Shown: positions 1 through 64,000 of the stretch, in pieces
Layout: every line of letters begins with the position of its first letter
Numbering within the stretch: the stretch's first letter is position 1
Source of the DNA: Methylobacter sp.
GTDB lineage: Bacteria > Pseudomonadota > Gammaproteobacteria > Methylococcales > Methylomonadaceae
Assembly: GCA_030684815.1 (NCBI GenBank)
Contig: JAUXXQ010000120.1
Location: forward strand, 18,492 to 82,491
Direction: 5' to 3'
Length of the DNA stretch: 64,000 nt
Program-made: the position numbers and the translations under genes
The notes under the pieces: generated by a model
Databases searched by the model: none
The model's input: only the letters and a program-made list of their open reading frames with translations
What the model was told of the DNA's origin: nothing

Positions 1-415
1 CGCCGCACACCACAACCACAAAAGCGGCGATTGTTCTGGCATGGCGCAAGAACAATCCAGAACGGCCCAAGGCAACGGCGGTTAAATAAACCATGCCGTG
101 GCCCGGCGGCACGTAGGCAGGCACGTTCTCGAAGCGGTAGGTGTAGCCGCCCATAAAAGGCGAGGCGAAATGCTCGCCGACGGTGGCAAACATCACCGCA
201 ATGATAACCTGCACCCTGATTTCGCGGTTTTCGCCAAGCAACAAGCCGATTAAAAATACCCAGCCGCACACACCCAAGGCATTTTGTTTTTCCAGGCTGG
301 CACTGGCATCGGTGGTTAAGCAGACGGCGACGCAAAAAAAAGTAAAGGCGGCGATAAAATAATCCCGTTTCCTATGGGCATAATCGACGTTAACGGGTGG
401 AAAATGGCGTAGCAC
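1..415 (-). CDS. Partial integral membrane protein, 3' end outside window
   Basis: An open minus-strand frame runs from a GTG at 415 off the left edge, so it is missing from the ORF track. The start follows an SD-like GAGG about 5 bases upstream. The visible ~138 residues hold at least three hydrophobic segments (FIAAFTFFCVAVCL, ALGVCGWVFLIGLLL, VQVIIAVMFATV) and a conserved-looking stretch GGYTYRFENVPAYVPPGHG between them. I do not recognise the family with certainty. It is probably an inner-membrane protein of unknown function, unrelated in any visible way to the YqaA-like gene behind it. Confidence 0.55.
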   Translation of the reverse strand, partial: MLRHFPPVNVDYAHRKRDYFIAAFTFFCVAVCLTTDASASLEKQNALGVCGWVFLIGLLLGENREIRVQVIIAVMFATVGEHFASPFMGGYTYRFENVPAYVPPGHGMVYLTAVALGRSGLFLRHARTIAAFVVVVCG

Positions 416-467
416 AATGACCTCGGTTTGAATCGATGAACTGTAAAAAATATGAAAACGGCAAGCC

Positions 468-893
468 TCACACAAACAGCCAAGCAATGACCGCGTATCG
501 GCCCAATTTACCCAGCAAGATAATGAGGCAGGCTTGAAAGAAGGGCAGTTTTAACCAGCCTCCGGCAAAACATAAGGCATCGCCAACCACCGGCAGCCAG
601 GTAAAAAAAAGTGTCCAGATGCCTTTTTCTCTGACCGTATTCAGGGCTTTTTGTTTATTTGCCGATAACAGCGTCGCTGCCGGAAATTTTTTCGCCGCCA
701 ATACACCCAAGCCCCATGTGGTCATCGCACCTAAGGTGTTGCCTATTGTAGCGACGACCACGATCAATACCGCCTGATAATGCCCTGTTGCCACCAGATA
801 AGCCACAACCGCTTCTGAGCCGCCCGGTGCTATGGTTGACGAGATAAAAGCACTGACAAACAGCCCGCCTATTTCAAACACGTAATCTTGCAC
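468..893 (-). CDS. yqaA: YqaA-like small membrane protein (VTT/DedA-type)
   Basis: Small integral membrane protein with the layout of the YqaA branch of the SNARE-associated/VTT (DedA-like) family. The N-terminal part has ISSTIAPGGSEAVVAYLV, matching the re-entrant 'PxxSE' segment of YqaA proteins, followed by VVVATIGNTLGAMTTWGLG and a C-terminal WLPVVGDALCFAGGWLKLPF. Family members are thought to act in lipid or ion handling at the inner membrane, but the substrate is unsettled. The track starts at a TTG at 905, which lies inside the T-tract of the upstream gene's terminator. A GTG at 893 preceded by GAGAG is the better start, giving about 141 residues. Confidence 0.75.
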   Translation of the reverse strand: MQDYVFEIGGLFVSAFISSTIAPGGSEAVVAYLVATGHYQAVLIVVVATIGNTLGAMTTWGLGVLAAKKFPAATLLSANKQKALNTVREKGIWTLFFTWLPVVGDALCFAGGWLKLPFFQACLIILLGKLGRYAVIAWLFV

Positions 894-904
894 TTTTTCT
901 CTCA

Positions 905-939
905 AAAAAAACCCTGCGCCCCACTCAAGAGCACAGGGT
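905..939 (-). terminator. Rho-independent terminator after the cupredoxin gene
   Basis: On the minus strand ACCCTG and CAGGGT form the stem around a GC-rich loop, followed directly by a run of T. It sits just past the stop of the cupredoxin gene and separates it from the YqaA-like gene. Confidence 0.7.
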
Positions 940-956
940 CTTTAGGGCGCCGGAAT

Positions 957-1877
957 TTAATTTCCAGGCAATGTTTTGTTTTTATGGGACATAGCCCATT
1001 TAATTAAGTTGGATAATAGCTTTGCTGCCAACTCGATTCCGGTACGAACCCACTCAAAAATAGTGGCGATTATTTCGGACACGCTCATGCCTTTAAACTT
1101 TTTAGCCAAGAAAGGCGCCAGCAGCAAACCTATTGCCAAACCGATCACGGTCACGCCTGAAATAATGGAATCTTCCTGCGGCTGTTCGGCGGCCGGTGCT
1201 TTTTTAGCGGCAGCAATAGCGGGGGCGGCTTCTGCAGCGGCGGCGGCTTCTGCGGCTGTCAAAGCGGTAGCAGCCATGACGGTTTTAAAGTCGCCTTTGT
1301 AGTCGTCGGGCACGACGTATGCGGTTACCCCCGGAATGCTAGGCAAGTCGCCATCGCCTTTGCCGACTTTTAACTGGGCTTTCATGCCTTTTTCCATGTG
1401 CTGGGCAATATCGCAATGCACCAGATAAGTTTTGTCGCCGGGCGGCAAAATCAAAGTCCCCGAGATTTTTGCAGGCCCCGTTATTTCCAAGTGAAACATA
1501 CCCTTGGGGTATAAATACTTGGGCAGGCCATGCATCATCCATTGGTGACGGATATGGTCGTCGTTGACAAAATTAACGGTCAGTTTGGTGCAGGGTTTAA
1601 AATTAAATTCCTGGGTATCAAACGCAAACATCCTGCCGGGAAATTTCTCTGCATGTTTATGTCCGGCATGCACGGTAATTTCCTTGGTCTCGGAAATGCT
1701 GTCGCAGCCACCCGGTAAGGTGCTGGTATTTTGCCCCATCACCATGCCGCCCGCCATGTCCATTAAATGGCCATCACCGTGATCCATGAGCATACCGTTA
1801 TGCTCTTGGTACTCCAGTGCCAGTACGGGCGCTGAAAAAAGCAAAACCAGTGCCCCAGCCGATAATAACTTCACCAT
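957..1877 (-). CDS. Membrane-anchored cupredoxin (plastocyanin/azurin-like)
   Basis: Exported blue-copper-type protein of 306 residues. Residues 1-20 form a signal peptide ending VLA. Residues 25-48 are rich in Met, His and Asp (MDHGDGHLMDMAGGM), as in copper-loading segments. Residues ~65-172 are a cupredoxin domain in which His111, Cys155, His160 and Met165 fit the type 1 copper ligand pattern C-x4-H-x4-M. An Ala-rich linker (200-235) leads to a transmembrane helix (SGVTVIGLAIGLLLAPFLA) and a basic amphipathic tail. It lies downstream of, and in the same direction as, another copper-type periplasmic gene, with a 152-base gap holding a hairpin. The probable role is periplasmic copper binding or electron transfer. 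The exact partner is unknown. Confidence 0.75.
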   Translation of the reverse strand: MVKLLSAGALVLLFSAPVLALEYQEHNGMLMDHGDGHLMDMAGGMVMGQNTSTLPGGCDSISETKEITVHAGHKHAEKFPGRMFAFDTQEFNFKPCTKLTVNFVNDDHIRHQWMMHGLPKYLYPKGMFHLEITGPAKISGTLILPPGDKTYLVHCDIAQHMEKGMKAQLKVGKGDGDLPSIPGVTAYVVPDDYKGDFKTVMAATALTAAEAAAAAEAAPAIAAAKKAPAAEQPQEDSIISGVTVIGLAIGLLLAPFLAKKFKGMSVSEIIATIFEWVRTGIELAAKLLSNLIKWAMSHKNKTLPGN

Positions 1878-1967
1878 TATTTATGTCTCCCATTGCTCAA
1901 TAAAACCACCCAAATTAGGCGCGCCTGCTGGGCAGGCCCACGCCTTTTCGTCTGCGTCCATACAGAC

Positions 1968-2018
1968 AATGCCATTACCGTCCTGCCCGGATTGCCGGTA
2001 AAGCGGGGTAATGGCATT
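1968..2018. repeat. Hairpin between the two copper-protein genes
   Basis: AATGCCATTACC at 1968 and GGTAATGGCATT ending at 2018 pair perfectly over 12 bases. A T-run follows neither arm closely, so it may be an attenuating or mRNA-stabilising stem between the two genes, or a REP-type palindrome. Confidence 0.5.
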
Positions 2019-2029
2019 AACGTTTAAAG

Positions 2030-2620
2030 TTAGCTTTTGATCTTCGCTATCACTTCATCCACTTTAGTTTTGAAACCCGCATGTGACAAATAAAGGACAT
2101 ACAAGCCGGCAAAAGCAAAGAAAGCATACAGCAACAGGTTATTTTTGCTGACTGCTTGACCGCCGCCTGCTTTAAAGCTCATGTGTGCATCCAAACGCTC
2201 ACCGACATCAGGCACCAGCGTAATATGGATCAAATATTGACCCGCTTCAGGTACGCCATTAGGTAATTTTAATTCAACAGTGCCTTTTTTATGTTTTGCC
2301 GCAGGCAGAAAAAATACACGGGTGCCTTCTGGTTCTTTAGTGACTTCAAATTCAACGGCCATATCACGGTATTTCATGTCTTGATAATCGAATACCAGCA
2401 GGGTCATTTCGTTAGCACGCGGAAGATTGGCACAAAAATCTTCCGCGGGGAAAGCGTTGGGTTGGTATGCGGTATAATGCAACCAATGGTTGGGTTCCAA
2501 CTCGAACTTACATTGGTCGGTGTCCGTACCTGCGGCTCCACCGTGCGCCCATAAGGATGCAGAAAATAACAACCCCAGAAGTACCAGGAAACCTTTTCTT
2601 AAAATATGTGTGCTGTTCAT
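2030..2620 (-). CDS. Periplasmic copper-type protein with C-terminal membrane anchor
   Basis: A 196-residue exported protein. The signal peptide ends at SLWA, so cleavage would leave His26 (HGGAAGTD) as the mature N-terminus, as in CopC, PmoB and other proteins using an N-terminal His for copper. The mature part is predicted beta-rich (MTLLVFDY, AVEFEVTKE, QYLIHITLVPD), carries two Cys (QCKFELEP, DFCANLP), and ends in a single transmembrane helix (NNLLLYAFFAFAGLYVLYLS) with a short basic cytoplasmic tail. This layout recalls AmoD/PmoD-type proteins of methane and ammonia oxidisers, but I cannot confirm membership. It probably shares a transcript with the cupredoxin downstream. Confidence 0.6.
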   Translation of the reverse strand: MNSTHILRKGFLVLLGLLFSASLWAHGGAAGTDTDQCKFELEPNHWLHYTAYQPNAFPAEDFCANLPRANEMTLLVFDYQDMKYRDMAVEFEVTKEPEGTRVFFLPAAKHKKGTVELKLPNGVPEAGQYLIHITLVPDVGERLDAHMSFKAGGGQAVSKNNLLLYAFFAFAGLYVLYLSHAGFKTKVDEVIAKIKS

Positions 2621-2804
2621 AATGCCTTCCAGTTTTGAAAAATTATTATAATGGTACCTGCTTAAATCACATCAAAAACCAAGTGATTTCAACCTAATTC
2701 TTAAATTAAAGCAGCGCACAACTCTAGCACATCGATTTAGGCTAATACAAGGAATTGATGGAAATCGCGCCTTAATAGCTATCATGATATAAATCACAGC
2801 TAAG

Positions 2805-2816
2805 CCCCCCCCCCCC
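2805..2816. repeat. Homopolymer tract of 12 C upstream of pgi
   Basis: An uninterrupted run of twelve C bases lies about 70 bases before the pgi start. Such tracts slip easily in replication and also cause sequencing error. Confidence 0.8.
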
Positions 2817-2887
2817 GCTGCACTATTGCTATCCGTCCCTGCTTTTCGTAGACTTAGGGCAATTTTATTCTAACGGAGTTTTACCGC

Positions 2888-4561
2888 ATGTCATCTTTGA
2901 CCACTTCTACGGCCTGGGCAGCTTTAAAAATACACCACGAAGAGACCAAAAATATTCTTCTGCGCGACAGCTTTAATAACGACGCCAACCGCCATGCAAA
3001 ATTCTCCGTTCTGTTTAACGGCATCCTTTTTGATTATTCCAAAAACAGAATCACCGACCAAACCCTGCCCTTGCTTATTGATCTTGCTAAACACGCCCGG
3101 TTAGACGAAAAAATTAAAGCCATGTTTTGCGGTGCAAAAATAAACAGCACCGAACACCGGTCTGTCCTTCATACCGCCTTACGTAACCGCAGCAACCAGC
3201 CGGTTTATGTTGATGGACAGGATGTGATGCCGCAAATCAACAGCGTGCTGGCGCAAATGCGGACATTCAGCACCTGTGTACGCTCAGGCGAATGGAAAGG
3301 CTATACCGGCAAAGCCATTACCGACATTGTCAACATTGGCATAGGCGGTTCCGATTTGGGCCCGAAAATGGTATCGACAGCGCTAACGCCTTATGCGTCC
3401 GAGTCATTAAAAGTGCATTTTGTCTCCAATGTCGACCAGGCTGACCTTGTGGAAACACTAAAGCATTTATCGCCGGAAACCACGCTGTTTTTGATCGCCT
3501 CGAAAACCTTTACCACCCAAGAAACCATGACCAATGCAAAATCGGCCAGAAGCTGGTTTCTTGACAGCGCGCAAGACCCGCAGGCCATTGCCAAGCATTT
3601 TGTAGCCATTTCCACCAACACCAAGAATGTGGCCGATTTCGGCATCGATACCAATAATATGTTTGAATTCAGGCATTGGGTCGGTGGGCGCTATTCGCTC
3701 TGGTCGGCCATAGGCCTGTCCATCGCGTTGTATGTCGGCATGGATAATTTCGAGGAACTTTTATTAGGCGCTTACGAGGTCGACGAGCATTTTCGTTCCG
3801 CGCCTTTTGAACAAAACATCCCTGTTATCATGGGTTTGTTGGGCATTTGGTACAACAATTTCTACAATGCCGAATCCCATGCGCTGTTGCCTTACGACCA
3901 ATCGATGCTTTATTTCGCCGATTACTTCCAACAAGGCGACATGGAAAGCAATGGCAAATGCATAGACCTTAACGGCGATCATGTCGACTACAGCACCGGG
4001 CAGATCATTTGGGGGCAACCCGGCACCAATGGCCAACATGCGTTTTTTCAATTGATCCATCAAGGCACTAAGCTGATACCCTGCGACTTTCTGGCTGCCG
4101 CCAACAGCCACTATACCCGGCCCGACCATCATGACATTTTAATTTCTAACTTCCTCGCCCAACCCGAAGCCTTGATGAAAGGCAAAACCGCTGAAGAAGT
4201 CAAACAGGAATTGTCTGCGGAAGACCAAGCCGACACTGTCCTGGTCGCCTCCAAAATATTTGACGGCAACAAGCCGTCCAATTCGTTTTTGTTCAGCAAA
4301 CTGACGCCGAAAACCTTAGGTTCGCTGATCGCTTTTTACGAACATAAAATTTATGTCCAAGGTGTCATCTGGAACATCAACTCATTCGACCAAATGGGCG
4401 TAGAATTAGGCAAAACTTTAGCCAAAGTCATTTTGCCGGAATTACAAAACGACAGCATCATCGACAGCCATGACAGTTCAACCAATGCCCTCATCAACGC
4501 TTACAAACAATTGCGCCAGGCAAAAGACAGCCTATGCGGACAACAGGCAGACGCCTCGTAA
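2888..4561 (+). CDS. pgi: Glucose-6-phosphate isomerase
   Basis: Interconverts glucose 6-phosphate and fructose 6-phosphate in the cytoplasm. In one-carbon users it links ribulose monophosphate-derived hexose to the Entner-Doudoroff and glycolytic routes. The length of 557 residues is normal for the bacterial long form. Both family signatures are present: [17 protein letters not shown] near residue 262, and [27 protein letters not shown] near residue 480. The phosphate-binding [12 protein letters not shown] and [13 protein letters not shown] are also visible. The ATG at 2888 follows an AACGGAG ribosome site. The next gene, mltF, begins just after the stop. Confidence 0.96.
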
Positions 4562-4575
4562 CCGCCAGAGCTCCG

Positions 4576-6024
4576 ATGCCCCAGCCAATTTTGATCCGTC
4601 GTTTCGGGCGGATCATGGGTGTTATTATGATTGCCGCGCTAATACCCGGCACCAGCCGATTCAGCAAGCTGGAGCAGATCAAACAGGCCGGCACCTTGCA
4701 CGTGCTGACCCGAAACGACCCGACCGCCTATTATGAAAGCCCGACAGGTTACACCGGCCTTGAATACGACCTGGTTACACTTTTTGCCAAACAGCTGGGC
4801 GTTAAGGCCACATTTGAAATCCCAGGCACTTCTAACGGCATTTTAAAGCGCATTGCGAAAGGTCGGGGCGATATTGCCGCCGCCAGCCTGACCATCACCG
4901 AGCAGCGCAACAAAAAAATGCGCTTTGCCCCGGCCTACCATGAAATAACCGAACAACTGATCTATCGGTCAGGCAGCCGCCGTCCCAACGATGTCGCCAG
5001 CCTGACCCAAGGCATTATCGAAGTGGCCAAAGGCACCAGCCATATCGATAGTTTGGCCTTTTTAAAAGAAGACACGCCCGAGTTGAGCTGGAATGTGAAT
5101 GACGAACTCGACACCAATGGCTTGCTGTATCTGGTGAACGAAGGGCTGATCGATTACACCGTGGCCGATTCCAACCAAGCCCTGTTAATCCGCCGCTTTT
5201 ACCCTAAACTCAACGTTGCCTTCGACATATCCGAACCCCGGCAATTGGCCTGGGCATTAAGCCTATCGGACGACAACAGTTTATACGACGAAGTCGTGCG
5301 TTTTTTTAAGCGCATCAAGCAGGACAAAACGCTCGACCAACTGCTTGAAAAATATTATGGCCACGCCAACAGCCTGAGCTATATCGGCAACTGCAAGTTC
5401 CGCCAGCAGAAAAAAACCAGGCTGCCGCTGTACCAGGGCTATTTCCACCTGGCCGCTGCACAATACGATATAGACTGGCGTTTATTGGCGGCCATCGGCT
5501 ATCAGGAATCGCGCTGGCTAAATACCGCCGTTTCCCCGACCGGGGTCAAAGGCATCATGATGTTGACCAGTGATACCGCCGCCGAACTTGGCATTGACAA
5601 TCGTGTCGACCCGGCCCAAAGCATTGATGGCGGCGCGCGTTATTTCCAACAAAGGCATCAGATCATCTCAGCGCAAATTCCGGAGCCAGACCGTACCTGG
5701 TTTGCCTTAGCCTCATACAATGTCGGCCTGGGTCATCTTGAAGATGCAAGGACGCTAACAAAAAAACAAGGCGGCAACCCCGACAAATGGATGGATGTGA
5801 AACAGCGATTGCCGTTACTCGCCGAGGAAAAATGGCACCAACACACCAAATACGGTTATGCGCGTGGACACGAACCGGTTACCTTTGTGGAAAACATCCG
5901 CAGTTATTATGATTTACTGGTCTGGCTAACCGAAGAAAACCAAATAAAGAAAAATGCCATGGATGCCAACTCCCCCCCAGATCCTGGGCACAATGCGATA
6001 ACCATCGTCCCATCAGCGCTGTAA
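4576..6024 (+). CDS. mltF: Membrane-bound lytic murein transglycosylase F
   Basis: Cleaves the MurNAc-GlcNAc bond of peptidoglycan non-hydrolytically at the cell envelope. Domain 1 (roughly residues 35-260) is a solute-binding-protein fold beginning GTLHVLTRNDPTAYY. Domain 2 (from about 290) is an SLT lysozyme-like domain with the catalytic Glu in AAIGYQESRWLNTAVSPTGVKGIMML and the later ASYNVGLGHLEDAR. An N-terminal hydrophobic segment (MGVIMIAALIPG) acts as signal or anchor. The track start at 4534 would overlap pgi. The ATG at 4576, preceded by AGAG and 14 bases past the pgi stop, is more likely, and the ATG at 4615 is also possible. Pairing with pgi appears to be transcriptional only. Confidence 0.9.
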   Translation: MPQPILIRRFGRIMGVIMIAALIPGTSRFSKLEQIKQAGTLHVLTRNDPTAYYESPTGYTGLEYDLVTLFAKQLGVKATFEIPGTSNGILKRIAKGRGDIAAASLTITEQRNKKMRFAPAYHEITEQLIYRSGSRRPNDVASLTQGIIEVAKGTSHIDSLAFLKEDTPELSWNVNDELDTNGLLYLVNEGLIDYTVADSNQALLIRRFYPKLNVAFDISEPRQLAWALSLSDDNSLYDEVVRFFKRIKQDKTLDQLLEKYYGHANSLSYIGNCKFRQQKKTRLPLYQGYFHLAAAQYDIDWRLLAAIGYQESRWLNTAVSPTGVKGIMMLTSDTAAELGIDNRVDPAQSIDGGARYFQQRHQIISAQIPEPDRTWFALASYNVGLGHLEDARTLTKKQGGNPDKWMDVKQRLPLLAEEKWHQHTKYGYARGHEPVTFVENIRSYYDLLVWLTEENQIKKNAMDANSPPDPGHNAITIVPSAL

Positions 6025-6039
6025 CCCTGAAATGTTACA

Positions 6040-6090
6040 TTGTCATAAAACTGTCATAAAGCTGTCATTTTACTGTCATATTGCTGTCAT
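6040..6090 (+). promoter_or_regulatory. Array of five Pho-box half sites upstream of the porin
   Basis: TTGTCAT at 6040 is followed by four exact CTGTCAT copies at 6051, 6062, 6073 and 6084. The spacing is exactly 11 bases each, with A/T-rich 4-base spacers. This matches the tandem 7+4 arrangement of PhoB binding sites (CTGTCATA-AA-style). It lies 42 bases before the porin start, in the position of an activated promoter. Confidence 0.85.
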
Positions 6091-6131
6091 ATTCTTGCGC
6101 CATCTTTTTGATTATAAGGCAAAAGCAAAAT

Positions 6132-7613
6132 ATGAAAATTTCTCGCCCCACATTGGCAATTGCGGCTGCATTAGCTGCGGGAACAGTTCCCGATGCCTTT
6201 GCGATGGATCTTTATGTCGATACGGAAACTAAGCAAATTTATGCGGAACCCGGCCCGCACAGGCAGCTGCTGGGCTCATTTGAAAAAGTTCAGGATTCTG
6301 CGGAAACGGCGAGAAAAGAAATTGCCGAAATCAAGGATGATTTAGAGCTCAAAGAAGTTGAAATCAAAGCCCTGGAAGAGCACATTGCCTATAACAGGGA
6401 GCTGAATGCCAGGAACGATGAAAAATGGTTCAATAAAATGAACCTGCGCGGTTATACCCAGCTTCGTTTCAATCAGCCATTTTCAGGCGACAGCGGCGCC
6501 GGCAACCCGGAACTGAGATCGGTCGGCGACAGCAGCATCAAAAATAACTCAGGCTTTTCATTCCGCCGGGTTCGCTTAGTATTTTCCGGCGACATCAGCG
6601 ATTATTTATATTTGTATATACAGCCCGATTTTGCCTCTAATGTCGGCGATAACCAACAAAACTTTGCCCAACTGCGCGACGCTTATGGCGACATCGCTTT
6701 CGACAAAAAACATGAATATCGCATCCGTGCCGGTCAATCCAAAGTGCCGTTTGGCTGGGAAAACTTACAGTCCTCGCAAAATCGCTTAACGCTGGATCGT
6801 AACGACGCCCTTAACAGTGCCGTGCCCAGCGAGCGCGACTTGGGCTTATTCGCCTATTGGACGCCAGAGCACGTACAAAAACTTTGGAAAGAATTAAGCA
6901 AGAAAGGCTTAAAAACCTCGGGGGACTACGGTATCGCCGGTATCGGTGTTTATAACGGCCAGGGCCTTAACCGCGCCGAACAAAACGACGACTTGTATGC
7001 CGTCGCACACACCACTTATCCTGTTGAGCTGGATTTTTTAGGCCAAGCATTTAGCGGGCAGGTGCTGGAAGTCGGCGCGGATGCCATAAGCGGCCAGTTT
7101 AGCCCGACCACCGCCGACATGACCGTGTTTGGCAGCGGCCAAAAAATATTAAAGGCGGATCTTGATAAAACCATGGGCGGCAACAAAACCGTCCGCGAAG
7201 ACCGGGTAGCCGTACACGCCATTCTTTTCCCGCAACCGTTTGGCTTACAGGCGGAATGGAATTGGGGCAAAGGCGCCACCTTAAACCCTGCCGGAAATGA
7301 CGGCAAAGGCTCTATCGACAGCGAAGACTTAAGGGGGGGTTATGTGATGGCCAATTATAAGATTGATAACGTCTTTCGTACTGATGGCGTGCTGATCCCT
7401 TATGCCAAATGGCAAACCTATCGCGGCGCCTGGAAAAATGCCAACAACTCGCCACGCACATCGGTTGATGAACTCGAAATCGGTGTAGAGTACCAAATCA
7501 TGAAAGCGCTGGAATTAACACTAGCCTACGCAACCATGGACAGGACCAACACCGGCAATTTAGGACAAGCATCGGGCGATCTTGGCCGCGCTCAGTTACA
7601 GTGGAATTATTAG
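6132..7613 (+). CDS. Phosphate-selective porin (OprP/OprO-like)
   Basis: Outer membrane beta-barrel porin, probably for phosphate or polyphosphate. The ATG at 6132 gives a clean signal peptide (MKISRPTLAIAAALAAGTVPDAFA); the track start at 6081 would run through the Pho boxes. A predicted coiled coil (residues ~55-100, KVQDSAETARKEIAEIKDDLELKEVEIKALEE) precedes a barrel that starts MNLRGYTQLRFNQPF and contains the family-typical FRRVRLVFSGDISDYLYLYIQPDFA, RIRAGQSKVPFGWENLQSSQNRLTLDR and a final strand ending LQWNY. The five Pho boxes directly upstream support phosphate-starvation control. About 493 residues, normal for the family. Confidence 0.88.
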   Translation: MKISRPTLAIAAALAAGTVPDAFAMDLYVDTETKQIYAEPGPHRQLLGSFEKVQDSAETARKEIAEIKDDLELKEVEIKALEEHIAYNRELNARNDEKWFNKMNLRGYTQLRFNQPFSGDSGAGNPELRSVGDSSIKNNSGFSFRRVRLVFSGDISDYLYLYIQPDFASNVGDNQQNFAQLRDAYGDIAFDKKHEYRIRAGQSKVPFGWENLQSSQNRLTLDRNDALNSAVPSERDLGLFAYWTPEHVQKLWKELSKKGLKTSGDYGIAGIGVYNGQGLNRAEQNDDLYAVAHTTYPVELDFLGQAFSGQVLEVGADAISGQFSPTTADMTVFGSGQKILKADLDKTMGGNKTVREDRVAVHAILFPQPFGLQAEWNWGKGATLNPAGNDGKGSIDSEDLRGGYVMANYKIDNVFRTDGVLIPYAKWQTYRGAWKNANNSPRTSVDELEIGVEYQIMKALELTLAYATMDRTNTGNLGQASGDLGRAQLQWNY

Positions 7614-7750
7614 GCGGTTTTTTGCCTTCCTCCCTACCCTTAATCCGCTTGAAATTGAAGCTGACCCGGTGCCGTTTAAACAGGCATCGGGCGCAGCTTA
7701 GGTTTATGCCACAGGCGATGTCCTGAAAAAGATATACCGTAACTACTCAG

Positions 7751-7870
7751 CGAAAAAAAATAGAACTAACTGTCCACGCTTAGCACGAAAAAACACGAAA
7801 ATTTCGTGGCTTTCGTGCTAAGCGTGGACTCTATTTTTTACGGGATGTTATTTTCCCGGAAATTGCCTAA
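7751..7870. repeat. Family A repeat (MITE-like), hairpin copy
   Basis: GTCCACGCTTAGCACGAAA (7772) and its exact complement ending at 7829 enclose the core AACACGAAAATTTCGTG. The right end reads GGAAATTGCCTAA, like the GGAAATCACCTAA ends of the other copies. The left end is unclear. Confidence 0.65.
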
Positions 7871-7920
7871 TCTTTTTACCTGTTACCAATGTTTCAATGA
7901 CAAGTTACGGATTGAACAGA

Positions 7921-8019
7921 TAAGTAGTCATTCAAAAGTTTCTTAACAAACAAGTTGGGAGTAAAACAGCTTTAGCTGTTTTACCGCCAATAGCTAAAGC
8001 TATTGGACTCCAATGTAAA
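7921..8019 (+). repeat. 99-bp double-palindrome repeat, copy 1
   Basis: Contains AAACAGCTTTAGCTGTTT followed by CCAATAGCTAAAGCTATTGG. The whole 99 bases from TAAGTAGTC to AATGTAAA recur, apparently identical, on the other strand at 63890-63988. Confidence 0.85.
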
Positions 8020-8185
8020 AAAGCACAACATATTTTAAAAAATCCGTGTAAACCAGTCTGGTCTTTGTCATCCGTCGGCTAGGAGGCAGGACACCAAAAC
8101 TAGGCACTTTAGGCGATGCAAGAGCAACTGCCGAGCTCCATTTCTTTTTTCGCCGCTGTCTCCAGCATTCTATTTCTATGCGAAT

Positions 8186-8204
8186 AAGATTGATTATCAT
8201 TTAG
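8186..8204 (+). promoter_or_regulatory. Possible Fur box upstream of the TonB receptor
   Basis: AAGATTGATTATCATTTAG matches the 19-base Fur consensus at about 12 positions, chiefly in the central GAT-AT-CATT. It lies about 100 bases before a ferric-siderophore-type receptor, where Fur control would be expected. The match is weak. Confidence 0.35.
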
Positions 8205-8304
8205 ACTTGCTATACCATATTCCCCTACTCACTTAATTGTCATTTGAGTTTAGACTTAACTTATTGATAACGCTCACCGAGCCAAATTTAAAAGGGAAAA
8301 TGGT

Positions 8305-10584
8305 ATGTTGCACTCGAAACGACTCCTTAAACTGTTATTGCTGCCTGCGTTTGCCGGTAGTTTTGCCTCCGCCGCCGAAAGCACAGACAAAGCCGAAAAG
8401 CCCATTATCCTCGATACCGTCAATATTCTCGGTGATGCGGCTGCGGTAAAAGACATGCCGGCCTCTGCCCAGCTGATTGATACCGAACAAATCCGCGACC
8501 AAAGTTATAGCGATATTAACCGCATTTTGCGCCGTGTCCCCGGCGTCAATATCCGTGAAGAGGACGGTTTCGGGCTGTTCCCCAACATCAGTTTTCGCGG
8601 TGTCGACACCACCCGCAGCGCCAAAATCACGGTCATGGAAGACGGCGTACTGGTCGCCCCGGCCGCCTATTCCGCGCCGGCCGCTTACTTTAACCCGGCC
8701 GGCGGCCGCATGAGCGGCGTGGAAGTATTGAAAGGTTCCAGCCAGATCAAATACGGCCCGCATATCACCGGCGGCGTCATGAACTACTTGTCCACCGCGA
8801 TTCCAGACAGCGGCAAGGCTTACCTCAAAGCCATTTACGGCAGTTATGACGAAATCAGAACCCACGGTTATGTCGGCGACACCATAGACACCGCCCATGG
8901 CCGCGTCGGCTATTTGGTGGAAGGCTTCTACCGGGGCTCGGACGGCTTTAAAAGCATCGACACCACGCCGGATTTCCAAAACAGCGGCCAAACCGGCTTC
9001 CAACAAGTTGAGCCCATGGTGCGCTTGTCCTGGGAACCGAATACCGACATCTATCAAAAGCTTGAGGTCAAATACGGCTTTTCCAGCATGGATGCCGATG
9101 AAACCTACTTAGGCACCAGCGAAGAAGACTTTAGGCATGATCCCTACCGGCGTTATTCGGCATCGCGTTTCGACAATATCAAATCAGACCGCAACGGCGG
9201 TTTTGCGCGTTATTTTATCTCGCCCACTGACAACCTCGATATTGTGACCACCGGCTATTACAACGAATTCAACCGCAATTGGAGCAAGTTGAACGACATC
9301 CGCAATGTGCCGAATGCCTCTGGAACCGGCACACAAAACATGGATTTGGCAGCCGCTTTGGCGGGGACTAACGGCGGCAACGGCTTATCATGTCTTAAGG
9401 GCGACCTGAACTGCCAACTGCGCGTCAGGGACAACAACCGCAGCTATTATGCCGCTGGCGTCGAAACCTCAGCCAATTACCGTTTCGACCTGGGCAAGAC
9501 ACAACATGAACTCAATGGCGGCTTCCGTTATCATGAAGATAAAGAAGCCCGGTTCCAACATGACACCAACCATAACCAGGCAGCGGGCGGCACTATTGCC
9601 AGCACGGTTGTCGGCGCACCGGGCAGCCAGGACGACCGTTTCGGCCTGACCAATGCCTATGCGTTTTTCCTGAAAGACCGCATCGAACTGGGTAAATGGG
9701 GATTCACCCCCGGTATGCGTTACGAGCATTTGAATCAGGTTTACGTCAACAACCTCAATCCCGGCACCAATGGCCGCAGTTCGCTGGATATGTATGCGGG
9801 CGGCGCCAGTTTGGATTACCGCTTCAACGAGGATTTCATGATGTTCGGCAGCGCCCATCGCGGCTTTTCGCCACCTAGCCCACAAAATGCTGTCATTGAC
9901 AAACTGAAAGAGGAATCGAGCAATGCCTACGAGTTGGGCGGCCGTTATAGCCACGGGGCTTTTTCTGCTGAACTGACTGCTTTTTATACCCAATTCGAGA
10001 ATTTGCTGGTGGTCAATAACATTGGCGGCGCTGGCAGCGGAAAAAGCGAAAACTTCGGTGCCGTCGATAGCCGGGGCGTCGAAATGGCGATGAATTTCGA
10101 TGCCGGTAAAGCCTTCGACTGGGGTTTTAGCAACCCTTATTTCCTGTCCTTTACTTATACCAACACCGAACAGTTGAATAGTGCCGCGTCGAACAATGCG
10201 GAATCGATTTTCAGTTACGGCAAAAAAGGCAACAAGATACCGTATATACCGGAATATTCACTCAGCTTCGGCAGTGGATTGCATTTCAACAAATGGGGTC
10301 TTGATGTGTCCGGCAATTATGTCGGCGAAACCTTCACCAGCGCCAATAATACCGGCGAACAATTTAACGGCGTAGGCTCGCCGGATGCGCGTTTCGGCAA
10401 AACCGACGACTATGTCATCGCCGATGTCTCAGCCTATTATAAGGTCGCCAAAGGCGTCAAGATTCTTGGCGGCGTACAAAACCTGTCCGATGAACAATAT
10501 CTGGTGTCGCGGCAACCTTACGGCCCGCGCCCCGGTATGCCGATTTTTGCCTACGGCGGTTTTGAACTGGATTTTGATATTTGA
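8305..10584 (+). CDS. TonB-dependent receptor, ferric citrate (FecA)-like
   Basis: Outer membrane active-transport receptor of 759 residues. The signal peptide is MLHSKRLLKLLLLPAFAGSFASAAES. The plug domain (residues ~30-160) includes SAQLIDTEQIRDQSYSDINRILRRVPGVNIREEDGFGLFPNISFRGVDTTRSAKITVMEDGV and GVEVLKGSSQIKYGPHITGGVMNYLST, typical of the FecA/ferric-dicarboxylate group. The C-terminal barrel ends with aromatic-rich GMPIFAYGGFELDFDI. No extra N-terminal signalling domain is present, so it does not drive a FecR/FecI pair. The ATG follows AAGGGA. Iron or a siderophore is the likely substrate; copper or cobalamin cannot be excluded. Confidence 0.88.
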   Translation: MLHSKRLLKLLLLPAFAGSFASAAESTDKAEKPIILDTVNILGDAAAVKDMPASAQLIDTEQIRDQSYSDINRILRRVPGVNIREEDGFGLFPNISFRGVDTTRSAKITVMEDGVLVAPAAYSAPAAYFNPAGGRMSGVEVLKGSSQIKYGPHITGGVMNYLSTAIPDSGKAYLKAIYGSYDEIRTHGYVGDTIDTAHGRVGYLVEGFYRGSDGFKSIDTTPDFQNSGQTGFQQVEPMVRLSWEPNTDIYQKLEVKYGFSSMDADETYLGTSEEDFRHDPYRRYSASRFDNIKSDRNGGFARYFISPTDNLDIVTTGYYNEFNRNWSKLNDIRNVPNASGTGTQNMDLAAALAGTNGGNGLSCLKGDLNCQLRVRDNNRSYYAAGVETSANYRFDLGKTQHELNGGFRYHEDKEARFQHDTNHNQAAGGTIASTVVGAPGSQDDRFGLTNAYAFFLKDRIELGKWGFTPGMRYEHLNQVYVNNLNPGTNGRSSLDMYAGGASLDYRFNEDFMMFGSAHRGFSPPSPQNAVIDKLKEESSNAYELGGRYSHGAFSAELTAFYTQFENLLVVNNIGGAGSGKSENFGAVDSRGVEMAMNFDAGKAFDWGFSNPYFLSFTYTNTEQLNSAASNNAESIFSYGKKGNKIPYIPEYSLSFGSGLHFNKWGLDVSGNYVGETFTSANNTGEQFNGVGSPDARFGKTDDYVIADVSAYYKVAKGVKILGGVQNLSDEQYLVSRQPYGPRPGMPIFAYGGFELDFDI

Positions 10585-10616
10585 GCGCAGCGCTTACTTT
10601 TCAGTTAGCAGCGGAT

Positions 10617-10646
10617 GCTAGTCGCGACGCCTACGTCGCGACTAGC
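10617..10646. repeat. Perfect 13-bp-stem palindrome after the TonB receptor
   Basis: GCTAGTCGCGACG and CGTCGCGACTAGC flank a 4-base loop. No T-run follows on either strand. It may be a REP-type palindrome or a shared end between the convergent receptor and ubiD genes. Confidence 0.5.
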
Positions 10647-10706
10647 GCCATAATAAATTGATTTATATTAGGTTATTTTAGTTAAACTAAAAACTTGAAC
10701 ATCGCC

Positions 10707-12167
10707 TTAAAACAAACTGCCCCACATTGCATCGACTTTCTTAATGATGTCCGGCGACATCGCGATAGTCCGACCCCATTCCCTGTTAGTTTCCCCCGGC
10801 CATTTATTGGTCGCATCAAAGCCCACTTTGGAACCCAAGCCTGAAACCGGCGAGGCGAAATCCAGATAATCAATCGGCGTATTTTCCAGTATCGTCAAAT
10901 CCCGTGCTGGATCCATGCGCGTGGTCATCGCCCAAATCACATCCTGCCAGTTGCGCACATCGACATCGTCATCGACCACAATGACAAACTTGGTGTACAT
11001 GAACTGGCGCAGGAACGACCAGGTGCCGAGCATGACCCGTTTGGCATGGCCGGGATATTGTTTTTTCATGCTGATCACCGCCATGCGGTACGAACAGCCT
11101 TCCGGCGGCAGATAAAAATCGACGATTTCCGGGAATTGTTTTTGCAAAATGGGTACGAACACTTCATTGAGCGCCACGCCCAAAATCGCCGGTTCATCGG
11201 GTGGTTTGCCGGTGTAGGTGCTGTGATAAATCGGCGCCTGGCGCTGGGTGATGCGCTCGATGGTGAATACCGGAAAATCGGCGACTTCGTTGTAATAGCC
11301 GGTGTGGTCGCCGTAAGGGCCTTCAGCTGCAAATTCGCCGGGATAGATAAAGCCTTCCAGCACGATTTCGGCGCTGGCCGGTACCTGCAAGTCGTTGGTC
11401 AGCGATTTGGCGACTTCGGTCTTGCTGCCGCGCAATAAGCCGGCAAAGGCGTATTCGGACAACGAATCCGGCACTGGCGTGACGGCGGCAAGAATAGTTG
11501 CGGGGTCTGCGCCCAAAGCCACCGAAACCGGATAGGGTTTGCCGGGATGGGCGGCCTGGAATTCTTTAAAATCCAAGGCGCCGCCACGGTGCGCCAGCCA
11601 GCGCATGATGACTTTATTTTTGGCGATAACCTGCATACGGTAAATGCCGAGATTTTGCCGCTCTTTGTTTGGGCCACGGGTAATAACTAGCGGCCAGGTA
11701 ATCAACGGCGCGGCGTCTTCCGGCCAGCAGGTTTGAATCGGGTAAACACCCAAATCTATTTCACTACCTTCCCGCACCAGTTCCTGGCACGGCGGCGAGG
11801 TGACTATTTTAGGCGCCATGTTCAGCACTTGCTTGAACACCGGAAATTTCTCCCAAGCGTCTTTCATGCCTTTGGGCGGTTCCGGTTCTTTCAGATAAGC
11901 CAACAGCTCGCCGATACCGCGCAATTCAGTCACCGAATCCGCACCCATGCCCATTGCAACGCGGCGCGGCGTACCGAACAGGTTGGCCAGCACCGGGATA
12001 TTGCCGCCTTTGGGGTTTTCAAACAGCAACGCAGGGCCGCCCTGTTTTAAAACGCGGTCGCAAATTTCGGTCATTTCCAGATAAGGGTCGACTTCGACAG
12101 TAACGCGCTTGAGTTCACCCTGTTTTTCCAGTTGCTTGATGAAATCGCGCAGGTCTTTATAGATCAT
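10707..12167 (-). CDS. ubiD: UbiD 4-hydroxy-3-polyprenylbenzoate decarboxylase
   Basis: Prenylated-FMN-dependent decarboxylase of ubiquinone synthesis. The full-length family sequence is present: [18 protein letters not shown] at the start, [27 protein letters not shown], the [13 protein letters not shown] segment around the active site, and [30 protein letters not shown] near the C-terminus. The track begins at 12185, but the ATG at 12167 (MIYKDLRDF) matches the family. It lies one base after the stop of the Uma2 gene (TAACATG), so translation is probably coupled. About 486 residues, normal length. Confidence 0.95.
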
Positions 12168-12168
12168 G

Positions 12169-12633
12169 TTATTGCCTGATTGCACCCGCTCTCGGCGAGC
12201 GGGTTAGTTCGCCGGAATGGCTGAAAAAACGTAGTTTTTGCGCGTTAACCCACCAAACTTCCTGTGCGCCGCGCGCCAGATAGAGTTCAGTTTTGATACG
12301 CATTTCTTCGTCGCTATGGGAGGGAGAAATAATTTCGACACATATTTCAGGTGCTTGCGGATAAGGTGTGATGTAACCGTATTCGCTGATGAACGCGCTA
12401 CTGGCCCAGGCAACATCAGCCACTTTAACGCCATCGCTGGTTTGTATCGAACATTCGATAATGATTTCACCCGGCGGACAATTTTTCTCTAAAACCCGTC
12501 CAACCCGATATTCCATGTTGCCGTGGCTGTTGCTGGCCGGGCTCATCAATACTTGGCCAAAACGGTTCAGCTCTATTTTAAATGGCAGGTTTTCAAAGAG
12601 CGGATTTTCAAGCACCTCAAACCATTCCATCAC
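12169..12633 (-). CDS. Uma2 family (DUF820) putative endonuclease
   Basis: A 154-residue protein of the Uma2/DUF820 family, which has a PD-(D/E)XK nuclease fold. Visible markers are [20 protein letters not shown], the acidic DVAWAS ([10 protein letters not shown]), [38 protein letters not shown], where ExISPS...K is the family's core motif, and the hydrophobic end strand. Biological function is unknown; copies are often numerous and mobile. It sits between prlC and ubiD with gaps of 13 and 1 bases, which looks like insertion into a housekeeping operon. Confidence 0.85.
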
Positions 12634-12646
12634 TATCTCCTACGCT

Positions 12647-14740
12647 TTACGCCGCGATGCCGTTATGCCGGAGCAAGGCGTCAATGGTGGGTTTGCGGCC
12701 ACGAAAGTTGATAAATAAGTCCATCGCGTTTTGGCTGCCGCCTTGTTCCAGAATGTTAGTTAAGAACGCTTTGCCGGTTTCGGCATCGAAAATGCCTTTT
12801 TCTTCAAACAGCGAAAACGCATCGCTGGACAACACTTCCGCCCATTTGTAGCTGTAATACCCGGCCGCATAACCGCCCGCAAAAATATGCGAGAAGCTGT
12901 GCGCAAAGCGGTTGAATTTGGGTGGGCGCACTACGGCGACTTGTTCTCTGACTTGCTCCAGCGTTTCATAGATGCGGCCGCCTTTGTCCGGGTCATAGTC
13001 GCGGTGTATTTTGAAATCGAATAGGCTAAATTCTAGTTGCCGCACCATAATCATGCCAGCCTGAAAGTTTTTCGCTGCAATCATTTTATCGAACAAGGCG
13101 TCCGGCAATTTTTCGTCGGTTTGCGCCGCGCCAGTTCCCGACTGGCTTGCGGCATACACGCCATCCCTGGCGATATAATGGCCGGACATCAGCGCCACCG
13201 CTTCTTTTTCCCAGCACCAGTTTTCCATGAACTGGCTGGGCAATTCGACCGCGTCCCATTCCACACCGTTAATGCCGGACACGCCCAGATGGTCGACTTG
13301 GGTGAGCATGTGATGTAGGCCGTGGCCAAATTCATGGAACAATGTAGTCACATCGTCGTGAGTCAATAAGGCCGGTGTGTCGCCGGTCGGTGGGGTAAAG
13401 TTGCAGGTCAAATAGGCAACCGGCGTTTGAATACCGTCGTCCGAGCGCTTGCGGCTGACGCAATCATCCATCCAGGCGCCGCCGCGTTTTTTGGCGCGGG
13501 CATAAAGGTCGAAATAAAACTGACCGCGCAGCTGGCCATTTTGGTCGTGTATCTGGAAAAAACGCAGGTCGGGATGATAGCTGTCGAAATCGTTAATCTC
13601 GGCTATCTGCAAGCCGTACAATTTTTCGACAATGGCAAACAGGCCGGGCAGGACGCGGGTAATCGGGAAATAAGCTTTCACTTCTTCCTGCGACAACTGA
13701 TAAAAATGCTGGCGCATTTTTTCCGAATAATAAGTCATATCCCAGCTTTGCAGGTCGCTGATGCCGTAATGTTGCTTGGCAAAATCACGCAATTCGGCCA
13801 AATCTTTGCGCGCATGGCGCCAAGAGCGGTCGGCCAAATCTTCCAGAAAATCGGTGACATCCTGCGGTTTTTCCGCCATTTTCGTTGCTAATGACAGTTC
13901 CGCGTAATTGGCAAAACCCAGCAAACGCGCTTTTTCATGGCGCAAAGCGAGGATTTTTTCCATAATTTCGCTGTTATCCCATTGTCCGGCATGGGGGCCT
14001 TGATCGGAGGCGCGGGTAGCGAAAGCTTCATAATGTTCGCGGCGCAATTCGCGGTTGTCGGCATAAGTCAGCACTGAAATATAGGACGGGAATTGCAAGG
14101 TGATCATCCAGCCGTCCTGGTCGTGACTGGCTGCGGTTTGTTTGGCTTGTGCCAAAGCGGATTCCGGCAATCCGGCCAGGTCCTGCTCGTCCCGAATCAG
14201 CTTGCTCCAGGCATTGGTAGCATCAAGCAGGTTTTCTTCGTAGTTGCTGGCTAATGCCGACAATTCCTGGCTGATGTCTTTGTAGCGCTGTTTTTTTTCA
14301 GTATCTAAATCAATGCCGGATAATTTGAAATCCCGTAACGCATTGTTGACGATTTTTTGTTGGGCAGTGTCCAGCGTGGCGAATTCGGCGCTATCGGCAA
14401 TAAAACGGTAGGCTTTAAACAAGGCTTCGTTTTGCCCCATTTCAGTCGAGTAGGCGCTCAGTTTGGGCAGGCAGGCGTTGTAAGCGTCGCGCAATTCGTC
14501 GCTGTTGACCACAGAATTTAGATGACTGACCGGCGACCACGCTTTGTTGAGTTTGTCGTCGACATTTTCCAAAGGCTCGATCAAGTTTTGCCAAGTGTAG
14601 TGTTGCGTTGCTTGAAGGTGTTGTTCGACGGACGCGCGCGCGTCACTTAATAACTGGTCAATCGCCGGGACGACATGTTCCGGTTTAATTTGGGAAAATA
14701 GCGGCAGCGTGGAATTGGCTAATAAAGGATTATTCATCAA
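12647..14740 (-). CDS. prlC: Oligopeptidase A (M3 metallopeptidase)
   Basis: Cytoplasmic zinc endopeptidase that degrades short peptides, including cleaved signal peptides. 697 residues, close to the ~680 of E. coli PrlC. The zinc site HEFGHGLHHML lies near residue 469, with the downstream Glu in GVEWDAVELPSQFMENWCWE. The substrate-binding region YYSYKWAEVLSSDAFSLFEE and the C-terminal end FRGRKPTIDALLRHNGI are also present. The second codon is also ATG, so the start is 14740 or 14737. First gene of the prlC-Uma2-ubiD run. Confidence 0.95.
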   Translation of the reverse strand: MMNNPLLANSTLPLFSQIKPEHVVPAIDQLLSDARASVEQHLQATQHYTWQNLIEPLENVDDKLNKAWSPVSHLNSVVNSDELRDAYNACLPKLSAYSTEMGQNEALFKAYRFIADSAEFATLDTAQQKIVNNALRDFKLSGIDLDTEKKQRYKDISQELSALASNYEENLLDATNAWSKLIRDEQDLAGLPESALAQAKQTAASHDQDGWMITLQFPSYISVLTYADNRELRREHYEAFATRASDQGPHAGQWDNSEIMEKILALRHEKARLLGFANYAELSLATKMAEKPQDVTDFLEDLADRSWRHARKDLAELRDFAKQHYGISDLQSWDMTYYSEKMRQHFYQLSQEEVKAYFPITRVLPGLFAIVEKLYGLQIAEINDFDSYHPDLRFFQIHDQNGQLRGQFYFDLYARAKKRGGAWMDDCVSRKRSDDGIQTPVAYLTCNFTPPTGDTPALLTHDDVTTLFHEFGHGLHHMLTQVDHLGVSGINGVEWDAVELPSQFMENWCWEKEAVALMSGHYIARDGVYAASQSGTGAAQTDEKLPDALFDKMIAAKNFQAGMIMVRQLEFSLFDFKIHRDYDPDKGGRIYETLEQVREQVAVVRPPKFNRFAHSFSHIFAGGYAAGYYSYKWAEVLSSDAFSLFEEKGIFDAETGKAFLTNILEQGGSQNAMDLFINFRGRKPTIDALLRHNGIAA

Positions 14741-14937
14741 ATTTCCTTGTTGGTTTGAGACCTCTCCCTTCAGGGAGATTTGTTAAACGTTGACAACGAT
14801 GCTTTAGCATCGTTATCTTTTCAAGCAACCTCGTCGTTTACGGCGAGGCAATCCACCCCGGCCACCCTCTGCGATGGATTGTCGTAAGACAAGTCATTTG
14901 GCAGATAAGGTCGAATGTGGATTGAAACATAGTAGGC
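14741..14937. other. Intergenic stretch with two short palindromes
   Basis: AACGATGCTTTAGCATCGTT (about 14796-14815) resembles the GCTTTAGC palindromes elsewhere in the window. CCTCGTCGTTTACGGCGAGG follows. No gene is visible. Confidence 0.5.
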
Positions 14938-16290
14938 TTAGGAAAGAAAGTTCATGGCGGCAGTAATGCGATGATTGGCTTTATGCAGCACATCCAAGGA
15001 AAATTCGGGCGTCAGTTTGTTATTTTTAAGTTTGGTGTAGGCGGGTATTGAGTTCATGTAGGGTATTTCTTTCGTCCGGTGGGTGCCGAAATAACTGTGC
15101 AATTTGGCCAAAATGACAATATCAGCCACATCCGCTTTATCGCCCTTGCTTTCATAGAACCAGTCTTCGGCATGTTTGGGGATCATGGCTAATTCGGGCG
15201 TAAAACCCAAGGTATGCAAAACCAGTGTGCCGACCGGCGGATTCAAAAATGGAATGGCCGAATCCAATATATCTGAATTCGGATATTCATCAGGATGCTG
15301 TTCGGCAAAATGCAAGATCGGTATCGTACCAATGTCGCAGACCAGCCCGGCCAATAAGGCGTCTTCCGGGTTGACTGAGCCATTTTCCTGGGCAAGCACA
15401 AAACTCAAGCTCGATATGTACAGGCTGTTTTTCCACAACGCTTGCATCTTTGCCATCAGTTGCGGATTTTGACAGTGAAATAACTGTTTTAGGCTGATGC
15501 TCATGACCAGTTTGCGGGTTTGATCCAGACCCAAGCGGGTCACTGCGGTATGGCAATTGGTGACCGGTGAAATAGGCGAATACAGTGGGCTATTGGCCAC
15601 CTGTATCAATTTGCCCACAATAGCCGCATCGACGCCGATAATTTTTACCACATCATTAATGTTTAAGTCTTTTTCCATCGCTTCTTTTAGTCTTAACGCG
15701 ACATTAGGCAACGAAGGCAGGCTGAGTTTGTTTTCCCGATAAGCGCTGGAAAAACTGGTAAAAAAACGGTTATCGGCAAGTTGTACGGGCAGTTCAATGT
15801 CAACAAGCTCAAAAGCAACCGGCGTCTCTTCGCGCTTTTTGCCCAGCCATCGGGCGATAAAATCCCCTGAAATAGCCAGCACAGCGATGTCAGTTGTGGC
15901 CAATGCGGTGGCGCAGCAGAGTTTGCCGCTATTAAGCGGTAAGTTGGCCTGAAGGCTGCCAGCCGACAGAATGTAACAGTTATCGCTATTCGGATGCAGC
16001 TCAACGCTTCCCTCGAGCAGATAAAAAACCGACGTGGTTTGCTGGCCTAGCCTGAAAATGATTGAACCTTTTCTGTAGCGTAGCGTGGTATGGGGCAGTT
16101 GCGCAACATAGGCGTCGTCCATGTTGCGCAACGGAACCAGTTTTTTTAACACTGCTAGCGGTTGGTTTTTATGCTCGGTGAAGAGAGGTTCTGAGCAGTC
16201 AAATGCTTGAGGGTCAACGGTTTGTTCAGGAACCGGCTTGGCAGCAGCGTTGTTGGTGTGCGGGGAAAGTAGCTTGGTAAACCAATTCAT
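14938..16290 (-). CDS. HDOD-domain protein with N-terminal cyclic-nucleotide-binding-like domain
   Basis: A 450-residue cytoplasmic signalling protein. Residues ~75-160 form a cNMP-binding-like beta roll (RYRKGSIIFRLGQQTTSVFYLLEGSVEL). Residues ~190-400 are an HDOD domain beginning LPSLPNVALRLKEAMEKDLNINDVVKIIGVDAAIVGKLIQVANSPLY and continuing TAVTRLGLDQTRKLVMSISLKQLF. HDOD is related to HD phosphohydrolases but lacks the catalytic HD pair, so a scaffold or regulatory role is likely. It stands alone, with its own gap on both sides. The signal it senses is not evident. Confidence 0.85.
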   Translation of the reverse strand: MNWFTKLLSPHTNNAAAKPVPEQTVDPQAFDCSEPLFTEHKNQPLAVLKKLVPLRNMDDAYVAQLPHTTLRYRKGSIIFRLGQQTTSVFYLLEGSVELHPNSDNCYILSAGSLQANLPLNSGKLCCATALATTDIAVLAISGDFIARWLGKKREETPVAFELVDIELPVQLADNRFFTSFSSAYRENKLSLPSLPNVALRLKEAMEKDLNINDVVKIIGVDAAIVGKLIQVANSPLYSPISPVTNCHTAVTRLGLDQTRKLVMSISLKQLFHCQNPQLMAKMQALWKNSLYISSLSFVLAQENGSVNPEDALLAGLVCDIGTIPILHFAEQHPDEYPNSDILDSAIPFLNPPVGTLVLHTLGFTPELAMIPKHAEDWFYESKGDKADVADIVILAKLHSYFGTHRTKEIPYMNSIPAYTKLKNNKLTPEFSLDVLHKANHRITAAMNFLS

Positions 16291-16336
16291 GAGGACATCA
16301 CTGATTATCTGATTGAGCTATGGTTTTTGTAGCGGC

Positions 16337-16807
16337 CTAATGATGAAGGTCTGGGGTATCGAAAAATAGGGCGGTTTTAGAAAAACGGTCATGCCAGCTG
16401 CGCCGGTCTTTATCGATAAGGATCCACCAGAAACCCAGCCCGAAAAAAAACCACGAAAACAGCGCAAGGCTGAAGCGGAGCGCCGCCTGTTTCCAGCTTA
16501 TCGGTTGCCGATCCAGCGTTAACACCCTGATTTTCCATGCGCGTAGCCCCAATGTTTGCCCGCCATGCGTCCAAAACCAGGCATAAAAAAAGAAGCTGAC
16601 CAGCAGCAAGTACAGGGGGAAATAAAATTGCTGGGCGGTGAATGCCTCACCTGCATTTAACGGCAGCACCAGCGCCGTCGCGACAAACAGCAGGGCAATC
16701 AGTAACAGGACGTCATAGAGTATTACGGCTAGACGACGCAAAAAACCAGGTTTTGAAAAAATATCATGGCCTGGTTTTTGCGGTCTTTTTTTTGTTGGTA
16801 CTGGCAA
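16337..16807 (-). CDS. RDD family membrane protein
   Basis: A 156-residue inner membrane protein. Hydrophobic helices are LAVILYDVLLLIALLFVATALVLPL, FYFPLYLLLVSFFFYAWFWT and FSLALFSWFFFGLGFWWILI. The family residues appear as R25 and D32 in LRRLAVILYD, with WFWTHGGQTLGLRAWKIRV and DKDRRSWHDRFSKT. RDD proteins have been linked to ion or drug transport, but the function here is unknown. The only start available is a TTG at 16807, one base after the TAA of the tiny gene upstream, so translation is probably coupled. Confidence 0.82.
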   Translation of the reverse strand: MPVPTKKRPQKPGHDIFSKPGFLRRLAVILYDVLLLIALLFVATALVLPLNAGEAFTAQQFYFPLYLLLVSFFFYAWFWTHGGQTLGLRAWKIRVLTLDRQPISWKQAALRFSLALFSWFFFGLGFWWILIDKDRRSWHDRFSKTALFFDTPDLHH

Positions 16808-16808
16808 A

Positions 16809-16988
16809 TTAAACTTTAAATAGAGTTAACTTTTGGCCAAAATACATGCACATCGCCATTAACGCCCCCAACATAATCAGGGAAAATAAAAATGGCGGCC
16901 TGTGAAACAGCAGAATGAAAAAATCTGTTGCAAAAAGGCTGGTTAACAAAGGTTGATCGATTAAGCTGTTGAGAATCTTTTTGAACAT
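16809..16988 (-). CDS. Small membrane protein, 59 residues, unknown
   Basis: Not in the ORF track; the listed minus ORF at 16816 is in a different frame. ATG at 16988 to TAA at 16811 encodes MFKKILNSLIDQPLLTSL followed by a hydrophobic helix (FFILLFHRPPFLFSLIMLGALMAMCMYF) and the ending GQKLTLFKV. Its stop is one base from the TTG start of the RDD gene, which supports it as real and coupled. I do not recognise the family. Confidence 0.6.
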   Translation of the reverse strand: MFKKILNSLIDQPLLTSLFATDFFILLFHRPPFLFSLIMLGALMAMCMYFGQKLTLFKV

Positions 16989-17217
16989 AACAAATTCCAG
17001 TCAAGCACGCTAAGGCTTGTGCGAGCGTTTAAAAAATGGTTACCTGATTTATTATCTGGTGGGCGCAATAAGATATCATTAGAATTGCTGGTGAAAAAAT
17101 CAGAATGGTGATTCTACTCCATTCAAAAGGGGAATGTAAAAGAAAAGAAACCGGCGGATTGGGTTAGAATTCTTTAGCAATGATATAATCAACAAAATTA
17201 AAAAAATAATATAAGGT

Positions 17218-18609
17218 GTGAAGGTCATTTTAAACTTCTTTAAAAAAATCATTAGCTCAGCCATAAAAGGCGCTGAGCCGGTCGCTGCGCCAGCCGATGG
17301 CGCAGTCAGAATATATTCGCGTTCAGAGCATAATATTTCCCGCGCCCAGATTAGCGACAATGCGCTGAAGGTTCTGTACCGTCTGCAAAACGAGGGTTTC
17401 GATGCCTATCTGGTCGGCGGCTGTGTGCGCGATTTGTTATTGGGCCGGGAACCCAAGGATTTCGATGTTGTCACCAATGCCGACCCCGACCAAGTCAGGA
17501 AAGTCTTCCGTAATTGCCGCCTGATCGGGCGTCGGTTTCGTTTGGCGCATGTGTGTTTTGGCCGCGAAATCATTGAGGTGGCTACTTTCCGGGGCGCCAG
17601 CGAAGAGCACAACGACAAGCAGGTGCTGAATAAGGAAGGCCGGCTGTTGCGCGATAATGTTTACGGCACGATAGAGGAAGACGTTTGGCGTCGGGATTTC
17701 ACCGTCAATGCGCTGTATTACAATATCAGGGATTTTTCGGTGGTGGATTTTGTCGGTGGCATGGCCGACCATAAAGCCGCCACGATAAAACTGATCGGCG
17801 ATCCCGACATGCGTTTTCGCGAAGATCCGGTGCGCATGTTGAGGGCGGTGCGTTTTGCCGTTAAGCTCGGTTTCAAGTTAGACCCCGAATGCGAGCAGGC
17901 GATACACAACGATGTTCAGTTACTGTCCAGCATCCCATCGGCCAGACTTTACGACGAAGCATTAAAGCTGTTTTTATCCGGCTATGCACTGCAAACGTTT
18001 GAAATGCTGAGGCATTACGGGCTATTTGGGGTGCTGTTTCCGGCGACGGAAAACAGCTTGGCGGTCGAGGATAATGGTTTCCCCCGTTTGTTGCTGATTA
18101 AAGCACTGGAAAATTCGGACAACCGAATAGCCGAGGGCAAAACGGTCACCGCTTACTTTTTATTGGCGGCTTTTTTGTGGGAACCGGTGCAGATGCTGGC
18201 TAAAGCAAAAATGGCGCAAGGCGAAGTTGAATATATCGCTTATCAGGATGCCGCCAGCGAGATTCTCGCCGGACAGATCAGAAGTACGGCTCTGCCGCGC
18301 CATATCAGTATGGCCATGCGCGAAGTTTGGAATATGCAACCCAAATTTCATGCGCGTATCGGTTCCAAGCCCAGCCGTTTGATCGGCCATCCGCGTTTTA
18401 GGGCGGCCTACGATTTTCTGTTGTTACGCAGCGAAACCGGTGGCGCTGAGCCTGAATTGGCCGAATGGTGGTTTAAATATCAACATGCCAGTGACAATGA
18501 ACAACGCAAAATGACCCAACCGCCGCGCCGCGCCGCAAACGGCAAATCCGGGCGCAAAAGAAGCTATCAAAAGAAAGCTAAAGACAGCGCGCCAAAAACA
18601 GACTCTTGA
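17218..18609 (+). CDS. pcnB: Poly(A) polymerase I
   Basis: Adds poly(A) tails to RNA 3' ends, promoting decay. 463 residues. The class II nucleotidyltransferase core is LYRLQNEGFDAYLVGGCVRDLLLGREPKDFDVVT, with the catalytic aspartates in DFD, then CRLIGRRFRLAHVCFGREIIEVATFRG and RRDFTVNALYYN. The basic C-terminus (NGKSGRKRSYQKKAKDS) is typical of the enterobacterial-type PcnB rather than CCA-adding enzyme. The start is a GTG at 17218 with a GGTGTG-like ribosome site. folK follows with a 2-base gap, the same order as in many gammaproteobacteria. Confidence 0.94.
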   Translation: MKVILNFFKKIISSAIKGAEPVAAPADGAVRIYSRSEHNISRAQISDNALKVLYRLQNEGFDAYLVGGCVRDLLLGREPKDFDVVTNADPDQVRKVFRNCRLIGRRFRLAHVCFGREIIEVATFRGASEEHNDKQVLNKEGRLLRDNVYGTIEEDVWRRDFTVNALYYNIRDFSVVDFVGGMADHKAATIKLIGDPDMRFREDPVRMLRAVRFAVKLGFKLDPECEQAIHNDVQLLSSIPSARLYDEALKLFLSGYALQTFEMLRHYGLFGVLFPATENSLAVEDNGFPRLLLIKALENSDNRIAEGKTVTAYFLLAAFLWEPVQMLAKAKMAQGEVEYIAYQDAASEILAGQIRSTALPRHISMAMREVWNMQPKFHARIGSKPSRLIGHPRFRAAYDFLLLRSETGGAEPELAEWWFKYQHASDNEQRKMTQPPRRAANGKSGRKRSYQKKAKDSAPKTDS

Positions 18610-18611
18610 TT

Positions 18612-19103
18612 ATGAAAAATCCGGTAACAGCCTACATAGGTCTAGGTAGCAATCTTGCCAACCCGGCCGAGCAAATAAAAGCCGCGCGCGCCGCCATCGC
18701 AGACATAGCCGGGGTGCAGGAGTTGGCTTTTTCCAGCGTGTACCGCAGTCCGCCGATGGGGCCGCAAGACCAGCCGGATTACGTGAATGCAGTGATGGCG
18801 ATTGCCACTGAATTGCCGCCGATAGACTTGCTGCGCTGCCTGCAACAGATCGAAAACGAACAGGGACGGGTCAGAAAAGCCGAGCGCTGGGGCGCAAGAA
18901 CGCTGGATTTGGATGTGCTGATTTATGGCGGGCAGGAAATTAATCTGCCTGACTTGATCGTGCCGCACACCGGCCTGACTGAACGGGCTTTTGTGTTATA
19001 TCCCCTGTTTGAGATTGCCCCGCAATTAATAGTGCCCGGAAAAGGCGCCATTGCCGCTTTACTGGCCGACTGTCCAAGAAATGGCCTGGAACGGCTGAAT
19101 TAA
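18612..19103 (+). CDS. folK: 2-amino-4-hydroxy-6-hydroxymethyldihydropteridine pyrophosphokinase
   Basis: Transfers pyrophosphate from ATP to the pterin precursor in folate synthesis. 163 residues from the ATG at 18612; the track's TTG at 18606 overlaps the pcnB stop and is less likely. Family motifs: AYIGLGSNLANP at the N-terminus, SSVYRSPPMGPQDQPDYVNAV, and the ATP/Mg site RWGARTLDLDVLIYGG. The C-terminus has VPHTGLTERAFVLYPLFEIAP. It lies between pcnB and the pan genes in one transcription unit. Confidence 0.95.
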   Translation: MKNPVTAYIGLGSNLANPAEQIKAARAAIADIAGVQELAFSSVYRSPPMGPQDQPDYVNAVMAIATELPPIDLLRCLQQIENEQGRVRKAERWGARTLDLDVLIYGGQEINLPDLIVPHTGLTERAFVLYPLFEIAPQLIVPGKGAIAALLADCPRNGLERLN

Positions 19104-19125
19104 TTTCCCGCTCCTTCTGAGTAAT

Positions 19126-19941
19126 ATGAACCAATATGTCTCCCCTTCGGCGTTAAAACCGCTGTCGATTACCGATTTGGCCGCGATGAAACAGCGCGGC
19201 GAAAAAATCTCCTGCCTGACCGCCTACGATGCCGCTTTCAGCGCCTTAATCGACCAAGCCGGCATTGATATGATGCTGGTCGGTGATTCATTGGGCATGG
19301 TCATTCAAGGCCATCATTCCACCTTGCCGGTTACGGTCAGAGATATGGTTTATCACACCCGCTGCGTCAGCCATGCCCGGCAGCGAGCGTTTATTATCGC
19401 CGATTTGCCATTTATGAGTTACGCCACACCCGCCATGGCCGCCAAAAATGCCGCCAAATTAATGCAGCTTGGCGGCGCGCAAATGGTCAAACTGGAAGGG
19501 GCTAGAATCGATTGCATCCGTTTTCTGGTCGATCAGGGCATTCCGGTCTGCGGGCATTTGGGCTTGTTGCCGCAATCGATTAATCAATTGGGCAGTTATA
19601 AGGTTCAGGGCAAAGAACAGGCAGCAGCCGACAAAATACGCAGCGACGCCCTGCACTTGCAGCAGGCAGGCGCAGGCTTATTAGTGTTAGAGTGTGTTCC
19701 TGCCGGTTTGGCGAAAGACATCAGCGAACAGCTGACGATTCCGGTTATCGGCATTGGCGCCGGTGTCGATTGCGACGGGCAAGTGCTGGTACTTTATGAC
19801 ATGCTCAATATCGGCACCGTTAAACGCCCGCGTTTTTCGCGTAATTTTATGACCGGTGCCGAAAATATCGAAGCGGCGATTCATGCCTATCACCAAGCGG
19901 TCAAGCAGTCGCTGTTTCCAGCCGCCGAACATAGCTTTTAA
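19126..19941 (+). CDS. panB: 3-methyl-2-oxobutanoate hydroxymethyltransferase
   Basis: First committed step of pantothenate synthesis: adds a hydroxymethyl group from methylene-tetrahydrofolate to ketoisovalerate. 271 residues, normal length. KISCLTAYDAAFSALIDQAGIDMMLVGDSLGMVIQGHHSTLPVTVRDMVYHTRCV holds the Mg-binding aspartate and substrate loop. VCGHLGLLPQSINQLGSYKVQGK and IGIGAGVDCDGQVLVLYDML follow. It is followed after 5 bases by panC. The folate cofactor dependence fits its place behind folK. Confidence 0.97.
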   Translation: MNQYVSPSALKPLSITDLAAMKQRGEKISCLTAYDAAFSALIDQAGIDMMLVGDSLGMVIQGHHSTLPVTVRDMVYHTRCVSHARQRAFIIADLPFMSYATPAMAAKNAAKLMQLGGAQMVKLEGARIDCIRFLVDQGIPVCGHLGLLPQSINQLGSYKVQGKEQAAADKIRSDALHLQQAGAGLLVLECVPAGLAKDISEQLTIPVIGIGAGVDCDGQVLVLYDMLNIGTVKRPRFSRNFMTGAENIEAAIHAYHQAVKQSLFPAAEHSF

Positions 19942-19946
19942 ACTTT

Positions 19947-20789
19947 ATGCACACCGTTAAAACCGTAGCAGAATTACGCGCTGCCATTAAGGCATGGCGT
20001 TCCACAGGACAGCGCGTCGCCTTAGTGCCGACTATGGGCAATTTGCACGCCGGTCATTTGGCGCTTGTGCAGGAGGCGCAAAAGCAAGCCGACCGGGTCG
20101 TGGTCAGTATTTTTGTCAATCCAACCCAGTTTGGTATCGGTGAAGATTTTGCCTCGTACCCGCGTACCGAGCAGGAAGACCGGCAAAAACTCAATGCCGC
20201 CGGTGCTGATTTGTTGTTTCAGCCGACTATTACAGACGTTTATGCGCCGGATGCCAAAACCATCGTGTCGGTAAGCGGTTTATCCACGCAATATTGCGGC
20301 GTATCCAGGCCGGGGCATTTTGACGGCGTAGCCACCGTGGTCTGCAAGCTATTCAACATGGTGCAGCCGGACAGCGCGCTATTCGGCTTAAAAGATTTCC
20401 AGCAACTGACGATCATACGGACAATGGTCAGGGATTTGAATATCCCGGTTGACATTATCGGTGTAGAAACGGTACGTGAAAGCAGCGGCCTAGCAATGAG
20501 CTCCAGAAACGGCTATTTAAACGCTGAGGAAAAAACTGTTGCGGCAAAACTGTATCAAGCCTTATGTGGCGCACGCGATGCTATTTTGGCCGGGCAACTG
20601 CCGTATCAGGAAATAGAACGCCGGGCATTACTGTTTTTGCAGCAAGCCGGTTTCCAGCCGGATTATTTTAGCGTATGTAGGCGTTGCGATTTACAAAAAG
20701 CAGGCGAGGATGATATAGAATTGGTACTGTTGGCCGCAGCAAAATTGGGCAAAACCCGGTTAATCGATAATGTGTGCTTTTCCAGATAA
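19947..20789 (+). CDS. panC: Pantothenate synthetase
   Basis: Joins pantoate and beta-alanine using ATP via a pantoyl-adenylate. 280 residues, normal. VPTMGNLHAGHLALVQEA holds the HIGH-like nucleotidyl transfer motif; VSIFVNPTQFGIGEDFASYPRT, FGLKDFQQLTIIRTMVRDL and the late VRESSGLAMSSRNGYL bind ATP and substrate. It starts 5 bases after panB; panD follows about 100 bases later. Confidence 0.97.
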   Translation: MHTVKTVAELRAAIKAWRSTGQRVALVPTMGNLHAGHLALVQEAQKQADRVVVSIFVNPTQFGIGEDFASYPRTEQEDRQKLNAAGADLLFQPTITDVYAPDAKTIVSVSGLSTQYCGVSRPGHFDGVATVVCKLFNMVQPDSALFGLKDFQQLTIIRTMVRDLNIPVDIIGVETVRESSGLAMSSRNGYLNAEEKTVAAKLYQALCGARDAILAGQLPYQEIERRALLFLQQAGFQPDYFSVCRRCDLQKAGEDDIELVLLAAAKLGKTRLIDNVCFSR

Positions 20790-20893
20790 GCGCTAACAGA
20801 ATTTGTCCGACTTGAAAAATGCTAAAAGTTGATGCATTGTTGCAATTAATGGATAATGCACGGTTCTCAAGGGTATTTAGATAGATTTTTATT

Positions 20894-21274
20894 ATGCAAA
20901 TCACAATGCTTAAAGCGAAGTTACATAGGGCTACGGTGACCCATTCAGAATTGGGCTATGAGGGCTCTTGCGCGATTGACGGCAATATTCTTGACCTAGC
21001 GGGTATCAGGGAATACGAGCAGATACAGATTTATAATATCAATAACGGCGCACGTTTTACTACCTACGCCATTCGCGCCGAAGAAGGCTCCGGCTTGTTT
21101 TCGGTCAATGGCGCGGCTGCCCGTTTGGCCTGTCCCGGTGACCTGATTATTGTTTGCGCATTTGCGATACTGGACCAAAAAGAAGCGGAAAACCATAAGC
21201 CTACTCTGGTTTACTTTGATCAAAAGAACCAAGTTCAACGCTCGGCCAGCTCCATTCCTGTCCAGCTTGCCTAA
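20894..21274 (+). CDS. panD: Aspartate 1-decarboxylase proenzyme
   Basis: Makes beta-alanine from aspartate for pantothenate. 126 residues. The pyruvoyl-forming self-cleavage site is between Gly24 and Ser25 in [27 protein letters not shown] and [40 protein letters not shown] are typical of the family. With panB and panC the full beta-alanine branch and ligation are encoded together; panE/ilvC reductase is not in the window. Confidence 0.96.
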
Positions 21275-21390
21275 ACATTAGTCACTTGTAGCAGTTTGTT
21301 TTGTTCAGGCCAATAGGTTAAAGCAAGCAATAGCTTCAATCAATAGGTAGTATTACTGATTGGGCAAAATCCGCACCTTCCCCCGTAAAC

Positions 21391-21417
21391 AAAACTGCCG
21401 CTAAAAAGCGGCAGTCT
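21391..21417 (-). terminator. Terminator downstream of fliW
   Basis: On the minus strand CTGCCGCT and AGCGGCAG form an 8-bp stem with a T-rich loop, followed by TTTTGTTT. It may serve the convergent panD transcript as well. Confidence 0.6.
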
Positions 21418-21446
21418 CAAAGCATTGTTTCACTTAAATCGCTCAA

Positions 21447-21534
21447 CTTAGGTGGTTTCCGAAAAAGAACGTCCGCTGATGAATGCGGGCTGGAAAAAAA
21501 CAGAGTCCGCACTTATCACAAAAGACCACCTTAG
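21447..21534. repeat. Family A repeat (MITE-like), short copy
   Basis: CTTAGGTGGTTTCC on the left and AGACCACCTTAG on the right form terminal inverted repeats. The interior AACGTCCGCTGATGAATGCGGGCTG...CAGAGTCCGC matches the left half of the copies at 42933 and 50049. Confidence 0.65.
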
Positions 21535-21549
21535 CACCCCATCAGTTTT

Positions 21550-22005
21550 TTATACGCTTTCTGAAACGTTAATTTCATTGCTGGTTTCAGTCAGCGTTAT
21601 TGTTTGTTCCACTTCGGCAAGCACTTTTTGCAAGCCGATTCTTTTGGCGCTGTTAATAACTAACGGCGACTTAATCGCACCCTTAATCACGGGCTGATCG
21701 GATTCGTCTTTATGCAGGATAATCAGGATAAGCACATCTGCAGTATCTTCAATGCCCAGTATCGCTTCTTCTGCATCATTTAACACAAAGGCGTAATTGA
21801 TGTTAAAAATGGACGGTTGCGCGACAGAAAAAGTAAGGGATTCATCATCTAAGGATTGTAACCAAAAAATAAGAGGGTTATCGCCTTCCTGATGAAACAA
21901 TTTGAAACGGGTTTGGTCCTCAAAGCCAGGAATTCCGTTGGGGAAGTTAACAATAGTGCTGGGGTCGATCGATTGCTCGCCGAAAAAACTTGATTTAATT
22001 TCCAT
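21550..22005 (-). CDS. fliW: Flagellar assembly factor FliW
   Basis: FliW binds flagellin and, in other bacteria, antagonises the translational regulator CsrA. 151 residues, normal. Family features: STIVNFPNGIPGFEDQTRFKLFHQEGDNPLIFWLQSLDDESLTFSVAQP at the N-terminus, and IKGAIKSPLVINSAKRIGLQKVL near the end (the usual 'NLxAPIVIN' position). No other flagellar gene nor csrA is in the window, so it stands alone here. A rho-independent terminator lies about 130 bases downstream. Confidence 0.9.
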   Translation of the reverse strand: MEIKSSFFGEQSIDPSTIVNFPNGIPGFEDQTRFKLFHQEGDNPLIFWLQSLDDESLTFSVAQPSIFNINYAFVLNDAEEAILGIEDTADVLILIILHKDESDQPVIKGAIKSPLVINSAKRIGLQKVLAEVEQTITLTETSNEINVSESV

Positions 22006-22122
22006 AATGAACTCAGTAAAGGTAAATATTAAGTGTTAATTTATAGCTTATAATTGTTGGTATGGCAAGGCAGTAAAAAAATGAATAGTTACAGCTCGCT
22101 GGGTTTAACGCTATTACCAGGA

Positions 22123-22214
22123 TAGTTTTAAGCAAGTGCCCGGGAACGCCAAGACCCAGCTTGGCGAGTACCGGCAATGACCAACATTGCCGAGCTGGGG
22201 CTCGGCGTTCCCGG
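22123..22214. repeat. Dispersed repeat C, copy 1
   Basis: AGTTTTAAGCAAG...GGGAACGCCAAG...GAGTACCGG is closely matched at 62844-62910. The stretch GGGAACGCC...GGCGTTCCC gives a long imperfect hairpin. Sits between fliW and leuB. Confidence 0.6.
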
Positions 22215-22263
22215 TTATTTGTCGATTGTCCCGGCTTATAGCTAATTTTTTGGTGCGCCCTTT

Positions 22264-23376
22264 TCAGGAAGTCACCTTGGGCATTTGCTGTAGTTTTTCC
22301 ACAACCTTGTCGCCGAATTGCTCGGTGCTGATCATGGTCACACCACTGCCCGGCTTCGACAAATCGGCGGTTGAATAACCATCAGCAAACACGCCCTGCA
22401 TGGCTGCCCAGACATTTTTGGCTTCATCGGCCATGTCGAAACTGTTTTCCAGCATCATTGCCACCGAACCGATCATCGAATACGGATTGGCAATATTTTT
22501 TCCGGCAATGTCCGGCGCCGAACCGTGCGACGGCTCGTAATAGGCTTTTTCATCGCCCAGACACGCGGAAGGCATCAGTCCGAGCGACCCCAAAATGCCG
22601 CCGCCCTGATCGCTGAGAATGTCGCCGAACATGTTTTCCATCACCATCACATCAAACTGGGTCGGTTTCAGGCACAGATTAGTCGCCGCCGAATCCACCA
22701 GCTGATGGATCACTTCCACGTCGGGATAGTCCTTGGCCACTTCGTCGAGGATTTCGTTCCACAACACGCTGGATTTCAGTACGTTGCTTTTATGGATGTT
22801 GTGCAGCACTTTCTTGCGTTTTTGCGCCAGCTTGAACGCCTGCAACAGAATTTGCCTAATTTGATGTTCGTCGTATTCCAGGGTTTCTTTGACATAACGC
22901 AAACCCTGTTCGTTGACGCCGGTTTCCTTGTTGCCGAAATACAGGCCGCCGACCAGTTCGCGCACCATAATAATGTCAATGCCTTCGCCGATGATTTCCG
23001 GTTTCAGCGGCGAGAAATGCGCCAGTGCCTTGGGCAAAAAAACCGGGCGAAAATTGGCGTAGGTGTTGTAACGGCGGCGCATCGGCAACAGCGCACCGCG
23101 CTCGGGCTGTTTGTCGATGGGGATAGTTTTGGATTGCTCATGGCTCAGGCCAATCGGGCCTTTAAGGATGGCGTCGGCCTGATCGCAAATGTCGATGGTC
23201 GACTGCGGAAAGGCATCGCCGAATTCAAAATAGGCGCAGGCGCCGAAAGCGGCGGGCATCAGCTCGAAAGTCACATCGTTACGCTGTTCAATCAGTTTAA
23301 GAACCTTGACGGCTTCGCGGGTAATTTCAGGGCCGATGCCGTCACCGGCCAGCACTGCGATTTTATAATTTTTCAT
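22264..23376 (-). CDS. leuB: 3-isopropylmalate dehydrogenase-like enzyme
   Basis: NAD-dependent beta-decarboxylating dehydrogenase, most likely acting on 3-isopropylmalate in leucine synthesis. 370 residues. [19 protein letters not shown] at the start; the substrate arginines fit [13 protein letters not shown] and [12 protein letters not shown]; the metal site is [53 protein letters not shown] is the family signature. It is slightly longer than typical LeuB and diverges in several loops ([14 protein letters not shown]). leuC and leuD are not beside it, so a paralogous role cannot be excluded. Confidence 0.82.
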
Positions 23377-23537
23377 GGGGGGTCCTTTGCTGTCTGCTTA
23401 ATGTCTAAACGTTGAAATTTTAAAAACCCGCCATTTTACTTTATTTGCAACTCTTCGGCTGCCGTTTTGTTGCTGCAGATGCGTGATCTAATCGTGACGT
23501 ACAACACAATCGACACCTATGCCCACAACGTGTGCCG

Positions 23538-26123
23538 CTAAGCGTCCCGCACCGGCAAGGTAAAATAAAAAGTGGTGCCTTTGCCCTGCTTACTGTTGAA
23601 TTGCAGGCTGCCATCATGGGCTTCGACCAGCGAGCGGCTGATGGACAAGCCCATGCCCATGCCGTTGGCCTTAGTGGTGTAAAACGGCGTCAAGATGCGT
23701 TGCCGCTGGTCGTCATCAAGTCCGGGGCCGTTGTCTTTTACCTCAACCCTTATTGCATTATCGAAAGTCCGGCAACTCTGCAAGGTTAAATGGGGCTGCC
23801 TTATTGCGGAGATGTTCTGCAAGGCTTCAACGCTGTTCCGGATCAGGTTGATGATGACCTGTTCGATTTGTATGGGATCGACATAGACAGCCGGCAGGTT
23901 GGTTTCCAGATTGAAGGTCAGCCTGACATTGTTTTGTTTCAGCTCAGGCAGGCACAGGTCGATGGCATCATTAACCAGCGCATTGATGTCGATGGTTGAG
24001 CATCGCTTTGAGCTGGATTTAACAAAGTTCCGCATCCGATGAATGATTTTCCCCGCCCTTAACGCCTGCTGCTGGGTTTTGCTCAAGATTTCAACAAGCT
24101 TCGCCCAATCAGGATCGTCCTGATTGGCCAGGTTTAAGCTGACTTGCGAATACGTGGCGATTGCGGACAGCGGCTGGTTAATTTCATGGGCGATGCCTGA
24201 CGCCATTTCCCCCATCAGCCCAAGCCGGGTGACATGGGCAAGTTCATGCAAATGCGCCATGTCTTCCGTTTCACGTTTTTTGCGCAAGGAAACATCGCGC
24301 ACGATACTGGTGAAGTAGAAACTGTTATTAACTGCATACCCTGCCACCGTTAAATCCAAAGGCACCAGGATGCCATCTTTGCGGCGCCCCTCAATCTCAT
24401 GGATTTCATCGCCAATATTGCCGTTTTTGCTGTCACCCGCGTATATATCTCTTGGCGAATCCGGGATAAGTTTTCTGATACGGCAACCTATAAGCTCGGT
24501 TGGGGCATAGCCGAAAATAGTTTCCACCGCACGGTTGGCAGCCACGATGACATCGTTGGCATCAATGGTGATAATGCCCTCCACGGACGCATTAAAAATG
24601 GAATTGAGCCTGGCTTCCCTATCCTGCAATTGGTTATTCGAGCGGCGCAGCTGTTCGACCTTGTTCATTAAACTGAGATTGGTTGCAGTCAGCGCCCGGC
24701 TTTGTTTCAGCACCTTTTCCCCCAGGACTTTATTATGGTTGTTGATAATCTGTTGCGCCTGCTTGAGTTCGGTGATGTCCCGGTGGCTGATAACAACCCC
24801 GAGCTGCGGATCTTGTAACGGCACCACGCTCATTTGAAACCAGCGCTGCTGATCCTGCGAATGGCACGCATACTCGCAGTCGAAGGTTTCTTCTGCACCG
24901 GCCAGTACGGCGGCAATACCGGCTTGGGCGACACTGGCCTCGACACAATACGGTTCATTAAAGGCATTGCTGCACGCCTGCAAATAATTAACCCCCAACA
25001 TCGACGCAGCCGATTTGGTCACGCCGTGTTCTCTGGCGAAACGCCGCCATGCTTTGTTGACGGCAACAATAATGCCCTGTTTGTCGAGCACCGCAATATG
25101 CGTGCCCAGCGAATTCAATATGCTGTCATTCAGGGCATGGCTGTTGCGCAGCTCCCCCTCCATCTGCTTGCGCCCGGTGATGTCGGTGATGAAGCCGTGC
25201 CAGAGTGTGGCACCATCGGCTTCCCGCTGCGGCAGCGCATTGCCCAGCAACCAGCGCTCGCAGCCATCGTCAAACCTCACCCGATATTCATAAAGCCATG
25301 GCGTCAGGTTTTTGGCCGATTTCCCGATGGAAGCCAGGATGCCGTCATAATCGTCCGGGTGAAATCTGGCAAGCACGCTGTCCGCATTGTCGCAGACCTG
25401 TTCCGGGCTGAGCCGGAATATGTCGCGGATAGCGTCACTGGCGTAAGGGAAACAGGAACTGCCGTCGAGGCGTAAGCGGTATTGATAGACCATACCAGGC
25501 AGCCGCCCGGCGATTTTATAAAGCCGTGTCAGCGCCTCTTCCCGGGTTTCTTCTATTTGTTTTCGCGCACTAATGTCGGAATGCGTACCCACGATGCGCA
25601 GCGGATTGCCCTTGGCGTCGCGGCTGACGACCATGCCGCGGTCCAGTATCCATTTGTAGCTGCCGTCCTTGCATTTAACCCGATGTTCACTGCTGTAAAC
25701 CGGCGTCTTGCCCTCAATATAAGCCTGCATCACAGCGAGGGCGGCGGCTTTATCGTCAGGGTGAATGCGCCGTTCCCATTCATCTAGGCTATTGCCGACC
25801 TCGTCATCGCCAAAACCCAGTATTTCTTTCCATTTTTTGGAGAAAAACACCGAGTTATCGACCATATTCCAGTCCCAAAGGCCGTCACCCGCGCCTTCAA
25901 CGGCAAATTTCCAACGCAGTTCGCATTCCTGCAGCTGGCATTCCAGCTGCTTTATGCGCCCGATTAATGCACTGAGCAACGGCTGGCTTGACTTTGTTTC
26001 AGCCTCTAACTGAGGCTTAGGTATTTTCCAACGTAGGCTATAGCCCTGAAACAGACGTATTGGCATGGCAATTCTTCCGATGAGAGTAAGGCATTCTGTA
26101 GTAAATTTGTTATATGAAGCCAT
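23538..26123 (-). CDS. Multi-PAS sensor histidine kinase
   Basis: An 861-residue kinase with no obvious transmembrane segment, so probably cytoplasmic. Four PAS/PAC units: ~70-190 (DGLWDWNMVDNSVFFSKKWKEILGF), ~205-325 (PGMVYQYRLRLDGSSCFPYASDAIRDIF), ~330-450 (LGTHIAVLDKQGIIVAVNKAWRRFA) and ~515-640 (SVEGIITIDANDVIVAANRAVETIFGY). A heptad-like linker lies near 460-510. The HisKA phosphoacceptor is in MASGIAHEINQPLSAIATYSQ; the HATPase has IEQVIINLIRNSVEAL, DNGPGLDDDQ and GMGMGLSISRSLVEAHDG. This resembles FixL/DctB-type kinases. No response regulator gene is adjacent. A second ATG (MPIRLFQ) is a possible start. Confidence 0.9.
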   Translation of the reverse strand: MASYNKFTTECLTLIGRIAMPIRLFQGYSLRWKIPKPQLEAETKSSQPLLSALIGRIKQLECQLQECELRWKFAVEGAGDGLWDWNMVDNSVFFSKKWKEILGFGDDEVGNSLDEWERRIHPDDKAAALAVMQAYIEGKTPVYSSEHRVKCKDGSYKWILDRGMVVSRDAKGNPLRIVGTHSDISARKQIEETREEALTRLYKIAGRLPGMVYQYRLRLDGSSCFPYASDAIRDIFRLSPEQVCDNADSVLARFHPDDYDGILASIGKSAKNLTPWLYEYRVRFDDGCERWLLGNALPQREADGATLWHGFITDITGRKQMEGELRNSHALNDSILNSLGTHIAVLDKQGIIVAVNKAWRRFAREHGVTKSAASMLGVNYLQACSNAFNEPYCVEASVAQAGIAAVLAGAEETFDCEYACHSQDQQRWFQMSVVPLQDPQLGVVISHRDITELKQAQQIINNHNKVLGEKVLKQSRALTATNLSLMNKVEQLRRSNNQLQDREARLNSIFNASVEGIITIDANDVIVAANRAVETIFGYAPTELIGCRIRKLIPDSPRDIYAGDSKNGNIGDEIHEIEGRRKDGILVPLDLTVAGYAVNNSFYFTSIVRDVSLRKKRETEDMAHLHELAHVTRLGLMGEMASGIAHEINQPLSAIATYSQVSLNLANQDDPDWAKLVEILSKTQQQALRAGKIIHRMRNFVKSSSKRCSTIDINALVNDAIDLCLPELKQNNVRLTFNLETNLPAVYVDPIQIEQVIINLIRNSVEALQNISAIRQPHLTLQSCRTFDNAIRVEVKDNGPGLDDDQRQRILTPFYTTKANGMGMGLSISRSLVEAHDGSLQFNSKQGKGTTFYFTLPVRDA

Positions 26124-26624
26124 TTTCCCCTATACATTAAGGGCTAGCTTTTCGATTTTTTAAGTGGCCGCAGCGCTAACAAAAGAAATCATTCTCCACG
26201 CAGTCAAACTGGGGCAACCCACTCACCCAACTTATAAAAACTAGCACAGCACATTGATCAATTGAATAAGTGTAAACACCTATAGAAAAGCCAAAATGGG
26301 ACGCGAACCGGCTTGCATCATTGTCTGGAGCGGATAAATGAATGAAGTTTACCTTGGGCGATAAGGGCTTCCCATTTAAAGCAGGACAAGCATGCCGAAG
26401 TAGACCAGGTTTTACGACTGCCATGGATGGCGGAAGTGCTGGAGCCGTCGGGAGCGGCTCCAGTAAAAACCTGGAAGGTCTGTCCCGCGTTAAGTTGATA
26501 GCCGCGATAAGTAACTGCACTTATTGAGCATAAAAGCTAAAATCCCTATGCTGGCAACACCTGCATTGCCGCCGCTGATTTTTTTAGGCCAATGCGTTTT
26601 AATTTTTCTGGGAATAGGCACGCC
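26124..26624. other. Intergenic region holding a family B repeat
   Basis: 500 bases between the kinase and a coiled-coil gene. The ORF listed at 26176-26520 (minus) reads through the repeat and has no recognisable features. Apart from the repeat I see nothing supported. Confidence 0.5.
26366..26503 (+). mobile_element. Family B repeat (MITE-like) with 8-bp target duplication
   Basis: 138-bp element from GGCTTCCCATTTAAAGC to TTAAGTTGATAGCC. It is flanked on both sides by GCGATAAG (26358-26365 and 26504-26511), a direct target duplication. Inner core has the stem CTGGAGCCG...CGGCTCCAG. It carries no gene, so it would need a transposase elsewhere. Confidence 0.8.
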
Positions 26625-27056
26625 ATGTTCAATTTCACTAAAAAACACCGCACTGGCTCGATCACCTACACTGCCGCGATAAAAAAAATCGAATGGCTTG
26701 AAGGTGAATTAAGCCGGAAAACATACGAGTTGGAGCAAAGCTGCAAAGCCCAGCAAAAAATGAGCGAAGGCATCAGGGGCTGCATTGCCTCTTTGTTCAC
26801 CGTCCAAAGCCAAATGCAAACCGTGGCGACGCATTTAGACCATTCCAACAACCATATTCTTAAGCTGATGAAAGAAAATGCAGCGCTTAAATCGTCAGGC
26901 GATGAATGGTTCAAGCGCGCCATAAAACTTGAGTTTGATGTTTTGGCCGCCCAAGACGGGCTTAAAAAAATCGAAGATGAACGCGATATGGCCGTAAAAA
27001 CAATCGAACGCCTTCAAAACCAATTAACCTCGCCGGATAAAGAATGCGGCCCGTAA
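26625..27056 (+). CDS. Coiled-coil protein, unknown
   Basis: 143 residues from the ATG at 26625 (MFNFTKKHRTGSITYTAAIKK); the track begins 33 bases earlier without a better ribosome site. Most of the chain looks helical and coiled (IKKIEWLEGELSRKTYELEQSCKAQQKMSEG, LEFDVLAAQDGLKKIEDERDMAVKTIERLQNQL). It has two Cys in the middle and one near the end. No signal peptide and no membrane segment are seen. I do not recognise a family. It runs convergent with the RND pump gene, ending 10 bases from that gene's stop. Confidence 0.65.
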   Translation: MFNFTKKHRTGSITYTAAIKKIEWLEGELSRKTYELEQSCKAQQKMSEGIRGCIASLFTVQSQMQTVATHLDHSNNHILKLMKENAALKSSGDEWFKRAIKLEFDVLAAQDGLKKIEDERDMAVKTIERLQNQLTSPDKECGP

Positions 27057-27066
27057 AAAATAAAGC

Positions 27067-30000
27067 TTAAAGTTCGGGCTGGCGGTTAAATTTGCCATAG
27101 CGCAGCAACAACGCGGGCAGCAATAACAAATTCAACACGGTTGAAGAAGCCAAGCCGCCGATGATAATCGCCGCCATCGGCCCCATAATTTCGCGCCCCG
27201 GATTGTCGCTGTTGAAGGCAATCGGGAACATCGCCAACGCGGTGACCAGCGCTGTCATCAAGATAGACGGCAAGCGTTCCTGGGCGCCTTGAATTGCCGT
27301 ATCCAGGTTCCAGGGCTTGCCTTCGTCTTCGACCAAATAGCGGTAATGCGATAGCAGCATGATGCTGTTGCGCACGGTAATGCCGAACAAAGTCACAAAA
27401 CCCACCACCGAACCGACCGACAACGTCGCCCCGGTCAACATCACAGCGGCAACCCCGCCGATCAGCGCAAACGGCAGGTTGGCCAATGTCAGCAACACAT
27501 GGCGTATGCTGCCGATGGCGATATAAACAAAAACCAGCACCCCGGCACCGGCCAGCAACGAATGCAAAATCAATTCTTGCCGCGCCTGCGCCTGCTCAAC
27601 TGCCGCGCCGGTAAATTCGGGATAGCTGTCCGCAGGAAAAGGAATGTCTTGTAATACCCGCGCCTTAAGCTCACTGACAAAATCATCCAAATCCCGGCCT
27701 TGCACATTGCCGGTCACGGTTTGCCGCCGCTGCGAACCTTGATGCAGGATGTTGTAGCGGCTGGCCGAATGCCTAATGTCCGCGACCTGCCCCAGCGTGA
27801 CCAGCGTGCCGTCCAGCGTCCTGACCGGCAACTTGGCAATCGATTCAGGCTGCGCCCTTAATTCCGGTGTCAAAGTCACCGCGACATTGTAAATTTTGTT
27901 GCCCTGAATGTTTTTGCCGACTACGCGGGTTTCGTAAGCGGCCTGCAAAGTGGCGACAATTTGCGCCGGCATCACCCCCCAAAAGCTGAGCCGGTCTAAA
28001 TCCAACACGATTTGCAGCAATGGCGTACCGGGCGGCGAACGCAACTGCACATCGGCCGCCCCCGCTATATCACGCATAACCTCGGCCACTGCCTGCGCTT
28101 TGGCATCCAGTTTATTCAAATCATTGCCGTAAATATTGACCGCCACCGGCGAGGTGTAGCCGGAAATGGTCTCATCAACCCGTTCGGTCAAAAAGGTATT
28201 GGCCTCAAATACAATGCCGGGGAAGCCGACCAAAATCGCCCGCAATTTATCCTTAATTTGCTGTTGCTCGGCACCCGACATGGGTTCAAGGCGCACGTCA
28301 TATTCGCTGTAATGGCTGCCGTAAGTATCGGCGCCCCGTTCCGCCCGCCCCGCCCATTGCGACACTGATTGTATGCCGGGAATTGCCATAAACTGCTCGG
28401 TCAACTTGCTGCCGATGCGTATCGATTCCTGCAACGCCGTGCCGGGAATGCTGGTGGTGTGGATGATGTAATGGCCTTCGCGCAGTTCGGGCAGAAATTT
28501 GCTGTCCAAAGTGAAAAACGCCAGCAAGCCGGACAAGCACACTAGTGCACTGCCTACCATAACCGGCTTAAAGAACGTGAAAACCTTGCCCAACAGCGCC
28601 TTGTACAGCGGCTTGATGCGCCTAATCAGCGGCGGGTCGTCATTAACGAGGTTTGCATTGCCCAGCAAGGCATAACACAGCGCCGGAGTTAAGGTCAGAG
28701 CGACCAGCAGCGAGGTTAAAATCGCCAGGATGTACGAATAGCCCAGCGGCGCAAACAAACGCCCGGCCACGCCGTCCAAAGTCAACAACGGCACAAACAC
28801 CAGCGCGACGATAAAGCTGGCGTAAACCACGGAGCTTCGCACTTCCAGCGAGGCGCTATAAACCACCTCGGCAACCGGCAGCGGCTTAGGCAAAAGACGG
28901 TTTTCACGCAACCGGCGGAAAATGTTTTCGGTGTCGATAATCGCATCGTCAACCACCTCACCCAAGGCAATCGCCAAGCCGCCCAACACCATGATGTTCA
29001 GATTGACGCCGCTTTCCAGCAGCACAATGACCGCGCCAACCAATGACACCGGAATAGCCAACGCGGAAATAAACGCGGTGCGGAAATTGAACAAAAACAG
29101 GTACAAAATAATCAGCACAAACAAGCCGCCGATCAGCAAATGCCCAGACAAATTACTCAGCGAACGTTCGATATAATCGGCAGGGCGGAACAGGTGCGGA
29201 TAAAAGTTAATCGCCTGTTTGCTAAAAATCGGCTCAAACTCTTGCAATGCCTGTTCGACCAGCCGCGATACCGACAAAGTATTGGCGTCGTATTGTCCGA
29301 TCACCATCAACACGATACCGGGCTTGCCCATAATTTGCGCCGCGCCAATCGGCGGCTCCGGCGCATAGCTAATGGTGGCGACTTCGCCCAAGGTCACACT
29401 GCGCCCCTGCTCCCTCTTGACCAAGATTTTGGCGAATTGTTCAGGCGTGGCGGGTTGCCCGGTTATTTGCAAGGTAAAACGCTGGTTGTCATTTTCGATA
29501 AAACCGCCGCCTTGGCTGTGCCCGGCCTGTGTCGCGGCTTGGATAATGTCTTCCAGCGTCAGGTTAAAACGTTGCAATTGCACCGGCCCGACCTGAATTT
29601 GCAGCTGTTGAATATCGCCGCCAAACACATTGACATCGGCAACGCCCGGCACCGCCTTCAAGCGCGGCACAATCGTCCAGTCAACCAGGCTGCGCAAAGC
29701 CATCAAATCAGCGTCACCATCCTTGCTTAAACCAATCGTCAATACCGTCGCCGACGATGAGGACAGCGGTATCACCACCGGCGTAATGCCCGGCGGCAAT
29801 TGCGTTGATAAAGTCGTTAAGCGTTCGCTAACCAGCTGACGATTACGGTACACATCGCTGTCTTCGGCAAAAATCGCAGTAATAATCGACAGACCTTGTA
29901 TGGATTCGGAGCGCACCGACTTCATGCCGATCAAGCCGCTGATAGCCGTTTCGGTTGGCTGAGTCACCAGCACCTCGACCTGTTCCGAAGCAAGGCCGGG

Positions 30001-30159
30001 CGCTTCGGTTTGGATGATGACCTGTTTAGGCGAAAATTCGGGGAAAATATCCAGACCAGCGGTGGCGAAACGGTAACTGCCGTAGAGCAGGATTAATAAC
30101 GCAAGCGCGATGACGATGCCGTAAAAACGGATGGAGAAGCGGACGAGGGTGGGGAGCAT
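27067..30159 (-). CDS. RND efflux permease, CzcA/CusA-type
   Basis: Inner-membrane proton-driven pump of 1030 residues, the usual RND length. FSIRFYGIVIALALLILLYGSYRF is TM1. VILLEAG-like AVIVLLESGVNLNIMVLGGLAIALGEVVDDAIIDTENIFRRLREN is the TM4-TM5 region with the acidic relay residues and marks the heavy-metal (HME) branch. Two periplasmic loops and the repeated second half (GVAAVMLTGATLSVGSVVGFVTLFGITVRNSIMLLSHY) are complete. The membrane fusion and outer membrane partners that normally precede it are absent; instead a nuclease gene ends 11 bases upstream. The metal specificity cannot be read from sequence. Confidence 0.9.
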   Translation of the reverse strand: MLPTLVRFSIRFYGIVIALALLILLYGSYRFATAGLDIFPEFSPKQVIIQTEAPGLASEQVEVLVTQPTETAISGLIGMKSVRSESIQGLSIITAIFAEDSDVYRNRQLVSERLTTLSTQLPPGITPVVIPLSSSSATVLTIGLSKDGDADLMALRSLVDWTIVPRLKAVPGVADVNVFGGDIQQLQIQVGPVQLQRFNLTLEDIIQAATQAGHSQGGGFIENDNQRFTLQITGQPATPEQFAKILVKREQGRSVTLGEVATISYAPEPPIGAAQIMGKPGIVLMVIGQYDANTLSVSRLVEQALQEFEPIFSKQAINFYPHLFRPADYIERSLSNLSGHLLIGGLFVLIILYLFLFNFRTAFISALAIPVSLVGAVIVLLESGVNLNIMVLGGLAIALGEVVDDAIIDTENIFRRLRENRLLPKPLPVAEVVYSASLEVRSSVVYASFIVALVFVPLLTLDGVAGRLFAPLGYSYILAILTSLLVALTLTPALCYALLGNANLVNDDPPLIRRIKPLYKALLGKVFTFFKPVMVGSALVCLSGLLAFFTLDSKFLPELREGHYIIHTTSIPGTALQESIRIGSKLTEQFMAIPGIQSVSQWAGRAERGADTYGSHYSEYDVRLEPMSGAEQQQIKDKLRAILVGFPGIVFEANTFLTERVDETISGYTSPVAVNIYGNDLNKLDAKAQAVAEVMRDIAGAADVQLRSPPGTPLLQIVLDLDRLSFWGVMPAQIVATLQAAYETRVVGKNIQGNKIYNVAVTLTPELRAQPESIAKLPVRTLDGTLVTLGQVADIRHSASRYNILHQGSQRRQTVTGNVQGRDLDDFVSELKARVLQDIPFPADSYPEFTGAAVEQAQARQELILHSLLAGAGVLVFVYIAIGSIRHVLLTLANLPFALIGGVAAVMLTGATLSVGSVVGFVTLFGITVRNSIMLLSHYRYLVEDEGKPWNLDTAIQGAQERLPSILMTALVTALAMFPIAFNSDNPGREIMGPMAAIIIGGLASSTVLNLLLLPALLLRYGKFNRQPEL

Positions 30160-30170
30160 GGGTTAGTAAT

Positions 30171-32363
30171 TTATCCGAGTTCAGCGCCTTGCTCGGTTTC
30201 GATCGCACCTTTTGTTATCCTTCCGTATCTTCTTCTCATCCCATCACACGCGTCACGGACTTTTCGTCTAACAATATGCTCTGGCAGACCTTCATTGCTT
30301 TTCCTTACTTGATTTGCAATTTCTATCAATTCCCTTGGCATATGTTCAGCCAAATCCATATCTAAGAAAATGGGTAATAATTGCTCGTGTGTTCTGTCCA
30401 ATTTTGAGCGAGAAGGGCCAAATGACAATGAGTTAGAGAGAAAATCAAGAGACATAAGGGGAGACATTGGTGGATTATCAAATTCCTCTTTTATCTTGTT
30501 TCGTATTTTCCAAGCTAAACTATCAATAGTAAGCCACCAATGCTTATAACCAAGTTCCGTTACTTGTTCATTATTCCTTAGGCCGATTACTCCGACATAG
30601 CTTTCTACATCGTTTCGAATTAACGCATCTGCAATAGTGCTATCACCATTGCCATTGCCGCTTTGTCTACGAGTTTGATGCGCCTCTCGCCATAATCTTT
30701 CGATTGCAAAGCGAATATTGTCATTAACTAGATCCGCAGGACTTTCAAGGGACTCAACCTTAACTCCAAAGCTGACATTAAGATATTCCGAAATATCTGC
30801 CTCTGGTCTGCTGTGACCACGAAAGATCTCAGTGGTATTGACAAAATTATTCGGTGAATATCCAAGCTCAGCATAGTGGTAATAAAGAAATGGTATTCGC
30901 CCTTCCCAGTTAGAAGGAATGCGCTTAGAACAAGTTTCCGAAACTCTGATGTGATGGAGTATCTCACTAATTACACCTTCAGTAACTCTAAGTTCAACTC
31001 CAGAGTTTTTTAGTGCTAAAATTATCTCCGTATATTTTTTATCTTCTCCATCTGGTTTTAGTGAATCAACAAGCAACGGCAAAACAATCGTTGTATCCAG
31101 CCAAAGTTTTGGGTGACTAAATATCTTTTTTGTAGCCTTCTGAATATCTGGAGTTTCTCTTAGGAAAGAGAACAATGTATATATGTCTGATATTTTCTTT
31201 AGATGTGTCTTTATAGAAAGGTTCTTTGAAGTAAGAACTCGTGCAATTACATTCAATGCGATGTCAGGAAAATGTTCTATGTAATCCTGCTCACTAGGAT
31301 TTCCATTTATGTCTTCGAAAATTATGTCTTTTAGAAGACTAGTATCATTTATGTTCACAACGCCTGTTAATACCGATGAAGCAAATGCCTCCCCTGACTT
31401 GATTAAAAAAATATCAATAATTCGCAGTGTACGATCTGTAATTTCAGTAAGTAATTCATCAGTAATATGATCATTTTCCTCCTTCTCATTTTCTATGAGT
31501 CTCTTTACTTCTTGTGAGAATTCTAGTTCTTCACATTCAGTCTCTGCCAACCTATCCTTTAACCTCAAAGCTTCTTCATGGGAAAGACAAAAATAATCTT
31601 CTTTAGTCCAATGCTTTATAATCGTTTTGGATAATCTTGCCAAAGCAGAATCTATGTTCCGTTGAGCCTTATCACAAATATTTGAAGGTATATATGTAAA
31701 TATGCGATTGTATACTTCGCTCCTTGTGATCCGGTTTTCTGAACTAGTATTTCTAAGTGCAGCCCTAGCAAGAGATTCGTATACTATTTTTGTAAGCCCT
31801 TTATCAGTAGTTTCGTCTTTCCACTGTAATCCAAGGTAAGTCAATGCGGCTTTTGACTCCATAGATGTTAGCGCGGGCCTCCGTCTTTCGATAATCTTCT
31901 CACCTTCTAAAAAAGGTTTTGCAATTACGTCCACTAAAGTGGATGAAGCTTCGTACTTTGCATCATCAACCTCAAACCGCTCCAAAAACCAATTCTTATC
32001 CCGGATGTCTAACACTACCCCCGAATCAAGACTTTTAGCTTTAAGCTCATCTCCTTTTGCACCTATCGCCTGATTAGTCATGTAGATTAATACTTTGACA
32101 TCCGTAAGTGTTTCAGTAATTCTCTTCAGGGTTTTATTTATTTTTGATTTCCACCCTTGACTGACCGAGTATTGAATCGTAATAGTATTCTTACCAGTAG
32201 GAGAAAAAAGTTCAGAGTCTCTCCCCCCGTCACCGCTTGGGTTTGCCATCGTTCTCAATGAAGGAAAATCTGAAACTAAAAAAGCCGAGCTAAGCTCTTC
32301 GAAATACTCCCAGTCTGACGCTCTTATTTGATCCAGAGCTAATTCAAATAACTTTCGATTCAT
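30171..32363 (-). CDS. Two-nuclease protein: Mrr-like N-terminus plus PIN-like domain (putative defence)
   Basis: A 730-residue protein from an AT-rich island. Residues ~15-130 resemble an Mrr/restriction endonuclease-like fold: WEYFEELSSAF, then PSGDGGRDSEL (44-51) and ITIQYSVSQGWKSK (61-74). The position usually Q-x-K reads QYS, so the catalytic Lys is not in its normal place. Residues ~165-290 look like a helical or winged-helix linker. Residues ~415-600 look like a PIN domain: LWLDTTIVLPLL (Asp423), VISEI (Glu467) and GDSTIADALI (Asp574, Asp579). No annotated function is known to me. Codon use is much more A/T-rich than in the flanking genes. It sits downstream of a restriction-modification pair. 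Confidence 0.7.
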   Translation of the reverse strand: MNRKLFELALDQIRASDWEYFEELSSAFLVSDFPSLRTMANPSGDGGRDSELFSPTGKNTITIQYSVSQGWKSKINKTLKRITETLTDVKVLIYMTNQAIGAKGDELKAKSLDSGVVLDIRDKNWFLERFEVDDAKYEASSTLVDVIAKPFLEGEKIIERRRPALTSMESKAALTYLGLQWKDETTDKGLTKIVYESLARAALRNTSSENRITRSEVYNRIFTYIPSNICDKAQRNIDSALARLSKTIIKHWTKEDYFCLSHEEALRLKDRLAETECEELEFSQEVKRLIENEKEENDHITDELLTEITDRTLRIIDIFLIKSGEAFASSVLTGVVNINDTSLLKDIIFEDINGNPSEQDYIEHFPDIALNVIARVLTSKNLSIKTHLKKISDIYTLFSFLRETPDIQKATKKIFSHPKLWLDTTIVLPLLVDSLKPDGEDKKYTEIILALKNSGVELRVTEGVISEILHHIRVSETCSKRIPSNWEGRIPFLYYHYAELGYSPNNFVNTTEIFRGHSRPEADISEYLNVSFGVKVESLESPADLVNDNIRFAIERLWREAHQTRRQSGNGNGDSTIADALIRNDVESYVGVIGLRNNEQVTELGYKHWWLTIDSLAWKIRNKIKEEFDNPPMSPLMSLDFLSNSLSFGPSRSKLDRTHEQLLPIFLDMDLAEHMPRELIEIANQVRKSNEGLPEHIVRRKVRDACDGMRRRYGRITKGAIETEQGAELG

Positions 32364-32393
32364 AATTTCCTTTATTTTTTATTACCTCCCAAA

Positions 32394-32522
32394 CTCAAGA
32401 GGCTGTGAAAGTATTCTGAAACTAGGCGGAATTGCCAATTTCGACAGCCAATAATCAATAGCTTACAGCGCATTTTCTGCTATTTTTTAGTGATTCTGAC
32501 AATACTTTCACAGTCTCTCAAG
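32394..32522. mobile_element. Short inverted-repeat element (IS/MITE remnant)
   Basis: AGGCTGTGAAAGTATT at 32400 and AATACTTTCACAGTCT ending 32516 are terminal inverted repeats. CTCAAG on each side (32394-32399, 32517-32522) may be a target duplication, although AGAG/CTCT could instead extend the inverted repeats. It carries no gene and lies between the methyltransferase and the two-nuclease gene. Confidence 0.6.
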
Positions 32523-32531
32523 CTTGGGAAT

Positions 32532-32612
32532 TCAGTTACGGAAGCTTTAGCTTCCCGTTTCACGAAGCTGAAGCTTCGTTTCCTGATTCCCAATCTGGAG
32601 ATTGGGAACCAG
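32532..32612. repeat. Cluster of three palindromes
   Basis: GGAAGCTTTAGCTTCC, ACGAAGCTGAAGCTTCGT and CCCAATCTGGAGATTGGG follow each other. They may be REP-like or act as a terminator block after the methyltransferase gene. Confidence 0.6.
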
Positions 32613-32626
32613 TTCTAACATTTTCC

Positions 32627-33859
32627 TTAGCCGGTGCGAGTTAGTATGTCCGTGTTAAGCGACTTGTTGGCCGACCCCTGCTGCTCAATAACAGCATTAA
32701 TTTCAAGTGCGGGTGAATTAATTATTTTTATAATACAATTTTCAACTTTAAAATCAAATAAATCATGCGCTGTATTTGTAGCAACCAGAAAAGCAATTTC
32801 GGCGCCTTTTTTTTGGGCAGCAGCTGATAATTTTCCAATTGCTTCTGAAAGCGTTTCATGCTCACGTTGCACTCTTATAGGAACAGGCTTTGATAAATAA
32901 TTTCTTTTCAAAATTGCATCTATACCTGCATTACGATGAACCGGCAAAATATCAAGACCAGAAAGAATTGCCAATGACTTTTCGGCGGCGTTTATATATG
33001 ACAACCGACCTTTATTTAATAATGCAGATTCCGTTTTTACTAAAGTCTCAAGTCGTGATTTTGCAAGATCAACAGCTTCTTGTGAAACATCTATCCCAAC
33101 AAATTTTCTACCTTTTAATTTTGCTGCGACCAAGGTAGTGCCACTGCCACAAAATGGATCAAGAACTATATCACCCACATGAGTCGAGATATCAATAACC
33201 CTATCTAATAATAAAATAGGTTTCTGAGTAGGGTAGCCAGTCCGCTCTTTTGCTTTTGGATTCAAAAAAGGAATTTCCCACACATCGTTCAGTGGAACGC
33301 CTTTCTTTTCATCAGAGGAAATTGTACGTCCATCAATATCCCTTGCATAAATGGCCTTCCCATGTTCATCTCGTGATCTTTTTTGCAATATTTGATCGAT
33401 ATTAGTCGTCTCAGAATATTCTGTATAAATTTTATTAAACTTATAGTCCTTTGTTTTAGAGAAGAACAAAATACTCTGGTGATTGGGGGTAAGATTTTTT
33501 GATGAATTTGACCACCGTTTATAAAACCAAATAATTTCAGAAAGAAAATTTTCTTCACCAAAAACCTCTTCGCCAACGAGCCTAAGAATGTGGTTAGCAG
33601 ATTTATCACAGTGTATAAATATACTCCCAGTATCTTTAAGGATTCGCCTCGCTTCTATTAAGCGAACCAATATATATTCAGCATAGATTTTATGGCTATC
33701 CCATATATCATTAAAACTATAATGCGATTTTCTATCCCGAGAGCTTAAACTATGCCTTTTATTTGTAAAGAATGGCGGATCAAGATAAATCATATCAATA
33801 GAATTATCTTTTAACCCTTTCATGATGTCTAGGCAGTCGCCTAGGTATATCTCTTGCAC
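32627..33859 (-). CDS. Type II DNA methyltransferase (DPPF, beta-class order)
   Basis: Site-specific amino-methyltransferase that should protect the host from the restriction enzyme encoded just upstream. The catalytic motif IV, SIDMIYLDPPF, is near the N-terminus; the SAM-binding motif, VLDPFCGSGTTLVAAKLKGRKFVGIDVS, follows after the target-recognition part, which is the beta-class order. An extra C-terminal domain of ~140 residues (from SRLETLVKTES) includes a Cys-poor, mixed segment. The track start at 33907 overlaps the restriction gene; a GTG at 33859, one base after that gene's stop with AGGCAGGA upstream, fits better. The recognition sequence is not evident. About 410 residues. Confidence 0.85.
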   Translation of the reverse strand: MQEIYLGDCLDIMKGLKDNSIDMIYLDPPFFTNKRHSLSSRDRKSHYSFNDIWDSHKIYAEYILVRLIEARRILKDTGSIFIHCDKSANHILRLVGEEVFGEENFLSEIIWFYKRWSNSSKNLTPNHQSILFFSKTKDYKFNKIYTEYSETTNIDQILQKRSRDEHGKAIYARDIDGRTISSDEKKGVPLNDVWEIPFLNPKAKERTGYPTQKPILLLDRVIDISTHVGDIVLDPFCGSGTTLVAAKLKGRKFVGIDVSQEAVDLAKSRLETLVKTESALLNKGRLSYINAAEKSLAILSGLDILPVHRNAGIDAILKRNYLSKPVPIRVQREHETLSEAIGKLSAAAQKKGAEIAFLVATNTAHDLFDFKVENCIIKIINSPALEINAVIEQQGSANKSLNTDILTRTG

Positions 33860-33860
33860 T

Positions 33861-34496
33861 TTAAATTCCTGCCTCTTGTGGAACTCGCTCATCTGCAATT
33901 TGCTCAAAAATAGCCTTCAAATCTACCCCTGTCCTTTCGCGTACATAGTCCCATGCACCATCTCCATAGTGATAATGCCCACCAATTCCCTGATAAAGAG
34001 TTTCTAGCGTTTGTTGAATTCTTATGGCCTGCTGGCGATTAGGGTAATAAAACATGACACGAATTGGAATATAGCCAGCGTCAGCTATAACTTTAATTCT
34101 GTTGTGTTCTTTTGTGATGTGATCACCATCAGTGGTTGCATCCCTCCATTTTATTTCCAGAGCATCATTCCCAACTAAGCAATCAATTTCAAATGTTTTT
34201 GGTCTTTGACCTCTTGTGTTTGGAATCCGAATACTTCCTGATTCTGGAAAGGTGTACTCAAAGCATTTCTTTGTTGCCTGTTCAAGGAAAGAACCGGCAT
34301 ATTTATAAAGGTATCGTCCCTTATTTTGATACAAATCTATTTTCTGGCCTTCAGAAAAAGAAATACCCAGAACCCTGTATATCAAATAGTGCGACACATC
34401 ATCAGCAAGCATTTCTTCTGTTCTACTATCAATTGCAGCTAGAAGTCGGTTTGAGTAGTCGAGAGCGAGGTCTCGTATCGCTTGTTGAATTGTCAT
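33861..34496 (-). CDS. Type II restriction endonuclease, ApaLI-like
   Basis: A 211-residue nuclease. The PD-(D/E)XK core is FEIDCLVGNDALEIKWRDATTDGDHITKEHNRIKVI, with Asp105, Glu114 and Lys116 (D-x8-E-x-K). From memory this segment resembles the ApaLI-like family; without a search the recognition site is not proven. The next gene downstream is the matching methyltransferase, starting one base after this stop. Upstream lies an AT-rich stretch with the likely promoter. Its low GC content contrasts with the Lon-family gene on the other side. Confidence 0.75.
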   Translation of the reverse strand: MTIQQAIRDLALDYSNRLLAAIDSRTEEMLADDVSHYLIYRVLGISFSEGQKIDLYQNKGRYLYKYAGSFLEQATKKCFEYTFPESGSIRIPNTRGQRPKTFEIDCLVGNDALEIKWRDATTDGDHITKEHNRIKVIADAGYIPIRVMFYYPNRQQAIRIQQTLETLYQGIGGHYHYGDGAWDYVRERTGVDLKAIFEQIADERVPQEAGI

Positions 34497-34779
34497 TTTC
34501 TCTTTTATGAATATTTAGTGAAACATAGGTTTTAGGTACTAATTGTTCGCAAACTTGAAAGCTAAGTTATAAGCGTTATTCTTCGTGATCTTCATATGCT
34601 TTGAGATGATAATCGTTTACCTGTTATTAATGAGAAGTTAATGTTCGAGTTGTTTTATTTTCATTTCTTATTGCTACCGGCACTGTTCGGCCACCGTTGC
34701 CCGGGAGAAAGACAATATCCCTTATACGATACGCAAAAAACGCCAGGCGGATTTTGACAACCTTGTATATCAAAGCCCT
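34497..34779. other. AT-rich region between the island and the Lon-family gene
   Basis: The left two thirds are AT-rich and probably hold the promoter of the restriction operon. The base composition shifts near 34680 (CGGCCACCGTTGCCCGGG). The translated piece EKDNIPYTIRKKRQADFDNLVYQS may be a gene fragment left at the island edge, but I cannot name it. Confidence 0.4.
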
Positions 34780-37173
34780 CTACGACACACCTTCTTCATT
34801 ATCGTCATCATCTGTAGCCATATCCGAAATCTCTTTTAACCGGGAAATGGCTTTAAAATTAATGCTGTTTTCCGGAAACAAGCCTTCGCTGTCGGCAGCT
34901 CCGGCTTCTTGCCCAGTCAATAGTTCCAAGGTTTCATCGACACTGGACACGGCGTAAACCGCAAACAAACCTTCTGCTACCGCGTCTATCACTTCCTGTT
35001 TCAACATCAGGTTGCGTTTGTTGGCCGCCGGGATAATCGCGGCATGTTGTCCGTTCAGGCCGCGTGCTTTGCATAACCTGAAAAAGCCTTCGATTTTTTC
35101 GTTCACACCGCCGACCGCCTGCACTTCGCCGTACTGGTTAATCGAGCCGGTGACCGCGAAGGTTTGTTTAATCGGCGTCCGGGTCAATGCGGAAATGAGG
35201 CAGCACAACTCGGCCAGTGACGCGCTGTCGCCGTCGATATAGCCGTAAGATTGTTCGATGGCGATGCTGCCGGAAATGGCCAGCGGAAATTGCTGGGCGT
35301 AGGTGTGGCCCAGATAGCCGGTCAAAATCATCACGCCTTTGGAATGGATGGATTGCCCCAGTTCCACTTCGCGCTCGACATCGACGATGCCGCGTGAACC
35401 CGGGTGTACGCTGGCAGTAATCCGCACCGGCGCGCCAAAGCTGCTGCCGCCGACTTCGAGCACGGTCAAGCCGTTGACTTTGCCCATCGCTTCGCCTTCG
35501 GTGTCGATCAGAATGGTGCCGGCCAGCATTTCTTCGAGGATGTTTTCCGGCATCCTGCCGTTGCGGTGTTCCCTTGCGCTTAAGGCCTGTTCGATATGCA
35601 AGCGGTCGCAAACCGGCTGATGATCGCGGCGACAAAACAGGTTGGCTTCCGCGATGATTTCTATCGAGTCTTTAATGCGCGCCGAAAAATGATGCTGGTT
35701 TTCGGCCAGCCGGCAACTGTGTTCAATCAGGCATTCAATCGCTGACTGCGTTAACGGTTTGGCGCCGGAATCGGCGGCCTGTCGAATCATCAGCAAAATA
35801 AAACGCTGCATCGATTCATTGTTGCGCGGGATGTAATTGTCAAAGTCGGCCAGGATTTTGAACATTTCGTTAAACTCATCGTCCAATTCTTCCAACAGAT
35901 AATAAATATCACGGGAGCCGACCAAAATGACTTTGACATTGAGCGGGATGACTTCGGGCTTGAGCGTCGTGGTGCTGATGCCCAGATCCGAATAGGGCGA
36001 TTCGATTTCGATGCGCCCGGATTGCAGCGCACGTTTTAGGCCTTCCCAAACGAACGGGTAATTCAGCAGTTTTTCGGCGTCAAGCACCAAATAACCGCCG
36101 TTGGCCTTGTGTAACGAACCGGCGCAAATACGGCGGTAATTAGTCACCAACGCGCCTTGGTCGCTGACATATTCGATGCGCCCGAACAGGTTTTGATAAA
36201 TCGGGTGCGGCTCGTAAATAATCGGCGCGCCGTTTTCTTGTTTGTTATCGACCAGGATATTGGGCGCATACAGCTCGGTCAACAGCAGCCGCTTGGTGGT
36301 GTTATCCTGCGGTTCCGGTGCACGCACCGGCATCAGGTAATCGGCAATGGTGTTGCCCAGATTCTTTTTGATTTCCGCCAAAAAGCTGATTACATCGTCG
36401 ATGTTTTGGTAGCTGTCATTAAGCTCGGCAAACAACGGCTCTATCGCCAGGCTGATGGTGTCGTTGTCCAGTTGCTTGATTTTTTCGACCATTGCCCGCC
36501 GCCATTGGGGCATTTCCAGCAAGACTTCACTCAGGTAGTCTTCCAGTTCTTCAACGTGTTTATGAAAAATTTCCCGTTCCGGCAGCGGCAACTGAATAAA
36601 TTGGTCTTCGTTCAGCGCCTTGTTATCGCGGATAGGCGCGAATGAAATCGATTCGTTTTCCCGAAATAAGGCGATTTCCAGGGACTGCGCCTTTTTATCG
36701 ACCAAGTCGATGGCGTTGTTGTAATACTGGTTGTAATGGCGCTCGATAGCACCTTTCTTTTGCTGGTAAGTCGGGCTTTCAAAAGCGGCGGGGAACGTTG
36801 CCAGCAAGTTGTCGATCAGCTTTTCGATGTCTTTACTGAGAATCTGCCCGTGTTCTGCGGGCAGTTCAAGCACCATCGGTTCCCTGGGGTTATCGAAATT
36901 ATCGACATATGCATAAGACGGCGGCGCAGGACGGGCTTTAGCTTCAGCCTCCAGATGATGGGTAATCATCGACAAACGGCCCAAGCCCGGCTCGCCCATG
37001 ACAAAAATATTGTAGCCGGGGTTGCTCATCGCAATGCCAAATTCCAGCGCTGATTGCGCCCGGGACTGGCCTAAAATGGCATCGGACAATGTCGGCGCTT
37101 GAGGGAACTCAAAGCCCGTTAGGTCGACATTCAATTTTAGTGCGGCTAAGGGAAGCTTTAAGGTATTAAACAT
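34780..37173 (-). CDS. Lon-family AAA protease (YcbZ/LonB-like)
   Basis: A 797-residue ATP-dependent protease homologue of the group that includes E. coli YcbZ. The P-loop region reads NIFVMGEPGLGRLSM, where Arg replaces the usual Lys, as in this subfamily. The central ATPase half has GGYLVLDAEKLL and VILVGSRDIYYLLEELD. The C-terminal S16 protease domain carries the catalytic Ser in YIDGDSASLAELCCLISAL and Lys in VGGVNEKIEGFF. It starts at 37173, and the reading frame ends at the edge of the defence island. It probably functions in cytoplasmic protein quality control; substrates are unknown. Confidence 0.88.
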   Translation of the reverse strand: MFNTLKLPLAALKLNVDLTGFEFPQAPTLSDAILGQSRAQSALEFGIAMSNPGYNIFVMGEPGLGRLSMITHHLEAEAKARPAPPSYAYVDNFDNPREPMVLELPAEHGQILSKDIEKLIDNLLATFPAAFESPTYQQKKGAIERHYNQYYNNAIDLVDKKAQSLEIALFRENESISFAPIRDNKALNEDQFIQLPLPEREIFHKHVEELEDYLSEVLLEMPQWRRAMVEKIKQLDNDTISLAIEPLFAELNDSYQNIDDVISFLAEIKKNLGNTIADYLMPVRAPEPQDNTTKRLLLTELYAPNILVDNKQENGAPIIYEPHPIYQNLFGRIEYVSDQGALVTNYRRICAGSLHKANGGYLVLDAEKLLNYPFVWEGLKRALQSGRIEIESPYSDLGISTTTLKPEVIPLNVKVILVGSRDIYYLLEELDDEFNEMFKILADFDNYIPRNNESMQRFILLMIRQAADSGAKPLTQSAIECLIEHSCRLAENQHHFSARIKDSIEIIAEANLFCRRDHQPVCDRLHIEQALSAREHRNGRMPENILEEMLAGTILIDTEGEAMGKVNGLTVLEVGGSSFGAPVRITASVHPGSRGIVDVEREVELGQSIHSKGVMILTGYLGHTYAQQFPLAISGSIAIEQSYGYIDGDSASLAELCCLISALTRTPIKQTFAVTGSINQYGEVQAVGGVNEKIEGFFRLCKARGLNGQHAAIIPAANKRNLMLKQEVIDAVAEGLFAVYAVSSVDETLELLTGQEAGAADSEGLFPENSINFKAISRLKEISDMATDDDDNEEGVS

Positions 37174-37288
37174 GGGATGGCAGACATTCTCGATTGCAAA
37201 AAGACGGCAATTCTAGCATTTTTTAACGCATTGTCCGAAGCCTACCAAACAAGCCGTACAAGCTGAACGGTTAGCGTATTCCGAGGGC

Positions 37289-37361
37289 ACGGTGATTATC
37301 CGTTTTATCAGTGCCATCCGCGTTCCATTTAGTCATTTTTAACAACCGCTGAGCCGTCACA
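37289..37361. repeat. ATCCGTGTTCC-type dispersed repeat, partial copy
   Basis: TATCAGTGCCATCCGCGTTCCATTTAGTCATTTTTAACAACCGCTGAGCCGTCA matches 55945-55995 closely and shares the GTCATCCGT core with 8060 and 39280. Confidence 0.6.
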
Positions 37362-38046
37362 ATGATGACACAATCCGCCCCGCATCCAGCTTAATCGTGC
37401 GTTGGCAGCGCGCCGCCAAAGCCGGGTCATGCGTCACCAGAACCAAGGTAGTCTTGTTTTCCAGATTAAGCTCGAACAGCAAGTCAATGATGTGCGCGCC
37501 GGTTTTGCTGTCCAGGTTGCCGGTCGGTTCGTCGGCAAATAATATCGCAGGCTGGGTGACAAAGGCGCGCGCCAAGGCGACACGCTGCTGTTCGCCGCCG
37601 GAAAGTTTTTGTGGCGTGTGCGACAGGCGGTGCGACAGGCCGACCCTGTCCAATAAGGCGGCAGCTGAGCTTTTGGCGTTTTTGTCACCGCTTAATTCCA
37701 ACGGCAGCATCACATTTTCCAGCGCGGTCAGCCCCGGCAGCAATTGGAAAGATTGGAACACGAAGCCTATCAGTTCATTGCGCAGCGCCGCCCGGCCGTC
37801 TTCATCCATGGCCGTCAATGATTTCCCGTTCAAGCTGATGGCGCCGGAACTGGGCGTATCCAGCCCCGCCAGCAGGCTGATGAGGGTAGATTTGCCGGAA
37901 CCGGATTCGCCGACGATGGCAATGCTTTCACCGGATTTGATTATCAAATCTATGGATGACAAGATATGCAGTATTCCGTCGGCTGTGGCGACCGCTTTGC
38001 CCAGTTTTTCCGTTACTATAATGCTGTTTAATGATTGAGTTTCCAT
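37357..38046 (-). CDS. ybbA: ABC transporter ATP-binding protein, YbbA/LolD-type
   Basis: Cytoplasmic ATPase subunit of a MacB/Lol-type exporter. 229 residues from the ATG at 38046 (METQSLNSIIVTEKLGKAV); the track adds 22 residues upstream. Walker A AIVGESGSGKSTLISLLAGLD, Q-loop FVFQSFQLLPGLTALENV, signature LSGGEQQRVALARAF and Walker B ILFADEPTGNLD are intact. It is divergent from tesA, as ybbA is in E. coli. The FtsX-like permease that should follow is missing; the next gene is the Lon-family protease. The permease may be encoded elsewhere. Confidence 0.9.
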   Translation of the reverse strand: METQSLNSIIVTEKLGKAVATADGILHILSSIDLIIKSGESIAIVGESGSGKSTLISLLAGLDTPSSGAISLNGKSLTAMDEDGRAALRNELIGFVFQSFQLLPGLTALENVMLPLELSGDKNAKSSAAALLDRVGLSHRLSHTPQKLSGGEQQRVALARAFVTQPAILFADEPTGNLDSKTGAHIIDLLFELNLENKTTLVLVTHDPALAARCQRTIKLDAGRIVSSL

Positions 38047-38650
38047 GATGCCCCGATTTTTATGTGCCACGCTTATGTTGTTGATGTCGATGACCGCGAC
38101 GGCCAAATCCATTGTTGTGTTGGGTGATAGTATCAGCGCCGGTTACGGAATTGAAGTGTCAGAGGGCTGGGTGGCGTTATTGCAGCAAAAACTGGACGCA
38201 ACAGGCGGCGGTTATGTTGTCCATAATGCCAGCATCAGCGGCGACACCACGGCGGGCGGTTTGGCGCGGATAGACCAGGCCTTAACCCTACATAAACCGG
38301 CGGTTCTTATTGTTGAGCTGGGTGCCAATGACGGTTTGCGCGGCTTGCCGCCGGAAGTCATAAAACACAATCTTGCCGACATCATCCGGCGGGCGCAACA
38401 GGCGGGGGCCAAGGTTTTACTGTTGAGCATGAAAATACCGCCCAATTACGGCAAACGCTACGTTGACCTTTTTTACGCCATTTATCCAGAACTGGCGGCC
38501 GAACTGCGACTGACTTATGTGCCTTTTATCATGGAAAATGTCGCCTTAAATGACGATATGATGCAAGCGGACGGCCTGCACCCCAACGCCAAAGGCCAGC
38601 CGGTCATCGCCGACACAGTATGGCAGCAGCTGCTGCCGTTATTAAAATGA
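38045..38650 (+). CDS. tesA: GDSL arylesterase / acyl-CoA thioesterase I
   Basis: Periplasmic SGNH hydrolase with thioesterase, lysophospholipase and arylesterase activity. 201 residues. Signal peptide MMPRFLCATLMLLMSMTATA. The catalytic Ser is in block I, VVLGDSISAGYGI; Gly in block II; Asn in VELGANDGLRG; and Asp/His in MQADGLHPNAKGQP. Its ATG overlaps the start codon of the divergent ybbA gene by two bases, so each promoter must lie in the other's coding region. The same divergent pairing occurs in E. coli. Confidence 0.93.
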   Translation: MMPRFLCATLMLLMSMTATAKSIVVLGDSISAGYGIEVSEGWVALLQQKLDATGGGYVVHNASISGDTTAGGLARIDQALTLHKPAVLIVELGANDGLRGLPPEVIKHNLADIIRRAQQAGAKVLLLSMKIPPNYGKRYVDLFYAIYPELAAELRLTYVPFIMENVALNDDMMQADGLHPNAKGQPVIADTVWQQLLPLLK

Positions 38651-38675
38651 CAACACGACAACAAGAGGGCCTTAC

Positions 38676-39104
38676 ATGAAAACATTAACACTCGAAAAAG
38701 CCAATATCATTATCAATGCTGCAATCAACAAAGCGCGTAAATTGAATATGGCGCCGATTACCGTGGTGGTGCTGGACGTAGCGGGGCATTTAAAAGCCAT
38801 GCAACGGGAAGACGGCGCCACCGTGATTAGGGAGCAGATCGCCACCGCCAAAGCCTGGGGCGCGGTCAGCATGGGCATCTCATCGCGCAGTCTGGCCAGC
38901 GTGGCGGAAGAGAGGCCCGATTTTATGAATGCCCTGCTCAACATGGCGGATGGAAAAATAATGCCGGTACCCGGCGGCGTGCTGATTCGCGACACCAAAA
39001 ATAACCTGATCGGCGCGGTCGGCATCAGCGGCGACATTTCCGATCAGGACGAGCGTTGCGCGATTGCCGGGATTGAGGCAGTGGGCTTTATTGCCGGGGT
39101 TTAG
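38676..39104 (+). CDS. GlcG/HbpS family heme-binding-like protein
   Basis: A 142-residue protein of the GlcG/HbpS (DUF336) family, some of which bind heme or act as redox sensors. Visible features: LTLEKANIIINAAINKARKL, VVVLDVAGHLKAMQREDGA, and MPVPGGVLIRDTKNNLIGAVGISGDISDQDERCAIAGI, the family's conserved C-terminal part. No signal peptide, so it is likely cytoplasmic here. It follows tesA by 25 bases and may share its transcript. Ligand and role are not evident. Confidence 0.85.
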   Translation: MKTLTLEKANIIINAAINKARKLNMAPITVVVLDVAGHLKAMQREDGATVIREQIATAKAWGAVSMGISSRSLASVAEERPDFMNALLNMADGKIMPVPGGVLIRDTKNNLIGAVGISGDISDQDERCAIAGIEAVGFIAGV

Positions 39105-39137
39105 TTTGAATGCGGGGTTACCCCTATTTTAAACAGC

Positions 39138-39230
39138 GGTCACGCTTAACACGAAAACCACGAAATTTTCGTGTTTTTTCGTGCTAAGCGTGGACAATCT
39201 TTGGTATGTCTTTTTCATGAAATCACCTAA
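39138..39230. repeat. Family A repeat (MITE-like)
   Basis: GGTCACGCTTAACACGAAAA...TTTTCGTGCTAAGCGTGGAC hairpin core followed by the right end ATGAAATCACCTAA. The left end is not clear. Confidence 0.65.
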
Positions 39231-39375
39231 AAGCACTGCGTACTTTAAAAAATCTGTCGAAACCCGCCTTATCTGCGTCATCCGTCGACTGCAGGGATGC
39301 AGAAGGTAGAGCACCAAAATAAAGGCCGCCAGACATTACCGCCATCACATTCCATCAGTAACGCTGCATCAACCG

Positions 39376-39415
39376 CTGTCACAAAACCGTCAACAAAACG
39401 TCACACTATTGTCAA
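39376..39415 (+). promoter_or_regulatory. Pho-box array upstream of the secreted beta-helix-like gene
   Basis: CTGTCAC (39376), CCGTCAA (39387), ACGTCAC (39398) and TTGTCAA (39409) are spaced exactly 11 bases apart with A-rich spacers, as in PhoB sites. It is more degenerate than the array upstream of the porin. Confidence 0.7.
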
Positions 39416-39565
39416 AAAACATCGGTAGCCTTGGCTGAAGTTGGAGCGCATTAACTAGCGTTTAATTATGTCAATAAATCATTGCGTTGTTTTTATTGGC
39501 AATAATTAAGCGCTAGCAATCCAGCCCATACACTTCTTTAAAACCACCACAAAAGGTCTATTTCT

Positions 39566-41203
39566 ATGAGTCCATCCCCTAAACTGAAAAGAACAGCCGC
39601 TGCCGCGCTCGCTTTATTGGGCGGCAGTGCCTTATTCAATGCGGCCGATGCAGCCAATGCCGTGTTCGATCCTGCAACTAGCGTTTTAACCATTTCCGCA
39701 GTCGATGTGCCTAACGGCACGACCCATGTCAACGCACCGACATTCAACGCCAAATTAAGGTTGGTACATACCGCGCCTTTCATCAAACTGGAATTGACCG
39801 AAGCCGCCGTTATTGTTACGCCTAATGCAGACCGCGCGCATTTTGACCCGGTTTTCGGACAGGTTTATCTGCCTAGCATTGATGTGGGCGGAACTCAGTT
39901 CGCCGCAACGATGAAACTCATACCCGGTTCCAATCCAATGGCTTTCGAAGTCACCGGTTTACATGAAAAAGCTTTCACCGGCTGCCCTGCATTTGCACGC
40001 CCTTCAAATAATGTTGCTGGTGCCTGCGTACTGGAAGGCGAATACAATCAGAATATTACCCTGACCAACAATACACAATGGATTCTCAGCGGCGGCGTCT
40101 TTATCGGCGGCGACCGTACCGGCAGCGCAACCATCACCATCGAACCCGGCACCCGCTTAGTGGGCCGTTCCGGTCGCGATTTTCTCTACATCCGTCGTAA
40201 CTCGCAAATCCAGGCCATCGGTACGCCGCAACATCCTATCGTGATGACCGGCCCTAACGAACAACAGCCGGGCGAATGGGCCGGTTTAGTCATCGCGGGC
40301 AATGCACCGGCGAATGGCTGTTCGGAAGGCTTTACCGGCGGTTGCGAGCAATTGGATGAGGCGCTGACCACACCTTACGGCGGCAACAATCCGAATGATA
40401 ACAGCGGCGTTATCAAATACGTTTCCCTCCGTTATGCCGGATTTGAAATTCGTCCCGACGAGGAACTCAACTGTTTGACTATGCTCGGCGTTGGCAACGG
40501 CACCACCATCGATTTCGCGCAATGCCACATGGGCGCGGATGACGGTTTTGAAATGTTCGGCGGTACTGTCAATATGAAACATTTGGTTGCGACCTTCAAC
40601 GGTGATGACCAATTCGACTGGCAAATAGGCTGGCAGGGCAAAGCGCAATATGTTTTGGGGATGTCTTTGCCGGACGGCAGCGACGCCGGTATCGAAGCGG
40701 ACAACAACGAGAGGAACCACAACAGTTTGCCACGCTCGCACGGTAAAATATCCAACTTCACTTTAATCGGTAACGGCTCAGGTGTCGACGGTCACGGCAT
40801 CGTGTTAAGACGCGGCACGGGTGCCAATATTTATAACACTGTCATAACCGGCTTTGGCCGTTCTTGCATGACCCTAGACAATGCTGCAACCTTTGAGCAT
40901 GGCGGGATGCCAGGTAACCTGACCGGCACGTTGACTATGCAAAACAGCCATGTCCAATGCGATTTGGATTTTAACGACCGCCCTGCCGAACCTTTCCTAG
41001 TCAGCGCCTGGTTTAATTCGCAAGCAGGCAATGTGGCAGGCAATGTGCAGTTAAACGGTTATTTGCCAGCCGCAGGCTCACCGCAGTTAACCGGCGGTGC
41101 GCCAGTACCGAACGATCCTTTCTTCGATGCAGTGAATTATGTTGGCGCGTTTGCCAATGAAAATGATGATTGGACTAAAGGCTGGACGATTGGCCTAAAT
41201 TAA
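39566..41203 (+). CDS. Secreted protein with probable right-handed beta-helix
   Basis: 545 residues with a signal peptide (MSPSPKLKRTAAAALALLGGSALFNAADA). The C-terminal two thirds (from about residue 165) consist of repeated short strands typical of parallel beta-helix proteins: WILSGGVFIGGDRTGSATITIEPGTRLVGRSGRDFLYIRRNSQIQAIGTPQHPIVMTG, then GVIKYVSLRYAGFE, TTIDFAQCHMGADDGFEMFGGTVNMKHLVA and SGVDGHGIVLRRGTGANIYNTVITGFGRSCMTL. Two Cys pairs are present. I do not know the function. The Pho-box array upstream suggests use in phosphate starvation, possibly as a surface or periplasmic binding protein or enzyme. A strong terminator follows. Confidence 0.7.
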   Translation: MSPSPKLKRTAAAALALLGGSALFNAADAANAVFDPATSVLTISAVDVPNGTTHVNAPTFNAKLRLVHTAPFIKLELTEAAVIVTPNADRAHFDPVFGQVYLPSIDVGGTQFAATMKLIPGSNPMAFEVTGLHEKAFTGCPAFARPSNNVAGACVLEGEYNQNITLTNNTQWILSGGVFIGGDRTGSATITIEPGTRLVGRSGRDFLYIRRNSQIQAIGTPQHPIVMTGPNEQQPGEWAGLVIAGNAPANGCSEGFTGGCEQLDEALTTPYGGNNPNDNSGVIKYVSLRYAGFEIRPDEELNCLTMLGVGNGTTIDFAQCHMGADDGFEMFGGTVNMKHLVATFNGDDQFDWQIGWQGKAQYVLGMSLPDGSDAGIEADNNERNHNSLPRSHGKISNFTLIGNGSGVDGHGIVLRRGTGANIYNTVITGFGRSCMTLDNAATFEHGGMPGNLTGTLTMQNSHVQCDLDFNDRPAEPFLVSAWFNSQAGNVAGNVQLNGYLPAAGSPQLTGGAPVPNDPFFDAVNYVGAFANENDDWTKGWTIGLN

Positions 41204-41229
41204 CCGGCAGACACCCTCTTAGACTTTTG

Positions 41230-41269
41230 GCGTCAAAACTGTAGCGATACAGTCTTGGCGCTTTTTTTT
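41230..41269 (+). terminator. Rho-independent terminator of the beta-helix-like gene
   Basis: GCGTCAA and ACTGTA pair with TACAGT and TTGGCGC around a GCGA loop, followed by eight T. Confidence 0.85.
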
Positions 41270-41374
41270 GTGCGCTTGAAAACCAAAAGCTATTGTGTCC
41301 AGGAAAACACACTTACCAAAAATAAACACAACGCTATTTCCTAAAAAGGACAATTTTTGCTATGTGCTTTTTCA

Positions 41375-41753
41375 CTCGACAGTCGTAACTTCTCCCCACT
41401 TCATCCGCCCATAGCAATCCCTGACAACCCCATCAACCGATTGCCACAACCCACTGATTACCCAGTTTTTTAGCCGTCGAAGCGAATAAATTAGCTATCC
41501 TCGTCCTCATCGCTGCTAATTGAGGTGACACCCACCATTTCGGTCGCTGCCAAGAAGCTCAGAATGATGGCGCAAAATAACAGCCAGCTTCGCTGGCGTG
41601 AGAATGCACTTTTAAATGCATGAAGGGCATGGGCTAGGTCAGGCAGCATAACTTTCCTTGGATGAGGAGTTGCTAAACTTCCACTCTAAATGATTTCTAG
41701 CTGCTCAAGGGAAATTTGTCACCTTATCCGCGACAGAACTTACGACTGTCGAG
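41375..41753. mobile_element. Insertion sequence remnant with terminal inverted repeats
   Basis: CTCGACAGTCGTAA at 41375-41388 and its exact complement at 41740-41753 bound a 379-base segment; allowing one mismatch the repeats extend to 19 bases. Inside is a 52-codon fragment resembling a transposase N-terminus. No clear target duplication is seen. The left flank (TTTCCTAAAAAGGACAATTTTTGCTATG) looks like a piece of a family A repeat. Confidence 0.7.
41491..41649 (-). pseudogene. Transposase N-terminal fragment
   Basis: ATG at 41649 encodes MLPDLAHALHAFKSAFSRQRSWLLFCAIILSFLAATEMVGVTSI, which resembles the start of an IS transposase, then ends in a short acidic tail at TAA (41491). The catalytic part is missing. 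It lies inside the inverted-repeat-bounded remnant. Confidence 0.6.
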
Positions 41754-41772
41754 GTTCTGGAAATGACCTAAA

Positions 41773-42048
41773 TTAATGGGCTTTCTTGGCCAATAGTGCT
41801 TTTAGGCGTTCGATTTCAGCTAAGGCTGTTTCCTCTCTTCGTAATGCCGCCTGTTTCTCTTGCCATTTTTCAAGCAAGGCCATACGGGTCTGCTCCAGTT
41901 CCAGCTGAATAGTGCGTTGCTCGCGCAGGTATTCCTGGCGGGCTTGGTATTGATGGTATTGTTTGAAAATCGTCGATATGCTTTGCATTCGAGCAGAAAG
42001 GTTTTTTGCATTTTCCTTTTGTAAGGAAGCAGTCGATAATAGTCGCAT
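41773..42048 (-). CDS. Small coiled-coil protein, unknown
   Basis: 91 residues, almost wholly helical and charged: MQSISTIFKQYHQYQARQEYLREQRTIQLELEQTRMALLEKWQEKQAALRREETALAEIERLKALL. Rich in Gln, Glu, Leu and Arg with heptad-like spacing, so it probably forms a coiled coil. No signal peptide. It is divergent from the SSB gene, 25 bases apart start to start. The family is not recognised. A plausible but unproven idea is a partner of the SSB operon. Confidence 0.6.
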   Translation of the reverse strand: MRLLSTASLQKENAKNLSARMQSISTIFKQYHQYQARQEYLREQRTIQLELEQTRMALLEKWQEKQAALRREETALAEIERLKALLAKKAH

Positions 42049-42073
42049 TGTTAATCCAACCTAGAGAGAAAAA

Positions 42074-42517
42074 ATGAGTAATGTGTTTAGTTTTGCGGGT
42101 ATTTGTGGCGCCGATGCTGAAGTCAGATATTTGCCGTCCGGAACCGCCGTGTTAAATGTCAATGTCGCTAATAACGTGGGCTACGGAGATAAGCGGCAAA
42201 CACAATGGATTCGTGTTGCTTTATTCGGCAAGCCAGCGGAAGGGACATTGAAAGAGTATGTCAAAAAAGGTACGCATGTGTTTGTATCGGGCGAGCTGAC
42301 AGCTAGGGAATACAAAGCCAACGATGGCTCAATGAGAACCAGCTTGGATCTGAATGCTAATGTCCTTGATTTGGTCGGCGGCAAAAGGGTAGACGCAGAC
42401 CCCTACGCACAAGCTACAAGCTACCCTGCGTCCTCAGCCCGCCCGCAGGCACCGGCGGCTCAAGCACCGGGCAATGATAACTTCGATGCCCCTTATGACG
42501 ACGACATCCCATTCTAA
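42074..42517 (+). CDS. ssb: Single-stranded DNA-binding protein
   Basis: Binds and protects single-stranded DNA in replication and repair. 147 residues. The OB fold runs from MSNVFSFAGICGADAEVRYLPSGTAVLNVNVANN through WIRVALFGKPAEGTLKEYVKKGTHVFVSGELTAREYKANDGSMRTSLDLNANVLDLVGG. A Pro/Ala/Gln-rich linker ends in the acidic partner-binding tip DDDIPF. It is somewhat shorter and more divergent than E. coli SSB, so this may be a second SSB. Its stop codon TAA overlaps the ATG of the next gene (TAATG), indicating translational coupling. Confidence 0.92.
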   Translation: MSNVFSFAGICGADAEVRYLPSGTAVLNVNVANNVGYGDKRQTQWIRVALFGKPAEGTLKEYVKKGTHVFVSGELTAREYKANDGSMRTSLDLNANVLDLVGGKRVDADPYAQATSYPASSARPQAPAAQAPGNDNFDAPYDDDIPF

Positions 42518-42936
42518 TGGCAGACACAACGGATAAGCCTGGAGCCAACCGACCCAAAGTCAGCGTGAGCGAACGCGGCTTATTAGTCGCTCACGGGCAA
42601 AGCCAAAAACTGGCGGCTATACGCAACAGGCTGCAACCGGCCGCGCCGGTTGCAGTTCCGCCGTTAGCGGCCAAGGCGCTGTTACCCGGCTTGAAGCCGG
42701 AGGTTGCCACCGAATTGGATAAAGCAAGGACGCTGCTTGACCAGCGCATTGAACACATCATGCGCAGTTTTCCTGAAGGCAAGAAAAACCGGCTGTTTGG
42801 CTTTCGATATGGTTCTGTGGCAGCGATTAAAGCCATGCCAATAAAAACCGCCTTTAAAACCTTGGGCATCGCTGATGATTTAGTGAATATGCGCTTAGTG
42901 GCCGAGCTGGACTATCACGGCAGCGCCGTTAGCTAA
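42517..42936 (+). CDS. Unknown protein coupled to SSB
   Basis: 139 residues, not recognised. The N-terminal third is Pro/Ala-rich and flexible (QPAAPVAVPPLAAKALLPG). The C-terminal part looks folded: ATELDKARTLLDQRIEHIMRSFPEGKKNRLFGFRYGSVAAIKAMPIKTAFKTLGIADDLVNMRLVAELDYHG. Basic overall, no signal peptide. Its start overlaps the ssb stop, so the two proteins are probably made together and may act on the same DNA. The stop codon lies in the first bases of a family A repeat. Confidence 0.65.
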   Translation: MADTTDKPGANRPKVSVSERGLLVAHGQSQKLAAIRNRLQPAAPVAVPPLAAKALLPGLKPEVATELDKARTLLDQRIEHIMRSFPEGKKNRLFGFRYGSVAAIKAMPIKTAFKTLGIADDLVNMRLVAELDYHGSAVS

Positions 42937-43074
42937 GGCGATTCCCGATAAATAACGTCCCTTGATGATCATGGGTCATAAAAATATAGAGTCCACGAAA
43001 ATCACAAAAAAAACACGAAAATTTCGTGCCTTTCGTGGACAATTTTTAGCATGTTTTTTCAGAAAAACACCTAA
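42933..43074. repeat. Family A repeat (MITE-like), full copy
   Basis: Left end CTAAGGCGATTCCC, core GTCCACGAAAATCAC...TTTCGTGGAC, right end CAGAAAAACACCTAA. It fills the space between the unknown gene and the ABC-class ATPase and makes the ORF track start too early. Confidence 0.8.
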
Positions 43075-43096
43075 AGCCAAAGGGCAGGAGCGCAAT

Positions 43097-44845
43097 GTGC
43101 AGACATTAAAAGCCGCACTCGATGCCATCGCCGACCAGCCTTTCCACTGCGTACAACAGCTGCGCGGACGTTATGTTTTCCCCCGCTTTGAACTCAATTT
43201 CATCAGGATGCAGGGCAGTCCCGGCGCCAACCCGGCATCCATTGCCTCCGTCAACATAGCGTTAGCCCACGCTAAAATCCCCGCCCTATTTTTGCAGACT
43301 GCCGACGCTAAACTGGCGGTGGCGGATTTTTTGATCCGGCGTTTTCGCGGCGGCATTGACCGTTTTGCCCAACAAAATCGCGGCAAAGACGGCAGCGGCT
43401 CGTTTAACACCATTGCCTTAAGCCAAAAAATGCTGCACCGGGATAGCGTGTTGTTTGATGAGGCTAGGATTCAATTGCGCTTTAGCATCAGTCTGCCCGC
43501 CAAAGGCCAGGGCGGCGTTGTTGATGCCGAACAGGCATGGATTATGCTAGCGCAGGAACTGACCGCCATGGTCGACGCGACTTTTTTTTATCCGCATTAC
43601 GACCCGCAAACCCAGGCGCTGCTCCGGCAATTTGTCGAGGTGCTGCAAACCCGCGCCGAGATTATCCGCTTCATGCGTCAACAGGGTTTGGTGGTGTTTA
43701 TTGCCAATGGCGCGATATTACCACGGCATAGCGGCATCGATGACCGGCCTGCTTCAGGTGATTTCGTCAACGCGTTTCAAGCACCGGCTACGTTACAAGT
43801 CACCATCCCTCTGCCGGATGGCCGTAGCCTTAGCGGCATGGGCATTAAACAGGGCATCACCTGCATTACCGGCGGCGGCTATCACGGCAAATCGACGCTG
43901 ATGCAGGCGATTTTGGCCGGGGTTTATGCGCACATTCCCGGAGACGGGCGGGAATACGTGGTGACGCGGGACGATGCGTTTTTTATCCGGGCCGAAGAGG
44001 GGCGCAGCATCCGCAATGTCGATATCAGCGCGTTTATCAGCGATTTGCCGAATGGTCTGAAAACCGCCGATTTTTCCTCCGACAACGCCAGCGGCAGCAC
44101 CTCGCAGGCGGCGGCTATTGTCGAAGCTATCGACAGCGGCAGCCGCCTGTTGCTGTTTGATGAAGACACCTGCGCCACCAATTTTCTGGTGCGCGACGAG
44201 CTGATCAAAAAAATACTGGATGCCGCGCAAGAGCCGATTAAGCCGCTGTATGCAACGGTGCGTTCGTTGTGGCAACAACATCAGGTGTCGATGATTTTTG
44301 TCGTTGGCGGCCTGGGCTATTTTTTGCAAAAAGCCGATACCTGTTTGCTGATGGAACATTATCTGTGCCGTGATATTACCGGCAAAGTGCGCGATAAATT
44401 AGGGCCGATTGCACAAGACGAGATGCCGCTTGGCGATTTTGCGCAATCGCGCTATCTGGCCGCCGATAACTTCAATCCGGCTTATATCAACCGGCGTCTG
44501 AACAAGACCCTGCCCCAACGCATCAAAGACTTGCGCAATGCACCGAAGCAACTGGAATACGGCATGGATTTGCTCAATCTGGAGGCTGTGGCGCAAATTG
44601 CGGAAGCGCCGCAGCTGCTGGCTATCGGCTATTGTCTGCTGGCGTTACGGACTCAACTCCAGCAAGCGGGTGCTAAGGCAAAGAGCCTTCGTTTCTGGAT
44701 AGATTGGCTGGAAAGTGAAATCGGCGAACACGGTTTGGAGGTGCTGAAAGCGGATTATCCGGGTCACTTGTCGATGCCGCGAAAGTATGAAATTGCTGCC
44801 GCGATCAACAGGATACGGTCATTAAAACTTGTCTTGCAAAGATAA
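43097..44845 (+). CDS. ABC-class ATPase domain protein
   Basis: A predicted P-loop ATPase of the ABC_ATPase family (not a transporter). The P-loop is GITCITGGGYHGKSTLMQAI, then VTRDDAFFIRAEEGRSI, SGSTSQAAAIVEAIDSGSRLLLFDEDTCATNFLVRDELI (Walker B) and SMIFVVGGLGYFLQKADTCLLME. The N-terminal domain (LRGRYVFPRFELNFIRMQGSPGANPAS) is family typical. The start is a GTG at 43097 with AGGAG 6 bases upstream. The track's start at 42962 adds 45 residues translated from a family A repeat. About 582 residues. Some related proteins bind RNA; the function here is unknown. Confidence 0.88.
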   Translation: MQTLKAALDAIADQPFHCVQQLRGRYVFPRFELNFIRMQGSPGANPASIASVNIALAHAKIPALFLQTADAKLAVADFLIRRFRGGIDRFAQQNRGKDGSGSFNTIALSQKMLHRDSVLFDEARIQLRFSISLPAKGQGGVVDAEQAWIMLAQELTAMVDATFFYPHYDPQTQALLRQFVEVLQTRAEIIRFMRQQGLVVFIANGAILPRHSGIDDRPASGDFVNAFQAPATLQVTIPLPDGRSLSGMGIKQGITCITGGGYHGKSTLMQAILAGVYAHIPGDGREYVVTRDDAFFIRAEEGRSIRNVDISAFISDLPNGLKTADFSSDNASGSTSQAAAIVEAIDSGSRLLLFDEDTCATNFLVRDELIKKILDAAQEPIKPLYATVRSLWQQHQVSMIFVVGGLGYFLQKADTCLLMEHYLCRDITGKVRDKLGPIAQDEMPLGDFAQSRYLAADNFNPAYINRRLNKTLPQRIKDLRNAPKQLEYGMDLLNLEAVAQIAEAPQLLAIGYCLLALRTQLQQAGAKAKSLRFWIDWLESEIGEHGLEVLKADYPGHLSMPRKYEIAAAINRIRSLKLVLQR

Positions 44846-44846
44846 A

Positions 44847-44893
44847 AAAAAGGCCGCCTCAGAGAGAAAAGGGGGTAAAACTAGGCGGCCTTT
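44847..44893. terminator. Bidirectional terminator between ABC-class ATPase and purK
   Basis: AAAAAAAGGCCGCCT and AGGCGGCCTTT pair with a loop of about 24 bases. T-runs follow on the minus strand, fewer on the plus strand. It separates two convergent genes. Confidence 0.75.
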
Positions 44894-44992
44894 GTAGAGA
44901 GATAATGCGACAAAAACAAACATCCTGTTTTTCCTTGTCAGGTGTAGATTATCAAAATAGTTCGGCGCGGTTTATTAGTACGAATACGTATC

Positions 44993-45065
44993 AGCTTATT
45001 TCCTGAAAAGAACATAGCAATGCAAGGCACGAAAATTTCGTGTTTTTTATCTGGAAATGGCTTAA
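44993..45065. repeat. Family A repeat (MITE-like), short copy
   Basis: AGCTTATTTCCTGAAAAGAACATAGCAA...CACGAAAATTTCGTG...CTGGAAATGGCTTAA; its right end abuts the purK stop codon. Confidence 0.65.
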
Positions 45066-46160
45066 CTACGAATCATCAACCTGATCGGCAAGCGCGGTCA
45101 GTTTCTGGATTAATACGCTCAATTGCTCGGCATTCTCGGCGCGCACTGTGGCATGGGCGACTTTGCGGCCTTTGCGCGGGGCTTTGTCGTAAAGATGCAA
45201 ATGCGTATGAGGAATTGCCAGCAGTTCTTCAGTTTTAGGCAGTCCGCCGATAAAATTAACCATCGCCGATTTGCCGACTGCGTGGGTCGCGCCTAACGGC
45301 AAATCCAGTATCGCCCGCAAATGATTTTCAAATTGGCTGGTTTCTGCGCCTTCAATCGTCCAATGGCCGGAGTTATGCACCCGTGGCGCAAACTCGTTGA
45401 CCAGCAATTGGCCGTTTATTTCAAATAATTCCAGGGCCAGCACGCCGACATAATCCAGCGCTTCCAGCAGACGCGATACATAGCTTTCGGCCTGTTGTTG
45501 CATGGCGTCATCGGTGCTGCATTTAGACACGCGCAGGATACCGCCGCGATGCAAATTTTCCGATAACGGATAAAAAACAACTTCGCCTGAAACACTACGC
45601 ACAGCGACGATGGACACTTCGCGGTTAAACGGGACGAAAGCCTCGACGACTGCCGGTACGCCTTGCAATAGCTCCCAGGCGGGTTTCAAATCGTTTGCCG
45701 ATTTGAGCACCGATTGGCCTTTGCCGTCGTAGCCTTGGGTGCGGCTTTTTAAAACAGCCGGATAGCCAATGTCGGTCATGGCCTGTGCCAGGTCTTCAAG
45801 GCTATCTACTGCCGCATAATCCGGCGTAGGGATACCGATGTCATGGAAAAAAGTCTTTTCAACTAATCGATCCTGGGCAACCGCCAGCGCTTTTGGCGAT
45901 GGATGCACTTGCGTGTGGGACGCCAGAAACTCAGCGACTTCAGCCGGTACATTTTCAAACTCATAAGTGACCACATCGGCGCGTTCCGCCAGCTGCGCCA
46001 ATAATGTCGGATCGTTGTAGTCGCCGATTAAAGGCTCGCCCAATCGGTTGGCACAAGCATCAGCCGACGGGTCGAGGAAAATAAATTCCAGGCCTAGGGG
46101 AATGCCTGCCAACGCTATCATTCTGGCGAGTTGCCCTGCGCCTAATACACCGACTTTCAT
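45066..46160 (-). CDS. purK: N5-carboxyaminoimidazole ribonucleotide synthase
   Basis: Carboxylates AIR to N5-CAIR with ATP and bicarbonate in purine synthesis. 364 residues, normal. [30 protein letters not shown] is the N-terminal nucleotide-fold start. The ATP-grasp domain has [18 protein letters not shown] and VALELFEI-like [45 protein letters not shown]. Its start overlaps the purE stop by 4 bases, so the pair is one translational unit. Confidence 0.96.
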
Positions 46161-46657
46161 AATTCGTCTCCGACGCGTGGGTCTGAATGCGCCAGCACCG
46201 ATTCGGTTTGCTCGCGTCTGAAATTGTCCAAAGCCTCTTTATAGTGGCCATGTTTGTTACTGATGATGGCCGCCGCCAACAAGGCCGCATTGATCGCGCC
46301 CGCTTTGCCTATTGCCAGCGTGCCGACCGGAATACCGGCAGGCATTTGTACGATGGACAGCAGAGAATCCATGCCGTTTAGCGCTTTCGACTGCACCGGC
46401 ACACCCAACACCGGCAGCGCGGTTTTTGCGGCGGTCATGCCGGGCAAATGCGCGGCGCCACCGGCACCGGCGATAATCACTTCCAGGCCTTTGCCCTCGG
46501 CGCCTTCGGCATAATCGAACAGCTTGTCCGGGGTGCGATGCGCCGAAACGACATCAACGCTGTGTGGAATACCGAGCCGCTCCAGGGTTTCTGCGGCAAA
46601 ACGCATGGTTTCCCAGTCAGAGGTCGAGCCCATGATAATGCCAACCAGTGCGGTCAT
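46157..46657 (-). CDS. purE: N5-carboxyaminoimidazole ribonucleotide mutase
   Basis: Converts N5-CAIR to CAIR in purine synthesis. 166 residues. [83 protein letters not shown] covers the active-site Ser-Asp-His and the gly-rich loop. Class I PurE. purK follows with a 4-base overlap. Confidence 0.97.
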
Positions 46658-46760
46658 GTGTTGCTCCTTATTAAACAGGTCATTATAAAGTTCAAATGCT
46701 TTTCAAAAGCGGGGGGAAATATAAAGCGGCGTAGTATCGCATAAATGTCCTTTTCCCTGA

Positions 46761-46783
46761 ACAAAACAGTCGTGCTGTTTTGT
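46761..46783. promoter_or_regulatory. Palindrome between the divergent purE and pmbA genes
   Basis: ACAAAACAG and CTGTTTTGT flank a 5-base loop. It lies in the divergent promoter region, so an operator or a stray hairpin is possible. It is unlike the PurR consensus. Confidence 0.35.
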
Positions 46784-46923
46784 CCGGTATTTTGTTATAG
46801 TTGCCGCTGTTATCCGGCCGTTGGCAATGAGGGTAAAGGTAAGTAGTCGGTCAAAAGCCCGGCAAACAATCGCTCATGTACGCCATGCGTACCGTTTTTA
46901 TTACGTAGAATTTAGAGAAAACA

Positions 46924-48255
46924 GTGCAAAATCAGGATCAAATCAACCAGTTAAAAAACACTGTTCAGGGCATCCTGGACGAAGCGGCTAAACAGGGCGC
47001 CACGGCTGCCGAAGCCGGTTTAAGCCAGGAAAACGGCTTGTCGGTTTCGGTGCGCTTGGGCGATGTCGAAACCATCGAGCATCATTGTGATCAAGGGCTG
47101 GGCGTGACCGTTTATTTCGGTCGACGCAAAGGCTCGGCCAGCAGCACGGATTTATCGCCTGCGTCGATTAAAGAGACGGTCAGCGCGGCGTGCAGTATTG
47201 CCCGTTACACCAGTGAAGACGACTATTCAGGTCTGCCGGAAGCGGACTTATTGGCGACCGAATTTCCCGATCTTGAGCTTAACCATCCCTGGCATGTCGG
47301 TGTCGATGGGGCGATTGCGCTGGCGCTTGAATGCGAAGATGCGGCGCGCGCTTACCACGCCGAAATCAGCAATTCCGAAGGCGCTTCGGTCGATACCCAT
47401 CAGGGCATCCGGGTCATGGGTAATTCACTGGGTTTTCTTCAAGGCTACAGTTCAACCCGGCATTCTTTGAGCTGTTCGGTGTTGGCGCAACGCGGCGACA
47501 GTATGCAGCGCGATTACTGGTACACCGTGGCCAGAAATGCGCTCAATCTGGAGTCGGCAGTTGACGTGGGCAATAAAGCCGCCGAACGCACACTGCGGCG
47601 TTTAGAGGGGCGCAGCCTCAGCACGCGGCAATGTCCGGTGCTGTATTGTGCGGAAACCGCTTCAAGTTTGTTGGGCTCGTTTATCGGCGCGATCAGCGGC
47701 GGCAATTTGTACCGCAAGTCCTCATTTTTGTTGGATGCGCTGGACAGCCAGGTTTTTCCCGAATTTGTCCGCATCCACGAACAGCCCTTGTTGAAAGGCG
47801 CATTGGGCAGCGGCGCTTATGATGGCGAAGGCGTCGCCACGCAAACCCGCGATATTGTCAGCGGCGGCGTGTTGCAAGGCTATGTGTTGAGCACTTATGC
47901 TGCACGCAAGCTGGGTTTGCATAGCACCGGTAATGCGGGTGGCGTGCATAACTTAACCATTGATCCGGGTACGCTGGATTATCAGGAACTGTTAAAAGAG
48001 CTGGGTACTGGTTTGCTGGTCACCGAGCTGATGGGGCAAGGGGTCAATATGGTGACCGGCGATTATTCGCGCGGTGCGGCCGGCTTTTGGGTGGAGAACG
48101 GCGAAATCCAATATCCGGTGGAGGAAATCACCATTGCCGGTAACCTGAAAGACATGCTGAAAAATATCGTTGCCGTGGGCAATGATGTCGACTATCGCGG
48201 CAATGTCCGTACCGGTTCGATACTGGTTGAGCGGATGTCGATTGCAGGGGAATAA
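46924..48255 (+). CDS. pmbA: TldE/PmbA family metalloprotease subunit
   Basis: With TldD, PmbA (TldE) forms a heterodimeric peptidase that matures modified peptides. 443 residues. VRLGDVETIEHHCDQGLGVTVYFGRRKGSASSTDLSPASIKETV at the N-terminus and GLLVTELMGQGVNMVTGDYSRGAAGFWVENGEIQYPVEEITIAGNLKDMLKNIVAVGNDVDYRGNVRTGSILVERMSIAG at the end are typical. It has no zinc-binding HExxxH, as expected for TldE rather than TldD. The start is a GTG at 46924. tldD is not in the window. Confidence 0.95.
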   Translation: MQNQDQINQLKNTVQGILDEAAKQGATAAEAGLSQENGLSVSVRLGDVETIEHHCDQGLGVTVYFGRRKGSASSTDLSPASIKETVSAACSIARYTSEDDYSGLPEADLLATEFPDLELNHPWHVGVDGAIALALECEDAARAYHAEISNSEGASVDTHQGIRVMGNSLGFLQGYSSTRHSLSCSVLAQRGDSMQRDYWYTVARNALNLESAVDVGNKAAERTLRRLEGRSLSTRQCPVLYCAETASSLLGSFIGAISGGNLYRKSSFLLDALDSQVFPEFVRIHEQPLLKGALGSGAYDGEGVATQTRDIVSGGVLQGYVLSTYAARKLGLHSTGNAGGVHNLTIDPGTLDYQELLKELGTGLLVTELMGQGVNMVTGDYSRGAAGFWVENGEIQYPVEEITIAGNLKDMLKNIVAVGNDVDYRGNVRTGSILVERMSIAGE

Positions 48256-48258
48256 CTC

Positions 48259-48534
48259 TCATCGGTTTTCTCGCGTATGCCAAAGCCGCAGTATGTAGAT
48301 TTTGGAGGCTTGAATCTCGTAGCGCATTTCATAATGGCCTACGAGAATTCTCCGTACCTCGCGTGGCTCGAATTCCTCGAGCTGCTCACCGATACGTGGA
48401 TTAACCAAGAGACTAGGCGCGGCAGTTATCAATGATTGCACAATGCGCACTGCAGCCGATGGGTTCACGGGGACTAGGAATTCATAGAGACGCGCCAAGT
48501 CGGACATGGCCTTGCTCGTCCACTTCAGCTCCAT
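48259..48534 (-). CDS. RelE/ParE-type toxin
   Basis: 91 residues of the ParE/RelE superfamily. WTSKAMSDLARLYEFLVPVNPSAAVRIVQSLITAAPSLLVNPRIGEQLEEFEPREVRRILVGHYEMRYEIQASKIYILRLWHTREN matches the ParE pattern, ending in the characteristic LRLWHxREN. ParE toxins inhibit gyrase and RelE-type ones cleave mRNA; the target is not clear from sequence, although the ParE pattern favours gyrase. The antitoxin gene upstream overlaps by 10 bases. Confidence 0.88.
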   Translation of the reverse strand: MELKWTSKAMSDLARLYEFLVPVNPSAAVRIVQSLITAAPSLLVNPRIGEQLEEFEPREVRRILVGHYEMRYEIQASKIYILRLWHTRENR

Positions 48535-48794
48535 GATTGCGGCAACGGCAAGGCTGAGTCGGTGCCAAGGCTATCCGCCCATGCCTGTACCGTCTGCTGA
48601 TCGATGATACGACCAGCATCTACGTCAGCCAATGCCTCAAATGTCAGTCGGCTACGTTCCTCTTCCCGGTCAACCCAGGCTGACAGCGCTTGTTTGATAA
48701 CCCAGTTCCGCGAACGTTCTTGGCGGGCGGCTAGCATATCTACTTTTTCGACAAGCGATAAGGGTACATGAGCGGTAAGTATTTCGGTGTTCAT
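48525..48794 (-). CDS. Ribbon-helix-helix antitoxin
   Basis: 89 residues. The N-terminus is a ribbon-helix-helix (TEILTAHVPLSLVEKVDMLAARQERSRNWVIKQALSAWVDRE), and the C-terminal tail (LADVDAGRIIDQQTVQAWADSLG) should wrap the toxin. This is the antitoxin and probably autorepressor of the pair. Position before the toxin is the usual order. Short intergenic palindromes lie upstream. Confidence 0.87.
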   Translation of the reverse strand: MNTEILTAHVPLSLVEKVDMLAARQERSRNWVIKQALSAWVDREEERSRLTFEALADVDAGRIIDQQTVQAWADSLGTDSALPLPQSWS

Positions 48795-48908
48795 GGGACT
48801 GGCCTCGTTATATACAATTGTTTTGATAACTATTCAGCGGACGCTATTTTTAGGTGTAGCCGAATAGTTACACATTTAAAATACCTAAAGCAAGAGCGCT
48901 GGATGGTT

Positions 48909-49925
48909 TCAATTTAAGCCTTTAATAATATCCGCTATCAACTGCGGCCCGCGATAAATCAGGCCGCTGTAGATTTGTAGCAGACTCGCTCCGGCTGCTA
49001 ATTTTTCCCGTGCATCGGCAGCGCTTAAAATCCCGCCTGCCGCAATAATCGGAATTTTGCCGTTGAGTTCTGCAGCCAAGCCCCGCACCACCATCGTCGA
49101 TTTTTCCTTGACCGGCGCACCGCTTAAACCGCCTGCTTCATTGGCAAGCGGATGGCCTGCAATCTTATCGCGGGCAATAGTGGTGTTGGTCGCTATCACG
49201 CCGTCGATTTCAAACGCCAGTAACAGCTTGGCAATATGAGTTATTTCATCGGCGTTTAGGTCGGGCGCTATTTTCAGGGCTAAAGGTACGTAGTTACCGT
49301 GTTGCTGTTGCAGTTTCAGTTGCTCTTCTTTTAATGCGGACATCAGGCTTTTGATGTCATCGCCTTGTTGCAGCTGGCGCAGGTTTTTGGTGTTCGGCGA
49401 AGAAATGTTAATGGTGATGTAGCTGGCGGAGCTGTAGGCCTTGCGCAGCCCGATCAAATAATCATCGGCCGCATTTTCAATCGGGGTGTCGAAATTTTTG
49501 CCGATATTGATGCCCAGAATACCGGGGTAGCGGCTTTGTTTGACCTGAGCCAACAGGTGGTCGATGCCCAGGTTGTTAAAACCCATGCGGTTGATGATGG
49601 CTTGGTGTTCGGGCAGTCTGAACAAGCGCGGTTTCGGGTTGCCCGGTTGCGGACGCGGCGTCACCGTGCCTATTTCGACAAAGCCGAAACCTAAGGCCGC
49701 CAGCGCATTAATATAGTCGCCGTTTTTGTCCAGACCGGCAGCCAAGCCGAGCGGGTTGCTAAAATTCAGTCCCATGACGGTGACCGGTTTGGCGGCGATT
49801 TCCGGGTAAATGAGTTTTGACAAGCCGGTGCTATAGGCAGCGTTCAATAGTTTTAGCGTTACCTCGTGTGCGGTTTCGGGGTTCAGGGAAAACAACAGCG
49901 GGCGTAGTAAAGGGTAAAGGTTCAT
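48909..49925 (-). CDS. pyrD: Dihydroorotate dehydrogenase (quinone)
   Basis: Class 2, membrane-associated enzyme oxidising dihydroorotate with quinone in pyrimidine synthesis. 338 residues. The class 2 N-terminus ([24 protein letters not shown]) binds the membrane; [50 protein letters not shown] and [17 protein letters not shown] hold the FMN and active-site Ser. [37 protein letters not shown] closes the barrel. A single gene between the toxin-antitoxin pair and two family A repeats. Confidence 0.97.
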
Positions 49926-49955
49926 GGATATGGCCAGTAAAAGTTTATGGGTCTG

Positions 49956-50052
49956 TTAAGGTGGTTTTCTAAAAATAATTGTCCACGAAAGGCACGAAAA
50001 AACACGAAATTTTTGTGGACTTTATTTTTTGCAGTCCACATTAATCACCTAA
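49956..50052. repeat. Family A repeat (MITE-like), first of two adjacent copies
   Basis: TTAAGGTGGTTTTCT...GTCCACGAAAGGCACGAAAAAACACGAAATTTTTGTGGAC...TTAATCACCTAA. It shares its last bases with the next copy. Confidence 0.8.
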
Positions 50053-50261
50053 GGTAATTTCTAATAAAAAATGTCCCTGATAATCAAAAGCTGTAGAAAA
50101 ACAGAGTCCACGAAAATCACGAAAGACACGAAAAAAAGCTTTAAAAACAATAGATTTACTTATTTTCGTATCGCATGTAGATACCTAATTTTGGCTTTTC
50201 GTGCTTTTCGTGTTTTTCGTGGACAATTATTTGGGGCTGTTTTTTTCAGGAAATCACCTAA
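50049..50261. repeat. Family A repeat (MITE-like), second and longest copy
   Basis: CCTAAGGTAATTTC...GAGTCCACGAAAATCACGAAAGACACG...CGTGTTTTTCGTGGAC...CAGGAAATCACCTAA. The interior is expanded by about 70 bases. The junction CACCTAAGGTAATTTC is shared, so the two copies overlap by a few bases. Confidence 0.8.
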
Positions 50262-51355
50262 TGTGCGCTGTTCAATCGATAAGGTTCCGGCGCTATTTGC
50301 GGTGTGCGCGCCAAAACCAGATCAACCATCAGTTGCGCCGATGCGGGACCCATCGCCAGTCCGTTTCTGAAATGACCGGCATTGATATATAAATTGCTGA
50401 ATTCTGGGTGTTTATCAATGTAGGGAATGCCGTGTTCGGTGCCCGGCCTTAATCCTGCCCAGTGCTCGATTAACGGGGCATTTTTTAGCGCAGGCATCAA
50501 ATCCAAGGCAAAGCTGTTGAGCCGATCCCGCGCTGCTGTGGTCGTAGTTTTGTTGAAATCATCCTGCTCCACGGTGCTGCCTGCGAGTATTTTGCCGTCC
50601 CGGCGTGGAATCAGATATTGGTCGCCGTCCAGTACCATAAATTTAAGCGTTTCCGGTGGCGTATCAAATAACAGCATTTGGCCTTTGACCGGCGCTATTT
50701 TCGGCATCGCGCAGTCGGCAATAAAAAACTGCCGGAACAGTTGCCCAGTCCAAGCGCCCGCCGCAATAACCAGCTGGTTGACGGCAAACTTCCCCGATGC
50801 GGTGTTGATTGCGTTAATGCGCTTTTGGCTCAGGTCAACGGAGGTGACCGCACAATGCTCAATGAGCGTGGCGCCTTTATTGATCAGGTCTTGGCGCAAT
50901 GATTTTACCAAACGGGGATTGCGCGCTTGGGCAATATCGGGCAACCATAACGGCTGGTCGGGTTGGGTGTTAAGCGTACTAAAAAAATCGGCCTCAGCGG
51001 GTTGGTAGGCGATGGCGTTTTCGTTACACCAGTTTATTGCCGCCGCCAGGTCAGGATTTTTAGTGATCAGCAAACCGCAGGGTGTCCATTCCGGGTCTAT
51101 CCCGGTTTCGGTGCTCAGTTCCGAGGCTAAAGACGGGTACAGTTTCAGGCTTTGCAGCAGCAAGCGGGTAATCGCGTCCGCTTGCCGCCACGGATACAGC
51201 GGCAGCAAGATGCCGCCGCCGGCCCAGGAGGATTCCTGGCCCAATTGATTTTTTTCAATAATCGCGACGGTCGCGCCCGCTTTAATAAATTCGCGGGCAG
51301 TGAGCAGGCTGATGATGCCGCCGCCAATGAGGGTGATGTCAGGGGTTGTCGTCAT
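50258..51355 (-). CDS. thiO: Glycine oxidase ThiO
   Basis: FAD enzyme that oxidises glycine to the imine used for the thiazole of thiamine. 365 residues. FAD-binding start ITLIGGGIISLLTAREFIKAGATVAIIEKNQLGQESSWAGGGILLPLYPW, typical of ThiO; VKGQMLLFDTPPETLKFMVLDGDQYLIPRRDGKILAGSTVEQDDFN and GLRPGTEHGIPYIDKHPEFSNLYINAGHFRNGLAMGPASAQLMVDLVL follow. No thiG/thiS adjacent and no TPP riboswitch recognised upstream. Confidence 0.92.
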   Translation of the reverse strand: MTTTPDITLIGGGIISLLTAREFIKAGATVAIIEKNQLGQESSWAGGGILLPLYPWRQADAITRLLLQSLKLYPSLASELSTETGIDPEWTPCGLLITKNPDLAAAINWCNENAIAYQPAEADFFSTLNTQPDQPLWLPDIAQARNPRLVKSLRQDLINKGATLIEHCAVTSVDLSQKRINAINTASGKFAVNQLVIAAGAWTGQLFRQFFIADCAMPKIAPVKGQMLLFDTPPETLKFMVLDGDQYLIPRRDGKILAGSTVEQDDFNKTTTTAARDRLNSFALDLMPALKNAPLIEHWAGLRPGTEHGIPYIDKHPEFSNLYINAGHFRNGLAMGPASAQLMVDLVLARTPQIAPEPYRLNSAH

Positions 51356-51848
51356 GAAAATGAGGTCAGGGTTGTATCAAAAGCGAAGATTCTGCAAAGA
51401 ATAGTGAGGTGGCTATCATTACATAACTTGCCCGGAAGGAGAAAATAAAGCGTTCGCTCTTGGATATTTGGCCGTTTTTTTAGTTAATGATTAGCCAAAC
51501 AAGTCGCCATGAAGGCCGTGCAGCGCTTTTTTTTCGGGCTTCGGTGATTTTTTCGGGGATATTCGCTTCCGTTATAACGGTCAAATCTTTTTATTAAATA
51601 GGCGATACATTTTCAACTGTGGTGTAAAAGATACCGCTTAAATAGGCTGTTGTTTTTTACGTACAGTTAAGCGGTTGGTTATGATTTTGTCCGTTACTTA
51701 TTGAAAAATAAGTATTAATTAATATAAAAAAAGTGCCTCCAAAACTTGTAGGGAATTAGTTTAACTGCTACTATTGTCGATGGAAAATAGCTTTGTTGTA
51801 TTAATACAAATTTCCATAAAAAATAACAATCTCATGAGGGGATATGCA
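51356..51848. other. Gene-free region upstream of the outer membrane protein
   Basis: AT-rich towards the right end, with poly-T stretches. It holds the divergent promoters of thiO and the outer membrane protein gene. The track ORFs that cross it have no features; none is supported. Confidence 0.4.
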
Positions 51849-52742
51849 ATGATGAATAAAACTAAACTAGCGCTGGGTATTGCGGCAACATTGACAATGG
51901 CCGGTGCATTGGTTTCTACACAAGCTGTAGCTGGCTCAAAAGCTGACGTAGCGGGTATGAACAGTAAAGTTGATGCTTTAGAAGCGCAACTACAAGCAAT
52001 GCAAGCTGAAATCAGCCGTTTAAGGGCTGAATCAGGCCGTCCTGGTGCTGACGCGGGTAAAGTTCAGGAACTGGATGAATGGATGAATTCGGTTAAAAAT
52101 AACCCAGTTGAAGCTGCTGAAAAAAACCATGTTTTTTCTGCTCGTGGTGGTTGGATGCGTATGGATGATAACCGTGGTTCTACCGGCGGTTTGGCAGGGT
52201 CTGGTTTGGGTACGGATATTTTGACCAGTGAAACAGACAAAGACGCTTTTTATTATGGCGGCGCGATCGATTTCAATATAAACAACGACCTGTTTGGCTT
52301 ATTGCCGCACACTTCATTTTTGATGGAATTGGGTGTTGAATATTCTGAACTGGGCGACAAAAAAGACAGCGGCCTTGATAACGTTATTACTGCAGCGACT
52401 GGCCCAGGCGGCGTAACCGGTGGCGTGCCGACAAATTTACAACAAAGCGTAACCGTTAATATGTTACGTCTGAGTGCTGCGCCTAAAATTAAGTTCATGC
52501 ATGGCAGCAAATTCAGACCGTGGTTAATTCCAGTCGGTCTGGACGTCAATGTCATCAGCCCGCCATCCGATGCGGTAACCGTGTTGAATACCGGTATGCA
52601 GTTTGGCGCCGGTGCTGAATATGAATTGCTGAGAGGTATTGTGATTGGTGCTGACGGCCGTTACCACCACACCTTTGATAATGTCGACGGCGTTAACACC
52701 GACGGCTTCACTTTAGGTGGCTCTTTGGGTTTCAAGTTCTAA
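51849..52742 (+). CDS. Outer membrane beta-barrel protein with N-terminal coiled coil
   Basis: 297 residues from the ATG at 51849 (MMNKTKLALGIAATLTMAGALVSTQAVAGS), which follows a strong GAGGGG; the track's 51774 start adds a segment without a ribosome site. Signal peptide 1-28, then a predicted coiled coil (VAGMNSKVDALEAQLQAMQAEISRLRAESGR), then an 8-strand-like barrel ending in LGGSLGFKF with the final Phe typical of Omp insertion. Codon use is even and rich, consistent with high expression. The function is unknown; it may be a porin or structural protein. Confidence 0.8.
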   Translation: MMNKTKLALGIAATLTMAGALVSTQAVAGSKADVAGMNSKVDALEAQLQAMQAEISRLRAESGRPGADAGKVQELDEWMNSVKNNPVEAAEKNHVFSARGGWMRMDDNRGSTGGLAGSGLGTDILTSETDKDAFYYGGAIDFNINNDLFGLLPHTSFLMELGVEYSELGDKKDSGLDNVITAATGPGGVTGGVPTNLQQSVTVNMLRLSAAPKIKFMHGSKFRPWLIPVGLDVNVISPPSDAVTVLNTGMQFGAGAEYELLRGIVIGADGRYHHTFDNVDGVNTDGFTLGGSLGFKF

Positions 52743-52772
52743 GTTTACTTATTTAGCGAAACCCGAAAAGGG

Positions 52773-52808
52773 CAAAAAAGGGAGGGTTTCAAACCCCTCC
52801 CTTTTTTT
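52773..52808 (+). terminator. Strong terminator after the outer membrane protein
   Basis: AAAAAAGGGAGGG and CCCTCCCTTTTTTT form a GC-rich stem with a TTTCAAAC loop and a T-run. Confidence 0.9.
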
Positions 52809-53293
52809 ATGGTTAAAAATAAGGTGTGCGACACTTAAAATAATGGGCGTCTTTATAGGGTCTAAGCGTTACCATATCATCCGATATGGCGTTCAGAGAA
52901 AACCGGCAAAGTGTAGGTTTGGCAACAATAACGTTGTAAAAAAAACTGAATCCACTGGCGCATAATTGGCGCTAGTGAAATCTGGCATCGCGAAATGCGC
53001 ACCCCCTATTAAGGGGCGCATGGACAATAATCCCAACCATACCAACCTGGGCAGAAGCCTACAGGTTGAAACCGGCGGAAAATTCCACCTGTTAAAATCT
53101 GTTACAACTTGAATTCGCCCAACAATCAAGCTGGTTAATGCCGTTTTTTTGTGGCTGTGGAGTTTGGCAACGATTGCGGCCAGTTTTACGCAACTATCCC
53201 ACCCCATCCTATGTAAGCCCACGTTTAAAGTGTACCCAAGCGCGTACCCTTTTTTGATGCTAAAAAATAATAGCTTTAAATATTAACGACTTA
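52809..53293. other. Gene-free region between the outer membrane protein and radC
   Basis: No convincing gene. The ORF at 52893-53222 (minus) lacks family features and a ribosome site. Short palindromes occur, such as TGGCGCATAATTGGCGCTAG and GCGCACCCCCTATTAAGGGGCGC. Nothing further can be said. Confidence 0.4.
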
Positions 53294-53968
53294 TTACATT
53301 AAACCATGCTCCGCAAAGGAGTAGGGATCGCCGTCGCCGATTATGAAATGATCCAATACGCGTATGTCGAACAGAGCCAACGCTTGTTTGAGTTTATCGG
53401 TGATGTGTTTGTCGGCCTGGCTGGGTTCGGAGATGCCGGACGGATGGTTGTGGGCAAAAATTACTGCCGCTGCGTTATGGTGTAAGGCTTGCTTGGCGAC
53501 TTCCCGGGGATAAACGCTGGCGCCGTCTATGGTGCCACGGAACAGTTCATCGAGTTGTATGACGCGGTGTTGGTTGTCGAGAAACAGACAGGCAAACACT
53601 TCGTAGTTGTAGCCGCGCAGTTGGGCGCTGAGGTAAGCGCGGGTGATGTCCGGGCTGGTTAGGGCGTCGCCGCGTTGCAGGGCTTCTTTAAAATGGCGTT
53701 TGGCCATTTCCAATACTGCCTGGAGCTGGACATAGGTGGCGTCACCTAAGCCTTTGCCTTGGCAAAAACGTTTTTTATCGGCGCCTAATAAGGCTTTCAG
53801 GGAGCCGAAGTCGGTGAGCAACTCACGGGCCAAATCAACCGCCGATTTGCCGGGCACGCCGGTACGTAAAAAAATGGCCAACAGCTCGGCATCGGTTAAA
53901 GCCTCCGGGCCGCGTTGCAACAGTTTTTCCCTAGGCCGATCCTCTGCCGACCAATCCTTAATAGACAT
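53294..53968 (-). CDS. radC: RadC family JAB/MPN-domain protein
   Basis: 224 residues with an N-terminal helix-hairpin-helix part ([47 protein letters not shown]) and a JAB metalloprotease-like domain with [28 protein letters not shown]. Family members were once thought to act in DNA repair, but that is not established. The gene is divergent from coaBC. A family B repeat lies in the space between the two genes. Confidence 0.95.
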
Positions 53969-53999
53969 AAACTTCCCCCTAGTGTGATTGAGATTTAAG

Positions 54000-54141
54000 G
54001 GCTTCCCATTTAAAGCGGGACAAGTATGCCGAAGTAGACCTTCCAGGTTTTACGACTGCCCTGGATGGCGGAAGTGCTGGAGCCGCCGGGAGCGGCTCCA
54101 GTAAAAACCTGGAAGGTCTGTCCCGTGTTAAGTTGATAGCC
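54000..54141 (+). mobile_element. Family B repeat (MITE-like) with 8-bp target duplication
   Basis: 142-bp element from GGCTTCCCATTTAAAGCGGGACA to TGTCCCGTGTTAAGTTGATAGCC, flanked by GATTTAAG on both sides (53992-53999, 54142-54149). It sits in the divergent promoter region of radC and coaBC. Confidence 0.85.
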
Positions 54142-54178
54142 GATTTAAGCATAGAAGAATTTGTTGAACCTTGCCATA

Positions 54179-55411
54179 ATGCCGCTTTTGTTCAAGTTTA
54201 CGGGCATTGTTATTAATAAGCATATTTTATTGGCGGTCTGCGGCGGCATTGCGGCGTATAAGTCGGCTGAATTGGTCAGGTTGTTGCGTAAACAGGGTGC
54301 TACGGTGCGCGTGGTGATGACGCATGCTGCCATGCAGTTTGTCAGTCCGCTGACGTTTCAGGCGCTGTCCGGGCATCCGGTGCACAGCGAATTGCTCGAT
54401 GTCCATGAAGAGCAGGCGATGAGCCATATCAGTCTGGCGCGCTGGGCCGATGTTTTGATTATTGCGCCGGCAACGGCAAACACGCTGGCTAAATGCAGTC
54501 ATGGTTTGGCTGACGATTTGCTGTCAACGCTGTATTTGGCGGCAAGTTGTCCGGTTTATGTGGCGCCGGCGATGAATCAGGCGATGTGGCATAAGCCGGT
54601 GACCCAGGAAAATATACAGCGGCTCAAAAGCCACGGCGTTACGGTGATAGGCCCGGAACAGGGCGATCAGGCGTGCGGCGAAACCGGTTTTGGCCGGATG
54701 TCCGAGCCGGTGGATATTTGTCGGCGCGTGCTGGCGGAACCGGCGGCGCACTGTTTAAGCGGGCTTAAGGTGCTGGTCAGTGCCGGGCCGACCCGCGAAC
54801 CGCTAGACCCGGTGCGTTACATCAGCAACCGCAGTTCCGGGAAAATGGGTTATGCGCTGGCTGAGGCGGCGTTAAAAGCGGGCGCTGAGGTCACGCTGGT
54901 CAGCGGCCCGGTGGCGCTGTCGGCACCGTTTAATGTGGCGGTGATCAAGGTGGAAACGGCGACGCAAATGTATGCAGCGGTTATCAGCGAGGCGGCACAG
55001 CATGATATTTATATCGGTGCGGCGGCGGTTGCCGATTACAGTCCGGTGCGGGTGGAAGCGGCAAAAATAAAAAAACAAGGCGGGCAGACCACGCTGACGC
55101 TACAGAAAACCCAGGATATTTTGGCCGATGTGGCACAGCTCGAACAACGCCCGTTCACGGTTGGCTTCGCCGCCGAAACGCATGACCTTGAACAATATGC
55201 CCAAGATAAATTGCTGCGCAAAAATCTGGATATGATTGCGGCAAACTGGGTGGGGCGCGAGCTGGGCGGTTTTGACAGCGAGCAAAATGCGTTGCAGGTG
55301 TTCTGGAAAAACGGCCGAAAAAATCTGGCTATGACCGATAAAAACCACTTGGCCGAACAATTGATCGGCTTAATCGCAGAGAGAAGGGAAGATGAAAAAA
55401 ATACAGCTTAA
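54179..55411 (+). CDS. coaBC: Bifunctional phosphopantothenoylcysteine decarboxylase/synthetase
   Basis: Couples cysteine to 4'-phosphopantothenate and decarboxylates the product in coenzyme A synthesis. The CoaC half has [36 protein letters not shown] with the active His, and the PAMNQAMW motif; [10 protein letters not shown] follows. The CoaB half has [48 protein letters not shown]. The start is probably ATG 54179; the track's 54161 is a TTG. dut overlaps the end by 20 bases. coaBC-dut-algC is the pseudomonad-like order. Confidence 0.95.
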
Positions 55412-55847
55412 AATTCTGGATGGCCGTTTAGGCAAGGATATTCCGTTGCCGGACTATGCCACAGCCGGGTCGGCGGGCTTGGATTTGCGCGCTTGTCTGG
55501 ATGAACCGGTCGAATTGCAGCCGGGGGAAACAGTGTTGATTCCCACCGGCATGGCGATTTATATTAACGACCATCAGTTGGCTGCGGTGTTGTTGCCGCG
55601 TTCCGGTTTAGGGCATAAACATGGCATCGTGCTGGGCAATCTGGTTGGGCTGATTGATTCGGATTATCAGGGTCAGGTTTTTATTTCCTGCTGGAATCGG
55701 GGCAATACCGCGTTTACCATTAATGTCGGCGAGCGTATTGCGCAGATGGTTTTTGTGCCGGTGGTGCAGGTGAAATTCGAGCAAGTTGACAAATTCGATG
55801 AAAGTTTGCGCGGTATCGGCGGCTTTGGCCATACCGGCCGACATTAA
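55392..55847 (+). CDS. dut: Deoxyuridine 5'-triphosphate nucleotidohydrolase
   Basis: Hydrolyses dUTP to dUMP, keeping uracil out of DNA and feeding dTMP synthesis. 151 residues with the five dUTPase motifs: [39 protein letters not shown] and [10 protein letters not shown] (C-terminal P-loop-like). It starts inside the coaBC end (20-base overlap). Confidence 0.97.
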
Positions 55848-55884
55848 AATAACATTGCAGTAACTTTTCAGCGAAAGAAGCAAT

Positions 55885-55996
55885 GGAACGCGGATGACAC
55901 AGATAGGACGGATTTACACGGATTTTTTAAAATATACCGTGCGTTATCAGTGTCATTCGTGTTCCATTTAATCATCTTTAGCAGCGCTGAGCCGTT
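55885..55996. repeat. ATCCGTGTTCC-type dispersed repeat, hairpin copy
   Basis: GGAACGCGGATGACACAGATA and TATCAGTGTCATTCGTGTTCC are near-complements flanking TTTACACGGATTTTTTAAAA. The right flank GCTGAGCCGT matches that at 37345. Fills the gap before algC. Confidence 0.7.
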
Positions 55997-56029
55997 ACCA
56001 TCGCAGATTAATTTACTATAGGCATAATT

Positions 56030-58567
56030 ATGGTACGACTATTTTCTTTACTGTCAGCGTTTGCTGTTTTAATGATCCTCGTTGTCGGTGGCGGCATTTA
56101 TTGGCTCAGTGCGGCGCAGGTCGGGCAAGCAAGGCAAGATTCCGCGACGACGGCGGCAAGCAGCCTTGCTGCTAATCTGACTGAGCAAATCAATATGCGC
56201 ATCAATACGGTGGAAAAAATGGCGCAAGACCCTGAGGTCGTGGCTGCTGTCATCAGTGCCGATCCGGGGCAATTGACTGCGGCCGCCGAGAAATTGGAAC
56301 GCCATTTGCCGGGTGTACTGAAAATCAGGTTGCTATTGCCCGGTATCAGTGAGCTGGACAACAAAAGCGTACCCAGAATGGGCTATGCCGATCTGGATAT
56401 GGTGAGGGAGACATTTAGTAAGGATCAACTGCCTGCGATACAAGGCGATATGGGGCCTGACCGGCATTTGGCGATAACCCGCCGGATTATGCACAATGGG
56501 CAGGCGGTCGGCGTGATTCTGGCCAGTTTGGCTTATGATTTTGTCAATAAAACGGTGCAGGCGACGGCGCTAAATGACGGCTATGTTGAACTGAAACAGG
56601 GTGCGCTGGCTTTAGCGGCTGTGGGCGAGGTGCCGGCCGAGGAGGAAAGCGCCGATGCGCAAAAAATCACCCTCGCCAACACCGGCTGGGAGTTGCGCTA
56701 CCAAGTTGCCGACACGACAAATTCCAGTAACTTGATGGTTATTTTTGCGGTGATTATTGTGCCCGCATTGCTAGTGCTGGCGGCCTTCTTTATCGGCTAC
56801 CGGAAGCTTTCACAGATATTGACCGAGGATTTGGGCTGTGTACTGAAAGCAAGCAAGGACATGATGACCAATAAACTGCAAGGCACCTATCCGGTTAAGC
56901 TGGCGGAAATGGATGCGGTGGTGTCGACGCTGGTGCAGTTCAAACGGGTTTTGGATAGCGAGGGCATCGAAATTCCTGATCATGATACCGGCGATGCCCA
57001 GATGAACCGTTTTTTCGATGGCTTTGATGACCCGCTAAATACCGGCGGCTCGATGCTATGGGGCGGGGACGAACCAGCGCCGGTCGCCGCAAAAAACGAA
57101 GCCAGCGCGCCAGTTAGCTTTAACAAGCCTGACATTATTGAAACAACCGTGCCCGATTCCTTTGATATGCCGATGACGGTAACAAAAACCGCTGACACCG
57201 GCATCATTTTCAGGGCTTACGACATTCGCGGCATCGTCGGCAAGACCTTGACCAAAGACGTGGTTTACGACATTGGCCGGGCGCTGGGTACTCAAGCCAA
57301 AGAACAGGGCTGCAAAACCATGGTGGTTGGTCGGGATGGCAGAACTTCCAGTCCGGCTCTGGCGGAAGCGTTGGCTAAAGGCCTTATCAGCACCGGGCTT
57401 AATGTGCTGGATATTGGCATGGTGCCGACACCGGTGCTGTATTTCGTCGCCAAGCATACCGAAGGGCGTTCCGGGGTGATGATCACCGGCAGCCATAACC
57501 CCGCTGATTATAATGGCCTGAAAATGGTCATTAACGGCGAAACGCTGGCCAACCAAAAAATCCAGCAATTGAAAGGCTGCATCGATAATGCGGCTTACGC
57601 AACCGGCAATCCCGGCAGCATCGAAGAAAACAGCCAGTACAGCAATGAATACATCGGCCTTATTGATGAAGACATACACATTGCCAGGCCGTTGACCGTA
57701 GTGCTCGATTGCGGCAACGGCGTGGCCGGTGAGTTGGGGCCGAAGCTACTGAAAACCTTGGGCTGCAACGTGGTGGAACTGTTCTGCGACATCGACGGCA
57801 ATTTCCCCAATCACCATCCCGACCCCAGCAACCCCAAAAACCTGACCGAACTGATTGCAACCGTCAAACATTACAAGGCCGACCTCGGCATTGCTTTTGA
57901 CGGCGACGGCGACCGTTTGGGCATCGTTGATTCAAGCGGCAAAATCATCTGGCCGGATCGGCAAATGATGCTGTTTGCCAAAGATGTATTGGCCGGAAAA
58001 CCCGGCGCAGAAATCATTTACGACGTGAAATGCAGCCGTCATTTGCCCGAACAGATTACCAAATTCGGCGGCAGGCCGACGATGTGGAAAACCGGGCATT
58101 CCTTGATAAAAGCGAAATTGAAGGAAACCGGCGCCAAACTGGCTGGTGAAATGAGCGGGCATATTTTCTTTAATGACCGCTGGTTCGGCTTTGATGATGC
58201 GCTGTATTCCGCAGCCCGTTTGCTGGAAATCATATCCCGCGACACCCGCAGCAGCGCCGAGGTGTTTGCCGATTTTCCCGACAGCATCAACACCCCGGAA
58301 TTGAATGTGGCGCTGGAAGAAGGCGAAAACTTCATTTTTATCGAGCGTTTGCTGGCGGCGGCTCATTTCACCGACGGCAAAATCATTGACATAGATGGGA
58401 TGCGCGTCGATTTTGCCGATGGTTGGGGACTGGTGCGGGCATCGAATACCACGCCGTCTTTGGTGATTCGTTTTGAGGCCGATTCGGATGAGGCCATGCG
58501 TCGGATCCAACAGCAGTTCGGTGACTTGATGAAAACGATTAAGCCCAACATTAACTTGCCTTTTTAG
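56030..58567 (+). CDS. algC: Phosphomannomutase/phosphoglucomutase with N-terminal membrane region
   Basis: Interconverts hexose 1- and 6-phosphates for exopolysaccharide and LPS precursors. 845 residues. The first ~390 residues are extra: TM helix MVRLFSLLSAFAVLMILVVGGGIYWLS, an extracytoplasmic domain, a second TM (NLMVIFAVIIVPALLVLAAFFIGY) and a linker. The enzyme part begins GIIFRAYDIRGIVGKTL and has the phosphoserine loop GVMITGSHNPADYNGLKM, the metal loop DGDGDRLG, and the sugar-binding GEMSGHIFF. A similar N-terminal extension occurs in Pseudomonas AlgC-type genes downstream of dut. The family B repeat starts right at its stop. Confidence 0.93.
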   Translation: MVRLFSLLSAFAVLMILVVGGGIYWLSAAQVGQARQDSATTAASSLAANLTEQINMRINTVEKMAQDPEVVAAVISADPGQLTAAAEKLERHLPGVLKIRLLLPGISELDNKSVPRMGYADLDMVRETFSKDQLPAIQGDMGPDRHLAITRRIMHNGQAVGVILASLAYDFVNKTVQATALNDGYVELKQGALALAAVGEVPAEEESADAQKITLANTGWELRYQVADTTNSSNLMVIFAVIIVPALLVLAAFFIGYRKLSQILTEDLGCVLKASKDMMTNKLQGTYPVKLAEMDAVVSTLVQFKRVLDSEGIEIPDHDTGDAQMNRFFDGFDDPLNTGGSMLWGGDEPAPVAAKNEASAPVSFNKPDIIETTVPDSFDMPMTVTKTADTGIIFRAYDIRGIVGKTLTKDVVYDIGRALGTQAKEQGCKTMVVGRDGRTSSPALAEALAKGLISTGLNVLDIGMVPTPVLYFVAKHTEGRSGVMITGSHNPADYNGLKMVINGETLANQKIQQLKGCIDNAAYATGNPGSIEENSQYSNEYIGLIDEDIHIARPLTVVLDCGNGVAGELGPKLLKTLGCNVVELFCDIDGNFPNHHPDPSNPKNLTELIATVKHYKADLGIAFDGDGDRLGIVDSSGKIIWPDRQMMLFAKDVLAGKPGAEIIYDVKCSRHLPEQITKFGGRPTMWKTGHSLIKAKLKETGAKLAGEMSGHIFFNDRWFGFDDALYSAARLLEIISRDTRSSAEVFADFPDSINTPELNVALEEGENFIFIERLLAAAHFTDGKIIDIDGMRVDFADGWGLVRASNTTPSLVIRFEADSDEAMRRIQQQFGDLMKTIKPNINLPF

Positions 58568-58694
58568 GCTATCAACTTAACGCGGGACAGACCTTCCAGG
58601 TTTTACGACTGCCATGGATGGCGGAAGTGCTGGAGCCGTCGGGAGCGGCTCCAGTAAAAACCTGGAAGGTCTGTCCCGCTTTAAATGGGAAGCC
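58567..58694 (-). mobile_element. Family B repeat with ends reversed relative to core
   Basis: The left end is GGCTATCAACTTAACGCGGGACA and the right end TGTCCCGCTTTAAATGGGAAGCC, the reverse of the other copies. The inner ACGACTGCCATGGATGGCGGAAGTGCTGGAGCC core keeps the same strand as they do. No target duplication is seen. It begins on the TAG stop of algC. Confidence 0.8.
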
Positions 58695-58775
58695 TAAATT
58701 CGAGTTTCTTGTACAATAACAACGCTATTGAAATAGTCGTTTAGGTATTCAGTTTTTAACCACCCGGGGAAAATA

Positions 58776-59171
58776 ATGAAAAAAATAAATATGTTAGTTG
58801 CGTCGTCTTTGTTGTTTGGCTTATCAGGCACTGCGGTATTGGCCGATACCCTGACTTCGAATAAGGACATCATCGGCAGTTGGTTTTTGGGCTACAGCAA
58901 AAAATCACCCGACGCTACAGAAACTAAACCGATGGGCATGACCTGGGTGATTAACGACACCCAGCTAGTCCAAAAAGACATCCCTCAAGTCAGGGGCAAT
59001 CCTTACGACGCGCCTGCAGTTGATTATCTTGTTGAAGACGGCAATTTAAAAGTCAGCATACTGGGCAGGGCGGGTAAATTCGACGTTTATTCATTAGAAG
59101 AAAAATCCGACACCGCCATGGTGCTTAAGGACAATAAGTACGGAACCTATCTGTATTTCACTAAAAAATAA
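58776..59171 (+). CDS. Small exported protein, unknown
   Basis: 131 residues with a signal peptide (MKKINMLVASSLLFGLSGTAVLAD). The mature part looks beta-rich (GSWFLGYSKK, GMTWVINDTQLVQKDI, LKVSILGRAGKFDVYSLEEKSDTAMVLKDNKYGTYLYF), recalling small lipocalin- or DUF-like periplasmic proteins. No Cys. Family not recognised. The ATG follows CCCGGGG, so the ribosome site is fair. A small membrane gene follows after 20 bases. Confidence 0.7.
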   Translation: MKKINMLVASSLLFGLSGTAVLADTLTSNKDIIGSWFLGYSKKSPDATETKPMGMTWVINDTQLVQKDIPQVRGNPYDAPAVDYLVEDGNLKVSILGRAGKFDVYSLEEKSDTAMVLKDNKYGTYLYFTKK

Positions 59172-59191
59172 GTTATTGTTGGTCGGACGTG

Positions 59192-59383
59192 ATGGAACCT
59201 TACTCTCGAGATTGTCCGCTATGCCGGATTATGCGCAGCCTGGCGTTTTCCGGCATTGGTATGGGCGGCGGCATAGGCATTGCGTATCTGTTCGGCGCCT
59301 CCAAAGAAGACATGATACTGACCGGCATTTTCGTCGCGGCGGTATTGGTCTTTGGCCGGAAGCGCCAGCAACCGCGTGAATAA
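59192..59383 (+). CDS. Small membrane protein with CxxC, unknown
   Basis: 63 residues from the ATG at 59192 (MEPYSRDCPLCRIMRSL). A CPLC pair lies at the N-terminus, followed by one or two hydrophobic helices (AFSGIGMGGGIGIAYLFGA, DMILTGIFVAAVLVFG) and a basic tail. No family recognised. It may be co-transcribed with the gene upstream. Confidence 0.55.
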   Translation: MEPYSRDCPLCRIMRSLAFSGIGMGGGIGIAYLFGASKEDMILTGIFVAAVLVFGRKRQQPRE

Positions 59384-59412
59384 TAGGAATCCCCTTGCTT
59401 TGGCTGGGGGTG

Positions 59413-61005
59413 TCAAGAAAGTCTATGGTTGCGGTAATCCGCCAAATTAACCCCATATTTTTTCAGTTTGGCATAAACGGCACGGGAGCTGATTTCCATC
59501 TCTTCGGCGACTTTTTTGACGTCGCCCTGATGCTGCTTTAGGGCGCTGTCAAGAAAGCCCTGTTCGGCTTTGGCAAGGGCTTGCTCTTTGATGTCCTGCC
59601 AATGCCCAAGGCTAGGCGTGTTGGCCGGAAGCGGCAAGTCCAGCTCGGTCATTTCTTTGCCGGTGGCGAACAGGATGCTGCGTTCAAGTATGTTTTCCAG
59701 TTCGCGGACATTGCCCGGCCACGGGTAGGCGCGGATTTTCTGCATCACGTCACGGCTGACCGATTCGACCTTTTTGTTATATTTCTTGCTCAGGCGCTGC
59801 ACAATCAGCTGCACCAGATAAGGCAAATCTTCCGGCCGTTCGGCCAGCGGCGGGATGCTTAAGCGAACCACATTGATGCGGTAATACAGGTCGTTGCGGA
59901 ACAGCTCTTGCCTGACCAGTTCTTCTAGGTTGTTATTGGTGGCGGAGATGATTCTCAGGTCTACCGACAAAGTCTGTTTGCCGCCAACCCGCTCCAGTTC
60001 GCCTTCCTGCAGCACCCGAAGCAAGCGGGTTTGCGCGGCAGGGGACAGGCTATCGACCTCATCCAGAAACAAAGTGCCGCCTTCGGCTCGCTCGAAATAA
60101 CCTTGATGCACTTCAATGGCGCCGGTGAATGCGCCTTTTTCATGGCCGAACAGCGCGCTTTCGATCAGGCTTTCTGGGATTGCGCCGCAGTTGATCGGGA
60201 TAAAGGGTTTGTCGCAGCGGTCGCTCATCGCGTGGATGGCGTGTGCAACCAGTTCCTTGCCGACCCCGGTTTGGCCTTGAATCAGCACGGTTGCCAAGGT
60301 CGGCGCAATCACTTCGATGGCTTGCAGGATTTTCTGCATGGTGGGCGATTTGGCAATAATGGCCGGGGGCTGGTGTTTTTGGGCGGGCTGTTTGCCTTGC
60401 CTGCGCCAGAGCTGCTGCATACTTTGTTCAATGCGCGAATGCAGTTCGTTAATGTCCTGCATTTCCTTAACCGGCGTGGTGTCGGTGTATTCTATGCCCG
60501 GTTGGTTTTTTGCTGCGTTCGGATGTGTGTAAATGCACACTTCGCATTTGCCGTCATGGCGGGCAATGCTTTGCTTGATTTCCACTTTGGCGTAACCGAA
60601 ATTCCTGGCGGCAATGCCGCCAAAGACGCTGGAGGTCATCCGGCACAGTTCGGGGAAGTTGGTGACCCGGTCGCCAAAGGGGCAGCTGCTGTTGGTTACG
60701 GTAATGCAATCCTGGCCGCTGGACACCAGGGAAAACTTGCCGCCGATGTTGTTTTTAAGGCCGAGTATCAGTTCGACATAGCGCTCTTTGTCAAGCAGTT
60801 CGGCGTTATGGTTTGCTTCCCGATAGGTTTCTTCAAAAAAGCAGCCGGCCGTTTTGGCGATATGCTCAATCAATTGCTCGCAATGTTTTTGCCCCTGCTG
60901 TTCGCTGGCGTGCATCAGTTCCAGGATGAAGGTTTGCAGAAAAAAAACCGGTGTCAGGTCGGAAAGGGAGTTGTCCATGGCATTTTTTGTGAAGTTGTTT
61001 TTCAC
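59413..61005 (-). CDS. Sigma-54-dependent transcriptional activator
   Basis: 530 residues. The N-terminal sensor part (1-180) has a Cys-rich segment (Cys100, Cys108 in SSCPFG, Cys121, Cys154 and Cys157 in GKCEVC), resembling the methanogen-output (MetOD1/V4R-like) type. The AAA+ domain has the P-loop GQTGVGKE (~244-251), the sigma-54 contact GAFTGA (291-296), and Walker B GGTLFLDEVDSLSPAAQTRLLRVLQEGE. The C-terminal Fis-type helix-turn-helix is GDVKKVAEEMEISSRAVYAKLKKYGV. The start is GTG 61005 or ATG 60978. It is divergent from a gene with a sigma-54 promoter. The signal sensed is unknown; the Cys cluster suggests metal or redox. Confidence 0.9.
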   Translation of the reverse strand: MKNNFTKNAMDNSLSDLTPVFFLQTFILELMHASEQQGQKHCEQLIEHIAKTAGCFFEETYREANHNAELLDKERYVELILGLKNNIGGKFSLVSSGQDCITVTNSSCPFGDRVTNFPELCRMTSSVFGGIAARNFGYAKVEIKQSIARHDGKCEVCIYTHPNAAKNQPGIEYTDTTPVKEMQDINELHSRIEQSMQQLWRRQGKQPAQKHQPPAIIAKSPTMQKILQAIEVIAPTLATVLIQGQTGVGKELVAHAIHAMSDRCDKPFIPINCGAIPESLIESALFGHEKGAFTGAIEVHQGYFERAEGGTLFLDEVDSLSPAAQTRLLRVLQEGELERVGGKQTLSVDLRIISATNNNLEELVRQELFRNDLYYRINVVRLSIPPLAERPEDLPYLVQLIVQRLSKKYNKKVESVSRDVMQKIRAYPWPGNVRELENILERSILFATGKEMTELDLPLPANTPSLGHWQDIKEQALAKAEQGFLDSALKQHQGDVKKVAEEMEISSRAVYAKLKKYGVNLADYRNHRLS

Positions 61006-61024
61006 TTATTGAAGCACAGCTTCA
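60989..61024. promoter_or_regulatory. Possible enhancer sites for the sigma-54 activator
   Basis: GTGAAGTTGTTTTTCAC (60989-61005) and TGAAGCACAGCTTCA (61010-61024) are inverted repeats with a shared GTGAAG/CTTCAC theme. They lie 60-100 bases upstream of the sigma-54 promoter, the usual place for activator binding. Confidence 0.5.
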
Positions 61025-61086
61025 CTTGTTCGGCCAAGCAAAAAAACAAGTTATTGTTATTTAATGAAAATATTACCGCCCATTAC

Positions 61087-61102
61087 TGGCATAACACTTG
61101 CT
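61087..61102 (+). promoter_or_regulatory. Sigma-54 promoter of the DUF938 gene
   Basis: TGGCATAACACTTGCT matches the -24/-12 consensus TGGCAC-N5-TTGC with correct spacing; one base (T for C) differs. It lies 39 bases before the ATG of the DUF938 methyltransferase gene. Confidence 0.75.
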
Positions 61103-61140
61103 GCTACTGAAGTTCAACTAACCGTAACGAGGAACTGGAC

Positions 61141-61797
61141 ATGAGCCAAGATAAACCACCTTTAGACCCGCATCCGTTAAGCGAATATGTCGCCTGGGCC
61201 GGAAGCCGCAACCGCGAGCCGCTGTTAGGCGTGTTAAAAGAAAAATTACCGAAAGATCCGGGCAATGTGTTGGAACTCGCCAGCGGCAGCGGTATGCACA
61301 TCAATTTCTTTGCGCCGCATTTTGAGCACTTGCATTTCCATCCGTCCGATAAGGATGAGGCGGTCTTTGACAATATCAAGAAGCTGTCCATCGACCACAA
61401 GAACGACAATATTGCCGATCCGGCCCATCTGGATTTAACCGACCCTGAAACCTGGTTTAATGCCGGTAAGCCCCATTCATTTGCGTCCATTTTTTGTATT
61501 AACATTTTTCAGGTCGCGCCCATCTCCATTGCCGACGGTATGATGAAATGCGCCGCACATCTGCTCGATGACGATGGTTTTTTGTTGATTTACGGCCCGT
61601 TTCGGGTGGAAGGCACGTTCACCACCGATTCCAACAAGGAGTTCCATGAAACCCTGAGTTCGGCAGGGGTTTCGGAATGGGGTTTAAAAGATGTTGCCGA
61701 CCTGAAAAAAGCGGCTGAAAACCATGGTTTGGAGTTAAAAGAGCAGATTGACATGCCGGCCAATAATTTCTCGCTGATATTCGGCAGAAAGAAATAA
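61141..61797 (+). CDS. DUF938 SAM-dependent methyltransferase-like protein
   Basis: 218 residues of the DUF938 family. The Rossmann-type SAM site is NVLELASGSGMHINFFAPHFEHLHFHPSDKDEAVFDNIKK. DPAHLDLTDPETWF and FCINIFQVAPISIADGMMKCAAHLLDDDGFLLIYGPFRVEGTFTTDSNKEFHETL follow. Substrate unknown. The start ATG follows CGAGGAACTGGAC, a good ribosome site. The sigma-54 promoter in front and the divergent activator gene predict inducible control. Confidence 0.85.
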   Translation: MSQDKPPLDPHPLSEYVAWAGSRNREPLLGVLKEKLPKDPGNVLELASGSGMHINFFAPHFEHLHFHPSDKDEAVFDNIKKLSIDHKNDNIADPAHLDLTDPETWFNAGKPHSFASIFCINIFQVAPISIADGMMKCAAHLLDDDGFLLIYGPFRVEGTFTTDSNKEFHETLSSAGVSEWGLKDVADLKKAAENHGLELKEQIDMPANNFSLIFGRKK

Positions 61798-61884
61798 AAA
61801 ACCTTGCCCAGCACTCATCTTTATACCTATCGCGAAGTTGGCCGAAAGCCTGCAACATCCCACCTATTGAAGGTGTTGCGAATG

Positions 61885-61917
61885 AGACCTTCCAGGTTTT
61901 TAAAACCTGGAAGGTCT
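61885..61917. repeat. Solo inverted repeat from family B
   Basis: AGACCTTCCAGGTTTT followed directly by its complement AAAACCTGGAAGGTCT. These are the inner arms of family B without core or ends, lying between two genes. It could be a deletion product of a full copy. Confidence 0.65.
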
Positions 61918-62009
61918 GCAGTTCAACAATCCATAGATACTTGTGCATAACGATGAACGTGCTACTTGGGAAATCGGTTTAATCAGATACTCAATTTAGG
62001 AAACTAACA

Positions 62010-62741
62010 ATGGAGAAACCATGTTCAGCCGTCATTATTGGAGTTGGCCCGGAGCAAGGCTTAGGCGCTACACTTGCCAAATTTTTTGCAGCAAAAGGCT
62101 TGCACGTTTATATAGGGGGACGAAGTGAAGACAAACTTCACCGGGTCGCGGAAACCATCCGCCAAACCGGCGGCTCAGTCAGTACAGTCATCGCCGATGC
62201 AACGGTCGAGCGCGATGTCGCCGATTTATTCAGGATGGTGCTGGATGACGGCTACTGTGTCGATATTGCCGCTTACAATGTAGACAGCAATATTCCGTCG
62301 CCTTTACTGGAGACGGACACAAAAATTTTTTATACGTTGTGGAAACAAAACTGTTTGGGTGCTTTTTTCTTCGGCAAGGAAGCGGTTAATGCGATGAAAG
62401 GGCGGCAAGGCACCTTGTTTTTTACCGGCGCGACGGCTTCATTGCGCGCCAAGCCGCCGTTTACCGCCTTTGCGTCTGCAAAAGCCGGATTGAGGGCGTT
62501 GGCGCAAGGTATGGCCAGAGAGTTTTCGCCCCAAGGCATCCATGTGGTGCATGTGGTGATTGACGGTGTGATTGACGGCGAGCGGGCCCGTAACCAATTC
62601 CCTGACTATGTCAAAGCCAAAGGCGAAGACGGCTTGTTGCAACTGGATGCAATTGCCGAAACCTATTGGGCCATGCACCAGCAACACCGTAGTGCATGGA
62701 CGCATGAGCTGGATTTGAGGCCGTTTAAAGAGCCCTTTTAG
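62010..62741 (+). CDS. SDR-family oxidoreductase with Phe in place of catalytic Tyr
   Basis: 243 residues. The cofactor loop is VIIGVGPEQGLGATLAKFFAAKGLHVYIGGRS (G-x-G-P-x-x-G-x-G type). At the active site the classical Tyr of YxxxK is Phe154 in FTAFASAKAGL (Lys158 present; Ser144 in ATASLRA). The following LRALAQGMAREFSPQGIHVVHVVIDGVIDGERAR belongs to an SDR subgroup that carries this substitution. Reaction unknown. Its role next to the methyltransferase gene is unclear. Confidence 0.85.
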   Translation: MEKPCSAVIIGVGPEQGLGATLAKFFAAKGLHVYIGGRSEDKLHRVAETIRQTGGSVSTVIADATVERDVADLFRMVLDDGYCVDIAAYNVDSNIPSPLLETDTKIFYTLWKQNCLGAFFFGKEAVNAMKGRQGTLFFTGATASLRAKPPFTAFASAKAGLRALAQGMAREFSPQGIHVVHVVIDGVIDGERARNQFPDYVKAKGEDGLLQLDAIAETYWAMHQQHRSAWTHELDLRPFKEPF

Positions 62742-62750
62742 GAGAGGATA

Positions 62751-62826
62751 TAAAGTGGTTTCCTGAAAAGGACATAGTAAAAATTATCCACAAAAGCCAC
62801 GAAAAAACACAAAATTTTCGTGGCTA
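62751..62826. repeat. Family A repeat (MITE-like), partial copy
   Basis: TAAAGTGGTTTCCTGAAAAGGACATAGTAAAAATTATCCACAAAAGCCACGAAAAAACAC...TTTCGTGG. The right end is missing; repeat C follows directly. Confidence 0.6.
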
Positions 62827-62843
62827 CCTGCTTAACCCGGGAC

Positions 62844-62910
62844 AGTTTTTAAGCAAGCGATTAGGAACGCTAAGCCCCTGCTTTGGTGAGTACCGGACAT
62901 AACCGGCATT
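62844..62910. repeat. Dispersed repeat C, copy 2
   Basis: AGTTTTTAAGCAAGCGATTAGGAACGCTAAGCCCCTGCTTTGGTGAGTACCGG parallels 22123-22175. It follows the family A fragment directly. Confidence 0.6.
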
Positions 62911-63718
62911 ATTGCAATACAAATTTAAGCCCGATTAGCATCAGGATAAGCGCTAAAATCGGCCGCAAAACCTTTTCAGGAATTTTTGCACTCAGGTGGC
63001 TGCCCACCCAAATGCCGGGCAACGAACCGAGTAACAGGCTGACCAATAGAACCAGGTCGACATTGCCCAAACCGAGATGCCCCAGCCCTGCAACGGCGGT
63101 CAGCGGAATGGCATGAGCCAAATCAGTGCCGACAATTTTCAGCGTAGTCATTCTCGGATAAAGGAACAACAGCGCAACTGTACCCAGCGCGCCCGCCCCT
63201 ACCGACGACAGCGTCACCAATACGCCCAGCACCGCGCCAATCAGGACGGTGGCGGGGATTTGCAGATGTTTGAAGCGCCCTGCGTTTTCGGGATTGCTAT
63301 GTTCGTCATCAATCGGCTTAAGCTTTGCCGCACGGCTTAACAGTACACTGCGCACGATCAGTGAGGAGGCGGTCAGCAGCAAGGCAATGCCTAAGGTAAA
63401 AGTAATTGCGCCCGACGTTTCCTTGCCGATTGAAGCCAAATGCCTCAGCGCAAACAGCGTCCCCAGGGCAAAGGGTATGCTGCCCAGCGCCAGCCAACCG
63501 ACGATTTTCCAATCGACCGAGCTGTGTTTGTTGTGATGTACCCAGACGCCGCCGGTCTTGGTGATGGCGGCGAACAGCAGGTCAGTCCCTACCGCGACGG
63601 CAGGCTTGAAGCCGAACAGAAAAACCAGCAATGGCGTCATCAATGAACCGCCGCCAACGCCGGTCAGCCCTACCAATATCCCCACCAAAAAGCCGGAAAC
63701 CGTATATCCCCAATTCAT
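62909..63718 (-). CDS. TauE/SafE-family permease
   Basis: 269 residues, about eight transmembrane helices in two halves. YTVSGFLVGILVGLTGVGGGSLMTPLLVFLFGFKPAVAVGTDLLFAAITKTGG is the family's N-terminal glycine-rich motif with its partner in ATVLIGAVLGVLVTLSSVGAGALGTVALLFLYPRMTTLKIVGTDLAHAIPLTAVAGLGH. Members export sulfite, sulfoacetate or similar anions; substrate not predictable here. Its end touches repeat C. Confidence 0.9.
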   Translation of the reverse strand: MNWGYTVSGFLVGILVGLTGVGGGSLMTPLLVFLFGFKPAVAVGTDLLFAAITKTGGVWVHHNKHSSVDWKIVGWLALGSIPFALGTLFALRHLASIGKETSGAITFTLGIALLLTASSLIVRSVLLSRAAKLKPIDDEHSNPENAGRFKHLQIPATVLIGAVLGVLVTLSSVGAGALGTVALLFLYPRMTTLKIVGTDLAHAIPLTAVAGLGHLGLGNVDLVLLVSLLLGSLPGIWVGSHLSAKIPEKVLRPILALILMLIGLKFVLQ

Positions 63719-63828
63719 AAAAAACTGCCCTTGTTATCATGCGTTTAAAAAGCCGTACATTATAACAGGCGGATAGTGCGGAGTAAGGCATCAAAACGGA
63801 CTTTAACCTGCTGGCAAATTGATGGCAC

Positions 63829-63858
63829 AAAAAAAAGAGCATCATGTACGCATGATGC
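63829..63858 (-). terminator. Terminator for a minus-strand gene to the right of the window
   Basis: GCATCAT and ATGATGC pair around a 6-base loop and are followed on the minus strand by TCTTTTTTTT. No gene inside the window needs it, so it must belong to a gene coming from the right. Confidence 0.65.
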
Positions 63859-63889
63859 CCTTAAGTTGATGTAAGTAGGTAAGCCTATA

Positions 63890-63988
63890 TTTACATTGGA
63901 GTCCAATAGCTTTAGCTATTGGCGGTAAAACAGCTAAAGCTGTTTTACTCCCAACTTGTTTGTTAAGAAACTTTTGAATGACTACTTA
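63890..63988 (-). repeat. 99-bp double-palindrome repeat, copy 2 (inverted)
   Basis: The complement of 7921-8019; I found no difference on reading. Starts TTTACATTGGAGTCC and ends GACTACTTA. Confidence 0.85.
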
Positions 63989-64000
63989 GAGGATGAGGGA

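Follow-up and report, generated by a model that had tools for sequence, protein, structure and literature searches.

A putative PhoB-controlled secreted beta-helix protein of Methylobacter whose homologues adjoin a large TonB-dependent receptor

What does an exported protein do if its gene stands behind an array of four Pho-type half-sites? This question is raised by a gene of Methylobacter sp. that we analysed within a window of 64,000 nucleotides, i.e. the whole stretch of DNA under study. The features of the gene, together with the places found in a genome-wide scan for similar arrays, are collected in Table 1.

Table 1. Features of the beta-helix gene and places of the genome-wide Pho scan (window positions unless a contig is named)
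Feature	Position	Strand	Remarks
Pho box, four GTCA half-sites	39376..39415	+	11-base steps; CTGTCAC (39376-39382), CCGTCAA (39387-39393), ACGTCAC (39398-39404), TTGTCAA (39409-39415); spacers AAAA, CAAA, ACTA
Candidate -10 hexamer TAGCCT	39426..39431	+	10 bases past the fourth half-site; inferred from alignment
Gene of secreted beta-helix protein	39566..41203	+	545 aa; ORF call correct
Sec signal peptide	39566..39652	+	residues ~1-29; AxA-type cleavage; no lipobox
N-terminal beta-sandwich domain	39659..39970	+	residues 32-135
Right-handed parallel beta-helix	40013..41125	+	residues ~150-520; part common to the whole family
Acidic core	40538..40618	+	DDGFE (325-329)...DDQFD (347-351)
Intrinsic terminator	41229..41269	+	hairpin (-18.5 kcal/mol) and T8; shuffle z-score -2.6
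Scan place 1	6040-6090		array before the Porin_O_P phosphate-porin gene
Scan place 2	39376-39415		before the beta-helix gene
Scan place 3	contig C40		before the DUF3450-ExbB-ExbB-ExbD-TonB-TPR-TBDR cluster
Scan place 4	contig C37 (L146:2440-4447)		before a PlcP-like metallophosphoesterase gene that overlaps a glycosyltransferase gene
Scan place 5	contig C84 (L002:1501-1526)		short contig; three-GTCA ladder near a small PIN-like gene

By sequence, neither the single protein nor a profile of 39 members matched a Pfam, NCBIfam or PDB family. We predicted the structure with AlphaFold2 from 37 homologues, leaving out two rows from plasmid records. The model (mean pLDDT 91.0, pTM 0.89) comprises a disordered signal peptide, a beta-sandwich and a stack of beta-coils, with the boundaries given in Table 1. 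Together with the signal peptide, it agrees with a preliminary description of this DNA, according to which the protein is exported and likely a parallel beta-helix. A29 and A32 are nearly invariant in the alignment of the close homologues. The N-terminal beta-sandwich could be aligned only within this close group and is present in two copies in the homologues of genomes G023 and G026. A Foldseek search against the PDB resulted in weak matches to right-handed parallel beta-helices (best E 8e-4, TM ~0.2-0.3), including tailspikes, the alginate epimerases AlgE and AlgG, and polygalacturonases; a search of viral folds also gave weak beta-helix matches. As the Foldseek scores are weak, the protein has no close solved relative.

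Several residues are nearly invariant, namely W238, E300, D325, D326, G327, E329, D347, D348, D351, E377, W536 and W540. Most positions among DDGFE, DDQFD, E300, W238 and E377 are conserved in 36 of 37 sequences. The positions of the acidic residues on consecutive coils point to a face that binds a metal or a ligand or is catalytic, and in the model the acidic core may form a binding or catalytic site. The single exception at the acidic positions in the close-group alignment is L070 (genome G095). This homologue is an orphan without a receptor cluster and retains hardly any of the acidic residues that are invariant elsewhere; it is likely a decayed or repurposed copy.

The family also varies in how its members may be held at the cell. 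A lipobox scan detected no lipobox in the window protein and the whole close group, which carry an ordinary signal peptide, and found one in most distant members. Many homologues of ~900-1370 amino acids (L054, L055, L058, L074, L123-L127, L133-L135 and others) contain the beta-helix domain at least twice in tandem per lipoprotein. A further subfamily (L057, L081, L082, L086 and L095) has, ahead of the beta-helix, a cytosolic-looking N-terminal stretch followed by a predicted membrane segment. For these five, no neighbouring TonB-dependent receptor (TBDR) was found, and they are probably periplasmic with a different role.

The main new point of our analysis lies in the gene neighbourhoods. The preliminary description missed the TBDR partner, which says most about the function. 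In Parabacteroides as well as in gamma- and alphaproteobacteria, most homologues have a large TBDR as neighbour; many of these loci add a dedicated DUF3450-ExbB-ExbB-ExbD-TonB-TPR set, and several homologues adjoin phoB-phoR. In Alteromonas macleodii pBGP9, for instance, the order is phoB, phoR, PstS-like, 2OG-oxygenase, beta-helix, TBDR, DUF3450, ExbB, ExbB, ExbD and TonB. Parabacteroides has the TBDR followed by the beta-helix, many alphaproteobacteria have beta-helix, TBDR and then gspD and gspE, and in Nitrosomonas halophila the TBDR gene lies immediately upstream of the beta-helix gene. In Alteromonas and one alphaproteobacterium (L058, L136), the beta-helix/TBDR pair is accompanied by a 2OG-Fe(II) oxygenase gene.

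In the window, the beta-helix gene stands alone, and no TBDR gene is adjacent. The host genome nevertheless encodes exactly one receptor of the partner type, which lies with the full energiser set on contig C40 (L122:5609-14253) in a cluster next to which the beta-helix gene usually lies; here its counterpart is the window gene, on a different contig. This receptor has Plug, barrel and N-terminal CarboxypepD_reg domains. The cluster is preceded by its own four-half-site Pho box, GTGTCACATTTCTGTCATCAATCCGTAATTTAACTGCAAT, and a type II secretin is also encoded on C40. Among 237 genomes of the host's bacterial family, the beta-helix is present in 12, the receptor in 11 and both in 10 (Fisher p = 5.7e-15). 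Within the genus, one other sampled genome (G037) has the pair, again on separate contigs, and its receptor cluster is also preceded by a Pho ladder. The sole genome with a receptor and no beta-helix gene is G147, where the receptor gene is in pieces with internal stops and split over contigs C242 and C38. The window itself contains another TBDR gene (8305-10584), of the FecA/siderophore type, directly after the Pho-boxed phosphate porin gene. We rejected this receptor as a partner because it is FecA/siderophore-like and because a search of the host genome for the true partner type matches only the C40 receptor.

Since homologues in many bacteria occur together with an outer-membrane importer of their own that carries the same switch, the beta-helix protein probably forms the extracellular part of a little-known system that scavenges phosphorus compounds. 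We therefore propose, with a probability of about 0.6, that it is the extracellular capture or processing partner of a Pho-controlled, TonB-driven phosphorus uptake. Two observations on the family count against this reading. A capture role needs retention at the surface, and the window protein is devoid of the lipobox that is usual in its relatives; furthermore, there is the membrane-anchored group without a TBDR neighbour.

The fold would also fit a secreted enzyme, i.e. a polysaccharide hydrolase or lyase or a phosphodiesterase with a catalytic acidic core, that frees phosphorus-bearing fragments for the receptor and does not need to contact it. The window protein shares the fold class and the stacked acidic residues with beta-helix polysaccharide enzymes (GH28, AlgE/AlgG, phage tailspikes), and the nearest solved folds, all of them weak matches, are mostly polysaccharide-acting beta-helices. 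In addition, the spacing between the near-invariant motifs D325-D326-G-x-E329 and D347-D348-x-x-D351, 21 residues, is that of the aspartates in polygalacturonases. Relatives from Flavobacterium were modelled on a polygalacturonase by their authors, and one of them is annotated to the pectin-lyase fold (FII, see below; PMC8115612). However, at E <= 0.01 none of the 39 members matches GH28 (Pfam PF00295) or lyase families, except for an N-terminal accessory domain in one, and the fold scores are low. Moreover, acidic ladders can serve to bind calcium with no catalysis involved. We thus consider such a stand-alone enzyme rather unlikely. A search for GH28 proteins to be used in a profile comparison detected none in 143 gammaproteobacterial genomes at E <= 1e-20.

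Published relatives give a second line of evidence. ElpS (CC_0170) of Caulobacter crescentus is a surface lipoprotein that is induced by phosphate starvation and released by proteolysis; its gene adjoins the TBDR CC_0171 and type II secretion genes (PMC2996285). Alphaproteobacterial homologues of the window protein keep this order of beta-helix, TBDR and type II secretion genes, and those in the ElpS-syntenic position (beta-helix, TBDR, gspD/gspE) have 35-43% identity over residues ~140-545. In Flavobacterium johnsoniae, the lipoproteins FI, FII and FIII (Fjoh_3856, Fjoh_0546 and Fjoh_4889) are among the exoproteins most induced by phosphate starvation. Two of the three genes have an induced TBDT as neighbour, one is located in the phoBR cluster, and the identity of the proteins to the Caulobacter protein is given as 31-36% (PMC8115612).

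Based on gene order and published similarity, the window protein would belong with ElpS and FI-FIII. With both it shares the TBDR partner gene, which is adjacent in most homologues but unlinked in the host genome. In contrast to ElpS, it has an extra N-terminal beta-sandwich and no lipobox, and its TBDR is encoded on a separate contig, together with an ExbB/D/TonB set of its own. As the lipobox is absent from the window protein and the close group, we regard it as a relative or variant and not as an ElpS. FI-FIII are likewise phosphate-starvation-induced exoproteins with TBDT neighbours, whereas they are lipoproteins; type II secretion and a DUF3450 energiser cluster are not mentioned in the portion of PMC8115612 available. 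According to the preliminary description, the protein would, if controlled by PhoB, be an uncharacterised member of the phosphate-starvation response. Its predicted Pho membership is supported by sequence, but the family is not wholly uncharacterised, given the link to ElpS and FI-FIII.

ElpS has been proposed to activate a secreted alkaline phosphatase or to act as its chaperone, as overproduction of ElpS resulted in higher phosphatase activity in the supernatant while ElpS itself had none (PMC2996285). Deletion of elpS, however, left the supernatant phosphatase activity unchanged (PMC2996285). In the homologue loci, the constant neighbour is a TBDR, and no phosphatase occurs among the neighbour families identified by typing against a limited reference set. 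The protein itself has no Pfam or NCBIfam match to the alkaline phosphatase domains of PhoA, PhoD, PhoX or PafA. An activator role thus appears improbable. The Caulobacter data also bear on the proposed role in uptake: the missing effect of the deletion, the reported constitutive expression of CC_0171 and the intracellular phosphate, for which no change was detected when rich medium was replaced by poor medium (PMC2996285), count against a capture partner.

Is the gene indeed controlled by PhoB? The array is as it had been described: GTCA is present in all four half-sites, every step is exactly 11 bases, and the ATG lies 150 bases past the end of the box. Three GTCAs at 11-base steps did not occur in any of 60 windows simulated under a first-order Markov null of the window. 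In PhoB-activated promoters the box replaces the -35 element, which is thus not needed, and the box with the downstream hexamer would correspond to this layout. We aligned the upstream region with those of the two closest homologues, from a Methylobacter MAG (L008, 85% identical) and from N. halophila (L009, 77% identical). In both, the ladder is in place, and the half-sites form a conserved block while most of the surrounding sequence diverges. A -10-like hexamer follows at identical spacing (TATTCT in L008, TAGACT in L009). The gene is predicted to be a single-gene unit that ends at the terminator in Table 1, which is absent from a consensus terminator scan with a different stem rule.

Across the whole assembly (4,292,581 bases in 235 contigs), which we scanned by pattern, three-GTCA ladders occur in four places, and ladders of at least four GTCA only in scan places 1 and 2. 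A looser blind scan with GTCA-N7-GTMA-N7-GTMA detected the five places in Table 1, four of them at phosphate-type genes; on the short contig C84 no phosphate gene was seen. The metallophosphoesterase on C37 is LpxH-like, yet far under the LpxH cut-off. With the overlapping glycosyltransferase it likely forms a phosphate-starvation lipid-remodelling pair, which we take to be the plcP-agt operon. PhoB is encoded on contig C56 (TIGR02154, 342 bits against a cut-off of 296.2), with phoR downstream and a two-half-site box upstream of phoB.

Next to these host genes, we compared the best three-half-site score upstream of 62 homologues with the scores of 916 other genes of these loci as controls. At 11-base steps, the median score was 19.35 for the homologues and 15.5 for the controls (Mann-Whitney p = 5e-22, a descriptive value that overstates independence, as the homologues are related by descent and the scores use our own simple consensus weights). 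The control 95th percentile was exceeded by 41 of the 62 upstream regions at this step; at steps of 9, 10, 12 and 13 bases the numbers were 9, 3, 5 and 8. The enrichment is found in each group: close gammaproteobacterial (12/16), distant gammaproteobacterial (18/30) and alphaproteobacterial homologues (11/16). Homologues without upstream Pho boxes, named in the preliminary description as an argument against PhoB control, are thus not the pattern observed here. A literature search found no phosphate-starvation transcriptome of the host's group.

The rarity of the array, its conservation in L008 and L009 and the enrichment at 11-base steps make control by PhoB very likely, and the homologues beside phoB-phoR and the PhoB of the host genome support it further. 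As 11-base direct repeats are general to the OmpR/PhoB family, the ladder could serve another regulator of this family or be due to chance, with the gene outside the Pho regulon, but this is highly improbable given that the half-sites are of the GTCA type and conserved in L008 and L009, that the host's phosphate porin and phoBR are preceded by the same motif, and that there are homologues adjoining phoBR.

The proposed uptake of phosphorus with the beta-helix protein as capture or processing partner would proceed as follows. When phosphate is low, phosphorylated PhoB would bind the four half-sites, and the transcript would start at the downstream -10, as judged from sequence and conservation. 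Together with the beta-helix gene, PhoB would switch on the C40 receptor cluster as well as the porin and the lipid-remodelling pair. The protein would be exported via Sec and then reach the cell exterior, possibly by the type II secretion system of the host. Its conserved acidic ladder may bind or trim a phosphorus-containing substrate, which would be passed to the dedicated TBDR, powered by its own DUF3450-ExbB-ExbB-ExbD-TonB-TPR machine. The shared Pho switch would thus reunite a system that is split between contigs here and consists of neighbouring genes in most other bacteria.

Such a system would work like SusCD/PusCD in that an outside protein is paired with a SusC-like TBDR carrying a CarboxypepD_reg domain at its N-terminus. 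The likeness concerns the way of working only: SusD/PusD has the alpha-helical SusD fold whereas the window protein is a beta-helix, and the two have no sequence relation. More tentatively, there may be a widespread class of PhoB-controlled TonB importers in which a beta-helix replaces SusD and a dedicated DUF3450-ExbB-ExbB-ExbD-TonB-TPR set serves as energiser. These would import a phosphorus-bearing macromolecule via binding by calcium or the acidic ladder, and could be split and still held together by shared Pho boxes.

Lastly, we analysed the history of the system. In the tree, N. halophila stands beside the window protein and L008 (100/100 support) within a group that otherwise belongs to the host's own family. 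The C40 receptor is 73% identical to the N. halophila receptor compared to 58-60% to the next in the family. This agreement between the beta-helix tree and the receptor identities suggests that the system was transferred horizontally between methanotrophs and an ammonia oxidiser.

Phosphorus is limiting in many waters and soils, and relatives of the protein are among the most abundant exported proteins of starved Flavobacterium. Our analysis adds a concrete set of partners (receptor and energiser), a shared switch and near-invariant residues. A hypothetical protein thus becomes a testable uptake system that would be present in methane oxidisers and in one ammonia oxidiser.
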